A model generated the notes under the pieces. The model worked only from the letters and a program-made list of their open reading frames with translations, had not been told where the DNA came from and searched no databases. 64,000 nucleotides of DNA from Salinivibrio kushneri (GTDB lineage Bacteria; Pseudomonadota; Gammaproteobacteria; Enterobacterales; Vibrionaceae). Made by a program: the position numbers and the translations under genes. The stretch spans positions 893,001-957,000 of the forward strand of contig NZ_CP040021.1 of assembly GCF_005280275.1 (NCBI RefSeq). Direction: 5' to 3'. Shown one piece after another: positions 1-64,000 of this stretch; positions within the stretch are counted from its first letter, which is position 1, and each line of letters starts with the position of its first letter.

Positions 1-1
1 A

Positions 2-277
2 GCCCTGCCGTCGCAACATTTGCTCGACACCGTGCCCTATCAGCCTGAGATGGCAACCTTGATGATTGACTCAGGTAAAAAACAAAAAGTACGCGCGGGT
101 GATATTTTGGGCGCGCTGACCGGTCAAGCGGGCATTGACGGTAAGCAGGTGGGTAAAATCAATGTGCTCGATAATGTGGCGTTTATTGCTGTGTCCCAAT
201 CTTGCGTTAAAGCTGCATTGCGTAAGCTCAATGATGGAAAAGTGAAAGGCCGCACCATCCGCGCCCGCCGGATTTAG
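2..277 (+). CDS. dbpA: ATP-dependent RNA helicase DbpA, C-terminal fragment
   Basis: This is the 3' end of a gene cut by the window start; the frame is open from base 2. The visible 91 residues match the DbpA C-terminal RNA-binding domain (RRM-like), which binds hairpin 92 of 23S rRNA and targets this DEAD-box helicase to 50S ribosome assembly. The signatures are the stretch around RAGDILGALTG followed by VGKINVLDNVAFIAV and a basic tail ending KVKGRTIRARRI. The helicase core lies outside the window. Family assignment rests on this domain only, but its wording is very typical. Confidence 0.9.
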   Translation, partial: ALPSQHLLDTVPYQPEMATLMIDSGKKQKVRAGDILGALTGQAGIDGKQVGKINVLDNVAFIAVSQSCVKAALRKLNDGKVKGRTIRARRI

Positions 278-316
278 TTTGTAAGAACGCATCAAAGACA
301 TAACCAAGGAATAAGC

Positions 317-733
317 ATGACGAACAAGGATGTTGTTCTCGCGTTTTGGGAAGCCATGCAACGAAATGACTTCTCAAAAGCGAGTGAGTACTTCAGTGAT
401 GACTATCAATGCTTCTGGCCTCAGTCAGGAGAATTGATCGTTGGGCGCGATGACTTTGTCGCACTAAACACGGCCTATCCTGCAAATGGTCTTTGGACAT
501 TCTCCGTTTACTCTTGTATCGCTGAAGGCGATAGGGTGGTGACAGATGTTGGAGTGACTGATGGTGTCGTAAACGATCGAGTCATTACTTTTCATACACT
601 GAAGGCTGGCCGTATCACGTATCAACAAGAGTTTTGGCCTGACGACATGCCAGCACCTGAATGGCGATCCAATTGGGTGAGGCGTGTTGGCAATGGTCTG
701 AATCTTTCTAAGCACGGATCGCAATCGCGATAA
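317..733 (+). CDS. NTF2-like / SnoaL-like protein
   Basis: A 138-residue protein with the start-to-middle pattern of the NTF2-like superfamily: an N-terminal helix (VVLAFWEAMQRNDF), a short loop with YFSDDYQCFWP, then beta strands. Members are small cone-shaped enzymes or ligand binders (SnoaL cyclases, ketosteroid isomerases), often of unknown substrate. An AGGAA-like ribosome site precedes the ATG. There is no signal peptide or membrane segment, so it is cytoplasmic. It stands alone between dbpA and a DUF1003 gene, and the context gives no pathway. Specific function unknown. Confidence 0.7.
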   Translation: MTNKDVVLAFWEAMQRNDFSKASEYFSDDYQCFWPQSGELIVGRDDFVALNTAYPANGLWTFSVYSCIAEGDRVVTDVGVTDGVVNDRVITFHTLKAGRITYQQEFWPDDMPAPEWRSNWVRRVGNGLNLSKHGSQSR

Positions 734-844
734 GAAGGGCATCACTTGCGGAGTCCCTACGTTAGTCTACTCTATTTCAATTGCTTAATGATTAGAGCTG
801 CATAGTACCTTGTTAGTAATGTGCACGTTGACATGGAGTCACAG

Positions 845-1342
845 ATGAAAAAATATTTTGAGAACTTAGCCAAAGCTTTGCTCGGCCAGCCATTTGGTAG
901 CCTTAGTTCGGGAGAACAAAAAGTTATTGAAAGCATTGCCAATAACACGGCAGTGTCTGAGAACGTCAACAAGTCCTTCCACGAAAGTTTGACCACTGGG
1001 CAAATGGTGGCGGACAAAATTGCCTCATTTGGTGGCTCTTGGTCATTTATCGGGCTTTTCTTCGCATTCATCATTGGCTGGATTGTCGTGAATACGGTTT
1101 GGTTAGTGGGAGACGCGTCATTCGATCCCTATCCCTTTATTTTGCTGAACCTTGGGTTATCCAGTCTGGCGGCTTTCCAAGCGCCGATCATCATGATGTC
1201 GCAAAACCGCCAAGCGGCAAAAGACAGGATGGAGCAAAAAGCTACCTACGAAATCAATCTAAAACTCGAGCTTGAACTAATGCGCCTGCACGACAAATTT
1301 GATGCCTTGCAGGCCGATGTCCGTCGAGGCGAGCGAGAATAA
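845..1342 (+). CDS. DUF1003 family inner-membrane protein
   Basis: A 165-residue protein. Residues about 65-120 form two transmembrane helices (SWSFIGLFFAFIIGWIVVN and PYPFILLNLGLSSLAAFQAP) followed by the motif PIIMMSQNRQAAKDR, which is characteristic of DUF1003. The C-terminal 45 residues are a charged, probably coiled-coil tail (LELELMRLHDKFDAL). The frame is open from a GTG at 821, but GGAG at 835-838 is well placed for the ATG at 845, so that start is chosen. Function of the family is not established. Confidence 0.8.
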   Translation: MKKYFENLAKALLGQPFGSLSSGEQKVIESIANNTAVSENVNKSFHESLTTGQMVADKIASFGGSWSFIGLFFAFIIGWIVVNTVWLVGDASFDPYPFILLNLGLSSLAAFQAPIIMMSQNRQAAKDRMEQKATYEINLKLELELMRLHDKFDALQADVRRGERE

Positions 1343-1385
1343 TTCACTCGCCTTTTCGTGAAACCCAGTTAGAGACGATGGCGCG

Positions 1386-2450
1386 TTACCCCAACACCGT
1401 CTGCAAATCATGGGTCGCTTGGTCGAGATCCCCAATGTGCTCGCGTACCCAATCAGGGTTGTAATAGGTGTCTAGGTAGCGCTCGCCGCTGTCACACAGC
1501 AAGGTGACAATAGAGCCTTTCTCGCCTTTAGCGCGCATTTCATTGGCCAGCATCAAGACGCCGTACAGGTTGGTACCGGTGGACGCGCCGGCTTTGCGGC
1601 CAAGCTGGCTTTCTAGCCAGTGAATGGTGGCGATACTGTGAGTGTCCGGCACTGTGGTCATTCTATCAATCACGCCGGGAATAAAGCTGGGCTCGACACG
1701 TGGCCGTCCAATCCCTTCAATGCGGCTGCTTTTATCGGTGGTCAGTGCGCTGTCGCCGGTGAGGTAGTAATCGTGAAACACCGAGTGCTCAGCATCGGCC
1801 ACCATCAGCTGAGTCGGTTGGCAGCGATAACGAATGTAGCGGCCAATGGTCGCTGAGGTGCCACCGGTGCCCGGGCTCATCACAATCCAGCGAGGGATAG
1901 GGAAGCGCTCGTACTGCATTTGATCAAATATGCGGTTGGCGATGTTGTTATTGCTACGCCAGTCCGTCGCGCGCTCGGCATAGGTAAACTGGTCCATGTA
2001 ATGGCCATTGAGCTCCTTAGCAAGGCGACGAGACTCGGCATAGATCTGATCTGACCGCTCGACAAAGTGCGCTTCACCGCCATAAAAACGGATTTGCTCA
2101 ATCTTCTTACACGCGGTGTTTTTGGGCACCACGGCAATAAAACGTAAGCCAAGCAGACGGGCAAAATACGCTTCAGAAATGGCGGTGCTGCCCGATGAGC
2201 TTTCAATGATGGTAGTGTGCTCATCAATCCAGCCATTACATAAGCCGTACAAAAACAAAGAACGCGCCAAGCGGTGCTTCAAACTACCGGTTGGATGGGT
2301 GCTCTCGTCTTTCAGATAGATATCAATGTCCGTAAAGCTAGGGAGATCGAGCTTAATTAAATGGGTATCTGCAGAGCGTTTAAAGTCGGCTTCAATCAGG
2401 CGAATCGCGTTACCGACCCAAGTATGGCAAGGCTGTGGGGTTGTCATCAT
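1386..2450 (-). CDS. PLP-dependent cysteine synthase-family enzyme
   Basis: A 354-residue fold-type II PLP enzyme of the CysK/CBS group. Lys58 in HPTGSLKHR is the expected Schiff-base lysine, ESSSGSTA (83-90) the substrate-binding loop, and [12 protein letters not shown] (192-203) the phosphate-binding loop. It is longer than CysK and lacks the C-terminal CBS domains of cystathionine beta-synthase. It is transcribed divergently from the Lrp-family gene at 2581, whose E. coli counterpart (DecR/CyuR) responds to cysteine, so a role in cysteine breakdown or synthesis under that regulator is a reasonable inference. The exact reaction is not determinable here. Confidence 0.8.
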
Positions 2451-2519
2451 GCGTCTCCGAATGCGTCATTAGCACCAGTTTACGCAAAGCATGGGATAAA
2501 AACCTTGCTATTTTTGCTC

Positions 2520-2525
2520 TATAAT
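2520..2525 (+). promoter_or_regulatory. -10 element for the Lrp-family gene
   Basis: A perfect TATAAT lies 55 bases before the ATG at 2581, in the 130-base gap between two divergent genes. No good -35 element sits 17 bases upstream (the region is A-rich), so activation or an UP-type element may be needed. Autoregulation by the Lrp-family protein from this gap is plausible but not visible as a clear operator. Confidence 0.45.
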
Positions 2526-2580
2526 GCCTGCATAAGAGAAAAACAAACTCCAAAGTAATGCTTAATGGAAATATTTTTTT

Positions 2581-3048
2581 ATGACTATCACTTTAGATGA
2601 GATAGATCGCACTTTACTCGCGGCGCTGCAGGAAGATGCCAACTGGTCTGTGGCTGCGTTGGCCGAACGGGTGAATTTAACCACCACCCCCTGTTGGAAG
2701 CGACTGAAACGGCTGGAATCACAAGGGGTGATCCGCGGGCGGGTGGCGTTGCTTGACCCCGAAACCGTTGGCCTCGCATTTACCGCTTTCGTTCACATTA
2801 AAACCAATGATCACAGTGAGCAGTGGTACAAAACCTTTACGGAAGTGGTGACCGAGTTCCCTGAGGTGATGGAATTCTACCGCATGGCAGGCGAGTATGA
2901 TTACATGATGAAGGTGCAGGTGGCTGATATGACTCGATTTGATCATTTTTATAAAAAGCTGGTCAATTCTGTGCCAAGTCTGAATAATGTGACATCAACA
3001 TTCGCCATGGAAGCGCTTAAGTACACCACCGCCTTACCGATCCGATAG
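2581..3048 (+). CDS. decR: Lrp/AsnC-family regulator, DecR/YbaO type
   Basis: A 155-residue Lrp/AsnC regulator. Residues 5-50 form the winged helix-turn-helix ([25 protein letters not shown], then [15 protein letters not shown]), and the rest is the RAM ligand-binding/oligomerisation domain ([28 protein letters not shown]). In E. coli the ybaO (decR, cyuR) gene lies directly before mdlA-mdlB, exactly as here, and its product is cysteine-responsive. The stop is 42 bases before mdlA, so it may be co-transcribed with mdlAB. The divergent PLP enzyme is a candidate target. Confidence 0.85.
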
Positions 3049-3090
3049 GTCGTTGTGATGATAAAAAGGCGGGGATAAAAAGGAGACCTC

Positions 3091-4851
3091 ATGAAGGTGT
3101 TTTGGCAGTTAGGCTGGTTTTTTAAACGTGAATGGCGTCGTTATCTCGGCGCCATGATTATTTTAGTATTTGTCTCTGTCTTCGAGCTGATCCCGCCGAT
3201 GGCCGTGGGCCATGTGGTTGATGGCGTGGTCGCGGGCGAGATTTCCACTGAGCTACTAATGTGGCTACTGGCAGGCATGCTGGCCATTTGGGTAGTGGTA
3301 TATCTGCTACGCATTGTGTGGCGAGTATGGCTATTTGGTGCCGCGGCTGAGCTGGGTACTGTGCTGCGCAACCGGCTTTATGATCATTTTACCCGCCAAT
3401 CCCCGCATTTTTTCCGTCGCTATCCGAGTGGCGATATCATGGCGCGTTCCACCAATGATGTGAAAGCAGTGGTAATGACGGCCGGTGAAGGGGTCCTGAC
3501 TGCCGGGGATTCCATTATCACAGGCGTTGCTGTGCTCATTGTGATGGTAAGCCAAATTAGCTGGCAGCTTACACTCTTAGCCCTGTTACCGATGCCGGTG
3601 ATGGCGGTGCTGGTCAATCGCTTTGGCCGTCGTTTGCACCATACCTTTACCGAATCGCAAGCGGCGTTTTCTGAGCTGTCAGAGGTGAGTCAGTCCTCAC
3701 TGTCAGCAGTGCGTATGGTGCGCGCATTCGGCTTAGAGCAGCACCAGATGAATCAGTTTAATCAAGTTGCCGATCGTACTGGGGAGAAAAACCTCGCGGT
3801 GGCGCGGGTTGATGCGCTGTTTTCGCCGGTGATCCAAGGCACCATTGGTGCTTCGTTTTTCCTGACCGTGTCTGGCGGCGGCTACATGGTCGCTACTGGT
3901 GAGATTTCGCTTGGGGATCTTACCGCATTTACCTTGTATCAAGGCTTGATGATTTGGCCGATGCTCGCGGTGGCGTGGCTGTTTAATATCATTGAGCGTG
4001 GGCGTGCGGCTTGGACGCGGATTGATGCGTTGCTGCAAGAGCAGCCAGACATTGTTGGTGGTGACACGCCGCTGCCAGACACCATGCAGCCGTTGACGCT
4101 GGCGATTGAGCAGTTTAAGTGGCAACCGGATGACAGTTTTGCGCTTAAAGATATCCATGTGACGCTTCCGCCCGGGGCCATGCTGGGGATTGCCGGCCCA
4201 GTCGGCAGTGGTAAATCCACCTTGTTGCAATTGCTGCTTCATCTGACCCAGCTTGAAAAGGGCGATATTCGCTATGGTGATGTGTCGATAGCGGAGGCTG
4301 ACTTGTCGTCATGGCGACAACGTTTCGCGGTGGTGACGCAAACACCATTTTTGTTTTCTCGATCGATTGCGGAAAACATCGCTCTTGGTCGTCCGGATGC
4401 AACTCAAGCGGAAATCGAACAGGCGGCGACACTTGCCTGCATTGATGAAGACATCCGTCAGCTGCCGCACGGGTATCAAACCGCGGTGGGTGAAAAAGGG
4501 ATCACCTTATCTGGTGGTCAAAAGCAGCGTATTTCGATTGCTCGCGCTTTATTGGTGGAAGCGGAGTGTTTGATTTTGGATGATGCCTTGTCGGCGGTTG
4601 ATGGTGACACCGAGCATCGCATTTTGCAGAACCTGCAACAGCATCAGCACACCCGTACCACGATTGTGATAGCCCACCGCTTATCGGCACTGGAAAACGC
4701 CGATGAAATTGTGGTGCTCAGTCATGGGCAAATCCGAGAGCGTGGCCAGCATCGCCAATTGATTCAACAGCCAGGATGGTATCAAGAAATGCACCAATAT
4801 CAGCAGCTGGAAGCGGCATTGGAAGCCGATGAGGAGCCGCGCCATGACTAA
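3091..4851 (+). CDS. mdlA: Heterodimeric ABC exporter subunit MdlA
   Basis: A 586-residue half transporter with six N-terminal membrane helices (about 1-310) and a C-terminal ATPase domain. Walker A is GPVGSGKST (369-377), the signature is LSGGQKQ (473-479), and Walker B ends in Asp497-Asp498. The catalytic glutamate after Walker B is therefore Asp, which marks the degenerate site of a heterodimeric exporter. AGGAG precedes the ATG. The gene overlaps mdlB by 8 bases, supporting coupled translation and complex formation. Substrate unknown; the old multidrug label is by family. Confidence 0.92.
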   Translation: MKVFWQLGWFFKREWRRYLGAMIILVFVSVFELIPPMAVGHVVDGVVAGEISTELLMWLLAGMLAIWVVVYLLRIVWRVWLFGAAAELGTVLRNRLYDHFTRQSPHFFRRYPSGDIMARSTNDVKAVVMTAGEGVLTAGDSIITGVAVLIVMVSQISWQLTLLALLPMPVMAVLVNRFGRRLHHTFTESQAAFSELSEVSQSSLSAVRMVRAFGLEQHQMNQFNQVADRTGEKNLAVARVDALFSPVIQGTIGASFFLTVSGGGYMVATGEISLGDLTAFTLYQGLMIWPMLAVAWLFNIIERGRAAWTRIDALLQEQPDIVGGDTPLPDTMQPLTLAIEQFKWQPDDSFALKDIHVTLPPGAMLGIAGPVGSGKSTLLQLLLHLTQLEKGDIRYGDVSIAEADLSSWRQRFAVVTQTPFLFSRSIAENIALGRPDATQAEIEQAATLACIDEDIRQLPHGYQTAVGEKGITLSGGQKQRISIARALLVEAECLILDDALSAVDGDTEHRILQNLQQHQHTRTTIVIAHRLSALENADEIVVLSHGQIRERGQHRQLIQQPGWYQEMHQYQQLEAALEADEEPRHD

Positions 4852-6604
4852 GCGAGAGATCTTACTTCGATTGCTAAGCTACATGCGCCGCGACAGGCGT
4901 CAATTTGTGATTGCCACGATTTTCTTGCTGGTGGCGGCGGTGGCAGAGGTAACGGGTCCTTATTTGGTGCAAATCTTTCTCGATAACTATGTCGCCAAAG
5001 ACCATTATCCGGCGATGATCATGTGGGCACTGGCGGTGGGTTATATCGTATCGACCATTGTCTCCGCCGGCTTTCAGTATCAGTACGAGCTGCGTTTTAA
5101 CACCATGGCGGTGGCCATCATTCAACGCATTCGCAAAGCGGTGTTCGCCAATGTGATTAAACAGCCTTTGTCAGCCTTTGACTATGTGCCGATGGGGCGG
5201 ATTGTATCGCGTTTGACCAATGACACCGAGTCGTTGAAAGAGCTGTATGTGTCGGTGCTTTCAACCTTTTTACGCAACATCGCGCTGATTGGGGTGATGC
5301 TGGTGGCAATGCTGATGCTCAGTGTGCAACTGACAATGGTGGTGCTGGTGCTACTGCCGTGTGTGGTGCTGGTGATGGCGCGCTATCAAAAACGCTCAGC
5401 GCCTGCGTATCGTCGAGCGCGAGACCGGCTAGCAGACATCAACGGGGTGATGAACGAATCTGTGCTTGGCATGAATTTGATCCAGCTAATGCAGCAAGAG
5501 CGGGCGTTCTCCTCGCGATTCAGTGATATGACCGCGGATCACTTGGATGCCATGGTCACCATTCAGCGCCTTAACGGGATCTATCTCCGCCCTTTAATTG
5601 ATTTATTGGCGGGGGCCGCCTTGCTGTCTTTGGTGGCTATCTTCGGTTTTAGCGGCACGGCAGTGATTGGGGTGGGGGTGCTGTACGCCTTTTTAAGCTA
5701 TTTGGGGCGGATCACCGAGCCATTGATTGAAATGATGCAGCAACTGTCACTGCTTCAGCAGGCAATTTCGGCCGGTGAGCGGCTTTTCGAAATGATGGAT
5801 ACGCCGCCTGAGCAATATGGTCATGACACCACGCCGATCCCTGATGGGGCCATTGCACTGCAGAATGTGTCGTTTTCCTATGATGGTGAAACACCGGTGT
5901 TGTCAGACGTCAATGTAGACGTCCCTGCCGGCGGCTTTCTGGCGTTGGTCGGGCACACGGGCAGCGGCAAATCAACCTTGGCGTCGTTACTGATGGGGTT
6001 TTATCGCGCAGGCGAGGGGACGCTGACGCTGGGCGGGTTACCGATCGAAAGCTTGAGTCATCAAAGCTTGCGTGACGGCGTTGCCATGGTGCAACAAGAC
6101 CCACACATGTTGACGGGGAGTTTGCGAGAAAACATCGCGCTGGGACAGACGCTGGACGATGAAAAAATTTGGCATGCACTCGAGCAAGTGGCGTTGGCAG
6201 ATTACGTGAAAGGATTGCCAGCGGGGCTGGATACCTTACTTGGTGAGGGCGGAATGACCTTTTCTGCCGGTCAGCGCCAGCTGTTAGCTCTGGCGCGGGT
6301 GTTGGTGCGTCAGCCTAAAATTCTGATCCTTGATGAAGCCACCGCCAATATTGATTCCGGCACCGAAGAGCTTGTGCAACAAGCGCTGAACAGGTTACGC
6401 CAACAGATGACAGTGGTGGTGATTGCGCACCGCTTATCGACCATTGCCGAGGCCGATAACATCCTCGTCTTGCATCGTGGACGCGTGATTGAGCAAGGGC
6501 GTCATCAAAGCCTGCTGCGTCAGCAAGGCCGCTACTGGCAGATGTATCAACTCCAGCAAGCCAGCGCGCATTTAGCTGCATTAGAGGAAGAGGCGCAGGT
6601 GTAG
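4844..6604 (+). CDS. mdlB: Heterodimeric ABC exporter subunit MdlB
   Basis: A 586-residue half transporter, partner of MdlA. Walker A is GHTGSGKS (370-377), and Walker B ends with Asp497-Glu498, so the catalytic glutamate is present. Its signature reads FSAGQRQ instead of SGGQ. Thus MdlB's own ATP site pairs with MdlA's canonical signature, while the other site combines MdlA's Asp and MdlB's altered signature. The open frame extends to an ATG at 4829, but GAGGAG at 4831-4836 fits the ATG at 4844. A hairpin terminator follows. Confidence 0.92.
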   Translation: MTKREILLRLLSYMRRDRRQFVIATIFLLVAAVAEVTGPYLVQIFLDNYVAKDHYPAMIMWALAVGYIVSTIVSAGFQYQYELRFNTMAVAIIQRIRKAVFANVIKQPLSAFDYVPMGRIVSRLTNDTESLKELYVSVLSTFLRNIALIGVMLVAMLMLSVQLTMVVLVLLPCVVLVMARYQKRSAPAYRRARDRLADINGVMNESVLGMNLIQLMQQERAFSSRFSDMTADHLDAMVTIQRLNGIYLRPLIDLLAGAALLSLVAIFGFSGTAVIGVGVLYAFLSYLGRITEPLIEMMQQLSLLQQAISAGERLFEMMDTPPEQYGHDTTPIPDGAIALQNVSFSYDGETPVLSDVNVDVPAGGFLALVGHTGSGKSTLASLLMGFYRAGEGTLTLGGLPIESLSHQSLRDGVAMVQQDPHMLTGSLRENIALGQTLDDEKIWHALEQVALADYVKGLPAGLDTLLGEGGMTFSAGQRQLLALARVLVRQPKILILDEATANIDSGTEELVQQALNRLRQQMTVVVIAHRLSTIAEADNILVLHRGRVIEQGRHQSLLRQQGRYWQMYQLQQASAHLAALEEEAQV

Positions 6605-6629
6605 CGGCTCAGTCATGAGTGAAGCAATC

Positions 6630-6656
6630 AAAAAGGGGCGCAATGCCCCTATTTTG
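6630..6656. terminator. Bidirectional terminator between mdlB and tesB
   Basis: AGGGGC at 6634-6639 pairs with GCCCCT at 6645-6650 across a GCAAT loop. The hairpin is preceded by A-runs and followed by ATTTT, so it can end both the mdl operon and the convergent tesB transcript. Confidence 0.75.
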
Positions 6657-6683
6657 TGTCGCTCACGCTCGAGACGTTGATGG

Positions 6684-7562
6684 TTAGGAGAGTTTACGCA
6701 TCAAGCCTTCTTGGGTGGCTGAGGCGATAAGATCGCCTTGCTGATTGAAAAGTTCGCCGCGTACAAAGCCACGCGCGCCACTGGCGGAGGGGCTTTCAAT
6801 CGCAAACAACAGCCATTCATCCATTCTAAACGGGCGGTGGAACCACATGGAGTGATCAATAGTGGCCACTTTCATGCCCGGCGTAAGCAGCGTCACTGCA
6901 TGAGGCTGCAAGGCCGTGACCAAAAAGCCCCAATCGGCAGCATAGCCGAGTAAATACTGATGGACATGAAAATCGTCCCCCACTTCGCCATTGGCGCGAA
7001 TCCACAGATATTGCTTAGCGGGCGCGGTGTGGGGCTTGAGTGGGTTGATCACCGTGGCTGGTCGCACTTCGATCGGCTTGTCGCCCCCAAACGCTTTTAC
7101 CACATTTGGCGGTAGCTTGTGGGCAATATCATTGACAAGCGATTGCTCAGAGCGCAAGGTCTCGGGCGCTGGCACGTCTGCTGGCATGGTGTTTTGATGC
7201 TCAAAGCTTTCTTCCTCCTCTTGATAAGAGGCAGTGAGATAGAAAATCGGTTTTCCGTACTGGACGGCTTTTATTCGCCGGGTACTGAAACTTTTTCCGT
7301 CTCTAAGTATCTCAACATCGTAGATGATCGGCTGCTCAGGGTCGCCTGGGCGTAGAAAATAACTGTGGAATGAATGCAAAAAGCGATCGGGCTCTACGGA
7401 GGTTTTCGCGGCAGACAACGCTTGTCCAATCACTTGCCCGCCATACACTTGGGGCAGTCCAAGGTTTTCACTCTGGCCGCGGTAAAGGCCGGTGTCTAAT
7501 CGCTCAAGCTGCAGCAGTTGTAAGAGTTCTTTTAGTGGTTGGCTCATAAGTCCTTGATTCAT
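6684..7562 (-). CDS. tesB: Acyl-CoA thioesterase II
   Basis: A 292-residue double-hotdog thioesterase that hydrolyses medium and long acyl-CoA to free fatty acid and CoA in the cytoplasm. Typical stretches are [44 protein letters not shown] and the C-terminal ATQEGLMR, which carries the family's catalytic glutamine. Two starts compete: ATG 7562 (with GGAAG six bases upstream) and ATG 7547, which matches the E. coli N-terminus (MSQ-LK-LL). The position before ybaY and ffs matches E. coli. Confidence 0.93.
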
Positions 7563-7646
7563 GCTATGCTTCCATTGTTATTGTTCAAGCTATCATAACC
7601 TTAGTGTTTTTGCCGCATTTGAACGTGCTTCAGTGAGGATTCTTTA

Positions 7647-8066
7647 ATGAAGAAACTAACGTTTCTATTGTTCGCCTTATTCACTGCTTTGGTGTTTACT
7701 GCTTGTTCTGGAAATAGCCAACCTAATGATTTAGCGACTGTTTCTGGCAGTTTGGTGTATCGCGAACGTCTTGCGTTGCCGGAAAATGCCAGTGTGACGG
7801 TGCGGCTGGTAGAAATCAAAAATATGGATGCCCCAGGCAAAGTAATCAGTCGCCAGTCTTTTGTGACAGAAGGGCAGCAAACGCCTTTGCATTTTTCCCT
7901 CAACTACGATCCAGGCCAAATCACGGCGACGCACGATTATGTGATCACCGCCCAGATCGATGTGAGTGATCGGCCTCTATTTATTACCAATACGGTCAAT
8001 AAAGTGATCACGGATACGAATCACACCTATGATCCAACGCTAACACTGGTGCGCGCGGGGCATTGA
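7647..8066 (+). CDS. ybaY: YbaY-family lipoprotein
   Basis: A 139-residue protein with a lipoprotein signal peptide: a hydrophobic core (LTFLLFALFTALVF) ending in the lipobox FTAC, so Cys20 is the lipidated residue. The remainder is one beta-sandwich domain of the YbaY type (VSGSLVYRERLALPENASVTVRL). Serine follows the Cys, which does not suggest retention in the inner membrane. As in E. coli it is divergent from tesB and upstream of ffs. Molecular role unknown. Confidence 0.85.
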   Translation: MKKLTFLLFALFTALVFTACSGNSQPNDLATVSGSLVYRERLALPENASVTVRLVEIKNMDAPGKVISRQSFVTEGQQTPLHFSLNYDPGQITATHDYVITAQIDVSDRPLFITNTVNKVITDTNHTYDPTLTLVRAGH

Positions 8067-8105
8067 TCGCTACACTGGTAAGAGATACCCGCACAAGGAG
8101 TGTGC

Positions 8106-8837
8106 ATGCGAATCTCACTGTTCCTCTGGCCAGCGTTGGTGCTATCGGTTATCGCTGTTGCGGGGATAAGTGCCACGTCTTCTCTTAATAGTCTAGCGAT
8201 TGCCGCGTCTGCTTTATTCTTTTTCTATCCAGATAAAGTCGCGAGTTGGTGCCTAGCGCTAGCGATGGCGATTTTTGCCTTTACCTTGCCACATCTACCT
8301 GCGCTGTTAGCCGCGAGCACGCTATTGCTTTTACCGGCTTTGTCTCTCTGGTTCAATCCCGACCGACACCCACACGTCAAGCTATTACTCGGTGCGGTGA
8401 TGGTAGCCATGTTTGCGGGGATGATGGCTTTGCAATCTGAAGCGAAATTGGGTGGCTCACCGACTACGCTCGCGCTGCAAACGCTAGCACTCATGGGGTT
8501 ATGGCTAGCGATCAGATATTGGCCAGGTTACCAGCCGCCTCATCGCGGGGCCTGGTTGTTACTGCCTGTATTAGTGGCGGTGAGTGGCTGGCCTGCTGCG
8601 TTATGGAGTGCGACAACGGTGATGGTCATTTGGTTGTTACAGTGGGTGGGGTTCACACCGCAATTTGCTCGTTCTCGTCACCTTGCCTTGCATCTTATCC
8701 CGAGTATGCCGTTTTTGGTGATTACGTGGCTTACTCCTGGACAACTCACGCTGTCGCTATTGGTCGCGTGGGCCACCATGCTTGCAGCGATTTGGGTTGG
8801 TGAGTATTTGCTATTGGAAGAGCCGGACGATCAGTAG
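8106..8837 (+). CDS. Multi-pass membrane protein, unknown function
   Basis: A 243-residue, very hydrophobic protein with about eight membrane helices and short polar turns; the acidic tail EYLLLEEPDDQ is probably cytoplasmic. AAGGAG at 8095-8100 is five bases from the ATG at 8106, so the in-frame GTG at 8100 is rejected. It begins 39 bases after ybaY and may share its transcript. I do not recognise a family. No catalytic motif stands out; a small transporter or an assembly factor are open possibilities. Confidence 0.65.
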   Translation: MRISLFLWPALVLSVIAVAGISATSSLNSLAIAASALFFFYPDKVASWCLALAMAIFAFTLPHLPALLAASTLLLLPALSLWFNPDRHPHVKLLLGAVMVAMFAGMMALQSEAKLGGSPTTLALQTLALMGLWLAIRYWPGYQPPHRGAWLLLPVLVAVSGWPAALWSATTVMVIWLLQWVGFTPQFARSRHLALHLIPSMPFLVITWLTPGQLTLSLLVAWATMLAAIWVGEYLLLEEPDDQ

Positions 8838-8887
8838 GAAAATTGCCTAGAAGATAAACAGTTAACGAATGAGGCCATCAATCCTCC

Positions 8888-8916
8888 TTGCATTGCATCC
8901 AGCCTTGCCACATAAT
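8888..8916 (+). promoter_or_regulatory. Sigma-70 promoter of ffs
   Basis: TTGCAT (8888-8893) and CATAAT (8911-8916) are separated by exactly 17 bases. Transcription would begin near 8923, leaving a leader of about 28 bases before the mature RNA at 8952. A 5' leader fits the known RNase P processing of 4.5S RNA. Confidence 0.65.
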
Positions 8917-8951
8917 GCCCCGCAGTTAAGCAAGCTTAACGACATATCGAT

Positions 8952-9065
8952 GGAGGCCTCCTTGGTTCTCCCGCAACACTATCTTGTGTACTGGGTCAGG
9001 TCCGGAAGGAAGCAGCCCGCGCTTGGGACGTGTGTGCCGGGATGTAGCTGGGGAGGTCTCCGCCC
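8952..9065 (+). ncRNA. ffs: 4.5S RNA (signal recognition particle RNA)
   Basis: The small bacterial SRP RNA, which binds Ffh and directs ribosomes making membrane proteins to FtsY. The conserved apical loop is present (GTCAGGTCCGGAAGGAAGCAG, split here around 8996-9016), as is the downstream GTGTGCCGGGATGTAGCTG arm. The terminal stem closes perfectly: GGAGGCCTCC (8952-8961) pairs with GGAGGTCTCC (9052-9061), allowing one G-U pair. Its place after tesB-ybaY equals E. coli. Ends are estimated from the stem and the E. coli CCACCC tail. Confidence 0.95.
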
Positions 9066-9121
9066 TTTCTGCCTCTCGTAAAACGTTCTCACTTCCTCCA
9101 TTGACTCTCTATCTTTATTGA

Positions 9122-9178
9122 CTGTGTGACACAGCCACTTTCTAACCAGCTACAATGTTGACACTCGGGTGACACAGC
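9122..9178 (+). repeat. Paired TGACACAGC repeats upstream of vxrA
   Basis: TGACACAGC occurs at 9127-9135 and again at 9170-9178, 43 bases apart, close to four helical turns. The first copy is part of a perfect palindrome, CTGTGT-G-ACACAG (9122-9134). The second is preceded by TTGACACTC. The arrangement on one DNA face, just before the two-component operon, suggests a regulator binding site. Binding by VxrB is only a guess. Confidence 0.5.
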
Positions 9179-9250
9179 TTTTAATTGCTTAACTATGATC
9201 TCATCATTAGCACTTGTTGCGTCAGTGTGAGGATCCAAAAGGGTGGCAAA

Positions 9251-10648
9251 GTGGTGTTTCGAGCGTTAGCAGCGTTACTGTTGGCTTTACTCAGCAGCCA
9301 AACGGCGGCCAGTGAGCTGCACACGCAACTGAAAGGGTTTTATGATAAGGCCTGGCAAACGGGCACCTTGATGGTTGCACAACCCGCATTAAATGCCTAT
9401 CCACAGGCTTTATTGGTCAGTCAGTCGCAGTACCCTGATTTCGAGGAGGTTGATTGGCAGGACTTAAACGCGCTACACCAAGTGGTGCAAACGTGCCAGC
9501 CGACTCCCAGTATCGTGTCCCCCCTTTTGTTAGCCGCCCAGCGTTTTGAGTTGGCTTTGTGTCGTGATGAGCCTTTACCCATTGAGTGGTTTGAGCAAAA
9601 CCCGCTACTCCATCCTGCCGGTGGAAGTTATGCGGAGCGCTATGTATCAGCGCGTGGTATCACCACGCCGTCACCCGAACTGGTACAACGTTTTACGTTA
9701 GCCAACGAAGAGCACCCTTTACATGCTGCACTGAACGCTCTCAGCCAGGCAGGCCGAGATGCGTTACTCAGTGGTTACCGCGCGTATTTGGATGGCGGAC
9801 GTCTGTGGCTTAACGGCGAAGAAGGGTGGAAGGCGCTATCTCATGAACAATGGGCGCCAATTGCTGAGCAATATCGTTTGAGTTTATCGACCAATACGAC
9901 GGGTTGTGATTACCGTTATGGCAATATTTGTAATCAACTCCACCCGGCGTACCGTGGCGTGATGATTGCGGTGTTGGTAGCGGTTTTTTGTGCGCTGATA
10001 TTGGGTTTAGCGCGTAGCCTGTACGATCGATACCAGCAGCGCCGTGAGCGCCAATTTATTCTCCAGTTGCTGACGCACGAGTTAAGAACACCGATTGCTA
10101 GTCTCGGCATGACGGTGGAAATGTTGCGCAGCCAGTTCGATTCGCTTGAACCCAGCACGCAAGATGTGCTGTGGCGATTACTGGCGGATCATCAACGCTT
10201 AAGTCAGCTGACAGAGACCAGTAAGGGCTATTTAAGTACCGATAAACGCGAACAATTTAAATTACAAACGGCGTCATTATCGGAGTGGCTGGATAATATT
10301 TGCGATTGTTTAGAGGTTGATTACACCCTCGAGCAAGATAAAACACTGACGTTGCCTTTCTACTGGTTATCTATCTGCTTGAAAAACCTGATTCAAAATG
10401 CCCATCATCATGGCGGTGATCAAATTTGGCTTCGTGTATGCGTGGATAAGCGTGTACGTGTTTGTGTGTATGATAACGGAGTTTTTCCATCCTGGTGGCA
10501 AAGGCTGTGGCGGCGATATAAGTCGTCATCGTCAGAAAGAAATATGGGGATTGGATTGTTTTTAGTGGCGCGTTTAATGCGTCAAATGGGGGGTAAGCTA
10601 GTGATCAAACGCCATCCAACCTGCTGTATCCTGGAGTTGCCGCAATGA
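9251..10648 (+). CDS. vxrA: VxrA-type sensor histidine kinase
   Basis: A membrane histidine kinase of about 465 residues. It has a signal/anchor helix (FRALAALLLALLSS), a periplasmic region of about 220 residues resembling the VxrA sensor domain (DUF3404), a second membrane helix (GVMIAVLVAVFCALILGLA), the H-box HELRTP with phospho-acceptor His276, N-box NLIQNAHHHG, and a G-box MGIGLFLV. In Vibrio cholerae VxrA/WigK governs cell-wall homeostasis, type VI secretion and biofilm genes. The start is uncertain: GTG 9251 or 9254 after AAAAGGG is preferred over the earlier codon at 9185. It overlaps the regulator gene by ATGA. Confidence 0.82.
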   Translation: MVFRALAALLLALLSSQTAASELHTQLKGFYDKAWQTGTLMVAQPALNAYPQALLVSQSQYPDFEEVDWQDLNALHQVVQTCQPTPSIVSPLLLAAQRFELALCRDEPLPIEWFEQNPLLHPAGGSYAERYVSARGITTPSPELVQRFTLANEEHPLHAALNALSQAGRDALLSGYRAYLDGGRLWLNGEEGWKALSHEQWAPIAEQYRLSLSTNTTGCDYRYGNICNQLHPAYRGVMIAVLVAVFCALILGLARSLYDRYQQRRERQFILQLLTHELRTPIASLGMTVEMLRSQFDSLEPSTQDVLWRLLADHQRLSQLTETSKGYLSTDKREQFKLQTASLSEWLDNICDCLEVDYTLEQDKTLTLPFYWLSICLKNLIQNAHHHGGDQIWLRVCVDKRVRVCVYDNGVFPSWWQRLWRRYKSSSSERNMGIGLFLVARLMRQMGGKLVIKRHPTCCILELPQ

Positions 10649-11289
10649 ACCACCTATTGTTGATTGAAGATGACACCTTATTAGGGGAAGGCTTACGCCA
10701 GTTTCTGGTACAGCAAGGCTTTGAATGCACCTGGCTGACTGAGAGTCATAAGGTGGCTAAGCATTGGTTTCATGCTGATTTGGTGATTTTAGACCGCCAG
10801 CTCGCCGATGGCGATAGTTTGGCGCATTTGCCCCATTGGCTGTCTTTAAAAGCAGTGCCAGTGATCGTATTGACAGCTAAAATTGAGGTTGAGCAACGGG
10901 TTGAAGGCTTAATGGCCGGCGCCAAAGATTATGTGGTTAAACCTTTTTCACATCAGGAGCTTTTGGCGCGCATCTATGCCCAATTAAGGCCGTTAGGAGA
11001 AAGCCAACTCGTATACGGGCAGATCAAGGTTGAACCTGGCTCCCGTCATGTGTATTGGCAAGACCAGGATGTGACCCTCAAGCCTAAAGAGTTTGATTTA
11101 TTGTTATTACTGTTACAAAACCAAGGGCGGGTTTTTCATCGCGAAGAGTTGCTCAATAAAATATGGGGATATCAGGCGTTTCCTACCACGCGCACGGTCG
11201 ACAATCATGTATTGCGGCTACGACAAAAATTGCCCGGTTTAGCGATAGAAACGCACCGTGGTGTCGGGTATCGATTGGTGGTGCTGTGA
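10645..11289 (+). CDS. vxrB: VxrB-type OmpR-family response regulator
   Basis: A 214-residue OmpR/PhoB-type regulator. The receiver domain shows acidic residues in IEDD (7-10), the phosphorylation site Asp50 in LVILD, and Lys in VVKPF. The C-terminal winged helix has LKPKEFDLLLLLLQNQGRVFHREELL and TVDNHVLRLRQKL. It overlaps the kinase by 4 bases upstream and vxrC by 4 bases downstream, so the three genes are translationally coupled. VxrB is known to activate cell-wall and biofilm genes; the targets here are unseen. Confidence 0.87.
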   Translation: MNHLLLIEDDTLLGEGLRQFLVQQGFECTWLTESHKVAKHWFHADLVILDRQLADGDSLAHLPHWLSLKAVPVIVLTAKIEVEQRVEGLMAGAKDYVVKPFSHQELLARIYAQLRPLGESQLVYGQIKVEPGSRHVYWQDQDVTLKPKEFDLLLLLLQNQGRVFHREELLNKIWGYQAFPTTRTVDNHVLRLRQKLPGLAIETHRGVGYRLVVL

Positions 11290-12149
11290 ACCGGTGTGGC
11301 TATCTCTTACTCGTGGCAGTGTGCATGGTTTGTAGCTTCAGCGTCCGCGCTGAGCAAGCTTGGCTGCCAAAAACACCGATGCAGGAAACCTATCAGGCAC
11401 TCCTCGCAGATAGGCCCAAGGTGGCGTGGCAAGAGCTTATTTTTGCGCTATCGCAGCAGCAAATACCGACTGAGCGTTGGGCGAAGATAAAGTACGCGAT
11501 CATCAATCAAACCGATTGTGGCCAACAGTTAACCGAGCCCAACGGTAAGGGGATCCCTCAAGGGCTTACTATTTCTTTTGTACGTCGGGCGGGCGCGTCG
11601 AGTCTTGGCTATGAAATCAAGCTCTCTGCCGAGCAGGTCGAGCGTGATACCTTGCTAACCCTCACTGATCCTACTGGGCAAACGGTGCTCAATGAGATCT
11701 TGAACGCGAAAAGTGGGTATCAAGAAATAGAATCAGGCCAGCTATTTACCCAGATTACACCGGGGATCTATGAGTTAAGAATGGGCGGCCAGCACTATAG
11801 CTTGGTGGTATATGGTTTGCCTCGTCGACCTTGGGTCAAACTGATTGGTCACCCTGAACAACAGCTCGCGGTCGATGTGCCCGATACGCCTATAAGTTGT
11901 TCACCCGCCGCAGCACACTGGCTGTGGCTTGATGATGCCTATCGCTGGATCGAACAAACGCCGATTTATTTGTCCGGCCGCGCAGATAACTCCTACGCGC
12001 CAACCAAGATAAAATTGCCCACCTCATCACTTGTTAATGCTGAGCATTTAAGCGTCACTGTCAGCCATTTTGAGTATCAAGGTGCCATTAAAGTCAACTA
12101 TGTTGAGCGATTAGCGTTGCCGCTGCCGCGATCAGAGAATAAGAAATGA
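11286..12149 (+). CDS. vxrC: VxrC, DUF2861-family exported protein
   Basis: A 287-residue protein starting at GTG 11286, overlapping the vxrB stop by GTGA. A signal peptide (YLLLVAVCMVCSFSVRA) precedes the mature periplasmic part, which resembles DUF2861 proteins encoded as third gene of vxrABCDE. Its body is rich in beta-strand patterns (GIYELRMGGQHYSLVVYGLP). The longer frame back to 11163 only reads through vxrB and is rejected. No vxrD or vxrE follows: a terminator and a convergent dps come next. Function within the pathway is unknown. Confidence 0.8.
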   Translation: MNRCGYLLLVAVCMVCSFSVRAEQAWLPKTPMQETYQALLADRPKVAWQELIFALSQQQIPTERWAKIKYAIINQTDCGQQLTEPNGKGIPQGLTISFVRRAGASSLGYEIKLSAEQVERDTLLTLTDPTGQTVLNEILNAKSGYQEIESGQLFTQITPGIYELRMGGQHYSLVVYGLPRRPWVKLIGHPEQQLAVDVPDTPISCSPAAAHWLWLDDAYRWIEQTPIYLSGRADNSYAPTKIKLPTSSLVNAEHLSVTVSHFEYQGAIKVNYVERLALPLPRSENKK

Positions 12150-12153
12150 ACCA

Positions 12154-12186
12154 TAAAAAAAGCCCGCATTCACGCGGACTTTTGCT
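12154..12186. terminator. Bidirectional terminator between vxrC and dps
   Basis: AAAGCCCGC and GCGGACTTT flank an ATTCAC loop (about 12158-12182), pairing with one mismatch. A-run before and T-run after allow use from both strands. Confidence 0.7.
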
Positions 12187-12205
12187 GAATCTTATTGATT
12201 GATGA

Positions 12206-12682
12206 TTAGTTGAGGTAAGCGTTTAGCATCCACATCAGTTTTTCTTGTTCGCGGATGTAGTCGCTCATCAGTGCAGATGTCCCTTCGTCACCCGCATCAC
12301 CGGCAAGGTTCATGATATCGCGTTGTAGGCCAATCAGAACACTAAAGCCTTCGACTAATGCACGGACACCAGCTTGACCATTTGCTTCGGGTGCATGCTC
12401 TTTAATTTCACTGACCTTCAGGTACTCGCTGAAGCGATGCTCGGCGGTGCCACCGATGGTGAGAATGCGCTCAGCGACTTCATCAATCTTGGTTTGAAGA
12501 TCGGTATAAATCTCTTCAAATTTGGTATGCAACTCGAAAAAGTCGTTGCCTTTGATGTTCCAGTGAAAACCACGCACATTGGTGTATAGCACTTGGTAGT
12601 TCGCCAATAGCGTATCCAAACGCGCGCCTAGATCTTCGGCTTTGCTGCTGTCTAGTCCAATCAATGCTGCTTGCTTACTCAT
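12206..12682 (-). CDS. dps: Dps-family ferritin-like protein
   Basis: A 158-residue Dps family member. The dodecamer oxidises Fe(II) with peroxide and stores it, sparing DNA from Fenton damage. The ferroxidase motif is visible as NVRGFHWNIKGNDFFELHTKFEEIYTD (His about 40, Asp/Glu about 66-70), plus a helix DEVAERI. There is no lysine-rich N-terminal extension of E. coli Dps type, so direct DNA binding is less certain. GGAGG precedes the ATG. It is a single gene between vxrC and a divergent-pointing HD-GYP gene. Confidence 0.9.
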   Translation of the reverse strand: MSKQAALIGLDSSKAEDLGARLDTLLANYQVLYTNVRGFHWNIKGNDFFELHTKFEEIYTDLQTKIDEVAERILTIGGTAEHRFSEYLKVSEIKEHAPEANGQAGVRALVEGFSVLIGLQRDIMNLAGDAGDEGTSALMSDYIREQEKLMWMLNAYLN

Positions 12683-12838
12683 TTAATGCCTCCTTAGTGG
12701 CAAATCAATGTGTTCGACCCTTCGCTTTATCGCGAGTGCCAAGCACTGGAAACGGTTCGTTCCAAACAATGTGGATAGAGTAACTACCCGATATAAAAAA
12801 AGAAAATGGAGTTAACCTATATACGCGATAGGTGTGAC

Positions 12839-14230
12839 CTATGATGTGATCGAGGTATCGTCATGAATAATAAAATGCTCCGGCAGGCGCTCGAGGCCAG
12901 CCATTAGCGCTTGTAAACATTGCGCGTCGATGGCTGTGCCTGTCTCTTCTTTCATGATAGAGAGGGCTTTGTTCATCGGAATCGGGCCACGATAGGGGCG
13001 CTCGGCAGTGATGGCATCGAAAATATCAGCGGTGGTAATAATGCGAGTGAGCAAAGAGATCTCATCGCTTTTGATCCCCTCAGGGTACCCAGTACCATCG
13101 AGCTTTTCGTGATGGGCGCTGGCGAACTTGGCAAGGTGATCGAATTGGTGGATTTTCGATAAGATGGTTTTACTCAGTGCGGCATGGCGTTTAACATGCT
13201 CCCATTCCTCGTCATCCAATTTTCCCGGTTTATCAAGCACATCATTGCTTACGCCGAGCTTGCCAATATCGTGCAGTAACGCGCCACGCTTTAGCCATTT
13301 TTTTTCCTGTTCACTGATGCCAAGCTCATCAGCAATTAAGCTGGCGTAAACGGCCACGCGCTCGCTGTGACCGGAGGTGAAAGGGCTTTTGGCATCAACA
13401 ATGCGCCCGAAAGCCGCTGCAATGTCATCCAAGTAGTCATCATCGACCCAAATACTTGTGTCAGCCGGCGTCATCGACAGCACGTCTTTTTTTAACGCGG
13501 GGCTGTCCAGTTGCTGCCAAAACTGCGGCTCGCGCGCTATCTGTAAAAAGGTATCGACCAGCGTTGGATCAAACCAGGTGCCGCGACGGTTTTTTAGCTC
13601 GCGGAGTGCGGCGTCGACACCGGACTCGGTTCGGAATACATCAATCACTTGCGTCATCAATGCAATCCGTGAAAACAAGGGGATCTGGTCGGCCTTTAAC
13701 TGGTCGGGACGTCCACCGCCATCATAGTGTTCATCCAATGCATAAATGGCTTCAGCCACGCGCTCGTTAAACCGAAGATCTCGCGCCACATCGGCACCGC
13801 GGGTGCAGCGGGTTTCAATCAGCTCTTGCGCATACATATCTCCGTTGCGGATGATATCGAGTGTGGTCGAGAGCTTTTGCATGAAGCCTTGCTTTACCCC
13901 AGTGTTTTTTAAGACGAAGTTGAGTACGCTGGACAAGCTACCGTCCACTACTTTGTAGCTTTGTTTAAACGCTAAATCATTGGTGAGGTAAAGCTCACAG
14001 ATCCGTGCCGCATTGCTGCTGCAGCCCGCATCCTTTAGCAGCAGGGTATAGAAAAGATCATGACGTTGTTGCTCGTCGAGCGCTAAGGCGTCAGCGAGTT
14101 TCATTCCTAACCACGTGCAGCGCATACAATGTTCGGGAGGTTGCCCCTCCGTCATATCCAACGCGGTACTTAACGCCAGAATAAGCTCCGATAATTGCAA
14201 CTGTGTCGCGCTGCAGGCTTGGGTGTGCAT
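12839..14230 (-). CDS. Tandem HD-GYP phosphodiesterase
   Basis: A 463-residue cytoplasmic protein with two HD-GYP-like domains. The C-terminal one is complete: His320-Asp321 (LLHDIGKLGV) and HHEKLDGTGYP (373-383) bind metals and catalyse cyclic dinucleotide hydrolysis. The N-terminal one is degenerate: KD replaces HD near 66-67, and HYDGGGRP (168-175) replaces the GYP motif. This auxiliary-plus-catalytic layout resembles the V. cholerae V-cGAP enzymes (such as VCA0681), which hydrolyse 3'3'-cGAMP, but c-di-GMP is the default substrate. It lies 54 bases downstream of the PAS-MCP gene on the same strand, probably one operon. Confidence 0.85.
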   Translation of the reverse strand: MHTQACSATQLQLSELILALSTALDMTEGQPPEHCMRCTWLGMKLADALALDEQQRHDLFYTLLLKDAGCSSNAARICELYLTNDLAFKQSYKVVDGSLSSVLNFVLKNTGVKQGFMQKLSTTLDIIRNGDMYAQELIETRCTRGADVARDLRFNERVAEAIYALDEHYDGGGRPDQLKADQIPLFSRIALMTQVIDVFRTESGVDAALRELKNRRGTWFDPTLVDTFLQIAREPQFWQQLDSPALKKDVLSMTPADTSIWVDDDYLDDIAAAFGRIVDAKSPFTSGHSERVAVYASLIADELGISEQEKKWLKRGALLHDIGKLGVSNDVLDKPGKLDDEEWEHVKRHAALSKTILSKIHQFDHLAKFASAHHEKLDGTGYPEGIKSDEISLLTRIITTADIFDAITAERPYRGPIPMNKALSIMKEETGTAIDAQCLQALMAGLERLPEHFIIHDDTSITS

Positions 14231-14284
14231 CTTGTTTTCTTATCCTTTGTGCTCATGGTTACCGGGTGATGATAAGATCGACGG

Positions 14285-15580
14285 TTATTGTGTCAGCCGG
14301 CGAACGGTAGCGGACACTTCTTCCGCGCCGGCATGAATGTCACTCATCACGGTGTCGGCAGCGGTGACTTTTTCTTGTCCTATGGTCGATTGCTCGGTCA
14401 CTCTTTCCATTGCCTCACTCACGCCTTTGATCAGTTGTTGGTTTTCATCGACAACATCGGCAATTTCGGTGGTCGAGTGACTAGTGCGTTGCGACAGGCC
14501 GCGTACTTCATCGGCGACCACGGCAAAGCCTCGCCCTTGGTCGCCCGCGCGTGCGGCTTCTATTGCCGCATTTAGCGCTAGAAGGTTCGTTTGCTCTGCG
14601 ATTTGCTTAATGGTGGTGACGATGTTTTCGATACTTTGTGCGTGCTCACTCAATTGTGCGACTTGATTGGTGGCCTCGACGGCTTGATCGTTCACACTCT
14701 GCGACAGCTTTACGGCCTCTTGTAACAAGGCACTGCCGTTTTCACTGTGGCGGAGTGTTTGTTCGGAAGAGGCTTGCGCGAGTTCTGCCGCCTGATTGAC
14801 TGCCTGGTTTTGTTTCACCGTATCGGTGATGGCAGTAGCGAACTTGATTACCCGATGAACGTTTCCCTTCGCATCAAAAACGGGATTATAGGTGGCTTCT
14901 AACCAGACTTCGTTACCATATTTATCGCGGCGCAAATATTGCCCAGAAGTGAATTGTCCGCGTGCTAAATTCGCCCAAAAATCAGGGTTCTCATCGTAAA
15001 AGTCCTGATCACAGAACATACGGTGATGTTGGCCTTTGATCTCGTGGTCTTGATAGCCCACTGCAGCGAGAAAGTTATCGTTGGCACGAATTATGGTGCC
15101 ATCGGGCTCGAATTCAATCACCGCCAATGAGCGGTTAATCGCTGCTAATATGGCCTCTTGTCGGCGGGCGTCTTGATACTGTTGCGTCACATCAGCCGCT
15201 AATTTGCGAATGCTGACGACTTTGCCGTTGGCATCTTTAATGGGGACATAGGTCGCTTCCATCCAAATCTCGGCGCCGGATTGATGTCGCCGACGAAACA
15301 CCCCTTTTTGTGCCTTTCCTTGCGCGAGTGACTGCCAAAACTGCTGGTAACTTGGGGCTTGACTGGTCTCGTCAAAGCACACCGCACGGTGATGTTGGCC
15401 GATGACTTGATCGGCGGTGTAGCCGATAATATTGAGCAACTTGTCATTCACATCGGTAATGATGCCATCAGGTGTAAAGGTGATGGTGGCAATATGTGCT
15501 TTGATAGCATCGAGCTCTGCTTGGAGCGCGGCTTTTTCTGCTCGGCAGGTGTCCAGCTCTCGCTGCGCTTTTTTGAACAT
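14285..15580 (-). CDS. BdlA-like PAS-PAS-MCP receptor
   Basis: A 431-residue soluble chemoreceptor-type protein without membrane helices. An N-terminal coiled coil (1-25) precedes two PAS domains (about 25-135 and 145-260) carrying the parallel motifs GQHHRAVC and GQHHRMFC. Then comes a methyl-accepting signalling hairpin tip (EQTNLLALNAAIEAARAGDQ, with RGFAVVADEVRGLSQRT after it). The same order is found in Pseudomonas BdlA, which controls biofilm dispersal with c-di-GMP. There is no C-terminal CheR/CheB pentapeptide. The downstream HD-GYP gene supports a cyclic-dinucleotide role; whether it talks to CheA is unknown. Confidence 0.83.
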   Translation of the reverse strand: MFKKAQRELDTCRAEKAALQAELDAIKAHIATITFTPDGIITDVNDKLLNIIGYTADQVIGQHHRAVCFDETSQAPSYQQFWQSLAQGKAQKGVFRRRHQSGAEIWMEATYVPIKDANGKVVSIRKLAADVTQQYQDARRQEAILAAINRSLAVIEFEPDGTIIRANDNFLAAVGYQDHEIKGQHHRMFCDQDFYDENPDFWANLARGQFTSGQYLRRDKYGNEVWLEATYNPVFDAKGNVHRVIKFATAITDTVKQNQAVNQAAELAQASSEQTLRHSENGSALLQEAVKLSQSVNDQAVEATNQVAQLSEHAQSIENIVTTIKQIAEQTNLLALNAAIEAARAGDQGRGFAVVADEVRGLSQRTSHSTTEIADVVDENQQLIKGVSEAMERVTEQSTIGQEKVTAADTVMSDIHAGAEEVSATVRRLTQ

Positions 15581-15943
15581 GACAGCAAACTTCCTTTTGT
15601 TTAGGTGTTTATGTTAGCGGCGAATCTTGTTTCATCGTTATAAGGAGGCGCACCGTGATAAGTGTAGGCGATAATGACACTCCTAATGTGATCTTGTCCC
15701 TAAATACATTGTGGTTGCCAGTATAAAAAGCCATTTGTGTTGAGAAACTCGATGATTATAAAACTCTCAATTGTGTATCTGTTTGTGTGTTTGCCCTTTC
15801 TTTTCCGTCCGTGGGTACGTAACCTGTGTGACTTCGATCATGTTTAATTATAGCTTAATGTAACGTATTCATAACCTCTCTTCACCTTTGCTTACAACTT
15901 TGCTTTTCTATTTTCAATAATTTCTGAAATTTCCAAATTTTCA
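15581..15943. other. Intergenic region before the GbsR-type gene
   Basis: This AT-rich stretch separates the divergent PAS-MCP and regulator genes, and so should carry the PAS-MCP promoter. I see a perfect GAAATTTC palindrome at 15926-15933 but no convincing gene. Confidence 0.4.
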
Positions 15944-15989
15944 TTGATCCTCCACAAAGAAACTCCGTATTATCCCACAGAAGCACTGT
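15944..15989 (+). promoter_or_regulatory. Promoter and dyad before the GbsR-type gene
   Basis: TTGATC (15944-15949) and TATTAT (15968-15973) are 18 bases apart, giving a fair sigma-70 promoter. A dyad CACAG-AAGCA-CTGTG (15975-15989) covers the expected start of transcription and could be an operator for autoregulation by the encoded MarR-like protein. Confidence 0.45.
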
Positions 15990-16002
15990 GAGGGAGATCA
16001 AG

Positions 16003-16566
16003 ATGGAGCTGTCACAAGAACTACGTAATGTGGTGATGCACTTTGGTGAAATGGGAAGTCGTTGGGGCTTTAATCGTTCGGTGGGCGAAATGTTGGCACT
16101 GATTGTGTTGAGCGAGCATCCACTGAGCGCAGACGACATTGTGTCGGCGCTCAACATTTCTCGTGGCAATGTCAGTATGGCAACCAAAGAGCTGCAAGGC
16201 TGGCACTTGATCCGTTCGCAGCGCACCCCCGGGGATAGAAAGGACTACTTTGTGCCCAATGGCACTATCTGGGAGTTGGCGCAGCAAGTTCTCGCCGAAA
16301 GGAAGAAGCGGGAAGTTGACCCTACTTTATCCATGCTGCGCTCACACTTTATGCGGAGTGAAGACGACGCAGAGAGTCACTCGGTTAAGCAGTTGCACGA
16401 AATCCACGATCTCCTAGAGCTGTTTAACCACTGGTTTGACGATGTGCAGCAAATGAAACCTGAACATCTAAAAAACTTGATGAAGCTGGGTAGCAGTGTC
16501 GGCAAGCTTCTTGAGCTATCCGGCAAGCTGTTTCACAGCAAGTCCAACGAAGAATCGGGTAGTTAA
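16003..16566 (+). CDS. GbsR/MarR-family transcriptional regulator
   Basis: A 187-residue regulator with a winged helix of GbsR type: GRSVGEMLAL-like text near 25 (FNRSVGEMLALIVLSEHPLS), then ADDIVSALNISRGNVSMATKEL and a wing with RTPGDRKDYF. The C-terminal half is helical (HEIHDLLELFNHWFDDV) and is expected to dimerise. AGGGAG five bases upstream fixes the ATG at 16003 over a GTG at 15988. It is 18 bases before cydA, so it is probably in the oxidase operon. GbsR relatives in Bacillus sense choline and in Vibrio (CosR) control compatible solutes; the bet operon starts 3 kb downstream. Confidence 0.83.
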   Translation: MELSQELRNVVMHFGEMGSRWGFNRSVGEMLALIVLSEHPLSADDIVSALNISRGNVSMATKELQGWHLIRSQRTPGDRKDYFVPNGTIWELAQQVLAERKKREVDPTLSMLRSHFMRSEDDAESHSVKQLHEIHDLLELFNHWFDDVQQMKPEHLKNLMKLGSSVGKLLELSGKLFHSKSNEESGS

Positions 16567-16584
16567 CCTCCTGAGGGTAATGTC

Positions 16585-17928
16585 ATGTTAGATACATTAA
16601 TGTTGTCGCGGATCCAATTTGCGGCCAACATCAGCTTTCACATCTTGTTTCCCACCATCACAATCGCGCTTGGGTGGATGCTGGTGTTTTTCAAGTTCCG
16701 GCACAACCGTACCGGTGAGCAAATCTGGTTGGATACCTATTACTTCTGGGTAAAAGTGTTCGCGCTCACCTTTGCGCTAGGGGTGGTGTCTGGGATCACC
16801 ATGAGTTTCCAGTTCGGCACCAATTGGCCTGGCTTTATGGAAAAGGTCGGTAATATTGCCGGGCCTCTGTTGGGCTATGAGGTGATGACCGCCTTTTTTA
16901 TGGAGGCGACCTTCCTTGGCATTATGCTGTTTGGTAAAAATCGTGTGCCCAATTGGGTACATACGCTAGCGACGTTGCTGGTGGCGATTGGTACCACCAT
17001 TTCGGCGTTCTGGATTTTGGTGCTGAACAGCTGGATGCATACACCCACTGGTTTTGAAATTATCGATGGTGTGGTGCACCCAACCAGTTGGTTCGAGGTG
17101 ATTTTTAATCCGTCGATGCCGTATCGTTTAAGCCATATGTTGCTAGCGTCTGGCCTCACGGCGTCTTTCTTAATTGCCGGTATTTCTGCCTACCAAAAGC
17201 TAAAATCGCCTAAGTCAGGTGTGTCAGATAAACCATTAAAAGTGGGGATCACGGCTGCTGCCATCCTTATTCCGTTGCAAATTTTTGTCGGTGATATGCA
17301 CGGCCTCAATACCCTTGAGCATCAGCCACAGAAAATTGCGGCCATGGAAGGGGTCTGGGAAACCGAGCAAGGTGCGCCTTTGCTGCTGTTTGCGGTACCC
17401 AATGAAGAAACCCGTTCCAACGACTTTGAAGTTGGGATCCCGAATCTAGCGAGCTTGATTTTGACCCACCAACTCGACGGCGAGATTAAAGGGTTGGAAA
17501 GCTTTGACTATCATCCGCCGGTCAAGCCGCTGTTCTTTGGTTTCCGAGTCATGGTTGGCGTCGGTGTGTTGATGTTGGCGGTTAGCTGGTTCACCGCGTA
17601 TCGCGTGTGGCGTAACCAGCCGATGCCCAAATGGCACTTAATCGGCTTGGTGGCGATGACCTTCTCAGGCTGGGTCGCTACGCTTTCTGGCTGGTATGTG
17701 ACGGAGATTGGTCGTCAGCCTTGGCTGGTACAGGGGGTGCTTAAAACCGCCGATGCCGTCACGCGAGTCGCCAGCTCGAACGTGGGGATTAGCTTAACCA
17801 TTTACCTGACGCTCTACGCGGTGCTAATGGTGGCGTATATCCGCACCCTGTTCTTTTTGGCGAAAAAACGCCTGCCTGAATACCAATCAGACAATCACGC
17901 TCAGCCTGAGAAAGAGGTATCCGCATGA
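16585..17928 (+). CDS. cydA: Cytochrome bd-type quinol oxidase subunit I (CIO type)
   Basis: A 447-residue integral membrane subunit that oxidises quinol and carries haems b558, b595 and d. The motif GRQPW (376-380) and the N-terminal RIQFAANISFHILFP with the proximal haem histidine are clear. The protein is shorter than E. coli CydA because the periplasmic Q-loop is short, typical of the cyanide-insensitive CioA/AppC-like branch. The start ATG follows GAGGG. It overlaps subunit II by ATGA. It conserves energy from oxygen without proton pumping and often serves under low oxygen or inhibitor stress. Confidence 0.9.
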   Translation: MLDTLMLSRIQFAANISFHILFPTITIALGWMLVFFKFRHNRTGEQIWLDTYYFWVKVFALTFALGVVSGITMSFQFGTNWPGFMEKVGNIAGPLLGYEVMTAFFMEATFLGIMLFGKNRVPNWVHTLATLLVAIGTTISAFWILVLNSWMHTPTGFEIIDGVVHPTSWFEVIFNPSMPYRLSHMLLASGLTASFLIAGISAYQKLKSPKSGVSDKPLKVGITAAAILIPLQIFVGDMHGLNTLEHQPQKIAAMEGVWETEQGAPLLLFAVPNEETRSNDFEVGIPNLASLILTHQLDGEIKGLESFDYHPPVKPLFFGFRVMVGVGVLMLAVSWFTAYRVWRNQPMPKWHLIGLVAMTFSGWVATLSGWYVTEIGRQPWLVQGVLKTADAVTRVASSNVGISLTIYLTLYAVLMVAYIRTLFFLAKKRLPEYQSDNHAQPEKEVSA

Positions 17929-18923
17929 GTATAACGCCGTATTTACCTGAAATTTATCTATTGCTATTTGGTTTTTCGGTCTTTATGTATGCCGTGCTTG
18001 ACGGCTATGACCTCGGCGTCGGTATGCTGTTACCGCGCTGCAATCAGGCACAGCGTGACCGTATGATTGCGTCGATTGGCCCTTTTTGGGATGCCAACGA
18101 AACCTGGCTGGTGTTGGCGGTAGGCTTGCTGTTGATTGCCTTCCCCGCGGCACATAGCATGATTTTGACCGAGTTGTATTTGCCCACTTCCGTGATGTTG
18201 GCGGGGCTTATCTTGCGTGGTGTCTCATTTGATTTTCGTGCCAAGGTGAGGCCAGAGCGTAAAGACCTCTGGGACCGCTGCTTTAAAGCGGGCTCGTTTA
18301 TTGCGTCGATGACGCAAGGCTACATGATTGGTCGTTACGTGTTGGCCTTTGATGAGAGCACAGGATCATATTTGTTTGCGCTATTAAGCGGCCTTTGTGT
18401 GACCGCGGCGTACATCTATATTGGCGGTACCTGGCTGGTAATGAAAACCGAGGGCGATTTACAAAAACGGGCGGCGAAATGGTCACGTCGTGGCGGCTGG
18501 CTGGCGGCATTGGGGGTGTTAGCCATCAGTGTCGTTAACCCTTTAGTCAGTGAGACAGTGGCGGAGCGTTGGTTTGGCTTCCCGGAAATTTTATTACTCG
18601 CGCCCGTTCCATTGGTTTGCCTTGCCATCATGCTGCTTGTTGATCGCTACCTACGCCACGTACCGGTCGAAAACGATGTGGGATACCAGTTCCCGTTCAT
18701 TGGTGCGATTTTCCTATTCGCATTGAGTTTCTTTGGTCTCGCGTATAGCTTTTTCCCCGATATCATTCCCGGGGTAATGACAGCGAAAGAAGCGGCCAGC
18801 GCGCCGGGGACCTTGTTGATTGTGGGCTATGGTGCCATGTTTGTCTTGCCGATGATCTTTTTGTATACCCTGTTTGTGTATCGTGTCTTCTCTGGGAAAG
18901 CGACTGAGCTAAACTACGAGTAA
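17925..18923 (+). CDS. cydB: Cytochrome bd-type quinol oxidase subunit II
   Basis: A 332-residue membrane protein, partner of subunit I. It begins with the typical PEIYLLLFGFSVFMYAVLDGYDLGVGMLLP and GPFWDANETWLV motifs of CydB/CioB and contains about eight to nine helices. Start codon overlaps the cydA stop. No CydX-like short frame was seen behind it, in line with the CIO type. A strong terminator follows, so the unit is regulator-cydA-cydB. Confidence 0.9.
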   Translation: MSITPYLPEIYLLLFGFSVFMYAVLDGYDLGVGMLLPRCNQAQRDRMIASIGPFWDANETWLVLAVGLLLIAFPAAHSMILTELYLPTSVMLAGLILRGVSFDFRAKVRPERKDLWDRCFKAGSFIASMTQGYMIGRYVLAFDESTGSYLFALLSGLCVTAAYIYIGGTWLVMKTEGDLQKRAAKWSRRGGWLAALGVLAISVVNPLVSETVAERWFGFPEILLLAPVPLVCLAIMLLVDRYLRHVPVENDVGYQFPFIGAIFLFALSFFGLAYSFFPDIIPGVMTAKEAASAPGTLLIVGYGAMFVLPMIFLYTLFVYRVFSGKATELNYE

Positions 18924-18945
18924 CCGACCCTAAATAGCAAACGAG

Positions 18946-18984
18946 GCGCTCAGGCTTTTTGACAGGCCTGAGCGCTTTTTTATT
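18946..18984 (+). terminator. Terminator after cydB
   Basis: GCGCTCAGGC (18946-18955) pairs perfectly with GCCTGAGCGC (18966-18975), followed by six T's and TATT. A canonical intrinsic terminator. Confidence 0.9.
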
Positions 18985-19498
18985 CCTTCCTGATTGCACG
19001 TCTAAAATGCGCTTTATTAAGCGGTGCTAAGATTGCCCGTTATCGTTTTATCCATCACTCTGTGCGGCTACAAACATTGTCACCCTAAACATTTACCGAG
19101 TTAACCATTACATCTCGTTTGTTTGTGGTGCGTTTGGTTTGGGCTTCTTCTTTTGGTCATCGACTATGGCCATTGTCTTTTTTTGTCTAATGTCGCTAAT
19201 TTGCAGCCATTTGGCGCAAATGTACGTTTTTAAGCGAACATTGTTCGCGATGTGGCTTGATCAATGACCGGCTGTGGTCGAGGTAATGAGTTACTTTTCT
19301 TCTTTATACCCCTTATTAAAGCCAACACTTACTGTCGGCGAAGGCGAATTTTTGCGCAAATTGCTCACAAATAGTGCTATCAGTACAAAGTATTAGGTGT
19401 GTAATCAGTCAGGGTAAAATTGACCTAAATCATTGTTTTGTCTTTATCTTGCTGTTTTTGGGTGGGGGTGAGTGTAGCAAATTGGTTAAAAATAATGT
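18985..19498. other. Long intergenic region upstream of betI
   Basis: About 500 bases without a credible gene. AT-rich, with short dyads such as CATTG...CAATG near 19240-19266. The length is unusual for this compact window and suggests several regulator sites for the choline operon, which in Vibrio is known to be governed by osmolarity and quorum-sensing regulators. I cannot assign specific boxes. Confidence 0.4.
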
Positions 19499-19550
19499 TT
19501 GAGATCTAAAGATTAGCGTGTAAGATTATCTTTAACTAATCGTTCAATTA
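19499..19550 (+). promoter_or_regulatory. Candidate bet promoter with BetI-like box
   Basis: TTGAGA (19499-19504) and TAAGAT (19521-19526) are 16 bases apart. Just downstream, CTAATCGTTCAAT (about 19536-19548) contains the TTGAAC/GTTCAA core found in the E. coli BetI operator, although the dyad is imperfect. Repression by BetI relieved by choline is known in E. coli; its use here is inferred. Confidence 0.4.
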
Positions 19551-19569
19551 AAAACGAATGGGAGACGAA

Positions 19570-20172
19570 ATGCCTAAGGTAGGGATGCCGGAAGTAAGAA
19601 AACCGCAGCTTGTTAAAGCCACCATGACGGTGATTGGTCGAGTGGGGCTGCATGCGGCAAGTATTTCTCTGATTAGTAAGGAAGCCGGCGTATCGACAGG
19701 CATTATCAACCACTATTTCGGTGGTAAGCATGGCTTGCTGGAAGAGACGATGCGCGTGGTATTGCGTGAGCTTTCAGCGACTGTGATCGACGCATTGAGA
19801 GAAATTCCGCGTCATCACCACCAGGCGCGTATTAACGCGATTATCAATGCCAACTTTGAAGGTTTTCAGGCCAAATCTGATGTGGTTAAAACCTGGTTGG
19901 CGTTCTGGTCTTATGCCATGCATGACAATGAGTTACACCGTTTACAACGTGTGAACGAGAAGCGCTTGCTGTCGCATTTGCGCATTGAACTTCGCGCACT
20001 ATTGCCAGAAGAGCAGGCGGCGATGGTGGCTCAGGGGATTGCAGCATTGATTGATGGTATCTGGTTGCGTGGTGCATTGAACCCTAAAGGTATTGATGCC
20101 AACAACGCGCGAACCATCATCAATGACTACTTGGATAAGCAACTGACCTTTTATGGTCGTCCTCAGGGCTAA
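19570..20172 (+). CDS. betI: Transcriptional repressor BetI
   Basis: A 200-residue TetR-family repressor. It opens with [15 protein letters not shown], aligning with E. coli MPKLGMQSIRRRQLI, so ATG 19570 (after GGAG) is chosen over 19558. The helix-turn-helix is [26 protein letters not shown] (about 30-56). The ligand domain keeps [11 protein letters not shown] and [13 protein letters not shown]. BetI represses the bet genes and is released by choline. It is first gene of betIBA-proXWV, an order known from Vibrio harveyi and V. parahaemolyticus. Confidence 0.93.
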
Positions 20173-20226
20173 GCCTCGGTAGCACCTTACATGCACACTC
20201 GAACAGAAAAGAATTCAGGATTAATC

Positions 20227-21687
20227 ATGAATGCGAAAACGCTTTTTATTAATGGTCAGCTTACTTCCGCAACAAGCGGCGAACAGTTTGCAACGGTAAA
20301 CCCAGCAACGGGCGAGACACTGGCGCAAATCGATCAAGCCTCGGCAGATGATGTGCAAGCGGCGGTTGATGCGGCTAAGCAAGGTTTTGCGGTCTGGTCA
20401 CGCATGACAGCTATGGAGCGTAGCCGTATTTTGCTTAAAGCGGTTGCGTTGTTACGTGAGCGTAATGATGAGCTAGCCAAATTGGAAGTACTGGATACCG
20501 GCAAACCGATACAAGAAGCGGTAGAAGTTGACGTGGTGACGGGTGCGGATGCGATTGAATATTTCGCTAACTTGGTACCATCAATGCAGGGTGAGCAGCA
20601 GCCGCTTTCTGACAACCAATTTTTCTACACCCGTCGTGAGCCACTTGGCGTATGTGCAGGCATTGGTGCATGGAACTATCCGATTCAAATTGCCATGTGG
20701 AAGTCAGCACCTGCCTTGGCCGCCGGTAATGCCATGGTTTTCAAACCGTCTGAAGAAACGCCGCTGACCGCCCTGAAACTGGCAGAGATCTTTGCTGAAG
20801 CGGGTATGCCTGCCGGCGTATTTAATGTGGTTCAAGGTGATTATCGTGTGGGTCAAATGCTGACGGCACATCCTGAGATTGCCAAAGTCTCTTTCACCGG
20901 TGAAGTGGGCACGGGCAAAACCGTGATGGGCGATGCCGCGAAGACCCTGAAATCAGTCACTATGGAGCTAGGCGGTAAATCGCCATGTATCGTGTTTGAT
21001 GATGCCGATCTGGATAACGCGGTATCCGCAACCATGGTCGCGAACTTCTATACCCAAGGCGAAGTGTGTACACACGGCACCCGTGTATTTGTTCACGACA
21101 GCATTTACGACGCCTTTGTTGAGCAACTGAAAGCGCGTACAGAAAAGCTCGTTATCGGTGACCCAACCGATATGAACACCCAGGTCGGTGCGCTGATCTC
21201 GACCGAACACCTTAATAAAGTGATGACGGCGATTGAAACGGCAAAAGCAAGCGGTGCAACCTTGCTGACCGGTGGTTACCGCGTCACTGAGAACGGCCTC
21301 GATAAAGGTAACTTTGTGGCCCCCACCATTTTCACTGACTGTGACGACAGCATGGCGCATGTTCGTGACGAGATCTTTGGTCCTGTGATGTCGGTGCTGC
21401 GTTTCTCTGACGAGGAAGAAGTAGTAGCACGTGCTAACAACACGCACTACGGCCTAGCGGCTGGTGTCTTCACCCAAAACCTATCGCGTGCGCATCGCAT
21501 TATTCATCAACTCGAAGCGGGTATTTGTTGGGTCAATACTTGGGGCGACTCACCCGCCGAGATGCCTGTCGGTGGTTATAAGCACTCAGGGGTAGGGCGT
21601 GAAAACGGTGTCGAAACCCTCACGCATTATACCCAAACCAAGAGTGTGTTAATCGAGCTTGGCGACTTCGCCAGCCCTTACGCCTAA
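20227..21687 (+). CDS. betB: Betaine aldehyde dehydrogenase
   Basis: A 486-residue NAD(P)-dependent aldehyde dehydrogenase that turns betaine aldehyde into glycine betaine, the second step from choline. Catalytic Cys281 lies in [15 protein letters not shown], and general-base Glu247 in MELGGKSP. The Rossmann part shows [20 protein letters not shown] and [11 protein letters not shown]. The ATG at 20227 has AGGA six bases upstream; the longer frame from 20191 is rejected. It lies between betI and betA in one operon. Cytoplasmic. Confidence 0.95.
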
Positions 21688-21707
21688 TTTCTAACGGAGC
21701 GACCAAT

Positions 21708-23432
21708 ATGTCACAACGCTACGATTATATTATCGTCGGCGCGGGTTCGGCCGGCTGCGCATTGGCTGATCGGCTGACCGAGTCAGGCCAACATCAAGTG
21801 TTATTGCTGGAAGCCGGCGGTACCGATAAGAGCATTTTTATTCAGATGCCAACGGCGCTATCGATTCCGATGAATACCAAGCGCTACGCTTGGCAGTTTG
21901 AATCCTTGCCTGAGCCAGGCCTTGATGGCCGCCAACTGCATTGCCCGCGTGGCAAGGTGCTGGGTGGAAGCTCATCGATTAATGGCATGGTGTATGTCCG
22001 TGGTCACGCATGTGACTTTGAAGAGTGGGTTGAGCACGGTGCTAATGGCTGGGATTACGCAAGTTGTTTGCCGTACTTTAAGCGCGCGGAAACCTGGTCT
22101 GGCGGAGCCGATACCTATCGTGGCGGTCATGGCCCGGTGGGCACATGTAACGGTAACGACATGAAATTAAACCCGCTCTATCAAGCCTTTATTGATGCGG
22201 GTGTCGAAGCGGGCTACCCAGAAACCAAAGATTATAACGGTTATCAGCAAGAGGGCTTTGGCCCTATGCATATGACCGTCGATAAAGGCGTGCGTGCGTC
22301 TACGTCAAACGCTTATCTGCGCCGCGCACTGAAGCGTAGCAACCTGACCTTGAAAAAAGGCGTGGTCACACGCCGCATCCTGTTGGAAGGCAAGCGCGCG
22401 GTGGGCGTGGAATTTGAAAAAGGCGGCAACATCGAGCATGTGATGGCCGACAAAGAAGTCATTTCCAGTGCGGGTTCAGTGGGCTCCCCACAGCTACTAC
22501 AGCTATCAGGGATTGGTTCGCGAGATGTGCTCGAGAAAGCCGGCGTAGACGTCAAGCATGAGCTGCCGGGTGTAGGCGAAAACCTGCAAGATCACCTCGA
22601 AGTCTACTTTCAGTTCCACTGTCAGCAGCCTATTACGCTTAACAGCAAGTTAGGTCTTATCAGCAAAGGCAAGATTGGTACCGAGTGGATTTTGACGCGT
22701 AAAGGCTTGGGGGCGACCAACCACTTTGAGTCATGTGCCTTTATTCGTTCTCGCGAAGGGTTGAAGTGGCCGAACGTCCAGTATCACTTCTTGCCAGCTG
22801 CAATGCGTTATGACGGCAAAGCCGCGTTTGCTGGCCATGGTTTCCAGGTGCACGTCGGCCCGAACAAACCAGAGAGCCGCGGCCATGTAAGGATCAAATC
22901 CGCTGATCCGCACGATAAGCCGTCAATCTTATTTAACTACATTACCACCGAGCAAGATCGCCAAGACTGGCGTGACACCATTCGTTTGACCCGTGAAATC
23001 ATGGCGCAAAACGCGATGGATGCATTCCGCGGCGATGAAATTCAGCCAGGCAATGATGTTCAGTCTGATGAAGCGATTGACCGTTGGGTGAAAGATAACG
23101 TGGAAAGCGCGTATCACCCCTCGTGTACTTGCAAGATGGGTGCCGATGATGACGCACTGGCCGTGCTTGATGAGCAGTGCCGTGTACGCGGAATTCAAGG
23201 GCTGCGTGTGGTGGACTCGTCTGTCTTCCCAACCATCCCTAACGGCAACCTGAATGCCCCAACCATCATGGTAGCGGAGCGCGCCGCTGACATGATCCTT
23301 GAAAAGCCACTCTTGCCTGCCGAGCAGGTGCCAGTATGGATTGCGGCTGAGTGGCAGCACAAGCAACGCAATCAAAACGCGCAGAGTGATGATGCCACCG
23401 TCGGTGAGCACACACTAGAAACTAATCAGTAA
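21708..23432 (+). CDS. betA: Choline dehydrogenase
   Basis: A 574-residue GMC-family flavoprotein that oxidises choline to betaine aldehyde, usually membrane-associated and linked to the respiratory chain. The FAD-binding GAGSAG motif is at 11-16. GMC signatures follow ([36 protein letters not shown]). The catalytic His470 lies in [10 protein letters not shown], with the second active-site region [10 protein letters not shown]. It starts 20 bases after betB. The C-terminus has a hydrophilic tail (about 545-574, rich in N, Q, E) beyond the usual core. Confidence 0.95.
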
Positions 23433-23451
23433 GCATTACAAGGAAACTAAG

Positions 23452-24411
23452 ATGTCAATGAATAAACGTAAAACCAGCAAAACTCTGATGACCGCAGTGG
23501 GTTTGAGCTCAATGGTCGCCTTTAGCGCCGCGGCTAATCAGTGTGAGACAGTCCGTTTTTCGGATATCGGTTGGACAGACGTGACCTCAACGACTGCCAT
23601 CACTACTGAAGTGCTGAAAGGCATGGGTTACGAGACACAAACCGATCTATTGTCTTTGCCGGTAACCTTCTCATCACTTGCGTCGGGCGACATCGACGTA
23701 TTCCTCGGTAACTGGATGCCTACGCAAACAGGCGATATCAAAAAGTATCTTGACGATGGCTCGATCGACAGCGTTCGCGCCAACTTAACAGGTGCCAAAT
23801 ATACGCTCGCCGTGCCTAAGTATGTTTACGATGCAGGTGTTACTAGCGTCGCAGATATCGCGAAATACGCTGACAAGTTCGACTCACGCATTTATGGCAT
23901 TGAGCCAGGTAACGACGGTAACCGCCAGATTCAAAAAATGATCGATACCGATGATTTCAATCTGGGTGATTTCCGTCTCATCGAATCCAGTGAAGCGGGC
24001 ATGGTGTCTCAGGTGTCTCGTGCCGTGCGTCGTGACAAGTGGGTTGCCTTCCTAGGCTGGGCCCCGCACCCAATGAACAGCAACTTTGATATGAAATACC
24101 TATCGGGTGCGGACGAGTACTTTGGTCCGAACTATGGCGGTGCCACGGTTCATACCAACGTACGTAGCGGCTATGTCGAGCAGTGCTCCAACGTCGGTCA
24201 AATGCTCGAACAACTTGAGTTCAGCCTCAAGATGGAAAACGAAATGATGGGCAAAATCCTCAATGACGGTGAAAAGCCTCAGGCTGCAGCACGCGAATGG
24301 TTGCGTAACAACCCAAGTGTGTTGAACAAGTGGCTGAATGGCGTGACTACCGTTGATGGTGAGAACGCGGTTGAAGCAGTCACTGAATATCTAAACAAGA
24401 CTGAAGCGTAA
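23452..24411 (+). CDS. proX: Choline/betaine ABC transporter, binding protein
   Basis: A 319-residue periplasmic binding protein of the ChoX/ProX type. The signal peptide (MTAVGLSSMVAFSAAA) ends near residue 28. Ligand-box residues known from Rhizobium ChoX can be read: Trp and Asp in GWTDVTS, Trp in GNWMPTQ, Tyr in AKYTLAV, Asn in PGNDGN, and Trp in LGWAPHPMN. This aromatic box favours choline. It begins 20 bases after betA. A strong dyad separates it from proW, which may raise its yield relative to the permease. Confidence 0.9.
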   Translation: MSMNKRKTSKTLMTAVGLSSMVAFSAAANQCETVRFSDIGWTDVTSTTAITTEVLKGMGYETQTDLLSLPVTFSSLASGDIDVFLGNWMPTQTGDIKKYLDDGSIDSVRANLTGAKYTLAVPKYVYDAGVTSVADIAKYADKFDSRIYGIEPGNDGNRQIQKMIDTDDFNLGDFRLIESSEAGMVSQVSRAVRRDKWVAFLGWAPHPMNSNFDMKYLSGADEYFGPNYGGATVHTNVRSGYVEQCSNVGQMLEQLEFSLKMENEMMGKILNDGEKPQAAAREWLRNNPSVLNKWLNGVTTVDGENAVEAVTEYLNKTEA

Positions 24412-24432
24412 ATAAAAAAGTGTAGAAGGAGA

Positions 24433-24452
24433 GGGCGGTGTTAACGCCGCCC
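24433..24452 (+). repeat. Intercistronic dyad between proX and proW
   Basis: A 20-base near-perfect palindrome: GGGCGGTGTT followed directly by AACGCCGCCC, all ten pairs matching with one G-U. There is no T-run after it, so it is not a normal terminator. Such stem-loops after binding-protein genes are known to protect upstream mRNA and lower permease expression (as in malE-malF). Confidence 0.6.
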
Positions 24453-24465
24453 CTAAGGTTTTATT

Positions 24466-25308
24466 GTGAATATTATTACAGATAACAAGATCCCACTCGG
24501 TCAATGGATGGAAAATGGCGTTGACTGGCTAACCATGAACGCCGCCGGCTTTTTTGATGCGATCTCAATTGGCTTAGATACGACCATCACACTATTAGTC
24601 GACATTTTTAAATGGATGCCAGCAGCAGGGCCGATCCTCATGACAGCCGCCTTAGCATGGTACCTGCAGCGTCGAATCTCCATCGTGATCTTTGTTGTGA
24701 GTGCGCTCTTGTTGATCCTCAACCTGGGCTACTGGCAAGAGATGCTGGAAACCTTTGTTCTGGTATTTGCCGCGACAACGATTTCCGTATTAATTGGCAT
24801 ACCGCTTGGGATAATGGCCGCGCATCGGCCCTTGGTGTACACCATTATGCGGCCCTTATTGGACTTGATGCAGACGGTGCCACCATTTGTGTATTTGATC
24901 CCAACCTTGGTGTTGTTCGGTTTGGGCATTGTCCCAGGTCTTATTTCTACCATCATTTTTGCCATCGCGGCGCCGATTCGTTTGACGTATCTTGGCATCA
25001 CCCGCGTACCGGAAGAGTTGGTAGAGGCGGGACGCGCCTTTGGTGCTAACCGTATGAAATTATTGTTTAAAGTGGAGTTGCCTGCGGCGCTACCTAGCAT
25101 TATGACCGGTGTCACCCAGTGTATTATGTTGTCACTATCGATGGTGGTTATCGCGGCGTTGGTCGGTGCTGACGGCTTAGGTAAACCAGTGGTTCGTGCA
25201 CTGAATACCGTTAACATTTCTCAAGGTTTTGAAGCGGGTCTGGCGATTGTATTGGTAGCCATCATTCTTGACCGCCTGTGTAAAGCACCAAATCAAGGCA
25301 ACGAATAA
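24466..25308 (+). CDS. proW: Choline/betaine ABC transporter, permease
   Basis: A 280-residue inner-membrane permease of the ProW/ChoW family, with about six or seven helices. The EAA loop that contacts the ATPase reads RVPEELVEAGRAFGANRMKLLFKVELPAALPSIMTG (about 182-217, quoted in parts). The start is GTG 24466, behind AAGG at about 24455. The preceding dyad and non-ATG start both point to lower expression than proX. The stop is 10 bases before proV. Confidence 0.92.
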   Translation: MNIITDNKIPLGQWMENGVDWLTMNAAGFFDAISIGLDTTITLLVDIFKWMPAAGPILMTAALAWYLQRRISIVIFVVSALLLILNLGYWQEMLETFVLVFAATTISVLIGIPLGIMAAHRPLVYTIMRPLLDLMQTVPPFVYLIPTLVLFGLGIVPGLISTIIFAIAAPIRLTYLGITRVPEELVEAGRAFGANRMKLLFKVELPAALPSIMTGVTQCIMLSLSMVVIAALVGADGLGKPVVRALNTVNISQGFEAGLAIVLVAIILDRLCKAPNQGNE

Positions 25309-25318
25309 GGGGGAAACC

Positions 25319-26521
25319 ATGGACGCAATCGCAATTAAAAATTTAGACGTGGTGTTTGGCGACAATGTTAAGCCAGCACTGGACCTGCTTGATAACGGAT
25401 TAAGCCGCTCAGAGATTATCGAGAAAACCGGTCAAGTCGTGGGCGTGGACAATGTTTCACTCAATGTGAAAGAAGGTGAAATCTGCGTCTTGATGGGCCT
25501 ATCGGGCTCAGGTAAATCGAGTCTACTGCGCGCGGTGAATGGATTGAACCCCATCAGCCGCGGTAGCCTTGAACTCCGTGATGACAACAGAATGGTCGAC
25601 ATGGCAACGGTTGATTCGCAAACCCTTCGCCACCTTCGCACTAACCGTGCGTCTATGGTGTTCCAAAAGTTTGCGCTTATGCCTTGGCTGACAGTGGTTG
25701 ATAACGTCGCCTTTGGCCTGGAAATGAAAGGTATCAGCAAGAAAGAACGTCGTAGACAAGCGCTGGAAAAACTAGAAATGGTCGGGTTGGACGATTGGGC
25801 TTATCAATACCCGCATGAGCTGTCGGGTGGTATGCAGCAGCGCGTTGGCTTGGCTCGTGCGTTCGCGATGGACAGTGATATTCTGCTGATGGATGAACCT
25901 TTCTCGGCATTGGATCCACTGATCCGTGCGCAGCTGCAAGACGAGTTGCTAGAGCTGCAGAAAAAGCTCAATAAAACGATTTTGTTTGTGAGCCATGACT
26001 TGGACGAGGCACTAAAAATTGGTAACAACATTGCCATTATGGAATCGGGCCAGCTTATTCAACATGGTAAGCCTGAAGACATTGTGCTGCGTCCCGAGAC
26101 CGATTACGTGCGTGACTTTGTGGCTCATACCAATCCACTAAATGTGTTGAAAGGGCGGTCGATGATGAAGTCTGTTGACGACTTACCACATGTCGACAGC
26201 CGTTGGAAAGTGTGTGAGCAGCGTGATATTTGGGTTACCGCAGAGCAGGGTGGTCGCTTGTCAGCTGCGGCTGGCTCACAACCCTTGCGTGTCGTTGAAT
26301 GGCAAAAAGACGTTCAAGATCTGTCACAAGTTGGAGACGACACCATAGTGGTTGCCTCGCCTGACATTGAAATGCGTGATGCGATTGAAATTCGCTACCA
26401 CACTGTTAAACCGGTGTTACTCATCGAAGAAGGAAAACTGGTTGGCACCTTATCTGACCATGACTTCTACCACGCGCTGTTGGGTAAGTTTCAACAAAAG
26501 TGCACGGATAAAGCGGCGTAA
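25319..26521 (+). CDS. proV: Choline/betaine ABC transporter, ATPase
   Basis: A 400-residue ATPase of the ProV/OpuA class. Walker A is GLSGSGKSS (about 58-66), Q-loop FQKFALMPW, signature ELSGGMQQRV, Walker B ILLMDEPFSALD, and switch His in VSHDLDEAL. The C-terminal 120 residues form a partial CBS-like region (VVASPDIEMRDAIEIRYHTVKPVLLIEEGKLVGTLSDHDF), which in OpuA senses ionic strength. AAGGGGGA before ATG 25319 fixes the start; the frame from 25268 overlaps proW and is rejected. Last gene of the operon, followed by a terminator. Confidence 0.93.
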   Translation: MDAIAIKNLDVVFGDNVKPALDLLDNGLSRSEIIEKTGQVVGVDNVSLNVKEGEICVLMGLSGSGKSSLLRAVNGLNPISRGSLELRDDNRMVDMATVDSQTLRHLRTNRASMVFQKFALMPWLTVVDNVAFGLEMKGISKKERRRQALEKLEMVGLDDWAYQYPHELSGGMQQRVGLARAFAMDSDILLMDEPFSALDPLIRAQLQDELLELQKKLNKTILFVSHDLDEALKIGNNIAIMESGQLIQHGKPEDIVLRPETDYVRDFVAHTNPLNVLKGRSMMKSVDDLPHVDSRWKVCEQRDIWVTAEQGGRLSAAAGSQPLRVVEWQKDVQDLSQVGDDTIVVASPDIEMRDAIEIRYHTVKPVLLIEEGKLVGTLSDHDFYHALLGKFQQKCTDKAA

Positions 26522-26556
26522 AATCCGCTGCATGCGTCGTCACTAGACGGATGAAT

Positions 26557-26590
26557 AAAACAGCCTACTCGCGGAGTAGGCTGTTTTTTT
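26557..26590. terminator. Terminator after proV
   Basis: AACAGCCTACTC and GAGTAGGCTGTT (26559-26570 and 26574-26585) pair perfectly around GCG, with seven T's after and AAAA before. It ends the bet-pro operon and can serve the convergent fasciclin gene. Confidence 0.9.
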
Positions 26591-26664
26591 ACGTCCTTAT
26601 CTATCCTTGCTGTCTCGCCCATATTGCTTCACAAGCGCCCTTTGAACGCGAGACGAATAAGGTG

Positions 26665-27162
26665 CTAGGGCATTATCACGGTATCAATCACATGGATAAC
26701 GCCGTTAGTGGTCATGATATCGGGCTTGATGACGGTGGCGTTATCGACTTTTACATCCCCGTACGATGTTTTAATCATCACGTCGCTGCCTTGCACTGTG
26801 GTCGCGGAAGACATTCCCATTACTTGCTCAGCCGTTACTTTTCCTGGAACGACATGGTAGGTCAGGATATCGGTGAGCTTGCCTTTGTTTTCCGGCTTGA
26901 GTAACGATTCTACCGTGCCGTCAGGTAACTTGTTAAAGGCTGCGTTAGTGGGGGCAAAGACGGTAAATGGGCCTTCTCCTTTCAAAGTATCAACCAGATC
27001 CGCTGCCTTTACGGCTGCCACCAAGGTTGAAAAGTCGTCATTTTTCATCGCCGTATCAACAATGTCATGCTCGCCTTTATGGTGGGCAGCAACGGCGCTT
27101 CCCATTCCAACCAGCAATGTCGCAGTGATAGCTAATGTCGAGATCGTGCGTGTTAACATCAT
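26665..27162 (-). CDS. Secreted fasciclin-domain protein
   Basis: A 165-residue protein with a signal peptide ([21 protein letters not shown]) and one FAS1 domain: [49 protein letters not shown] and [13 protein letters not shown] are hallmark segments. Bacterial FAS1 proteins are periplasmic or surface adhesion-type modules with no known enzymatic role. GGGAG lies just upstream of two adjacent ATGs (27162 and 27159); the longer frame to 27195 is rejected. Monocistronic, convergent with proV. Confidence 0.9.
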
Positions 27163-27573
27163 TGTTCTCCCTTTTGCGTTCGTTTCCCCACCCAATAAGT
27201 TGCCTTATTGCAACCCTTGGTGACGACTTGGGAAGGATCACTTTGTTGCAAGGGTGAAAACGAGGATGGGAGTGAAGTCGATCACTGGACAGAAAAATAT
27301 TCCCCATCTTCCCCTTTTCTACGCCGAATAACTGCCGCCGTCTTGTGAAATTTTTCGAACGAGTTATTCATATTATTGTGATTGTCGTCACGGTATTTCA
27401 GGCGTAATCTCACTCTCGTTCCAAGGCAATAACGCAACGGCGATATTGAACCGTGCTAGCACCTTGATGACTCTCTGAAACCAGGTTTTAGAAATGGAGA
27501 CATTGAGGTGACAAATCGCCGGCACAATTTGCGTTTAATAGCCGTCAACCCATTACGAAAGAGGAAACAAACC
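27163..27573. other. Intergenic region, divergent promoters
   Basis: About 410 bases between the divergent fasciclin gene and the small exported protein gene. No RNA gene or clear operator was recognised. Short open frames here lack ribosome sites and recognisable products. Confidence 0.35.
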
Positions 27574-27879
27574 ATGAAAAAATTGGCTGCAATCTTTGCC
27601 CTAGCGTTCGCTTCAACGTCTGTGATGGCGGGTGGTCTGAACCTCAATGTAGACCCTGCAGAAGGGGGCGCTTGGGTAACGGTCACTGAACAAGGTCAAG
27701 CGGTAAAAGGCGCTAAAGTCGCCAGCGAATCGGGTCTGGATGCGAAGGTAACGGATGAGTCTGGTCGTGTATTTATCCATGCCCAAAACCAAAACAGCCG
27801 CTCAATCAACTTTGTCGCTAGCACCGACCAAGGTGAGCGCGCAGAGCAAGCTGCATTCATCAAAGGTGACCACAGCTAA
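27574..27879 (+). CDS. Small exported protein, unknown family
   Basis: A 101-residue protein with a textbook signal peptide (KKLAAIFALAFASTSVMA, cleavage before GG at about residue 22). The mature 80 residues look like one small beta-rich domain with alternating polar/hydrophobic strands (GAWVTVTEQGQAVKGAKVAS; GRVFIHAQNQNSRSINFVA), similar in style to a carboxypeptidase regulatory-like or Ig-like fold. GAGGAAA precedes ATG 27574; the upstream in-frame start at 27508 has no such site. Monocistronic, with its own terminator. I do not recognise a named family. Confidence 0.7.
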   Translation: MKKLAAIFALAFASTSVMAGGLNLNVDPAEGGAWVTVTEQGQAVKGAKVASESGLDAKVTDESGRVFIHAQNQNSRSINFVASTDQGERAEQAAFIKGDHS

Positions 27880-27927
27880 GCGACGCGCGATGGCGTTTAG
27901 GCCGCTATGGACAATGGCGGCGCTGAT

Positions 27928-27957
27928 AAAAGAGAGCATGATTGCTCTCTTTTTTTT
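27928..27957 (+). terminator. Terminator after the small exported protein
   Basis: AGAGAGCA (27931-27938) pairs with TGCTCTCT (27943-27950) around TGAT, followed by a run of T's. It probably also serves the convergent yjjG. Confidence 0.85.
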
Positions 27958-27967
27958 GGATCCATGT

Positions 27968-28645
27968 TTAGGTCGGCAGTAGCCAGTTCTTTAATTGATG
28001 CAAGGAGCTAACTTGGTGTGTCGGCGCAATATCTTCAGGCACGGGCGTGTTATCAGCGTTTAGCCAGCATGTATCAATGCCCGCTTGCATCCCGCCAAGG
28101 ACGTCGGAATGTGGGTTATCACCCACCATCAATATTTTTTCTTTCGGCGGGCGGCCCATTTTTTCAAACGCATGTTCAAAAATACGTGGATCAGGCTTAG
28201 CGATACCGACCTGTTCGGAAATAACCAACGTAGAAATCGCATCCTTCAACCCTGTTTTTTCTAAACGAATATCTTGCAAAGCCGTAAATCCGTTAGTAAT
28301 GATGCCAATATGGGCATGTGGGGAAATGGCGTCGATCAGTTCCCGTGCCCCTGGCAATGGTTCACAGATGTCTGCCATGGCATCTAAAAAGCCTTGGTTT
28401 AAGGTGGAAGGGGCGACGTTTAAGTGCTTTCCCCAGTAAGTAAAGCGTTCGGTCTGTAGAGTCTGGGCGTCAATTTCGCCATTTTGATACTGTATCCACA
28501 GTGGTTTATTGCGTGCGGAGTACTCGGCAAACGCCTGATGATCAAAATCGACATCATAATGTGAGAATAGACGTTGTAGGCCAGAGAAGGCATCAAAGTG
28601 AAACAAGGTCTCGTCGGCATCGAATAAAACCCATGGGTATCGCAT
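27968..28645 (-). CDS. yjjG: HAD-family nucleotidase YjjG
   Basis: A 225-residue haloacid dehalogenase-type phosphatase. Motif I is DADETLF (Asp9 nucleophile, Asp11), motif II is IITNGF, motif III Lys lies in GIAKPDPRIF and motif IV is GDNPHSDVLGG. It follows E. coli YjjG closely across its whole length (GLQRLFSHYDV; NKPLWIQYQNGEI; CWLNA). YjjG hydrolyses pyrimidine nucleoside monophosphates and clears mutagenic analogues such as 5-fluoro-dUMP. Monocistronic, next to a nucleoside transporter gene on the same strand, so a link with nucleoside salvage is natural. Confidence 0.92.
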   Translation of the reverse strand: MRYPWVLFDADETLFHFDAFSGLQRLFSHYDVDFDHQAFAEYSARNKPLWIQYQNGEIDAQTLQTERFTYWGKHLNVAPSTLNQGFLDAMADICEPLPGARELIDAISPHAHIGIITNGFTALQDIRLEKTGLKDAISTLVISEQVGIAKPDPRIFEHAFEKMGRPPKEKILMVGDNPHSDVLGGMQAGIDTCWLNADNTPVPEDIAPTHQVSSLHQLKNWLLPT

Positions 28646-28775
28646 GTTATTACATCTCTTTACGTAAAGTTAACTAAGTGTAACAGAGTGCCAATGCGGT
28701 TTTCGAGTCTATTTTTTTACTCACCGTCCATGGTGAGAAACAGTGTGCGTGGTCGCGAGCGAATACGCTGTGTCG

Positions 28776-29999
28776 TTACAGGGAAAGATAGAGGCCAGCG
28801 AGCGTCGCACTCATCAGGTTGGCTAGCGTCGCCGCGAGAATGGCTCGCATACCGAGTTTAGCAATGTCGCCACGGCGTTCGGGTACGATACCGCCTAGGC
28901 CTCCCATCAACATGGCAATGGACGTCAAGTTGGCAAAACCACACAGTGCAAATGTCACGATAGCTTGACTGTGAGCGGATAACTGGCCTTTTAGGTTCAT
29001 AAAATCAGCAAACGCAACAAACTCGTTCACGGCGATTTTTTTACCAATCAAGGTGCCTGCGGTCATGGCTTCTTGCCAAGGGATACCAATTAACCAAGCG
29101 ACGGGCGCGAACAGGTAACCAAATAACCACTCAAGGCTTAGCTGAGGCACGTGTACCATCGGACCAAGCTTACCTAAGCCACCATTGATAAGCGCAATCA
29201 TGCTGATCACAGCCAATAAGCTGGCACCCACCGCCATGGCGATTTGTAAGCCACTTAATGCGCCTTGCGTGCCGGCATCAATCAGGTTGACTGGCTTATC
29301 CTGTGCGTCCTCTACTGATTGATGTTGCGCTTGGCTCATCGGCGTTTCGGTTTGTGGCACCATGATTTTGGCCATCATGAGTCCTGCCGGTGCCGACATA
29401 AACGCCGCTGCAATGAGGTACTTCATTTCCACACCGAGCCCGGCATAGCCGACCATAGTGCCGCCAGCCACTGAGGCGAGCCCGCCCACCATGACAGCAA
29501 AAAGCTCTGAGCGTGTCATGGCAGCAAGAAAAGGACGAACGACCAGCGGCGCTTCAACAGAGCCAACAAAAATATTGGCGGTAGCAGACATAGATTCTGT
29601 ACGCGATGTGCCGAGTACACGTCGTAGTAGTCCACCAATCAGGCGAATGATCCATGTCATGACGCCAATGTGGTACAGCACGGCGATCAGGGCAGAGAAA
29701 AAAACGATGGTGGGTAATACATTAAAGGCAAATATAAAACCGAGTTTGAATGTAGCGAGATCGCCAAAGAGGAATTCTGCACCAATGTCACCAAAGCTGA
29801 TGATCGCAGAGACGGTTTCAGATGCATTGGCTAAAATACGCTGGCCCAGGGGAACCGAGATGATAAAGCCAGCAAAGACGATTTGTATTAGGAATGCACC
29901 GCCAACGGTGCGCCAGTTAATCGCGGCGCGATTTTCAGAAAAAACCATCGCGACAAGAAAGAGGACGCTAATCCCCAAAAGGCCAATGCCAAACTGCAT
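28776..29999 (-). CDS. Concentrative nucleoside transporter (NupC/CNT)
   Basis: A 407-residue inner-membrane Na+- or H+-coupled nucleoside symporter. CNT signatures are FNVLPTIVFFSALIAVLYHIG, the G-rich stretch GSVEAPLVVRP (HP1), FAVMVGGLASVAGGTM, and KIAVNEFVAF (HP2, substrate-binding Asn/Glu). GGAG seven bases upstream sets the start at ATG 29999; the frame to 30014 begins with TTG. The family includes the structurally solved V. cholerae CNT. It imports nucleosides for salvage; yjjG lies 130 bases downstream. Confidence 0.92.
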   Translation of the reverse strand: MQFGIGLLGISVLFLVAMVFSENRAAINWRTVGGAFLIQIVFAGFIISVPLGQRILANASETVSAIISFGDIGAEFLFGDLATFKLGFIFAFNVLPTIVFFSALIAVLYHIGVMTWIIRLIGGLLRRVLGTSRTESMSATANIFVGSVEAPLVVRPFLAAMTRSELFAVMVGGLASVAGGTMVGYAGLGVEMKYLIAAAFMSAPAGLMMAKIMVPQTETPMSQAQHQSVEDAQDKPVNLIDAGTQGALSGLQIAMAVGASLLAVISMIALINGGLGKLGPMVHVPQLSLEWLFGYLFAPVAWLIGIPWQEAMTAGTLIGKKIAVNEFVAFADFMNLKGQLSAHSQAIVTFALCGFANLTSIAMLMGGLGGIVPERRGDIAKLGMRAILAATLANLMSATLAGLYLSL

Positions 30000-30522
30000 G
30001 ATGTTGCTCCGCAAACGTTAAACTTAGGATGGAAAACGATTGCGGCGGTATTGTACGTGGTTTTACAGATGTGACAAGAGTCACTTTGTTTGAGTTATGT
30101 TTGCATTTTGTTGCAATGAAGGGGGATGTGATATGAGAAAGCGCGATGACCAAGCGTGAAGACTGTCATGCTCGCGATATTTGCTTCGCAATGGTGGAAA
30201 ATACGACTATGATTTTAAAAGGGTCTTAGGGATTCTCAAGCCTATTAACTAAATTGTTTATTGTTCTGAAATAAAGAGTTCAAATAACTGGGAAGGCCAG
30301 TAAAATCGGGACATGGAGGGAAGTTAGAATTAGGTGGTTGGTCAGAAAGTAAACATTTGGTTAGGGGCCTAATTAAATTTTTTCTCAGATGTGGTAATGT
30401 AGCGGATTGTGTGGTGAAAGCTGGTCTTTTATTGCTGATAAAGATGGCTTGAACGGCAATAAATAATGGGCGCACCACCAACACTCACAGGCTTCCGAAT
30501 AAACGGACTAAGGAGTTAACTC
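30000..30522. other. AT-rich intergenic region before the first BCCT gene
   Basis: About 520 bases separating divergent genes. AT-rich, with T-runs near 30375 and TAATGT near 30395 as possible promoter pieces, none convincing. An 80-codon frame on the minus strand (30245-30484) has no recognisable product and is not called. The length and composition suggest osmotic control sites, not visible in detail. Confidence 0.35.
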
Positions 30523-32160
30523 GTGAGCGATAAAAGCCATGAAGATATGATGACACCAGACGGGAAGGTTAACCCGATCGATACTGACTATCAGGTCGGT
30601 CAGGATAACGTGGCACTGAAACTCGGCCCGTTTGGTTTTGATATTCACAACCGAGTATTTATGGTCTCAGGGCTGGCTATTTTGGCCTTCATTTTTGTCA
30701 CCCTGGCCTTTCAAAACCAAATTGGTCCTGTTTTTGGGGATCTACGTGGATGGCTAACTTCAAACCTAGACTGGTTCTTCCTTTCAGCAGGAAACATTTT
30801 TGTCATTGCCTGTCTAGTTCTGATTGCGTCTCCACTGGGTAAAGTGAGGCTCGGTGGTACCGAAGCGAAGCCTGACTACGGCTACGGCGGCTGGTTTGCG
30901 ATGCTTTTCGCTGCTGGTATGGGTATTGGTCTGATGTTCTACGGGGTATCAGAGCCATTGACGCATTTCCAAACGGCGCTAGGTGGGACATCCGTGGGGG
31001 CTGATGGCCTTCGCACTGACTGGGCGCCTTTAGGGGCTGCTGCCGGCGATACAGAGGCGGCGCGCCGCTTAGGTATGTCTGCCACCATTTTCCACTGGGG
31101 CTTGCACCCATGGGCGATTTACGCAGTATTGGCGTTAGGCCTGGCACTGTTTGCGTATAACAAAGGCTTGCCTTTGACCATGCGTTCTGTGTTCTACCCA
31201 CTGTTCGGTGAGCGTGTTTGGGGCTGGACGGGCCACGTGATTGACATTTTGGCAATCATCGCGACCTTGTTTGGTCTTGCGACATCGCTCGGCTTAGGGG
31301 CCTCACAGGCATCGGCGGGTCTTCACTATCTGTTTGATACACCGCTAGGTGATACCACAGAAGTGTTATTGGTAATGGGTATCACAGGGGCAGCGATTCT
31401 TTCGGTTGTTGCTGGTGTTGATAAAGGGGTCAAGCGCCTGTCTGAAATCAACATGATACTTGCGCTATTACTGCTGATCTTCGTGATTGCCGTAGGTCCA
31501 ACCATCGCTATCCTGACAGGCTTCTTTGGTAACTTGGGCGCGTATCTGCAAAACTTGCCTGCGCTGTCAATGCCATTTGGCCGTGAAGATGCCAACTTTA
31601 CCCAAGGCTGGACATCCTTCTATTGGGCGTGGTGGATTTCTTGGTCCCCATTCGTCGGTATGTTTATTGCGCGCGTATCGCGTGGCCGTACCGTGCGTGA
31701 ATTCATCACTTGTGTGTTGATTATCCCATCAGCTGCATGTGTGTTGTGGATGACGGCCTTTGGCGGCACCGCAATTGGTCAGTTCGTCAATGAAGGCTAT
31801 ACAGCCGTCGTAGATGCAGAGCTGTCACTGAAACTGTTTGCGATGCTAGATGATCTGCCACTGGCAGCGATCACATCCTTTATCGGCATTATCCTGGTCA
31901 TGGTGTTCTTTATCACCTCGTCTGACTCAGGGTCATTGGTTATCGACACCATTTCTGCCGGTGGTAAAGTGAACGTGCCTGTACCACAACGTGTGTTCTG
32001 GGCATCTTTCGAGGGCTTGGTCGCCGTTGCGCTGATCCTTGGTGGGGGCTTGGTCGCCCTACAAGCAATGGCGGTCTCGACAGGCTTCCCATTCACCATT
32101 GTGTTGCTGATTGCTACCGTGTCTCTGTTTAAAGGTTTGGCCTCAGAGCCGCGTGCTTAA
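30523..32160 (+). CDS. BCCT-family betaine/choline carrier, copy 1
   Basis: A 545-residue carrier with 12 expected membrane helices. The glycine-rich helix GMGIGLMFYGVSEPLTHF matches the Na+-coupled betaine carrier BetP, and the aromatic site reads FYWAWWISWSPF (Trp-Trp-x-Ser-Trp). The N-terminal tail is acidic and short, and the C-terminus is only a few residues past the last helix (LASEPRA), unlike the long regulatory tail of BetP. GTG start with AAGGAG upstream. It is a tandem paralogue of the gene at 32482; between them lies a terminator, so each has its own transcript. Precise substrate not determinable; glycine betaine likely. Confidence 0.92.
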   Translation: MSDKSHEDMMTPDGKVNPIDTDYQVGQDNVALKLGPFGFDIHNRVFMVSGLAILAFIFVTLAFQNQIGPVFGDLRGWLTSNLDWFFLSAGNIFVIACLVLIASPLGKVRLGGTEAKPDYGYGGWFAMLFAAGMGIGLMFYGVSEPLTHFQTALGGTSVGADGLRTDWAPLGAAAGDTEAARRLGMSATIFHWGLHPWAIYAVLALGLALFAYNKGLPLTMRSVFYPLFGERVWGWTGHVIDILAIIATLFGLATSLGLGASQASAGLHYLFDTPLGDTTEVLLVMGITGAAILSVVAGVDKGVKRLSEINMILALLLLIFVIAVGPTIAILTGFFGNLGAYLQNLPALSMPFGREDANFTQGWTSFYWAWWISWSPFVGMFIARVSRGRTVREFITCVLIIPSAACVLWMTAFGGTAIGQFVNEGYTAVVDAELSLKLFAMLDDLPLAAITSFIGIILVMVFFITSSDSGSLVIDTISAGGKVNVPVPQRVFWASFEGLVAVALILGGGLVALQAMAVSTGFPFTIVLLIATVSLFKGLASEPRA

Positions 32161-32193
32161 TTAGCAAAACATCGGTAATCATCGTCGATGACG

Positions 32194-32228
32194 AAAGAGG
32201 CAGCGCACTACGCGCTGCCTCTTTTTTT
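32194..32228 (+). terminator. Terminator after BCCT copy 1
   Basis: GAGGCAGCGC (32197-32206) pairs perfectly with GCGCTGCCTC (32212-32221) around ACTAC, followed by seven T's. Confidence 0.9.
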
Positions 32229-32481
32229 ATTCCCCTCTTTCTTATCAGACCTTTTCTGCCGCTAATGTCTATTCCCCTGATATGAAGAGTCGTGAAGTGG
32301 TTAATCCTTGACCAAGCTCGCCAAGCCTTTATTCACCTCTTTAGCTTGTGTGATATTCTTGCTGACTTTTCTGTCATTGTGTCTTTTTGTGGGCTGACGT
32401 ATACCTCGATATCGAGTGTCACCCAGACAGCGTTCAGCAACAATGGCAGGTTGCCGAGTAGACGGAGTAAGGAGTTTACGT

Positions 32482-34122
32482 GTGAGCGATAAAAGCCATG
32501 AAGATATGATGACGCCAGACGGTCAGGTGAATCCGATCGATACTGACTACCAAGTGGGTCAGGATAACGTCGCTCTAAAAGTGGGCCCGTTTGGTTTTGA
32601 TATTCATAACCGTGTATTTATGGTCTCAGGGCTGGCGATCATGGCCTTCGTCTTTGTGACCTTGGCCTTTCAAGACAAAATGGGGCCGATTTTTGGTGAT
32701 TTACGTGCTTGGTTAACGGCAAATCTCGATTGGTTTTTCCTCTCGACAGGTAATGTTTTCGTCATTGCTTGCTTAGTATTGATTGTCTCGCCGTTAGGTA
32801 AAGTGAGGCTGGGTGGCACAGAAGCCAAGCCGGATTTTGGCTATGGTGGCTGGTTCGCGATGCTTTTCGCCGCGGGTATGGGCATTGGTCTCATGTTCTA
32901 TGGTGTGTCAGAGCCGCTGACACATTTTCAAACCGCGCTCGATGGCACATCGACAAATGCCAATGGTGTTCGGACTGACTGGGCACCGTTAGGCGGTGCC
33001 GCGGGGGATACAGACGCGGCTCGTCGCTTAGGGATGTCAGCGACTATTTTTCACTGGGGACTGCATCCTTGGGCGATCTACGCGGTGCTGGCGCTTGGCC
33101 TTGCCCTGTTTGCGTATAACAAAGGGTTGCCGCTGACTATCCGCTCGGTATTCTATCCCTTGTTCGGTGAACGCGTTTGGGGCTGGACGGGGCATGTGAT
33201 TGATGTGCTCGCGATTGTTGCGACCTTGTTTGGCCTCGCGACCTCTTTAGGTATCGGCGCGTCACAGGCTTCGGGTGGATTGCATTATTTGTTTGATACG
33301 CCATTAGGGGCAACGACTGAAGTCATCTTGGTAGTGTTGATCACCGCAATGGCGATTTTCTCAGTGGTCGCCGGCGTCGACAAAGGGGTAAAGCGCCTAT
33401 CCGAGCTTAACCTTATCCTGGCGTTCTTATTGCTGCTGTTTGTGATTGCGGTTGGCCCAACGCTCGCGATTCTGACCGGCTTCTTTGGCAATCTTGGTGC
33501 TTATTTAGAAAACTTGCCAGCATTGGCGATGCCATTTGGTCGTGACGATGCCAACTTTACTCAAGGTTGGACATCCTTCTATTGGGCATGGTGGATCTCT
33601 TGGTCACCATTTGTCGGGATGTTTATCGCGCGGGTGTCGCGTGGCCGAACCGTGCGTGAATTCATTACCTGTGTGTTGTTGATCCCATCCGCGGCGAGTG
33701 TACTTTGGATGACGTCATTTGGGGGGACGGCAATTGACCAGTTTGTTAACGAAGGGTACACCGCCGTTGTCGATGCCGAGCTTTCTTTAACGCTGTTTGC
33801 AATGCTTGAAGGCCTGCCGCTCGCGACGATTACCTCGTTCATTGGTATTATTCTGGTCATTGTCTTCTTCGTCACGTCATCCGACTCAGGCTCTTTGGTA
33901 CTTGATACGATTTCGGCGGGCGGAAAAATGGATGTACCGGTCTCACAACGGGTATTCTGGGCATCATTCGAGGGCTTGGTTGCGGTGGCGCTGATCCTTG
34001 GTGGGGGCTTGGTCGCCCTACAAGCGATGGCCGTCTCAACAGGCTTCCCATTCGCGGTGGTGCTGCTGGTTGCGACTGTCTCTTTGTTTAAAGGCTTGGC
34101 TTCGGAGCCACGCGCAAAATAA
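32482..34122 (+). CDS. BCCT-family betaine/choline carrier, copy 2
   Basis: A 546-residue paralogue of the preceding carrier, identical at most positions and with the same GTG start, the same opening codons (SDKSHEDMMTPDG) and the same AAGGAGTT-type leader. The BetP-like motifs GMGIGLMFYGVSEP and WWISWSPF are kept. The clearest difference is the loop near residues 145-170 (LDGTSTNANGVRTDWAPLGG against LGGTSVGADGLRTDWAPLGA). The frame back to 32416 is not used: the conserved leader places the start at 32482. Differences from copy 1 are mostly synonymous, so both look functional. Confidence 0.92.
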   Translation: MSDKSHEDMMTPDGQVNPIDTDYQVGQDNVALKVGPFGFDIHNRVFMVSGLAIMAFVFVTLAFQDKMGPIFGDLRAWLTANLDWFFLSTGNVFVIACLVLIVSPLGKVRLGGTEAKPDFGYGGWFAMLFAAGMGIGLMFYGVSEPLTHFQTALDGTSTNANGVRTDWAPLGGAAGDTDAARRLGMSATIFHWGLHPWAIYAVLALGLALFAYNKGLPLTIRSVFYPLFGERVWGWTGHVIDVLAIVATLFGLATSLGIGASQASGGLHYLFDTPLGATTEVILVVLITAMAIFSVVAGVDKGVKRLSELNLILAFLLLLFVIAVGPTLAILTGFFGNLGAYLENLPALAMPFGRDDANFTQGWTSFYWAWWISWSPFVGMFIARVSRGRTVREFITCVLLIPSAASVLWMTSFGGTAIDQFVNEGYTAVVDAELSLTLFAMLEGLPLATITSFIGIILVIVFFVTSSDSGSLVLDTISAGGKMDVPVSQRVFWASFEGLVAVALILGGGLVALQAMAVSTGFPFAVVLLVATVSLFKGLASEPRAK

Positions 34123-34157
34123 AGAGGTGTGCTAACTGTTTGATTGTTAGCTAAGAT

Positions 34158-34192
34158 AGGAAAGGCAGGCCGTCGGGGCTGCCTTTTTTATT
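34158..34192 (+). terminator. Terminator after BCCT copy 2
   Basis: AAAGGCAG (34161-34168) pairs with CTGCCTTT (34179-34186) around a G/C-rich loop, followed by further T's. Confidence 0.8.
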
Positions 34193-34283
34193 ATCCGGCG
34201 AGCGCTTGAGCTGTGCCGCTCGCGAAAGAACGGACGCCCCGATCTGGGCGTCCTTCAATAAAATGCAGGTTTAGGTGAGCATT

Positions 34284-36161
34284 ATGGAAGCTGAACAGAT
34301 TGAAATCGCGACATTTCTTGCGCAGTACGCGCCGTTTGACGCGATGCCGGAAGAGGTGGTGGCTGAGGTGGCAACCAGCATTGAAATCAGTTACTACCGC
34401 GCAGGTACCGATATTTTTGCTTACGGCGATGAAATTCACGATTTGGCCATTTTGCGTAGTGGTGCCGTTGAGCTATTTCGCCGTAATGGCACCTTATACA
34501 ACCGTATTTCAGAAGGCGATATCTTTGGTCAAATGGGCCTTTTGATGAATAACCGTGTCCGGATGCCTGCCAAAGCGATCGAAGATACGCTGATCTATTT
34601 CATCCCTGAAGCGATGTTTAACCGTTTGTTTGACGACTTTGAGCATTTCGCTGACTTCGTTGAGGTAGAAGACCGAACTCGGTTACGCCAAGCGGTATCG
34701 AGTCATAATGAAGCCAACGACTTGACCACCTCCAAGGTCAAAAAACTGATTATTCGCGATCCGGTAATGATTTCAAGTACCGACTCGGTTCAGCATGCCG
34801 CTCAGGTGATGTCCCAAGAGACAGTCTCCTCTATTCTGGTGATGGGCGATGAGCCTGACCCTGACACGGGGTTCAAGCCTGTATTAGGGATCATTACTGA
34901 TCGTGACCTACGTAATCGGGTGTTAGCGGAAGGCTTGCCTTATGAGACGCCAGTGCAAGAAATTATGTCACCACAGCTGATCACGCTTGACCACAATGCG
35001 TATATCTTTGAGGCAATGCTGACCATCTTGCGCTCAAACCTCCATCATGTGCCCGTGCTCCAACACGGTAAGCCGATTGGTGTGGTTGCCCTGTCTGATA
35101 TTGCGCGCTATGAGTCGCAAAACAGCTTGTTTTTGGTGGCGAGTATTTTCCGCCAGCAATCTGTGGATGATTTGGTGATCCTGTCTCAACAGGTGAAAGA
35201 TTGCTTTGTCCGTATGGTCAACGAAGACGCGAATTCACACATGATAGGCTCTGCGCTGTCGGTGATTGGCCGTAGTTTCAAGCAACGTTTGCTTGAGCTT
35301 GCCGAGGAAGAGCTCGGTGAGCCTCCCGTACCGTATTGCTTTTTAGCCATGGGCTCGATGGCGCGCGACGAGCAACTGATTGTTACCGACCAAGATAACG
35401 CCATTATTTTGGACGATAGTTATGAGCACAGTGAGCACAATGCCTATTTTGAAGCCTTGTCTAAACGTGTCTCTGATGGTCTTAATGCCTGCGGGTATAC
35501 GTATTGCACTGGCAATATTATGGCGACCAACCCTGAATGGCGAAAAACGCTGAAAGAGTGGGAGCAATGCTTTGCTGATTGGATTGATAATCCCAGTCCG
35601 CGCTCGCTGCTTGACAGCAATATCTTTTTTGACCTTGATGGCGTGCATGGCCGCACTAACTGGGCAGAGCAACTTAAAGCCTTTATTGGTCGTCGGGCTC
35701 GTCGCAACAACCGCTTCTTGGCGGCGATGGCACGCAATGCGCTCAATCGCACACCGCCACTGGGCTTTTTCAAAGACTTTGTGATGGAGCAAGACGGGCG
35801 TCATAACAATTCCATTAACTTGAAGCGTCGCGGTACTGCGCCCTTGGCCGATCTGATTCGGGTGCATTCATTGGCGATCGACTCACGCTCGCAAAACTCT
35901 TTTGAGCGCTTGGACGATATTATCGAGTCTGGGATCTTGCCGAAAGGTCGCGGGCCAGACTTACGTGATGCCATGGAGTTTATTTCTATGGTACGTATCC
36001 GACATCAAGCACTGGATATTGAGGCTGGGCGTGAGCCGGACAACAACATCGAGCCAGAGAACCTATCTGACTTTGAACGTCGAAACTTAAAAGATGCATT
36101 TCAGATCTTAAGCAACGCGCAGAAGTTCTTGAAATTCCGTTATCAGCCGAATCGGTCTTAA
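34284..36161 (+). CDS. CNMP-CBS-DUF294 nucleotidyltransferase-like protein
   Basis: A 625-residue cytoplasmic protein with four parts: a cyclic-nucleotide-binding-like domain (about 10-130; DIFGQMGLLMNNRVRMPA), a CBS pair (about 150-280; HVPVLQHGKPIGVVALSD), a putative nucleotidyltransferase domain with GSMARDEQ (357-364) and TDQD, and a C-terminal DUF294 substrate-binding-like domain. GGTG six bases upstream favours ATG 34284 over GTG 34275. With the DnaQ-like gene 9 bases downstream it forms a pair that is often found beside acetate or solute symporters. A regulatory role on transport is inferred; no substrate is known. Confidence 0.85.
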   Translation: MEAEQIEIATFLAQYAPFDAMPEEVVAEVATSIEISYYRAGTDIFAYGDEIHDLAILRSGAVELFRRNGTLYNRISEGDIFGQMGLLMNNRVRMPAKAIEDTLIYFIPEAMFNRLFDDFEHFADFVEVEDRTRLRQAVSSHNEANDLTTSKVKKLIIRDPVMISSTDSVQHAAQVMSQETVSSILVMGDEPDPDTGFKPVLGIITDRDLRNRVLAEGLPYETPVQEIMSPQLITLDHNAYIFEAMLTILRSNLHHVPVLQHGKPIGVVALSDIARYESQNSLFLVASIFRQQSVDDLVILSQQVKDCFVRMVNEDANSHMIGSALSVIGRSFKQRLLELAEEELGEPPVPYCFLAMGSMARDEQLIVTDQDNAIILDDSYEHSEHNAYFEALSKRVSDGLNACGYTYCTGNIMATNPEWRKTLKEWEQCFADWIDNPSPRSLLDSNIFFDLDGVHGRTNWAEQLKAFIGRRARRNNRFLAAMARNALNRTPPLGFFKDFVMEQDGRHNNSINLKRRGTAPLADLIRVHSLAIDSRSQNSFERLDDIIESGILPKGRGPDLRDAMEFISMVRIRHQALDIEAGREPDNNIEPENLSDFERRNLKDAFQILSNAQKFLKFRYQPNRS

Positions 36162-36170
36162 GGGGAGGGT

Positions 36171-36902
36171 ATGCTTCATTTCGATTTGAGAAAAAAAGAG
36201 GATGCCGACCACGTTGACTGGCGTGCCATGTTGGAAACCAAACGTGAAACGGTTCAGCACGAGACCTTGCAAGCGTTTTATCAGCAAGGCTGGGTATCGC
36301 CTGATACCTCTGTCTCTCAGGTGTCTTTTGTAGCGTTAGACTTTGAAACCACAGGACTTGATAGCCAGCAAGATGCCATCGTCAGTATTGGCTTGGTGCC
36401 CTTTACCCTGAATCGTATTCGTTGTCAGCATGCGCAACATTGGATTGTTAACCCTAATCGGCCGTTGGCAGAGTCGTCGATTGTGATTCATGGCATCACC
36501 CACTCGGATATCGTGAATGCCCCTGACTTTTCGCATGTGATTGAGCCCTTACTGAGTGCGTTGGCCGGCTCCGTCGTCGTCGTTCACTACCGCCGTATTG
36601 AGCGGGAGTTTCTCGACCGCGCGTTCAAACAGCGTTTGGGGGAGGGGATTATTTTCCCAATGGTCGATACCATGGAGTTAGAAGCGCGCAAACACAGAAG
36701 TGGTAAACGCAGTTTCATGGATTGGATTGCACGCCGCCCGCCTGAGTCGATTCGTTTAGCCGACAGTCGTCATCGTTATCACTTGCCCTTTTATCAAAGC
36801 CACCATGCGCTGACGGATGCAATGGCTACCGCTGAATTGCTGCAAGCGCAAATTGCTCATGACTTTTCACCGGACACGCCCATCAGTGAACTATGGCGCT
36901 AA
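36171..36902 (+). CDS. DnaQ-like 3'-5' exonuclease
   Basis: A 243-residue DEDDh exonuclease. Exo I is VALDFETTGLD (Asp/Glu pair), Exo II is HGITHSD with VVVHYRRIEREFLDRA, and Exo III is HHALTDAMATAEL with the catalytic His and Asp. The N-terminal 45 residues before Exo I (DHVDWRAMLETKRETVQH) are an added helical region. It is 9 bases behind the CBS-DUF294 gene, so translationally linked. The family resembles the DNA polymerase III epsilon chain, but this pair is not part of the polymerase; its nucleic acid target is unknown. Confidence 0.87.
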   Translation: MLHFDLRKKEDADHVDWRAMLETKRETVQHETLQAFYQQGWVSPDTSVSQVSFVALDFETTGLDSQQDAIVSIGLVPFTLNRIRCQHAQHWIVNPNRPLAESSIVIHGITHSDIVNAPDFSHVIEPLLSALAGSVVVVHYRRIEREFLDRAFKQRLGEGIIFPMVDTMELEARKHRSGKRSFMDWIARRPPESIRLADSRHRYHLPFYQSHHALTDAMATAELLQAQIAHDFSPDTPISELWR

Positions 36903-37037
36903 CCATGGGAACGGTCCTCGCGACTAAAGTAGAGGCTCTCGTGGCGAGACAATGAACCCTTCGCTGATGGTTTTCGTAGTGGCTCTCACGGCGTATAATC
37001 AACGTGCTACAAGTCAGTGACGAAAGTGAGAGGAAAA

Positions 37038-37241
37038 ATGACATTGATCCATGCGGTTGAAGGGTTGGCGTTCGGTCTCGGTGTGCTATTGCTGTCATCG
37101 TCCATTGGCTTTGCGTATTGGGGGATCACCTTAAAGCCAGAAGAGGCAGAGGACATGACGGCGCGTAAGATTGAATTAGGTTTTTATGCGGGCGCGTGTT
37201 TTGTCTTCACCCTGCTGATTGGTTATTGGTTGAGTGTGTAA
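37038..37241 (+). CDS. Small two-helix membrane protein
   Basis: A 67-residue protein with two transmembrane helices (GLAFGLGVLLLSSSIGFAYWGI and IELGFYAGACFVFTLLIGYWL) joined by the acidic turn KPEEAEDMTARK. GAGAGGA lies directly before ATG 37038; the frame extends to a GTG at 37017 but without a ribosome site. It is separate from the exonuclease gene (135-base gap) and has its own terminator. I do not recognise a named family. Similar small proteins often assist larger membrane complexes, but nothing here shows which. Confidence 0.65.
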   Translation: MTLIHAVEGLAFGLGVLLLSSSIGFAYWGITLKPEEAEDMTARKIELGFYAGACFVFTLLIGYWLSV

Positions 37242-37286
37242 CGCCGCAGCGTCTATGGGTGAGAATCTCGATTTCATTCAGTGAGT

Positions 37287-37322
37287 AACAAAAAACCACC
37301 GATGACTCGGTGGTTTTTTCGT
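37287..37322. terminator. Bidirectional terminator before the AGCS gene
   Basis: AAAAAACCACCGA (37290-37302) pairs perfectly with TCGGTGGTTTTTT (37307-37319) around TGAC. It serves the small membrane gene and the convergent symporter gene. Confidence 0.9.
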
Positions 37323-37337
37323 ATACCCCGCAAGGAA

Positions 37338-38771
37338 TTACCAAACGTCTTTATCGATTTGTTTATCCAATTTCGGGAACTTAGTGCGATCAAAGGTGGG
37401 TTTTTTGCCCGCACGGCGCTGATCTTCGTAGTCTTTCATCAGCGCAAACGCAACACCCGATAAGAGCGCGATAGCCACCAAGTTGATCACCGCCATCATG
37501 CCCATCGACAAGTCCGCAAAGCTCCAAATCAGTGGTAGATCCATCACCGCGCCGATTAATACCATCGCGAGCACGGCGATACGGTAGAGTAAAATGGCTT
37601 TCCGGCACTTGAATATATACTCGATGTTTGACTCACCATAAGAATAGTTGGCAATGATCGAGGTAAAGGCAAACAGCAGAATCGCAATGGCAATAAAGGC
37701 CGCGCCCCAGTCACCCACTTGGCTAACTAATGCTTCTTGGGTAAGCGCAATACCCGTAAGGCCGCTATTTGGCTCAAGCATACCGGAGATCAAGATGATC
37801 GATGCCGTCGCGGTACAGATAACGATGGTGTCGACAAAAACCCCCAGCATCTGCACATAGCCTTGCGCCGCTGGGTGATTGGGTTTAGTGGTTGCGGTAG
37901 CGGCCGCATTCGGTGCCGAACCCATACCTGCTTCGTTGGAGAACAAACCACGCTTGATACCGTGCATCATCGCTTGCGCGATCGCATAACCCATTGCACC
38001 ACCAGCCGCTTGTTCAAGCCCGAGCGCGCTCTTAACAATGGTTGAGATTACCGCAGGCAGTTGTTCGATATTCATACCGACCACGATAAGCGCGACCAGC
38101 AAATACGCCAGTGCCATGAACGGCACGATCAGCTCGGCCACACGCGCAACCGAACGCATACCGCCAAAAATCACAGGCGCGGTCACTAAGGCAAGGCCGA
38201 TGCCAACCGCTAAGGCATCAAAGCCAAACGCGGTATTCATTGCTGCGGCAATCGAGTTGGACTGGACACCGTTAAACGCCAAACCAAAGGCGATAATCAG
38301 ACAGATAGCAAACGCAATGCCTAACCAGCGCTGACCTAAGCCTTTTTCGATATAGTAAGCAGGGCCACCGCGAAAGGTCTTGTCGTTGTGATTCACTTTG
38401 TACGCTTGCGCCAAAGTAGATTCGACAAAGCTAGTTGCCATACCGACCAATGCCGTCAGCCACATCCAGAATATCGCACCAGGGCCACCCAGATAGAGCG
38501 CCACGGCCACACCGGCCATGTTTCCGGTACCGACGCGCGCCGCCAAACTGGTACTAAAGGCTTGGAAAGAAGAGATACCACCTGACGCGCCATCGCGGCT
38601 GTTGGCCATCAGTTTGAACATGTGGCCAAAGTTACGGAATTGAATAAAGCCAGATCGCACGGTGAAGTACAAACCTAAGCCAATCAAAAGATAAATGAGT
38701 ACGCTGCCCCAAAGGAGGCCGTTACCTGTATCGACTATGGACACAAATAGATTTTTAAGTTGTTCCATCAT
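37338..38771 (-). CDS. Sodium:alanine/glycine symporter (AGCS family)
   Basis: A 477-residue inner-membrane amino-acid carrier of the AGCS (AlsT/DagA) family with about 11 helices. Family marks: FTVRSGFIQFRNFGHMFKLM, ARVGTGNMAGVAVALYLGGPGAIFWMW, FRGGPAYYIEKGLG and LFSNEAGMGSAPNAAATA. It uses the Na+ gradient to import alanine or glycine. A 578-base leader region lies upstream, with a strong hairpin and repeats but no recognisable glycine aptamer, although V. cholerae has such an aptamer before an AGCS gene. The C-terminal tail is charged and cytoplasmic (YEDQRRAGKKPTFDRTKF). Confidence 0.92.
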   Translation of the reverse strand: MMEQLKNLFVSIVDTGNGLLWGSVLIYLLIGLGLYFTVRSGFIQFRNFGHMFKLMANSRDGASGGISSFQAFSTSLAARVGTGNMAGVAVALYLGGPGAIFWMWLTALVGMATSFVESTLAQAYKVNHNDKTFRGGPAYYIEKGLGQRWLGIAFAICLIIAFGLAFNGVQSNSIAAAMNTAFGFDALAVGIGLALVTAPVIFGGMRSVARVAELIVPFMALAYLLVALIVVGMNIEQLPAVISTIVKSALGLEQAAGGAMGYAIAQAMMHGIKRGLFSNEAGMGSAPNAAATATTKPNHPAAQGYVQMLGVFVDTIVICTATASIILISGMLEPNSGLTGIALTQEALVSQVGDWGAAFIAIAILLFAFTSIIANYSYGESNIEYIFKCRKAILLYRIAVLAMVLIGAVMDLPLIWSFADLSMGMMAVINLVAIALLSGVAFALMKDYEDQRRAGKKPTFDRTKFPKLDKQIDKDVW

Positions 38772-39349
38772 TAAACTCTGTTTTGTCTGTTGGGAGACGC
38801 CTTGCTCTTTCGCGACGAGAACTTATTGTTCATGGTGAGAGAGCGAGGGTCGACAACCACTGTCCATGTGAGATCTCTGCCGTCCATGCAGGTGAGCAAC
38901 GAAACGCGCAGTAGCACCAAAATGTCTGGCTGCTATGACGCGTGATGTTGGATCTGCAACAGCATTTTGAATCCATGCTCGGCTGTTGCCAGAGTGCACC
39001 GTTAACCGCGATATTGATGTCTTAGCACAGCAATACACTAGGTGGAGCACGCCGGATAATACCGACATTTATGAGACAAAACACTAGATGTTTGTTGATC
39101 TGTTGGTTTTTTGAGCGGTGCTAGGTGTCAATAACAGTCCTAAAAATTGTAATCAAAATGTAATGGAATTGACGCTAATTACTTGATGTTAAAGCAGTCA
39201 TCTCAACGCCTTCGCATATTATCCGGTATTTTTTGACTCAATATTGGTTGCATGCGCGCTGAACGAAATGTGATCAATGCCTCATATTTTCTCTGCGCGC
39301 TCTTACTGATTCCCCAGCTACACTGCTCGAACGGATAGATAAAGATGAC
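38772..39349 (-). promoter_or_regulatory. Long structured leader upstream of the AGCS gene
   Basis: This 578-base gap precedes the minus-strand symporter gene. It holds a strong hairpin, GCAACAGC (38956-38963) with GCTGTTGC (38982-38989), extended by CTG/CAG, and a direct repeat GTCCATG at 38862-38868 and 38882-38888. The conserved core of a glycine riboswitch was looked for and not found. An 81-codon open frame across it (38823-39068) has no ribosome site or family resemblance. Confidence 0.4.
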
Positions 39350-39532
39350 TTATTCACTGGATGACGCAGCTTTTTTAGTCAGCAAATCATGCTTAACCAT
39401 ATCGATCGCGGAGAGCGCTGTGTCGGTATCAATCGCATGGCTTTCAAGCAAGTAAATAAGATCGACCGCGAGCTTGACGTCGTCGGGCGCCTCTTCGAGT
39501 GCTGTTGACGAGGAAGAATGTGAGTCGGTCAT
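39350..39532 (-). CDS. ybaM: YbaM (RsmS)-like DUF2496 protein
   Basis: A 60-residue cytoplasmic protein. The core [34 protein letters not shown] matches E. coli YbaM ([15 protein letters not shown]). YbaM, also called RsmS, has been linked to ribosome assembly and stress survival. The N-terminus is a serine-rich stretch. Its ATG overlaps the stop of the HDAC-like gene by 4 bases, so the two are coupled. In E. coli ybaM sits next to priC, which here lies one gene upstream, supporting the assignment. Confidence 0.82.
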
Positions 39533-40455
39533 GATGCCTCCAGGCTGGCGGAAAAGTCGGGAAAGTGAGTGATAGCGGCTTGGATGAGTTGTTCGTGCAG
39601 TGGGATCAGCTGCTCATGGGTGTCATGATAACCTCCTCCAATGACAGCAGCGACCGGTATCTGGTGGGCGGCACACCGTGATAACACGCCTGCATCGCGT
39701 TGAAAAATCCCCTCAGTGGTAAGCGACAAATACCCCAACGCATCGTCTGTATGCACGTCGACCCCCGCATCATAGATCACCATGTCGGGGCGATGCTGAG
39801 CTAGTGCAAGGTCGAGTAAAGGTAAAAAGGCATCAAGGTAGTCGCTATCCTGGGTGCCAATCGGGAGGGGTAAATCAAGCGTTGATGCTGGTTTCCGCGA
39901 GGGAAAATTTTTCTCACAGTGGACGGAAAAGGTCACAATATCTGGATGTGAGGAGGCCAGTGCGGCCGTGCCGTCACCGTGGTGAACATCGCAATCGACG
40001 ATCATCACCGTTTCTATACCTGGCTGTGTGAGAGCATGACGCGCGGCAATCATTAGATCGTTAAATAAGCAAAAGCCACTGCCAAAATCATAGTGGGCGT
40101 GATGATAGCCGCCAGTAAGGTGAATCGCCAGACCCGTGCGCAATGCCTGATCTACCGTTAAGGTGGTGCCGCCCAGAGAGGTTAAACTGCGCTTTATGAG
40201 CGACTCACTCCAAGGAAACCCAATACGACGCATTTTTACCAAAGGCAAGCTGCCTTCGAGTAATTGGCTTACATAGGCGGGGTCATGGACCGCATCAATG
40301 ATCTCTCTTTGCGCGGTGGTGGGCTGACAAAACGCAACCGGTAATGCAAGTGCTTGCAAGCGCTCAAAGAGCAGACGGTACTTTTGCAGAGGATAACGGT
40401 GACCCTCGGGAAGCGGGAAATCAGAGTAAATGGGATGGTATATCAGTGGTAGCAC
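39529..40455 (-). CDS. Histone deacetylase-family hydrolase
   Basis: A 308-residue zinc hydrolase of the arginase/HDAC fold. The double histidine is in [19 protein letters not shown], the zinc ligands Asp and His in [12 protein letters not shown], and the third Asp in [16 protein letters not shown]. Bacterial members deacetylate acetylpolyamines, acetoin-related compounds or lysine residues; the substrate here is unknown. It lies between priC and ybaM on the minus strand, overlapping ybaM. Full length for the family; no signal peptide. Confidence 0.87.
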
Positions 40456-40469
40456 ATTCGCTCCTTACG

Positions 40470-41021
40470 TTATCGCTTTTCCCGGTAAGTAATGGTGGTT
40501 TCAATACGCTCTCGGGCTTTGGTGCATCGTGCTAGACGCTGCTCGAGCGCGAGAACCTGTTTTTGGTATTGTTGTCGCACAGCCGGACTGGAAGCCATCT
40601 CAACACTGGCGTTGGCATCACGGAGTTTGTCGGCGAGACGCCTTTCCCAGTCTTGGTGTTTGGCCAAGTCTTGATAAAGTTCACCGATTGACTGTCGCCG
40701 TGGCCCACGCCGCGCTTGTTCTTGCTTACGTAAAGGTTGGGTGGCAAGCTCACGTTGCAGTGCAGTGATTTGCGCCAACAAGGTTTCGCAAATATGGGTC
40801 GCGCGCGCATCCGTTAGCACGCCTTGTTGATGGTCGCGGCGCATCACCGCCAATAAGCCTTGCGCTTCATTAACACAAGGCGTTAACAGCTTGCCTTTGC
40901 AGTGAAAAAGTGGCGTGGCAAATAAAGGGGCTTTGGCTTCGCCGCGACGCCGATCGACCTCTGCCGCTTGAACAGCGAGTTGGTCTAAATGTTGAGCCAT
41001 GGCATCGATTTGCGCTTTCAT
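40470..41021 (-). CDS. priC: Primosomal replication protein PriC
   Basis: A 183-residue helical, basic protein. The family marks are FHCKGKLLTPCVNEAQGLL and LYQDLAKHQDWERRLADKLRDA. PriC loads the DnaB helicase onto stalled forks lacking an origin. AAGAG precedes the ATG. The charged C-terminus (RCTKARERIETTITYREKR) fits SSB/DNA contact. In E. coli priC neighbours ybaM and ybaN; here ybaM is close by, and ybaN lies 6 kb away on the other strand, which suggests a local rearrangement. Confidence 0.88.
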   Translation of the reverse strand: MKAQIDAMAQHLDQLAVQAAEVDRRRGEAKAPLFATPLFHCKGKLLTPCVNEAQGLLAVMRRDHQQGVLTDARATHICETLLAQITALQRELATQPLRKQEQARRGPRRQSIGELYQDLAKHQDWERRLADKLRDANASVEMASSPAVRQQYQKQVLALEQRLARCTKARERIETTITYREKR

Positions 41022-41045
41022 GGTGTTGTTCTCTTTTATTGAGGG

Positions 41046-41819
41046 CTAAAACCACGCATCAACGGCAAGTTTGCCCGCTAGAATAACCACCGCAGTGATA
41101 AAAATGGGGCGAATAAAACGGCTACCAAAGCGGATAGCCGAATGTGCGCCAATAAAGGCACCCAGCATAAGACACGCGCCCATGGTTAAGCCCAGTGCCC
41201 AGCTCACATGGCCTAATAGTGCGAACGCCACCAGTGAGGTGAAGTTGCTGGTAAAGTTCATCGCTTTTGCCAACCCAGAGGATAGCAATATATTCATCCG
41301 ATAGAGCGACATGGTGGAAACCGTCCAAAACGCGCCGGTTCCCGGGCCGGCTACCCCGTCGTAAAAGCCAAGTGATAAACCTTGACTCCATTGTTTTATT
41401 GGCAACTTCGGGCAACGTGCGGGTAACTGGTTGTTATCACCCTTTGGGTGTGGGTGCCAAATGGTATACACCGCGGCCACCAATACCACGATTGGTATGG
41501 CTTTTTCGAGCCACTCGGTGCTTAACACGTCCACCAGCAGGGTGCCGGCCGTGGCGCCAATTAAAGTGCCCCAAAAAGCATGTTGCCAAAACGAGGGAGA
41601 AAATAGGCGCTTTTTATAATAAGTGAAGGCAGCGGTGCTTGAGGCAAAGGTCGCGGCCAGCTTATTGGTGCCTAACGCAACATGCGGCGGCAGGCCTAGC
41701 GATAACAGGGCAGGCACCGTGAGCATACCGCCGCCGCCAGCCACCGCATCAATAAATCCAGCGACAAACGCAGTCAGCCCCAGAATAACTAAAGTAGAGA
41801 GGTCAATCAGTTCCAGCAT
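41046..41819 (-). CDS. TauE/SafE-family membrane exporter
   Basis: A 257-residue membrane protein with about eight helices. The two repeats typical of the family are seen: LTAFVAGFIDAVAGGGGMLTVPALLSLGLPPHVALGTNKLAA near the start, and GFYDGVAGPGTGAFW in the middle. E. coli YfcA is a close relative. Members are thought to move sulfite, sulfoacetate or other small anions, but substrates are mostly untested. It starts 14 bases after dinG and ends 24 bases before priC, so dinG-tauE-priC-hdac-ybaM probably form one minus-strand unit. Confidence 0.87.
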   Translation of the reverse strand: MLELIDLSTLVILGLTAFVAGFIDAVAGGGGMLTVPALLSLGLPPHVALGTNKLAATFASSTAAFTYYKKRLFSPSFWQHAFWGTLIGATAGTLLVDVLSTEWLEKAIPIVVLVAAVYTIWHPHPKGDNNQLPARCPKLPIKQWSQGLSLGFYDGVAGPGTGAFWTVSTMSLYRMNILLSSGLAKAMNFTSNFTSLVAFALLGHVSWALGLTMGACLMLGAFIGAHSAIRFGSRFIRPIFITAVVILAGKLAVDAWF

Positions 41820-41833
41820 GTTAACTCATCAGT

Positions 41834-43906
41834 TTAAGATTCGATCACGCGCTTAAAGGGCGGCAGCGAGTCGAGTAAAGATTGGCCATATCTGCGGGTG
41901 ATAATGCGCCGGTCAAGGAGCACTACTTTACCAGAGTCCTCTTCTTTGCGCAGTAGTCGCCCCACGGATTGCACCAGCTTTTTACTGGCTTCTGGCACGG
42001 CAATTTGTAAAAACGGATTGCCACCACAGCGCTCGATATATTCAGCGTGTGCTTCTTCAACCGGCGACGTCGGCACGGCAAAGGGGATTTTAGTAATAAT
42101 AAGGTTGGTCAATAAGTTACCCGGTAAATCTAAACCTTCGGAAAAGCTGCCGGTGCCAAAAATGATGCTGGTTTTATCATTATTAACGGCTTGTTGATGC
42201 GCTTTGAGTAACGCGGTACGCGACTGGTTTCCTTGGCAAAGCAGCTGCCAGCCCCGTTGCTTACAGGTACGTTCAATCGCTTGTGTCACTTGCTTCATCT
42301 GCCAATAGGAGGCAAAGAGCACCAAAGAGGCACGTTCGCCTTCTAGGTGCTCAAGTATTTTATCGTTTAATGCCTCTGTAAAGGCACTGGCTTGCGGCTC
42401 ACAAGGCATCGTCGGGATCACCAAGCGCGCTTTATTGGCGTAATCAAAGGGTGAGGGTAAGGCTAAATAACGCGAGCCGTCGGTTTCGCTCAAACCAACC
42501 TGACGGCAGAAATAGCTAAACCGATTTAGAGCACGCAAAGTAGCGGAAAAAAGGCCCACTCCAGCGGCGCGAGACCAGAGCATTTGATCTAGGCGCCAAC
42601 CGACTTCTAAGGGAGAGACATGCACCCAAAGATCGCCTTCGCGCTCGCGACACGCTTGCACCCAACGTGCCAAGGGGGCGCCTTTCTCCGAATTAGGTTG
42701 AGCCATCAAGGTCCACACCTTTTCTAGGTTTTCTAACCGTTGCAGGAAAAACGCGGTTTCCGCGAGCGCCGGATCGGCGAGTTTTGCCGAAATGTCATTT
42801 TCTTTCAGACGCTCATTGATCAAATCATGAATTTTTCCCAATGCTTGATGGGCTTTTTTGCTCGCCGTTTTAAGCTGCTCACTGGGTGCAATCAGGGCTT
42901 CGGGCAGTTCACCGTCGGCAAAGCGATAACAACCGTCGTCGTTGAGCGACAGTTGGCTGAGCATGTTTTTTGCTTCGCGCAACCCTGGGATCAGGGTTTG
43001 AATCGCGTCTAGCAAGCTGTCCACAAACCGATGTGCACGCTTGATATCCGCGGTGTTCCCCAACTTAGTCGTCGCTTGATTGAGCTTTTCCAGCCAGCTG
43101 ACCACACCCAACAGGCTGGCACTGGCGGCCGAAAAGTCTCGCGCCACCGTGGGCAAGTGGTGCGCCTCATCAATCATATACAGGCATTGTTCTGGTTCGG
43201 GCAAGATCACGCCGCCGCCGAGCTCTAAATCGGCCAGCAGTAGGCTATGATTCACCACCACCACATCCGCTTTATCCATCGCTTCGCGTGCTCTAGCAAA
43301 CGGGCAACCACGGTGGGCGGGTAAACCTGCATGGCAAGTGTGTTTATCAGAGGCGATGGCTTGCCAAAGATGATCAGCAATGGGCTTTGGCCAGCTGTCT
43401 CTGTCACCATCCCACTTGCCCCGACTCAGCGCTTCGTAAAGATCATTCAGCAACAATTGTTCGCTACGCTTGGGTTTTTGGGTAAATAGCGCGCCTTGAA
43501 TGCTCTCGGTATCTGCCACTGCACTTAGCTTGTGTGCACAGCAATAGCGTTGGCGCCCCTTGGCCAAGATAAAATCAAACGGCTTGGGACAGATGCGATG
43601 AAAAAACGGGATATCTTTATTGGCAAGCTGCTCTTGCAACGCTACGGTCGCGGTGGAAATGACCACTTTTTTATTGTTGTTGAGTGCAAATGGGATCGCA
43701 CCCATCAGATAGGCCATCGACTTACCGACCCCAGTGCCTGCTTCTGCCACTAATAATCGGCGTTTCGGCTCGTAATCACCGGCCAGAGTTTTCGCGAGCT
43801 CTGCCACTAAATAGTTTTGGGCTTTACGGGGAATAAAGTGGGGAAGTTGATCTTGTAGCGTTTGGTAGCACGCGCGAATGTCTGATTTTACGGCAGGGCT
43901 GAGCAT
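41834..43906 (-). CDS. dinG: ATP-dependent helicase DinG
   Basis: A 690-residue superfamily 2 iron-sulfur helicase (XPD-like). Walker A is AEAGTGVGKS (54-63), the DEAH box is IDEAHHL, and motif VI is VGRLLRKEEDSGKVVLLDRR. Cluster-type cysteines are Cys122-Cys123 and Cys191...Cys201; the second of the two cysteines in the E. coli C-x4-C pair is not at the matching place, so the ligand set differs. ATG 43906 (MLSPAVK) aligns with the family start; the frame to 43981 has no ribosome site. DinG resolves R-loops and D-loops at stalled forks. The length agrees with family norms. Confidence 0.87.
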   Translation of the reverse strand: MLSPAVKSDIRACYQTLQDQLPHFIPRKAQNYLVAELAKTLAGDYEPKRRLLVAEAGTGVGKSMAYLMGAIPFALNNNKKVVISTATVALQEQLANKDIPFFHRICPKPFDFILAKGRQRYCCAHKLSAVADTESIQGALFTQKPKRSEQLLLNDLYEALSRGKWDGDRDSWPKPIADHLWQAIASDKHTCHAGLPAHRGCPFARAREAMDKADVVVVNHSLLLADLELGGGVILPEPEQCLYMIDEAHHLPTVARDFSAASASLLGVVSWLEKLNQATTKLGNTADIKRAHRFVDSLLDAIQTLIPGLREAKNMLSQLSLNDDGCYRFADGELPEALIAPSEQLKTASKKAHQALGKIHDLINERLKENDISAKLADPALAETAFFLQRLENLEKVWTLMAQPNSEKGAPLARWVQACREREGDLWVHVSPLEVGWRLDQMLWSRAAGVGLFSATLRALNRFSYFCRQVGLSETDGSRYLALPSPFDYANKARLVIPTMPCEPQASAFTEALNDKILEHLEGERASLVLFASYWQMKQVTQAIERTCKQRGWQLLCQGNQSRTALLKAHQQAVNNDKTSIIFGTGSFSEGLDLPGNLLTNLIITKIPFAVPTSPVEEAHAEYIERCGGNPFLQIAVPEASKKLVQSVGRLLRKEEDSGKVVLLDRRIITRRYGQSLLDSLPPFKRVIES

Positions 43907-44306
43907 CAACAGGTCCGAGTTGCAAAGGTTGGCGGCCAGTATAACACGAGGCAAAAACGTGAAAACGATCGCGAACTGCAAGATTTCCTTACAGATATGA
44001 GATCTTAGTCACGAATTTAATTTGAACCATTCTTCGCTATCTTGCTGATCTGCCGTTTTATTAACAAAACGCCTGATTTAAGCGACTGATTAGTTTTTTA
44101 TTCTGAAAGATGATTTTTTTATTGGTGTTTTTGGTGGTTTATATTGCCTTTGTTTGTTGTTTATTTTCATCAAAAGGCGAATTATGAGTCAGATAAACTG
44201 TGATCTCAGTTCATAAAACATTGCTATGTTTTTGTTTTTAAGTGGTTTTTTTCTAGGTTGTAATGCGCTTCCGGCGAGTTGACAGAACCACAAATGTTCT
44301 GCACGA
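43907..44306. other. Intergenic region between dinG and the porin
   Basis: AT-rich spacer between divergent genes, with T-runs near 44090-44170. No gene with a ribosome site and no known RNA was seen. The porin promoter must lie in this region or just after it. Confidence 0.35.
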
Positions 44307-44410
44307 TTAGCCACGAAGTTTCAGTGAACTGGCATTTTGTGCTTCGCAGCGTTTTTGCTGCCGGTAATAGAGTGACAGTCACCATAAAACAGAGTTCCAA
44401 GAAGGAACTC
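44307..44410 (+). promoter_or_regulatory. Structured 5' leader of the porin gene
   Basis: A series of short dyads precedes the porin: CGAAG/CTTCG (44314-44318, 44342-44346), GCAGC/GCTGC around GTTTTT (44346-44361), the dyad GTGAC-A-GTCAC (44372-44382), and a stable GAGTTCC/GGAACTC hairpin with an AAGAA loop (44392-44410). Porin mRNAs usually have long leaders targeted by Hfq-dependent sRNAs; that this one is such a target is inferred. Confidence 0.45.
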
Positions 44411-44444
44411 ATAATGACTAAATAGAAAAGGCAGTGGATTAACC

Positions 44445-45428
44445 ATGAAAAAGACTATTCTAGCAATGGCAGTGCCAGCTCTGCTGGCTGCTGGCTCAGC
44501 ATCAGCAAGCATCAACCTGTATGACGCAGAAGGCGTTAAAGTCGATTTGTCTGGTGCAGCTGAAGTTCAGTACATGCAAGAAATTGGTAATGACAAAGAC
44601 GGTATGTGGCGCCTAGACGATGGCGATATCGCTGTTAACACCGAAGTCGCAATCTCGCCAAAAATGAGTGCGCTAGCGGGTATGTCGTTTGAGTTTGAAG
44701 ACGAGTCTACTGATGCTGGTTCAAATAGTGGCGTAGAAAACAAAGAGCTGTTCGTTGGTTTTAAAGGTGACACTTTCGGCCAAGTTACTTTCGGTCGTCA
44801 ATATCTCCTAAGTGATGATATTGGTATCACCAAAGATTATGAGCTTTCAATTTCATCTTTTGACGGCACTGAAGCAACTCACGGTGCGCAAGTGGCTAAG
44901 TACGTCTACGACAACGGCACAGTGTATGGCGGTATTTCTACGCGTCAAGACAGCGATGGCAATGATGATGGAAGCGCAGAACTGTCTATCATCGATGCGC
45001 GTTTAGGCTACCGTGTAGCTGACTTCGATATGCGTGGCTATTACTACAAAGCTGATGACGTTGGTGCAGATAAACCAGCTTCAAGCACAGATGTAACAGC
45101 GTATCAGTTTGAAGTTGAGTATGCAGGTATTGAAAATGTAGGCTTGGCAGCTTCTTATGGTAATGGCGAAGCTGAAAGAGTTGTAGGTGGTGCGGAAGTC
45201 GCTGATACTGATTATTTCTCTTTGGCTGCTGATTACACCATGGGCAATACTACCTTCGCTGCAGGCTGGGACCGCCAAGATCCAAAAGAGGGTGATAATG
45301 TCAACGGTTATTACGCTAACGTGACATATGCTCTGCACAGCAACGCTAAAGTATACGCAGAAATCGGCGATACTAACGCAGACAATTCAGACCTAGGCTA
45401 CGTAGCAGGTATGGAAGTTAAGTTCTAA
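44445..45428 (+). CDS. Gram-negative outer-membrane porin
   Basis: A 327-residue outer-membrane beta-barrel. The signal peptide is KKTILAMAVPALLAAGSASA, cleaved before SINLYD, after which comes the classic first strand INLYDAEGVKVDLSGAAEVQY. The end residue is phenylalanine (GMEVKF), as needed for BAM assembly, and FGRQYLL is the usual marker before loop 3. The mature protein is rich in Asp and Glu, normal for a halophile's outer membrane. Trimeric channel for small solutes. It has its own terminator. The exact family name (OmpU-like or other) cannot be fixed. Confidence 0.9.
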   Translation: MKKTILAMAVPALLAAGSASASINLYDAEGVKVDLSGAAEVQYMQEIGNDKDGMWRLDDGDIAVNTEVAISPKMSALAGMSFEFEDESTDAGSNSGVENKELFVGFKGDTFGQVTFGRQYLLSDDIGITKDYELSISSFDGTEATHGAQVAKYVYDNGTVYGGISTRQDSDGNDDGSAELSIIDARLGYRVADFDMRGYYYKADDVGADKPASSTDVTAYQFEVEYAGIENVGLAASYGNGEAERVVGGAEVADTDYFSLAADYTMGNTTFAAGWDRQDPKEGDNVNGYYANVTYALHSNAKVYAEIGDTNADNSDLGYVAGMEVKF

Positions 45429-45468
45429 TTGAGCTTACACCATCCTTGCTAAATGTAGCATTGGTTAC

Positions 45469-45497
45469 AAAAGCCGCCTTAGGGCGGCTTTTTTATT
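45469..45497 (+). terminator. Terminator after the porin
   Basis: AAGCCGCC (45471-45478) pairs with GGCGGCTT (45483-45490) around TTAG, followed by TTTTATT. Confidence 0.9.
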
Positions 45498-45516
45498 ATC
45501 ACGGTTTGGAGTAGAG

Positions 45517-46164
45517 ATGAAAAAAGTAGTAGGTATGGGCTTGGTGCTAAGCACTCTCATAGCATCGAGTGTGGTTAATGCGGCAGAAATTACTTCAGCA
45601 CGTAACATTGAGTTTGCGGTGGTTGATGGCAAGGAAATTAGTTTTGAAAACTGGGCGCCGCAGCAGACGATTGAGCTAGATAACGGTACCCACCAATTAG
45701 TGATGCGCTTTGACGGCGAAGTGAAACGCGGCAGTAAAGAGGTGATCTTTACCTCCCGCCCGTATCTGTTTGAGCTTGAGGTCGATGGCCGCAATGCCAC
45801 CATCAATATTGACTCGAAATTGCGGGTAAAAAGCCAAGCGACCAGCTATTTTGACGGCAACCCGCAATGGCAAGCCGAGTTCGATAACGGTGACGTGATG
45901 CCGTTAGATGCCGTCGAGTTAAAAGGTGATGGCTTTGCTGCCTATGCCGATATGGAAGCGCTGGTGGCGGAGTATAACCGTGCCAACGGGATTATTATCG
46001 ACAAAGGTGAAAGCAAGAACCTCAACGATGTATTGGTCGAGGTGGACGATCAAGGTCAAGCTTCAATTAAGGGTGATGCACTCTCTCAGTTGAAGCTTTG
46101 GTATACCAAAGCCAGTGACCAAGAGCGTAAGTCGTTCCGTCGTTGGATTATTGACCAAGATTAA
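45517..46164 (+). CDS. DUF2057 family exported protein
   Basis: A 215-residue periplasmic protein with a signal peptide (VVGMGLVLSTLIASSVVNA). The pattern ARNIEFAVVDGKEISFENWAPQQTIELDNGTHQLVMRFDGEVKRGSKEVIFTSRPYLFELEV, given here only as a guide to residues 28-92 in parts, is that of DUF2057 (E. coli YccT), whose enterobacterial member has been reported to modulate curli. The C-terminus ends in helical segments (LSQLKLWYTKASDQERKSF). It sits 20 bases after the porin terminator and probably relies on its own promoter or readthrough. Function unknown here. Confidence 0.78.
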   Translation: MKKVVGMGLVLSTLIASSVVNAAEITSARNIEFAVVDGKEISFENWAPQQTIELDNGTHQLVMRFDGEVKRGSKEVIFTSRPYLFELEVDGRNATINIDSKLRVKSQATSYFDGNPQWQAEFDNGDVMPLDAVELKGDGFAAYADMEALVAEYNRANGIIIDKGESKNLNDVLVEVDDQGQASIKGDALSQLKLWYTKASDQERKSFRRWIIDQD

Positions 46165-46225
46165 GCGCCTAGTGTGATGGATGGCCACTAGTTCCACGCG
46201 CTTGACAGCTTTAAACAGTCAATAA

Positions 46226-46258
46226 AAAACGCGCCCAGCTGATGCGGGGCGCGTTCCG
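46226..46258. terminator. Bidirectional terminator after the DUF2057 gene
   Basis: AACGCGCCC (46229-46237ish) pairs with GGGCGCGTT (46247-46255). The A-run before it gives a T-run for the convergent DksA-like gene; the plus-strand T-tract is weak. Confidence 0.7.
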
Positions 46259-46297
46259 TTTAAGCCACGATGAGACAAGCGAAAGTCAGCCTCGCGA

Positions 46298-46681
46298 TCA
46301 CACGGTTTTACGTTCTCCCGCTGTGGCTTGGCGAGTGGCTGGATCGTGATGATAATAATTCGACGCACGGCACTGCGGGCAGCGCTGCTCGGCAGCGTCT
46401 TTCATTAAATCATCCAGTGGAATGTCACTTTCACAATCGGCACACAAGCCATAAATCTCCAAATCCATGGCACATAAAGCCGCATCGACTTTTTCTAAAC
46501 GTTCACCGAGACATCGGATGGCGCCAGGTACCCCTTGGCTTTCTTTAATCAGATCCGAAATGGTGAGGTTTTCGCAATGCTTGTCCCAGTCTTCACGCAA
46601 TCGCGTGGTTAGTGTTGCTACTAGCTCAGTGCGTTCGCGGTTAAGTTCACGCCCCAGCTGAGCAAGGGTTGTTGTATCCAT
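46298..46681 (-). CDS. TraR/DksA-family zinc-finger protein
   Basis: A 127-residue protein with an N-terminal helical hairpin and a C-terminal four-cysteine zinc finger: CADC then CPQC (about 80-106). In E. coli DksA this shape enters the RNA polymerase secondary channel. The hairpin tip here lacks the DxxDxA motif that DksA needs for ppGpp-dependent action, as far as I can see, so it is a DksA-like protein of YbiI/YocK type. Monocistronic, with a terminator shared with the gene upstream. Stress role inferred only. Confidence 0.83.
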   Translation of the reverse strand: MDTTTLAQLGRELNRERTELVATLTTRLREDWDKHCENLTISDLIKESQGVPGAIRCLGERLEKVDAALCAMDLEIYGLCADCESDIPLDDLMKDAAEQRCPQCRASNYYHHDPATRQATAGERKTV

Positions 46682-46858
46682 GGTCAGTTCGCTTGATTGG
46701 CTAAAATGACGTTTATCATGACGCAGTCACACAAGTTGTTACCCTGATGTAAATCAAGGATTCAGTTAAAACCTTACAAATCGTCCGTTTTTAGCGCTGT
46801 TGACCTGAGCTATAGTAGCCGCTCACTGTTGTTATGCTGTTGTGAGTGAAGTAACAAA

Positions 46859-46978
46859 ATGGAACACGATTTTAAAGAGCCTTATAACGTTAAGTACTTC
46901 ATCGGCTTTTTGCTGGTATTGCTAATCCCGACCTTACCTGCCAGTCTCACCTGGCTTGGCATTATTTTTGGCGGCTAA
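46859..46978 (+). CDS. Short single-helix membrane protein (39 aa)
   Basis: An ATG-started frame of 39 codons, shorter than usual gene-calling limits. The product has a polar N-terminus (MEHDFKEPYNVKY) and then one long hydrophobic segment (FIGFLLVLLIPTLPASLTW), ending LGIIFGG. Composition and layout are those of a real small membrane protein rather than random DNA. The ribosome site is weak (GTGAAG about 10 bases upstream). It lies alone in the 420-base gap before ybaN. Family not recognised; conservation across relatives would decide. Confidence 0.5.
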   Translation: MEHDFKEPYNVKYFIGFLLVLLIPTLPASLTWLGIIFGG

Positions 46979-47104
46979 TCACCGCCTTGTTCACTTACCG
47001 CACCGTATTCCTGATCCGCCATCCTGTACCTCCATCGTCTCTGCCACTACACTTAGCGTGAGTAAACAAGCGCAACCATCGCGAATCGAGAGGTAATAGA
47101 GACT

Positions 47105-47512
47105 ATGCAGCAAGCACCGACAGCCGCATGGCGTTGGTTATGGAACGGATTAGGGTGGTTATGGGTCGCGCTGGGGGCGGCAGGCGCCTTTTTGCCGGTA
47201 CTCCCGACCACGCCGTTTTTGCTGCTCGCCAGTGGTTGCTTTATGCGAGGCTCTCCTCGTATCGCTAACTGGCTCCATGCCCACCCCACGTTTGGACCGA
47301 TATTGACCGATTGGTACCAAAAGCGCGCGATTAGTCGCAAAGTAAAACGACGCGCGACCGTCATGATAGTGGCAAGTTTCAGTTTCTCCATTTATATCGT
47401 CGGGGCGATGTGGCTGAAAGCGTTACTGATTACCTGCCTAATTGTGCTCTTATGCTGGTTTCTCCGCCTACCTGAAACGGAATCTGTTGCTGGCTCGGCC
47501 GAAAATTCATAA
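47105..47512 (+). CDS. ybaN: YbaN-family (DUF454) inner-membrane protein
   Basis: A 135-residue membrane protein with DUF454 signatures: [37 protein letters not shown] (first two helices) followed by [26 protein letters not shown] and two further helices. Function unknown. It lies 37 bases before apt, the same order as E. coli ybaN-apt-dnaX, and is probably the first gene of that transcript. A short loop rich in Arg/Lys (KVKRRATVM) should be cytoplasmic. Confidence 0.88.
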
Positions 47513-47549
47513 CATGGCGGTTTGCGTTTTTTATCGGCGAGAATTGGCC

Positions 47550-48095
47550 ATGAGCACCGACAGCTTGAATGTCATCAAACAAAGTATTCAAACCATCCCA
47601 GATTACCCCAAACCTGGCATCTTATTTCGCGATGTCACCAGCTTAATGGAAGACCCTGCTGCCTACCAAGCGACAATTGACGCCTTGGTGGCACAATATC
47701 GCGATCATGGATTTACCAAGGTGATTGGTACCGAGTCACGTGGCTTTTTATTCGGTGCGCCTCTGGCGCTTGCGCTAGGGCTCCCGTTTGTGCCAGTTCG
47801 CAAACCTGGCAAATTGCCACGCGCGGTGATCAGCGAAAACTACCAGCTGGAATACGGTGAAGATACCCTGGAAATCCATCGTGATGCGATTGGTGAGGGG
47901 GATAAAGTGCTGGTGATTGATGATCTACTGGCGACAGGCGGCACTATAGAAGCCACCGTGAAGTTGGTGCGCCGTTTAGGTGGCACCGTAGAACACGCTG
48001 GCTTTGTGATAAGCTTGCCGGATATCGGCGGGGAAGAAAAACTGGCCGCGCTTGGGATCAACGTTTATAGCTTGTGCGAATTTGCCGGTCATTAA
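47550..48095 (+). CDS. apt: Adenine phosphoribosyltransferase
   Basis: A 181-residue purine salvage enzyme: adenine + PRPP gives AMP + PPi. The PRPP-binding motif is [13 protein letters not shown] (about 122-134), and the adenine loop is [14 protein letters not shown] with RKPGKLPR. The N-terminus [24 protein letters not shown] aligns with E. coli Apt, so ATG 47550 is the start; the frame to 47442 overlaps ybaN and is rejected. 57 bases precede dnaX. Cytoplasmic dimer. Confidence 0.95.
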
Positions 48096-48152
48096 TGCCA
48101 GGCTATGTGCAGGGTCTCGCGTTAGCCATAAGCATACAGGAAGCGAATTGAC

Positions 48153-50315
48153 ATGAGCTACCAAGTTCTCGCACGTAAGTGGCGACCCCATAATTTTGAG
48201 TCTGTTGCTGGTCAAAGTCATGTGCTCACGGCCTTGGCCAATGCGTTGGATCATGACCGCTTGCACCACGCATACTTGTTTAGTGGTACTCGCGGTGTGG
48301 GTAAAACCACTATTGCGCGTATTTTTGCCAAAGGGCTTAATTGTGAGCAGGGCGTGTCGTCATCGCCATGTGGACAGTGCGCAACCTGCCGTGAGATCGA
48401 CGAGGGCCGGTACGTTGACTTGCTGGAGATTGATGCCGCTTCTCGTACCAAGGTAGAAGACACGCGAGAGCTGCTCGATAACGTCCAGTACAAGCCTGCA
48501 CGTGGCCGTTATAAGGTGTACCTGATTGATGAGGTACACATGCTGTCGCGCCACAGCTTTAATGCATTGTTAAAAACGTTAGAAGAGCCGCCCGAATACG
48601 TGAAGTTTTTGCTGGCGACCACGGATCCACAAAAGCTACCGGTCACCATTTTATCGCGTTGCTTGCAGTTTCATTTAAAGCATTTTGACGCCAGTCAGAT
48701 CCAAACGCAGCTAGAGCATATTCTTGATCAAGAAGGTGTCGAGGCAGAGTCACGTGCGTTAATGCTATTGTCACGGGCGGCGGAAGGCAGTATGCGCGAC
48801 GCCTTGAGCTTGACTGATCAGGCGATTGCGCTGGGAAATGGCCAAATTAGCACCCAAGCAGTGGCAGAGATGCTAGGGACACTGAGTACCGATAACGCAC
48901 TCTTACTCCTTGAAGCCTTGGCGAACCATGATGCGGTCGAGTTGATGAACATGCTGACGCAGATTGCGCACGTCGGGGTGGAATGGGATGGCTTACTCAA
49001 AGAGTTAGCCAGTCAGCTTCACCATGTGGCGTTGGCTCAAGCACTGCCTCAGACGCATGATGACGACAGTGGTGAGCAAGCACGGATCCACGCCTTGGCC
49101 TCGCGACTTGCGCCACAAGATGTGCAGCTGTGTTACCAAATGGCACTGCAAGGACGGCAAGACCTGCCTTACGCCCCTGATGGGCGGGCGGGATTAGAAA
49201 TGGTCTTGCTGCGTATGTTGGCGTTTCAGCCGGTCAAAACCGTGCCGTATGAACCGGCTACCATATCGGTGCCGACACATGATCCCGCTTCTGTGTCACA
49301 GCAGCCGACAAAAAAAGATCCTTCGCAAGCGCTGAATGCATTAAAAGCGCAGGTCTCATCGGCCAGTGTGGCGTCGCCAAACCAAGTGCCACCAAGCCAT
49401 GCGCCTCAGCAGCCGATGGCAAAGACTGGCGCGGAGGAGCCCAGCATAGATGCGTCCGGCAGTGGGGCACGTGACGCGAGTGTCGTCGAGCAAAGCCAAC
49501 CGGTGGTCGAAGACTCGGTGCCGGATGCAGCGTCCGCGAGTGAGCCATCTGCCTCTTCGCCTGCCTCTAGCCTTATCCAGGCGCGTAATCAGCTGCGTAG
49601 TCGTATGAAACGTCAAGCTGATAAAACGGGAGATGGGGTAAAAAAGACGGGACGGACACCGGCCAAGACTGATGCGTTATCTGTGCTCGATCGCGTAGCG
49701 ACGGCGGCAGAGAGTGCATCGCCTGTGTCCGCCCCGGCGCATCAAACGGGCAATTCGACGTCAGCCCCCCAGCAGACATCGCATGGAAATACGATGTCGT
49801 CAGAGCCTTATCAATGGCGTCCTACCCAGACTGTGTCACAATCGCCTGAGGTCGTACCAACCCTGACCCCTAAGTCGATAAAGCAGGCGCTAGAGCATGA
49901 AAAAACGCCTGCCATGCGTGACAAACTGGTGGAGGAAACCAATGCGCAAGATCCTTGGTGTGCACTGGCAGACAGCTTGGACGTAGAGCGATTGGTCAAG
50001 CAAATGGCACTCAACGCGGCCATGTCCCAGCAAGGTGAGCAGGTACAGCTTATCTTACGCCCGGATCAATCGCACTTGAATACCGAAAAAGCCCAGCAGC
50101 AATTAACTCAGGCCTTGACGACGGCATTGGGTGCCCCCATAACCTTAGAGGTACAGCTCGGGGAATCGGGAATCACACCGTTAGAGCGGCGAGAGCAGCT
50201 CTATCAACAAAAATTAGCGCAGGCGACACACAGCCTGCATAATGATCCGAATGTCACTTTTATGCTTCAACGCTTTGCGGCGGAGTTAGAGGAAGACAGC
50301 ATTCGACCAATTTAA
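48153..50315 (+). CDS. dnaX: DNA polymerase III subunits tau and gamma
   Basis: A 720-residue clamp-loader subunit (tau). Domain I carries Walker A GTRGVGKTT (about 45-53), the zinc-binding cysteines of CEQG...CGQCATC (about 64-79), and the Walker B-like LIDEVHMLS. Residues about 370-560 form a low-complexity linker rich in Ser, Ala, Pro and Gln. The C-terminal domains (about 590-720) bind DnaB and the polymerase alpha chain. A slippery A AAA AAG at 49640-49646 can yield a short gamma protein. Tau is longer than the E. coli 643 residues because of the linker. Part of apt-dnaX-ybaB-recR. Confidence 0.95.
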   Translation: MSYQVLARKWRPHNFESVAGQSHVLTALANALDHDRLHHAYLFSGTRGVGKTTIARIFAKGLNCEQGVSSSPCGQCATCREIDEGRYVDLLEIDAASRTKVEDTRELLDNVQYKPARGRYKVYLIDEVHMLSRHSFNALLKTLEEPPEYVKFLLATTDPQKLPVTILSRCLQFHLKHFDASQIQTQLEHILDQEGVEAESRALMLLSRAAEGSMRDALSLTDQAIALGNGQISTQAVAEMLGTLSTDNALLLLEALANHDAVELMNMLTQIAHVGVEWDGLLKELASQLHHVALAQALPQTHDDDSGEQARIHALASRLAPQDVQLCYQMALQGRQDLPYAPDGRAGLEMVLLRMLAFQPVKTVPYEPATISVPTHDPASVSQQPTKKDPSQALNALKAQVSSASVASPNQVPPSHAPQQPMAKTGAEEPSIDASGSGARDASVVEQSQPVVEDSVPDAASASEPSASSPASSLIQARNQLRSRMKRQADKTGDGVKKTGRTPAKTDALSVLDRVATAAESASPVSAPAHQTGNSTSAPQQTSHGNTMSSEPYQWRPTQTVSQSPEVVPTLTPKSIKQALEHEKTPAMRDKLVEETNAQDPWCALADSLDVERLVKQMALNAAMSQQGEQVQLILRPDQSHLNTEKAQQQLTQALTTALGAPITLEVQLGESGITPLERREQLYQQKLAQATHSLHNDPNVTFMLQRFAAELEEDSIRPI
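49628..49672 (+). promoter_or_regulatory. Programmed -1 frameshift element in dnaX
   Basis: The heptamer A AAA AAG (49640-49646) is in the right phase: the zero frame reads GTA AAA AAG (codons 496-498). GGGAG at 49628-49632, an anti-SD stimulator, lies 7 bases upstream, near E. coli's AGGGAG at 10. After a -1 slip eight codons (DGTDTGQD) lead to a TGA at 49670-49672, giving a gamma protein of about 506 residues. No strong 3' stem-loop was found by eye. Confidence 0.7.
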
Positions 50316-50339
50316 GACACCTAACCAAGAGAGAGAATT

Positions 50340-50669
50340 ATGTTTGGTAAAGGCGGCATGGGTAACATGATGAAGCAGGCGCAGCAAATGCAAGAGCGCA
50401 TGCAGAAAGTACAAGAAGAAATTGCCAGCATGGAAGTGACAGGCGAAGCGGGCGCAGGCATGGTGAAAGTCACCATGACAGGCAGCCACAGCATCCGTCG
50501 TGTCGACATCGACGATAGCTTGATGGAAGATGATAAAGACATGCTGGAAGACTTGATCGCGGCCGCATTCAACGATGCTGCCCGTCGTGTTGAGGAGCAG
50601 CAAAAAGAGAAAATGGCGGACGTGACAGGCGGTATGCAGTTACCACCAGGCATGAAAATGCCATTTTAA
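50340..50669 (+). CDS. ybaB: YbaB/EbfC nucleoid-associated protein
   Basis: A 109-residue DNA-binding protein. It opens [20 protein letters not shown] with a coiled helix ([13 protein letters not shown]), then the beta strands [21 protein letters not shown] and the closing helix [21 protein letters not shown]. Dimers shaped like tweezers bind DNA. It is placed between dnaX and recR as in most Gammaproteobacteria, with 24 bases before it and only 3 bases after, so it belongs to the dnaX-ybaB-recR operon. Confidence 0.95.
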
Positions 50670-50672
50670 TCT

Positions 50673-51281
50673 ATGCGCACCAGCCAGTTACTTGAACAAC
50701 TGATGGACTCGCTGCGTTGTTTGCCCGGGGTGGGCCCTAAATCAGCGCAGCGGATGGCCTACCACCTATTGCAACGAAATCGCCAAGGTGGACTGGCTCT
50801 CGCGCAAGCACTGAGCACGGCAATGACAGACATTGGCCACTGCAGCCAATGTCGAACCTTTACCGAGCAAGACGTGTGTGCGATTTGCGATAACCCGAAA
50901 CGCCAAGAAACCGGGTTGATCTGTGTGGTTGAAAGCCCGGCAGACATTTCGGCCGTCGAGGCGACTGGGCAGTACGCTGGGCGCTATTTTGTCTTGATGG
51001 GGCATCTGTCACCGCTTGATGGCATTGGTCCGGCAGACATTGGCCTTGATGTGCTAGAAAAGCGTTTGCAGCACGAACCGATTCAAGAGCTTATTTTGGC
51101 GACCAATCCAACGGTGGAAGGCGAGGCGACGGCGCAATACATCGCTGAGCTTTGCCAAGAGCACCAAGTGGGTGCCAGCCGTATCGCACATGGCGTGCCC
51201 ATGGGCGGCGAGCTTGAACTGGTCGACGGTACGACACTGTCTCATTCGATTATCGGTCGCCAGCAGTTGAAATATCGCTAG
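50673..51281 (+). CDS. recR: Recombination mediator RecR
   Basis: A 202-residue protein that with RecO (and RecF) loads RecA on gapped DNA. The helix-hairpin-helix is [21 protein letters not shown] (split near residues 13-33), the zinc finger has [21 protein letters not shown], and the TOPRIM domain has [21 protein letters not shown]. Only 3 bases separate it from ybaB, so it is translationally coupled. The C-terminus [19 protein letters not shown] is fully conserved. Cytoplasmic ring-shaped tetramer. Confidence 0.95.
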
Positions 51282-51315
51282 AAGCGCCTGCCGTGCCCAA
51301 GAGACCGCACCTACC

Positions 51316-51372
51316 GGTTGTGACATTGTCTTCCTCCGCGAGGGGCCGAAAGACAATGTGGCAACACCAACC
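51316..51372. repeat. Large hairpin between recR and htpG
   Basis: ACATTGTCTT (51323-51332) pairs perfectly with AAGACAATGT (51350-51359), and the outer GGTTG (51316-51320) can pair with CAACC (51368-51372). The inside can form a second small stem (CCTC/GAGG). There is no T-run after it. It lies 35 bases after recR and before the terminator at 51409. It could protect the recR mRNA end or be part of a small RNA. Confidence 0.45.
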
Positions 51373-51408
51373 GTCAAAGCAGCGATGTCAATCACGCTAC
51401 TGACTTGC

Positions 51409-51440
51409 AAAGCCTAGCCTCTGGTTAGGCTTTTCTTTTT
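51409..51440 (+). terminator. Terminator downstream of recR
   Basis: AAAGCCTA (51409-51416) pairs with TAGGCTTT (51426-51433), followed by TCTTTTTC. It ends the dnaX-ybaB-recR transcript before htpG. Confidence 0.8.
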
Positions 51441-51524
51441 CTATGGTTTATAGCCTCAGCCTGTGTGATATACCTCGAGTGTCGGCAACTTAACACTAAC
51501 TGGCTTATATTTGACCACTTAGGC

Positions 51525-51553
51525 CTTGAAAGCGTGGTACCGGATCCCTATAT
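51525..51553 (+). promoter_or_regulatory. Sigma-32 heat-shock promoter of htpG
   Basis: CTTGAAA (51525-51531) and CCCTATAT (51546-51553) with a 14-base spacer closely match the E. coli sigma-32 pattern CTTGAAA-N(11-16)-CCCCATnT. The gene downstream encodes a known heat-shock chaperone, so the match is meaningful. It leaves a leader of about 75-80 bases. Confidence 0.8.
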
Positions 51554-51638
51554 CCAAGGAGACTGAGTAACGAATTCATTGAAACGTGGGCATCGAGTCC
51601 ACGTCGCCATTAATCCTCATAGTGTTAGGTAGATTGAC

Positions 51639-53534
51639 ATGAGCGTGAAAACCCCAGAAAAACATCAGTTTGGTTCTGATACTTCCAAATTGCTGCAGTT
51701 GATGATCCACTCTCTCTACTCAAACAAAGAGATTTTCCTGCGAGAGCTGGTGTCAAACGCGTCAGATGCTGCTGACAAGCTGCGCTTTAAAGCATTGTCC
51801 GCGCCAGAGCTTTATGAAAGCGACGGTGACCTGCGCGTTCGTCTTTCCTTTGATAGTGATGCCGGTACGTTAACTGTCTCAGACAATGGTATTGGTATGA
51901 GCCGTGATGACGTCATCGCTAACCTCGGTACCATTGCCAAATCTGGCACAGAAGAGTTTCTTAAACAGCTTAACGAAGATCAAAGCAAAGACTCGAACCT
52001 GATTGGCCAATTCGGGGTCGGTTTTTACTCTGCCTTTATTGTCGCTGACAAGGTAACCGTGTGCACTCGCGCGGCGGGTCTTGCGGCCGACGAGGCAGTG
52101 CAGTGGGAGTCAACCGGTGAAGGTGAGTATACCCTAGAGCCTATCAGCAAAGCAGAGCGTGGCACTGAAATTACGCTGCATCTTAAAGACGACGAGAAAG
52201 AATTCCTCAATGATTGGCGTCTCCGTGAGGTGATCGGTAAATACTCCGACCATATCGGTATACCGGTAGAAATGTGGACGCAAGAGAAAGACGAGGAAGG
52301 TAACGAGACGGGCGAAGGTAAGTGGGAACAAGTCAACAAAGCGCAAGCGCTTTGGACCCGTGCTAAGTCAGATATCTCGGCAGACGAATACAAAGAGTTC
52401 TATAAACATGTGTCCCATGACTTCGCCGAACCGCTGACCTGGAGCCATAACCGCGTCGAAGGTAAAAACGACTACACCAGCTTGTTGTATATCCCGTCCA
52501 AAGCCCCATGGGATCTTTACAACCGCGAGCACAAACATGGACTGAAACTCTATGTACAACGCGTCTTTATCATGGATGATGCGTCACAGTTCATGCCAAG
52601 CTACTTGCGCTTTGTCCGTGGTTTGATTGACTCTAACGATTTACCACTTAACGTCTCGCGTGAAATTCTGCAAGACAACAAGATCACGCAGTCACTGCGT
52701 GGTGCATGTACCAAGCGTGTGTTGTCGATGCTAGAAAAACTGGCTAAAAACGATGCGGAGAAGTATCAGACGTTTTGGCGTGAATTTGGCTTGGTGATGA
52801 AAGAAGGGCCAGCGGAAGATTTCAGCAATAAAGAAAAAATTGCTGGCTTGCTGCGCTTTGCCTCAACGCATGAAGACAGCGCTGAGCAGACCGTCTCCTT
52901 GGCCGACTACGTGTCGCGCATGAAAGAAGAGCAAGACAAGATCTACTATATCACCGCGGATAGCTACAATGCGGCCAAGCACAGCCCGCACTTGGAGCAG
53001 TTTAAAGCCAAAGGCATCGAAGTTATCTTGATGTATGACCGCATCGATGAGTGGTTGATGAGCTACCTGACCGAGTTTGATGGTAAGTCGTTCCAGGCAA
53101 TCACCAAGGCAGACCTCGATCTGAGCCAATTCGATGATGAAGAAGCAAAAGCAGAGCGTGAAGAAACCGAAAAAGCCTTTGCGTCTGTGATTGAGCGAGT
53201 AAAATCGCACCTAGGTGAGCGTGTTAAAGATGTGCGTACCACCTTTAAGCTCTCTGGCACACCGGCGGTGGTAGTGACCGATCAGTTTGAGATGGGCACG
53301 CAAATGGCGAAGCTTCTTGAGGCGGCTGGTCAGCAAGCGCCTGATGTGAAGTACATCTTTGAACTGAACCCAGAGCACGATCTGGTTAAGCGCATGGCGG
53401 ATGAGAGCGATGAGCAAAAATTCGGTACCTGGGTAGAAATGCTGCTGGGTCAAGCGATGCTGGCAGAGAAAGGCAGCATGGACGATCCGTCAGACTTCTT
53501 GGCCTCGGTCAACCAGCTTCTGACTAAGGTATAA
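51639..53534 (+). CDS. htpG: Hsp90-family chaperone HtpG
   Basis: A 631-residue cytoplasmic chaperone. The N-terminal ATPase of GHKL type has [14 protein letters not shown] (catalytic Glu in LRELVSNA), DNGIGM and [14 protein letters not shown]. The middle domain has [42 protein letters not shown] as the family marker, mentioned here in parts. The C-terminal dimerisation domain ends with [10 protein letters not shown]. There is no MEEVD tail, as expected for bacteria. It is monocistronic, with a sigma-32 promoter and a terminator after it. Confidence 0.96.
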
Positions 53535-53577
53535 TCGACAGGCGATTGTCGAGACCACATACTGAATGACTATCGAA

Positions 53578-53606
53578 CAAGCCCGGCCGGATTGCCGGGC
53601 TTGATA
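53578..53606 (+). terminator. Hairpin after htpG
   Basis: GCCCGGC (53581-53587) pairs with GCCGGGC (53594-53600). The T-tract is short (TTGAT), so termination may be incomplete. Confidence 0.6.
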
Positions 53607-53670
53607 GCGTTTAGTTAAGCGTGTATGTTTCGTGTCTTTGCGAATATAGACGCAGTTTAACGAAACCTAA

Positions 53671-54336
<666 letters not shown>

Positions 54337-54401
54337 ACCCGGCTCAAGGTGTCGCGCGTTTACGTGCTGACACAGGTTGTCATCGGTATTGCTGATAGTA
54401 G

Positions 54402-54438
54402 AAACCGGAGCTGACGATTAGTCGCTCCGGTTTTTTTG
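54402..54438 (+). terminator. Terminator after adk
   Basis: ACCGGAGC (54404-54411) pairs with GCTCCGGT (54424-54431), extended by GAC/GTC inside, and followed by seven T's. Confidence 0.9.
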
Positions 54439-54546
54439 TGGCAAGCTACGCGTCATTCTCCAAACAATTTAATCAGATACGTTAAATTGGAAAGGTACAA
54501 CAAAAATACTGGGCTCGTGGCCGAGCCAAAGCCAAGGACAACAAAC

Positions 54547-55521
54547 ATGACCGAAAAGCATAACCAAGTTGGCGTACTTCTGGTCAACCTGGGAACCCCA
54601 GATGCGCCTACTTCTTCTTCTGTAAAGCGCTTTTTATCTGAATTTCTGCATGATCATCGGGTGGTCGATTTAACGCGTTGGTTGTGGTGCCCACTGCTGC
54701 ATGGTGTGATTCTCCCGGTACGCTCTCCCAAGGTGGCTAAGCTCTATCAAAGTGTTTGGATGGACGAGGGCTCACCGCTGATGGTGTATGCCACACGCCA
54801 GCGTGATGCCTTAGCCAACAAGTCGGGATTACCCGTTGCCCTAGGAATGACCTATGGTTCCCCGTCGATTACGGATGGTATAGAGAAACTGCAGCAACAA
54901 GGCTGTGAAAAGGTCATGGTTTTGCCCTTGTATCCGCAATACTCTGCGACCACCACCGCCGCGGTATTTGATAAAGTTGCCAAATCCCTCAAAGGACGCC
55001 CCTTGCTGCCTGAGCTTCGCTTTGTGCATCACTATCACGATCATCCAGCATATCAATCCGCATTGGCAGACTCCGTGCAGCGACACTGGGATAAGCATGG
55101 CAAGGGCGATCTCTTACTGTGTTCATACCATGGGATCCCGCAACGCTTTGCCGATAACGGCGATCCGTACCCGCAACACTGTGAACAAACCACAGCATTG
55201 TTGCAGGCGGAACTCGGGCTCCCCGATCAGGCGATCATGATGAGCTACCAATCGCGTTTTGGGCGTGAAGAATGGCTTAAGCCTTACACGGATAAAACCT
55301 TGGAAGCGCTGCCCGCGAAAGGGGTTAAAACCCTCGATATCATGACGCCAGCCTTTTCTTCTGACTGTTTGGAAACCTTGGAAGAAATTGCTGGCGAGTG
55401 TCGGGATATCTTTCTAGAAGCGGGTGGCGAAGCCTTTCGTTTTATCCCATGCTTAAACGATGATGAGGCGCATATTGAGTTAATGGCGACGCTGGTGGCA
55501 GAGCATACCCAAGGGTGGTAG
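54547..55521 (+). CDS. hemH: Ferrochelatase
   Basis: A 324-residue enzyme that inserts Fe(II) into protoporphyrin IX, the last step of haem synthesis. The metal-site His is in [13 protein letters not shown] and the Glu in [12 protein letters not shown]. The start [14 protein letters not shown] is characteristic. AAGGA at 54535-54539 fits ATG 54547; the frame from 54436 runs through the adk terminator and is rejected. It stands between adk and gsk as in E. coli, where aes intervenes; no aes is seen here. Probably membrane-associated, facing the cytoplasm. Confidence 0.94.
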
Positions 55522-55610
55522 ACAGATAAAATTCGTTTCTCCAACGCTATGCAGGCGCAAATTCTGTGGTAGAATTCGCGCCTCCCTTCCATTAGCTAGT
55601 TACACGAACC

Positions 55611-56912
55611 ATGAAATTTCCAGGACAACGTAAGTCTAAACACTACTTTCCGGTTCATGCCCGGGATCCTTTGCTTAACCCTGCCAGTGAGCGTGGCTTT
55701 AAACGCCCTCATGTGATTGGCATTGACCAAACCTTGGTGGATATAGAAGCAAAAGTGAGTGATGACTTCCTGGAGCGCTATGGTTTGAGCAAAGGCCACT
55801 CGTTAGTGATTGACGATGAACGGGCTGAAGCCTTGTATCAAGAGCTCAAAGACAACAATTTGGTGACGCATGAATTTGCGGGCGGCACCATTGGTAATAC
55901 CTTACATAACTATTCCGCCTTGGCTGATGATCAATCCATTCTGCTTGGCGTGATGAGTCAGGATATTCGCATTGGTAGCTACTCTTATCGCTATTTATGC
56001 AATACATCCAGCCGCATGGATCTCAACTATCTGCAACCTGTCCAAGGCCCGATTGGCCGTTGTTACGCGCTGATTGGCGATTGCGGTGAGCGTACCTTTG
56101 CTATCAACGAAGGTTTAATGAACCAGCTCCGTCCTGAGTCGATTCCTGAACATATCTTTGAGCATGCGTCAGCCTTAGTCCTGACAGCCTATCTGGTACG
56201 TTGCAAGGACGGTGATCCGATGCCGGACGCGACCATGCGTGCCATCGAGTATGCCAAAAAGCATAACGTGCCTGTAGTGATGACGCTGGGCACCAAGTAT
56301 GTGATTGAACAAAATCCACAATGGTGGCGTGATTTTCTGGCTGAACACGTCAGTGTGGTGGCGATGAACGAAGATGAGGGCGAAGCGCTCACGGGTGAAA
56401 GTGATCCTCTGCTCGCGGCCGACGCCGCCTTACAATGGGTGGATATGGTGCTTTGCACCGCCGGCCCGATTGGCTTGTACATGGCGGGTTATAGTGAAGA
56501 TAAAGCCAAACGCGAAACCTCACTGCCTTTATTACCCGGCGCCATTCCCGAGTTCAATATGTATGAGTTTAGCCGCCCAATGATCAAAGCCGATTGCGAA
56601 AATCCGATCAAAATTTATTCGCACATTGCGCCATACATGGGTGGACCAGAACGGATCAAAAACACCAATGGTGCGGGTGACGGTGCGCTGTCGGCGTTGC
56701 TGCACGATATGTCAGCGAATCGTTACCACCGTGATAACGTGCCTAATTCGAGCAAACATCAGTACCCATTTTTGACTTACTCTTCGTTTTCTCAGGTGTG
56801 CAAATACGCTAACCGTGTTAGCTATGAGGTGCTGGCGCAGCACTCTCCGCGCTTGTCACGTGGCTTGCCGGAGCGCGAAGATAGCTTGGAAGAGGCTTAC
56901 TGGGAACGTTAA
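55611..56912 (+). CDS. gsk: Inosine-guanosine kinase
   Basis: A 433-residue PfkB-family sugar kinase that phosphorylates inosine and guanosine to IMP and GMP. The N-terminus RKSKHYFPV-ARDPL, HVIGIDQTLVDIEAKV with the substrate Asp, the anion-hole motif NTNGAGDGALSALLHD (catalytic Asp), and RVSYEVLAQHSPRLSRGLPEREDSLEEAYWER at the end match E. coli Gsk. It is longer than ordinary PfkB kinases, as is usual for Gsk. Starts 89 bases after hemH and ends at a strong terminator shared with asnB. Confidence 0.94.
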   Translation: MKFPGQRKSKHYFPVHARDPLLNPASERGFKRPHVIGIDQTLVDIEAKVSDDFLERYGLSKGHSLVIDDERAEALYQELKDNNLVTHEFAGGTIGNTLHNYSALADDQSILLGVMSQDIRIGSYSYRYLCNTSSRMDLNYLQPVQGPIGRCYALIGDCGERTFAINEGLMNQLRPESIPEHIFEHASALVLTAYLVRCKDGDPMPDATMRAIEYAKKHNVPVVMTLGTKYVIEQNPQWWRDFLAEHVSVVAMNEDEGEALTGESDPLLAADAALQWVDMVLCTAGPIGLYMAGYSEDKAKRETSLPLLPGAIPEFNMYEFSRPMIKADCENPIKIYSHIAPYMGGPERIKNTNGAGDGALSALLHDMSANRYHRDNVPNSSKHQYPFLTYSSFSQVCKYANRVSYEVLAQHSPRLSRGLPEREDSLEEAYWER

Positions 56913-56929
56913 TCTCATTGCCCTAAACG

Positions 56930-56970
56930 ATAAAAAAACCGCCAATTGCTGTTGGCGGTTTTTTATTATT
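56930..56970. terminator. Bidirectional terminator between gsk and asnB
   Basis: AAAAAACCGCCAA (56934-56946 approx.) pairs with TTGGCGGTTTTTT (56953-56965), with A-run and T-run on the two sides, so it ends transcription from both directions. Confidence 0.9.
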
Positions 56971-56986
56971 GGTCGTGAGGGGGGGC

Positions 56987-58654
56987 TTATTGATACGCTT
57001 TTTCGTGTACGTTGCGGACCGCACGACCTGATGGATCAGCTTGGTTTTTGAACGATTCATCCCATTCAATCGCTTTAGCACTGGAGCAGGCGATCGACGG
57101 GCCACCAGGAACACACTTCGCGGCATCTTCCAGAGGGAAGAGTTCGGCGAAAATTTCACGATACATATACGCTTCTTTGGTCGTCGGCGTGTTGTATGGG
57201 AAACGGAACGCGGCGGTTGCTAACTGTTGATCGCTGACTTTTTCATCGGCAATGGCTTTTAAGGTGTCAATCCAGCCGTAACCGACCCCATCGCTAAACT
57301 GCTCTTTTTGACGCCATGCCACCGACTCTGGTAACAGATCCCCGAAGCACTCACGAATAATGTGTTTTTCCATTTTGCCGTCACCGCACATTTTATCGTC
57401 TGGCTTGATTTGCATCGCTACTTCCAAAAACTCTTTATCCAAGAAGGGCACACGCGCTTCAACGCCCCAGGCGGCCATCGATTTGTTTGCGCGGGCGCAA
57501 TCAAACATGTTGAGCGCAAGCAGCTTGCGAACGGTTTCCTCGTGGAATTCTTGAGCGTTAGGCGCTTTGTGGAAATATAAGTAGCCGCCAAACACCTCAT
57601 CGGCGCCTTCTCCTGAGAGCACCATTTTGATCCCCATCGCACGGATTTTACGTGACATCAGATACATAGGCGTTGATGCTCGGATAGTGGTCACATCATA
57701 GGTCTCGATGTGATACACCACGTCGCGGATGGCATCCAAGCCTTCTTGAATGCTGTAGGTAAACTCGTGGTGAACGGTGCCAAGGTGATCAGCGACCTCT
57801 TTGGCAGCCTTCAAATCCGGCGCCCCTTCCAGGCCGATAGCAAACGAGTGCAAACGTGGCCACCATGCTTGGCTTTGGTCGTCATCCTCGATGCGGTTGG
57901 CGGCATACTGTTTGGTCACTGCGGAAATCACCGATGAGTCCAACCCGCCGGACAGCAATACACCATAAGGCACATCCGTCATCAATTGGCGATGAACTGC
58001 TTTCTCTAGGGCTTCTTTGAGTGCCGCCTTATCCGTGGTGCTGTTTTTTACGCCATCGTATTCCATCCATGCGCGTTTGTAATAGCGGACGGGCTCGCCT
58101 TGCTTGCTCCATAAAAAGTGACCCGGAGGGAACTCACTAATGGTTTTACAAATAGGGGCTAGCGCCTTCATCTCAGACGCGACGTAATAGTTGCCGTGCT
58201 CATCGTGGCCATGATAAAGCGGGATAATGCCAATATGATCACGACCAATTAAATACGCATCTTGCTCCTCATCATACAAAATAAAGGCAAAGATACCGTT
58301 GAGGTAATCGAGTAACTCTGGGCCTTTCTCTTGATATAGGGCGAGAATAATTTCGCAGTCAGACTCGGTTTGAAACGGGTAGTCGGGGGCAAACTCAGCG
58401 CGGAGCTCTTTGTGATTGTAGATCTCACCGTTGACTGCGAGGGCTTGAGTTTGGTTTTGGTTATAAAGTGGTTGTGCCCCACTGTTAAGATCGACAATCG
58501 CAAGGCGCTCATGGACGAGAATCGCTTTTTCAGACGAATAAATCCCTGACCAGTCTGGGCCACGGTGACGCATGGTCTTCGACATTTTTAACGCGACTTC
58601 CCGCAATTGTTGCGAGTCGGTTTTGATGTCAAGCGCTCCAAAAATTGAACACAT
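56987..58654 (-). CDS. asnB: Asparagine synthetase B (glutamine-hydrolysing)
   Basis: A 555-residue enzyme: Asp + Gln + ATP gives Asn + Glu + AMP + PPi. Cys2 (MCSIFG) becomes the N-terminal nucleophile of the glutaminase half; HRGPDWSG, LVHERLAIVDLNSGAQPL and NGEIYNH are its marks. The synthetase half has the PP-loop LLSGGLDSSV and GEGADEVFGGY. GAGAGGAAG precedes the ATG. The C-terminus (SFKNQADPSGRAVRNVHEKAYQ) matches E. coli AsnB. It is convergent with gsk. Confidence 0.96.
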   Translation of the reverse strand: MCSIFGALDIKTDSQQLREVALKMSKTMRHRGPDWSGIYSSEKAILVHERLAIVDLNSGAQPLYNQNQTQALAVNGEIYNHKELRAEFAPDYPFQTESDCEIILALYQEKGPELLDYLNGIFAFILYDEEQDAYLIGRDHIGIIPLYHGHDEHGNYYVASEMKALAPICKTISEFPPGHFLWSKQGEPVRYYKRAWMEYDGVKNSTTDKAALKEALEKAVHRQLMTDVPYGVLLSGGLDSSVISAVTKQYAANRIEDDDQSQAWWPRLHSFAIGLEGAPDLKAAKEVADHLGTVHHEFTYSIQEGLDAIRDVVYHIETYDVTTIRASTPMYLMSRKIRAMGIKMVLSGEGADEVFGGYLYFHKAPNAQEFHEETVRKLLALNMFDCARANKSMAAWGVEARVPFLDKEFLEVAMQIKPDDKMCGDGKMEKHIIRECFGDLLPESVAWRQKEQFSDGVGYGWIDTLKAIADEKVSDQQLATAAFRFPYNTPTTKEAYMYREIFAELFPLEDAAKCVPGGPSIACSSAKAIEWDESFKNQADPSGRAVRNVHEKAYQ

Positions 58655-58873
58655 AATCTTCCTCTCTGTTTATGTTATGCGGTGTTTGTCGCCGTGTTAT
58701 GCCCCGATAAAGGGCGACTGGCGGCGACTTGTTAACCACACTTTGCCCTGTGGCAGAGAAAGATACAAGGAGATAAAACAAATTCGTTATCTAAAATCGC
58801 CTTATAGTGAATGAAATTTAATAAAAGATAAATATATCGAATTAAATTTAAAAAATGGTGCAGTTTTTATACA

Positions 58874-58905
58874 AAAACGCACAAGCATCGAGGCTTGTGC
58901 GTGTG
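58874..58905 (-). terminator. Terminator of the Kef-type antiporter gene
   Basis: ACGCACAAGC (58877-58886) pairs perfectly with GCTTGTGCGT (58893-58902). On the minus strand it is followed by TTTTTGT, giving an intrinsic terminator 20 bases after the antiporter stop. Confidence 0.85.
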
Positions 58906-58923
58906 TCGTGTCGCCATGGGGCG

Positions 58924-60504
58924 CTAGCTATCCGGGTGAGAGAAGCGGTCTCTTACGTGTCGTGCGAAGCCGCTGCCCGCCTCTTGGTAGATATTAAAGG
59001 CTTCATCCACGCCAAGTGCTTTAAGTTGATCAAGCTCGTCTTTGTACTTAGCAATGGCGGCAACCTTGCCATTAAATCCCGTTTGCCGAATTTGCTCGAG
59101 CGCCAGTGTATTGGCATGGCTATGAGGCATGGCGAGCAGAATGAGCGAGATATTGCCATCAGACACCGCCCGCGACCAAAAGTCGGGGTCGGTTGCATCG
59201 CCTAAAATGACACGTCGTCCTTCTTGCTGATGACGCGTCACCGAGTCTTCTCGTGTGTCAATCCCCACAATCGGTTGGTGGTGTGTGGTGGCAAGTTCGT
59301 CGTAGGCACCTGAGCCAATGCGTCCCATCCCGAGTACCAATATATTGGCATCACCGAGATTGATTTGTTGATCACTGGGGTGAAGCTTGTCGGGGGCACG
59401 TTCAGGCAGCCAACGTGACGCCCACCCATACAGCTGGTTACTAAAGGTATTGAGGGGAGCGGAAAAGGCAAAACTGAGTGATACCGCAATGGCGATGGAA
59501 ACCAGGATCGGGCCGGGCATCAGTCCTGTTTTATACGCCAAGCCACCCACTATAAGTCCAAACTCGCTGAAGTTGAATAAGGTGAGCGTGGTGAATAAGG
59601 CCGTACGAACGCGATATCGAAAGCCGCTGACGATCCAGTAGTAGAGTACGCCCTTGATGGGCAGTAATAACATCAAGATCAGTGCAAAACTAAAGCTCTG
59701 CCAGGTAGGCTGCTCGGATAAGCCAATGTTGAGGAAAAAGCAAACCAGAAACAGCTCTTTCATATTAAACAGTGATTTGGCCATTTCGGATGCACGTGGG
59801 TGACTGGCAAGCAGCATACCGAGAATAAGCGCGCCCAAGTCGGGCTTTATGCCGACGGCCTCAAACAGCCCCGCACCAGCTACAAGGGCCAGGAACACGG
59901 CATAAAGAACCAAGATTTCACCGTGACCTGCCTTGTCCAAAAGCTTACCCAATAGCGGTTTTAGCAGAGGTAAACCAAAGAGGAGGAGGGCGGACAGTTC
60001 GGGGGTTTTGCCCGATGTAGTGGTGAGGAAAATCACGGCAAAGATATCTTGCATGATCAGCATACCGATGGCCAAGGTGCCATAGGTGGCATTCAGCTCC
60101 CCTTTTTCTTGCAGCGCTTTGATGGCAAAGACGGTGCTAGAAAATGAAAGCGCGAAGCCAAGCAGCAGCATCTCAGATAGACTCATGCCTGACAGCATAG
60201 GAATGCTCAGTGCTTTAAGGCCCATTAGCGCGAGGGTAAAAAAGGCGGTTGTCAGGACATTATGGGCCGTGGCCCCAAACCAGATTTCTTTGGCAAGCAA
60301 GGTTTTGACATCAAGCTTTAAGCCGATAGTAAACAGCAGCAAGGTGACACCCAGATCGGCCAACTGCGTGATCACCGGTGTCGACTGGTAGCCCATGGCA
60401 TGCAGGACAAAGCCCGCGATAAGAAAGCCAACCAATGGCGGGAGATGACAGCGCATTAATGCATAGCCACTGATAAATGCGGCGGAAATAAAAACCAGTT
60501 CCAT
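58924..60504 (-). CDS. Kef-type CPA2 cation:proton antiporter with RCK domain
   Basis: A 526-residue membrane protein of the CPA2 family. The first 380 residues hold about 12 helices (FLIAGFVLHAMGY; LLLFTIGLKLDV; FSSTVFAIKALQEKGELNA). The C-terminal 140 residues are a TrkA-N (RCK) nucleotide-binding domain (ANILVLGMGRIGSGAYDEL; IVGIDTREDSVTRHQ; DPDFWSRA). The site follows gsk as ybaL does in E. coli, with asnB between, but the sequence is not clearly YbaL itself. It exchanges K+ or Na+ for protons; regulated by bound nucleotide. Weak ribosome site. Confidence 0.83.
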   Translation of the reverse strand: MELVFISAAFISGYALMRCHLPPLVGFLIAGFVLHAMGYQSTPVITQLADLGVTLLLFTIGLKLDVKTLLAKEIWFGATAHNVLTTAFFTLALMGLKALSIPMLSGMSLSEMLLLGFALSFSSTVFAIKALQEKGELNATYGTLAIGMLIMQDIFAVIFLTTTSGKTPELSALLLFGLPLLKPLLGKLLDKAGHGEILVLYAVFLALVAGAGLFEAVGIKPDLGALILGMLLASHPRASEMAKSLFNMKELFLVCFFLNIGLSEQPTWQSFSFALILMLLLPIKGVLYYWIVSGFRYRVRTALFTTLTLFNFSEFGLIVGGLAYKTGLMPGPILVSIAIAVSLSFAFSAPLNTFSNQLYGWASRWLPERAPDKLHPSDQQINLGDANILVLGMGRIGSGAYDELATTHHQPIVGIDTREDSVTRHQQEGRRVILGDATDPDFWSRAVSDGNISLILLAMPHSHANTLALEQIRQTGFNGKVAAIAKYKDELDQLKALGVDEAFNIYQEAGSGFARHVRDRFSHPDS

Positions 60505-60851
60505 ATCTTGTACTTATTCTAAAGTTGAGTGAGACAAGGCGTTGTCGCTAACGTGGCTATAATGTACACGTTTTGTGGTCAGTATGTGAATGTAAAATCA
60601 GGAAGCGTGAGAACCGACAGCATAGTGACAGTGGCGGTGAAGCGCCGATCGACGAAAGCTTCCAGCCTTTTGCTGCATGGGTGACATAAACAGATTGACT
60701 TAAAAAAGGTGACTCAAGACAGGGTGCTGACTGAGTGATTAGAGGCGTGATGCAATAGGCGGGATGGAAAAAGAGGGGAGTGCTCGACTCCCAGTGAGTA
60801 TGCCGGTGTATCAGCGAGGCTTTATGCGTACGCTCATCGCAGGTAGATAAA
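60505..60851. other. Intergenic region between the antiporter and nagC
   Basis: About 350 bases without a gene. Contains the upstream region of the antiporter gene (minus strand). No convincing promoter boxes, RNA or repeats were recognised. Confidence 0.35.
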
Positions 60852-60873
60852 GCCTGACTGGTGTCAGCCAGGC
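60846..60873 (-). terminator. Terminator after nagC
   Basis: On the minus strand GCCTGGCTG and CAGTCAGGC (within 60852-60873) pair with one mismatch around ACAC, followed by TTTATC. Probable end of the nagBAC transcript. Confidence 0.55.
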
Positions 60874-60897
60874 AATTTCGGCTTTCTGACTAACGCC

Positions 60898-62112
60898 TTA
60901 CTCTTCTAGCAACTCTTGTAGGAGCTCACCGTTAAGCATTGCGCGTTTAACCAAGGAAAACGCGGCCATTGTCGGCTGAGCCTCTAGGTCGGCGCTAACA
61001 ATCGCCAGCTTTTCGTGGAAACTTGGCAATGATTGATTCTCGACACAGCGCTCAATGGCAGGGAAGACCACACTTTTTGCTGCAGTAATCTTGCCCGCAA
61101 TGACCACCAGCTGTGGGTTAAATAGATTGACGGTCATCGCGATCGCTTTACCCAGATGATTACCGACTTTCACCAATACTTGGCGCGCCAACTCATCACC
61201 TTGTTCTGCGGCTTGGCAAATCGCTTCGATAGTCAGACTTTGATCATAACTGAGGCTACTGGGATGCCCTTGTGCAAGCAGCTGTTGCGCGTGTTCAATG
61301 ATCGCTTCGTTCGACGCCACGGTTTCTAAGCAGCCAAAGTTGCCACACTGACACTTTTTACCCAGTGGATCGATCTGTACATGACCAAGTTCACCCACAT
61401 TCCGGTTCTGGCCAAGAAAAATTTGCCCATTGACGATGATCCCCGCGCCAGTACCATGATGCACACTGACTAGCATAGAGTCGTAATAGTCTTGGCTCGC
61501 CCCAAAGTAGTGCTCCGCTAATGCTTGTCCGCGGATATCGTTGCCAACGAAAGCCTGCACACCAAATTCTTCGCGCAAGGTATCAGCAAGCGCAAGTTGT
61601 TTAATATTGATGTTGGGCATGTATTCGACCACCCCTGAATCAGGGTCAACCAGGCCAGGCATCACTACGGATATCGCAATCAGTTCTCGGAGTGCGTGTT
61701 GGTGCGTTTCCAAAAACTGACTAACGATATGAATCAAGCCTTGAACAAGCTCGTCTTGATCATGGTACTGGAAGGTTTCGCCGTGTTCAGCCAACGAGGC
61801 ACCACTTAAGTCATACAAAGACAACTCAATAAAGTGACGACCCAGTCGTACCGCAAGGGTATGAAAGGGCGCACACTCGGTGGTGAGAGAAATGGCACGA
61901 CGTCCGCCTGTCGATGCTTGTTGTGCCACTTCTTTAATCAGACCTCTTTCTAACAGTTGGCGGGTAATTTTGGTCACACTTGCCGGCGCCAATCGGCTTA
62001 CATCGGCAATTTGTATGCGTGAAATAGGCCCTTGTTGATCAATTAATCGATAAACGGCAGCTCCGTTAAGTTGCTTTACAAGATCGACATTCCCGATTTT
62101 TCCGCCAGTCAT
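60898..62112 (-). CDS. nagC: N-acetylglucosamine repressor NagC (ROK family)
   Basis: A 404-residue ROK regulator. The N-terminal winged helix is LIDQQGPISRIQIADVSRLAPASVTKITRQLLERGLI (near 22-60, in parts). The ROK domain has GHVQIDPLG and the zinc site CQCGNFGCLETVAS. It binds GlcNAc-6-phosphate, which lifts repression of the nag genes and chitin-related genes in Vibrio. AGGA precedes the ATG. It is 7 bases after nagA, so it is in the nagB-nagA-nagC operon, E. coli order. Confidence 0.95.
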   Translation of the reverse strand: MTGGKIGNVDLVKQLNGAAVYRLIDQQGPISRIQIADVSRLAPASVTKITRQLLERGLIKEVAQQASTGGRRAISLTTECAPFHTLAVRLGRHFIELSLYDLSGASLAEHGETFQYHDQDELVQGLIHIVSQFLETHQHALRELIAISVVMPGLVDPDSGVVEYMPNINIKQLALADTLREEFGVQAFVGNDIRGQALAEHYFGASQDYYDSMLVSVHHGTGAGIIVNGQIFLGQNRNVGELGHVQIDPLGKKCQCGNFGCLETVASNEAIIEHAQQLLAQGHPSSLSYDQSLTIEAICQAAEQGDELARQVLVKVGNHLGKAIAMTVNLFNPQLVVIAGKITAAKSVVFPAIERCVENQSLPSFHEKLAIVSADLEAQPTMAAFSLVKRAMLNGELLQELLEE

Positions 62113-62119
62113 AGGTGTC

Positions 62120-63256
62120 CTAGCTTTGTAGATATTGTCCGTTTACGATCGTCGCTTGAACGTTGATTGCTCGGTCGAAAATGGCAAGATTCGCAACTTT
62201 CCCCGGACGAATGCTGCCATAGTGTTGTTCGATACCGATTGCGCGAGCGGGATAGAGCGTAGCCATCCGCAAAGCTTCATCCAAGGCGATCCCTACATGC
62301 TCAACACTGTTATAAATCGCTTGATCCATCGTCAGAGCCGAGCCGCCAAGCGTGCCATTTTCATCAACACACTTACCGTCACGGTAATATACTTTCTTAC
62401 CTACAAAAATAAAGTGATCCATGTCGGCTCCTGCTGGTGCAACCGCATCCGTAACCAACACTAATTTCTCACCTTTTACTTTATGTGCGAGACGAATGTT
62501 AGGGTATGAAACGTGAAAGCCGTCAGCAATCACGCCAGTGTAAACATCCGGTGTATCGTAGATAGCACCGACGACGCCTGGCTCACGGCCTGATATAGAG
62601 GTCATCGCGTTAAACAGGTGCGTGGCAAAGGAAATGCCATGGGTAAAGCCTTGCTTAGCTTGTGCGTAAGTGGCATTGGTATGGCCAGCAGAAACCACGA
62701 TACCAGCTTGCTTAAGGGCTTGAATATGTGACGCAGGTGCCAATTCAGGCGCGAGGGTGACTTTAGCAATCACATCCGCATTGTCGCACAAGTAGTTGAT
62801 CATCTGATCGTTGCTTGGACGAATATAGTCAGCACTGTGTATCCCCTTTTTTTCGATATTCAAATAAGGGCCTTCAAGGTGTAACCCCAGCGCCTGATGG
62901 GGGTGCTGTTGTTGGTACGTCCGCATGGCGCTGATGGCGGCTTGCATATCGGCATCAGAGCTAGTGATCAGAGTGGGGAGAAAATTGGTGCAACCTGACT
63001 TAAGGTTAGCCTGATGCATGGTCGCGATGGTGTCAGGCGTAATGGCATCATTAAACATCACCCCGCCACAGCCATTAAGCTGAAGGTCAATGAAGCCTGG
63101 GCTGACTAATGCACCGTTGAGCGCACGCGTGGCAATATTATTGGGTAGGGCGTCTTGTCGACAGACGGCGTCAATCAGGCCTTCTCGAATCACGATGGCA
63201 TGATCATCCAACACCTCATGGCCGGTAAAAATCCGGCAGTGAGTTAACGCATACAT
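62120..63256 (-). CDS. nagA: N-acetylglucosamine-6-phosphate deacetylase
   Basis: A 378-residue amidohydrolase: GlcNAc-6-P gives GlcN-6-P and acetate. Family marks are [28 protein letters not shown] (metal Glu), [13 protein letters not shown], and [13 protein letters not shown] (catalytic Asp). The length is usual for NagA. It lies 11 bases after nagB and 7 before nagC. Cytoplasmic. It feeds NagB and provides acetate; it also controls the inducer level seen by NagC. Confidence 0.96.
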
Positions 63257-63267
63257 GCTTCAATTCC

Positions 63268-64000
63268 TTATAAATGGTGTATATTTTGGGCTTCAAGCTC
63301 TTGAAAATACTTCACAGTTTTTACTTTTAGTTCTGCTGTTGAAGGCGCATCACACACAATCATCGCTTTTGGGTGCAGTTGTAGCGCTGATACTGTCCAT
63401 AAGTGGTTCACTGAGCCTTCCACCGCGGCCTCAAGTGCCTGGGCTTTATTGTGTCCTGTCACCAAGATCATGACTTCTTCTGCATCTAATAAGGTGCCGA
63501 CACCAATAGTGAGCGCATGCTTAGGTACTTGATTGATATCATTATCAAAAAAGCGAGAGTTTGCCACACGGGTATCCTCGGTCAAGGTTTTGATCCGTGT
63601 TCTTGAGGCTAATGATGACGCAGGTTCATTAAACGCAATATGACCATCGTTACCTACACCACCCATAAAGAGATGGATTTTGCCGTATGCCTTGATTTTT
63701 TCTTCATAGCGTTGGCACTCGACATCGACATCGGTCGCATTGCCATCAAGCAAGTTGATGTTTTTTTCCTGAATATCAATATGGTTAAAAAAGTTTTGGT
63801 ACATAAAGGTACGATAGGCTTGTGGGTGATCAGCAGGGATCCCACAGTATTCGTCCATATTAAAGGTCACCACGTGCTTGAAGCTGACTTCACCTTGCTG
63901 GTGGAGTTTTATGAGTTGCTTATAGGTGTTGAGTGGCGTCCCCCCCGTGGGTAAGCCCAGAACAAAGGGGTTATCGGCAGTCGGCGAAAACGTGTTGATG
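63268..64000 (-). CDS. nagB: Glucosamine-6-phosphate deaminase, 5' end cut off
   Basis: About 243 residues of a 266-residue enzyme are present; the first 20 or so lie beyond base 64000. NagB turns GlcN-6-P into fructose-6-P and ammonia. The visible parts are [18 protein letters not shown] (partly before any usual start codon), [12 protein letters not shown] with the catalytic Asp, [16 protein letters not shown] and [21 protein letters not shown]. The allosteric GlcNAc-6-P site residues of the E. coli hexamer seem present ([11 protein letters not shown]). A GTG at 63873 is internal, not the start. Confidence 0.95.

Follow-up and report, generated by a model that had tools for sequence, protein, structure and literature searches.

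A probable programmed -1 ribosomal frameshift signal in dnaX of Salinivibrio kushneri and its conservation across the Vibrionaceae

The dnaX gene of Salinivibrio kushneri very probably contains a programmed -1 ribosomal frameshift signal, a reading drawn from comparative sequence analysis to which we assign a probability of about 0.93. The gene lies in the window, by which we mean the whole 64,000-nucleotide stretch analysed here (contig NZ_CP040021.1, positions 893,001 to 957,000), from a genome of two contigs and 3.44 Mb. The signal centres on an in-phase A AAA AAG heptamer that is preceded by a Shine-Dalgarno-like element, followed by an early stop in the -1 frame, and preserved in most of the Vibrionaceae genomes that we sampled. 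From these features we infer slippage at some rate, assistance from the upstream element, and the production and use of a shortened gamma protein. The relevant features, all on the forward strand, are as follows.

48153..50315, + strand: dnaX, tau open reading frame of 720 aa, with ATPase, lid, domain III, long linker, domain IV and domain V
49310..49316, + strand: second in-phase heptamer, A AAA AAA, where a slip would yield 440 aa
49620..49883, + strand: tau domain IV (PF12168), residues 490-577, of which a shifted gamma would retain just the first residues
49628..49632, + strand: Shine-Dalgarno-like GGGAG, 7 nt (ATGGGGT) ahead of the heptamer
49640..49646, + strand: slippery heptamer A AAA AAG, in phase, Lys497-Lys498
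49646..49672, + strand: -1 frame tail DGTDTGQD and stop TGA (49670-49672), which would end gamma at 506 residues
49647..49706, + strand: downstream stretch without an E. coli-like stem-loop, as judged by folding
49887..50303, + strand: tau domain V (PF12170), residues 579-717, missing from a shifted gamma

The reading frame starts at ATG 48153 and runs for 720 codons, and the nearest named relatives of its product are DnaX proteins of Salinivibrio species. An apt-like gene lies upstream, and ybaB-like and recR-like genes lie downstream (names by resemblance), matching the annotated gene order around dnaX in E. coli. Codons 496-498 read GTA AAA AAG, which gives the heptamer the X XXY YYZ phase; it lies in the region separating domains III and V. 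Translation after a -1 slip at this point gives KKDGTDTGQD and then TGA, so that the predicted gamma would be 506 aa long and, owing to the early stop, would lack most of domain IV and all of domain V. The first-pass annotation had proposed the in-phase heptamer, a -1 slip ending after eight codons at 49672 and a gamma of about 506 residues, and all three agree with our reading of the sequence.

In the mechanism that we propose, a ribosome would hold AAA in the P site and AAG in the A site, with both codons read by the one kind of lysine tRNA found (anticodon UUU), and the two tRNAs would move back by one base to pair with AAA AAA. The slip would be aided by base pairing between GGGAG and the 3' end of 16S rRNA. 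A slipped ribosome would add eight more residues and stop, giving the 506-aa gamma with ATPase, lid, domain III and linker, while an unslipped ribosome would go on to make the 720-aa tau, which includes domains IV and V, the ones that bind DnaB and the polymerase. All four lysine tRNA genes recovered carry the UUU anticodon, among 94 tRNAs called by ARAGORN in stretches holding 95 Rfam matches; this survey scored 150 of 182 candidates, so that an overlooked lysine tRNA gene is possible. We also weighed the second heptamer, at 49310-49316, as a rival slip site and set it aside. It is present in three of the six intact genes of the genus, appears as C AAA AAA in a fourth and is gone in two, and is probably incidental.

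The annotation had also placed the site later in the gene than in E. coli. This holds for the length of the product, as gamma would indeed be longer, but not for position relative to the domains. The lysine pair is at residues 497-498 in this protein and at 429-430 in E. coli DnaX; on the Pfam profile for tau domain IV both pairs align near positions 13-14 when match starts are taken as ungapped, and the putative frameshift site is accordingly the same site as in E. coli rather than a displaced one. Domain III spans residues 233-357 here and 232-358 in E. coli (Pfam), where domains IV and V have limits of 417-498 and 500-640. The first lysine lies 140 residues past the domain III match here and 71 in E. 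coli, and the longer gamma thus reflects a linker extended by about 69 residues. In 101 Vibrionaceae genes the codon of the first lysine varies from 456 to 595, yet the distance from it to the end of the gene is 207-229 codons in 100 of them and 119 in the remaining one. The linker before the site is variable in length, and the part after it is nearly constant.

Loss of the heptamer in relatives was one of two findings that the first-pass annotation had named as refuting its reading, and our sample shows the heptamer to be conserved. We sampled 111 of 197 Vibrionaceae genomes (30 loci from the search, 80 among the matches listed, and one further locus), and an in-phase A AAA AAG is present in the tau linker of 104 of these 111. 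An automatic anchor, consisting of KK followed by an xLDR-like motif, worked in 102 of the 111 genes and located 101 of these heptamers; the other three (L072, L073 and L075) were found by direct reading. Seven genomes have no intact in-phase A AAA AAG: L047 and L126 carry A6G behind a frame broken upstream, dnaX is cut by a contig end in L059, and in L080, L082, L083 and L115 the run comprises at least seven A. Within the window's genus A6G occurs in all eight genomes, six of them with intact genes; in G006 (L047, L006) and G001 (L019, L007) the frame is interrupted in an assembly.

Several comparisons bear on whether this conservation reflects the nucleotides or the protein. When the 102 anchored genes were divided into windows of 28 codons, the in-phase heptamer occurred in 101 of 102 windows at the site versus 4 of 2409 elsewhere in the gene; 43 of the 102 site windows contain two or more KK pairs, from which the script picked the heptamer-bearing pair if one existed. 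The residue before the lysines may be P, V, G, S, A, T, K or L and has changed at least 29 times on a tree of N-terminal domains, and the third base of its codon is A throughout the 101 genes. As background, 28% of P, V, G, S, A, T and L codons beyond codon 365 end in A. Raw fractions overstate independence in a sample of related genomes, and the tree counts allow for this kinship.

In the -1 frame a stop occurs one codon past the two lysines in 82 of the 101 genes (TAA 37, TGA 26, TAG 19) versus 2565 of 38460 positions elsewhere (6.7%), making stops directly after the slip approximately twelve times commoner than background. The residue after the lysines is itself variable, with seven kinds and at least 34 changes on the tree, and the next -1 codon is nonetheless a stop in those 82 genes. 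With the three directly read genes added, the one-codon stop is found in 85 of 104, and the -1 frame closes within ten residues of the first lysine in 104 of 104. Because the third base before the lysines has been kept as A through at least 29 residue changes, and because -1 stops are enriched, the site looks to be under selection at the nucleotide level across the Vibrionaceae.

The window's genus departs from the family in its stop. The immediate stop has been lost, with a stop eight codons on, in seven of its eight genomes; S. proteolyticus (L005) still has TGA at the family's immediate position. This TGA is gone from the window, S. sharmensis, S. siamensis and ES.052, which share a TGA after eight codons. 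This longer tail is seen in five of the six intact genes, and the two interrupted genes carry the same TGA by reading. Given that the one-codon stop prevails in the family, the longer gamma tail is probably a derived state. Conservation of the tail is uninformative taken alone, since the same nucleotides encode a conserved part of tau.

Upstream of the heptamer, the annotation had noted GGGAG seven bases away, and it is indeed found at 49628-49632. A 16S rRNA 3' end in this genome reads CACCTCCTTA, and the computed duplex of GGGAG with CCUCCUUA has an energy of -7.4 kcal/mol, equal to the E. coli value and matched by just 0.8% of control places. In the 101 family genes, anti-Shine-Dalgarno pairing is strongest for 8-nt windows whose ends lie 6-9 nt ahead of the heptamer, with means of -2.8 to -3.1 kcal/mol (-3.1 for windows ending at 7 nt), compared with -0.66 at random linker places and about -1.0 to -1.4 in the stretch 12-30 nt upstream. 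Within 4-14 nt of the heptamer, 69 of 101 genes reach -3 kcal/mol or better versus 19% of control places. In a separate count, 77 genes reach this value and 24 fall short; among the 77, pairing ends 5-8 nt before the heptamer in 33 and 9-14 nt before it in 30. The element is strong in five genomes of the window's genus (-5.7 to -7.6 kcal/mol), weaker in L048 (-3.3), and not visible by eye in two others (L007/L019 and L006). It is weak in genus g10 (mean -1.6 in four genomes) and absent in the one g7 gene. The review PMC5009743 gives a Shine-Dalgarno spacing of 9-14 nt for -1 shifts. The 7-nt spacer in the window falls outside that range, with GGGAG present and pairing at -7.4 kcal/mol.

The annotation had seen no E. 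coli-like stem-loop 3' of the heptamer, and folding bears this out. Folding the 60 nt downstream gives -14.5 kcal/mol, a value equalled or bettered by 194 of 200 shuffles (z +1.45), with a nearly empty centroid that retains one 3-bp stem only; the corresponding E. coli fold reaches -20.2 kcal/mol with a defined stem. No stem-loop like that of E. coli emerged from folding sequences one by one, from synonymous shuffles or from folding an alignment of six sequences of the genus. Downstream z values are +0.67 to +1.26 for the six genomes of the genus and average +0.09 against synonymous shuffles for the 101 family genes, although the z test is a weak one, the known E. coli stem itself scoring just -0.11 and -1.28. 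The alignment fold of the genus proposed 15 pairs, of which eight never vary, two change on both sides and three have breaks, and we did not take it as evidence. Genus g3 differs, with a mean z of -2.2 downstream of the heptamer over 13 genes. Members such as L050 and L058 have a 9-pair stem 15-37 nt past the heptamer, with changes on both sides at five pairs and breaks at four; this stem-loop is specific to its lineage and more distantly spaced than that of E. coli, which lies about 5 nt past the heptamer.

Three other explanations deserve consideration. Gamma might arise from slippage of RNA polymerase on the A run rather than of the ribosome, as in Thermus thermophilus. Such slippage is known in dnaX according to PMC3711429 and PMC5009743, and certain relatives of the window's gene do have runs of nine (L115) or ten A (L225, L229). 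Compared by description, T. thermophilus dnaX resembles the gene here in that gamma and tau come from one reading frame, but it does so with nine A and RNA polymerase slippage, as opposed to the A6G and proposed ribosome slippage of the window. The run in S. kushneri has six A, whereas slippage runs are often eight or longer according to PMC3711429; moreover, it is preserved as A6G in the phase suited to ribosome slippage, with a Shine-Dalgarno-like element enriched upstream. We consider transcript slippage very unlikely as the source of gamma here.

Still less probable is that A6G has been kept for its two lysines, or by codon bias, with no programmed frameshift. The lysines themselves may be favoured, given that the anchor found a KK pair in 102 of 111 genes. 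However, other KK pairs in the same genes share the heptamer context in only 9 of 144 cases, a count that includes three genes lacking an automatic anchor, and neither the unchanging A before the lysines nor the roughly twelvefold excess of -1 stops immediately past the slip fits this account. Proteolysis of tau, known to produce gamma in Caulobacter (PMC5009743), would reduce the heptamer to a relic. A relic would be expected to decay at freely changing positions, which has not happened in 104 of 111 genomes, and we give this explanation the least credence of all. A programmed ribosomal frameshift remains the reading that we favour.

E. coli dnaX is the type case of the dnaX -1 frameshift, and the similarity proposed in the first-pass annotation is supported at the sequence level by heptamer, phase, Shine-Dalgarno-like element, stop and conservation. 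Both genes have A AAA AAG at the start of tau domain IV, with GGGAG upstream at the same computed pairing energy. They differ in spacer length (10 nt in E. coli, 7 here), in the distance to the -1 stop (one codon in E. coli, eight here) and in the 3' stem-loop of E. coli, to which we found nothing comparable. A 1997 paper by Blinkova reportedly dealt with conservation in Salmonella, and a search of the open-licence literature found no paper on Salinivibrio dnaX. Vibrio dnaX frameshifting is already recorded in Recode-2, and GeneTack has a nine-genus logo, according to PMC3711429; compared by description, these Vibrio genes belong to the same bacterial family and use the same heptamer. The one-codon -1 stop found in 85 of 104 Vibrionaceae genes is absent from seven of the eight genomes in the window's genus.

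The signal is a well-supported example of an already-known kind of device, its one unusual aspect being a possible two-part form that lacks a stem-loop. We tentatively suggest, at somewhat less than even odds, that a signal made up of a Shine-Dalgarno-like element, often closer than 9-14 nt, and A AAA AAG with no 3' stem-loop operates in the genus and perhaps in much of the family, and that the genus has also come to use a TGA eight codons further along in place of the immediate stop, acquiring its own short gamma tail. Natural variants in stem-loop, Shine-Dalgarno spacing and stop distance would help to establish which elements the dnaX signal requires. PMC5009743 notes a controversy over whether gamma matters, on which comparative evidence for selection on the shift site across the Vibrionaceae has a bearing.

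Beyond the family, we examined 54 of 56 genomes from the rest of the order, leaving out two very small ones. No dnaX was found in three of the 54, and the 51 genes recovered include three truncated by the limits of the stretch and three that stop at 374 aa. Beyond codon 340, 29 of the 51 contain an in-phase A AAA AAG, at positions not necessarily homologous to the Vibrionaceae site, and 18 of these have a one-codon stop; the heptamer is missing from that region in the other 22. Outside the order, the 29 best-scoring of 131 matched genomes gave no gene in one case and an in-phase heptamer in 2 of 28.

A few relatives have unusual frames. The dnaX frames of L240 (G021) and L241 (G113), 513 and 466 aa long, close before reaching the A run, perhaps through indels in the assemblies. 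L115 (G027) has nine A at the site, at codon 496 (A AAA AAA AAT GAA), and transcript slippage might occur there as well. At codon 600 of L239 (G017), also a Vibrionaceae dnaX, A AAA AAA G follows a Shine-Dalgarno-like AAAGGGGAG; the zero frame stops four codons past the two lysines and the -1 frame is open for 230 codons, such that tau would need the slip. PMC5009743 describes role reversal, in which the shift produces tau. L239 is the only genome of its genus in the sample, and its arrangement may reflect a one-base sequencing error. In L225 and L229, of family f138 in the order, the zero frame ends right after ten A at codons 371-374, whereas no stop interrupts the -1 frame over the 300 codons checked; this looks like the two-ORF dnaX type described in PMC3711429; L227, the third member of f138, has one long dnaX frame.
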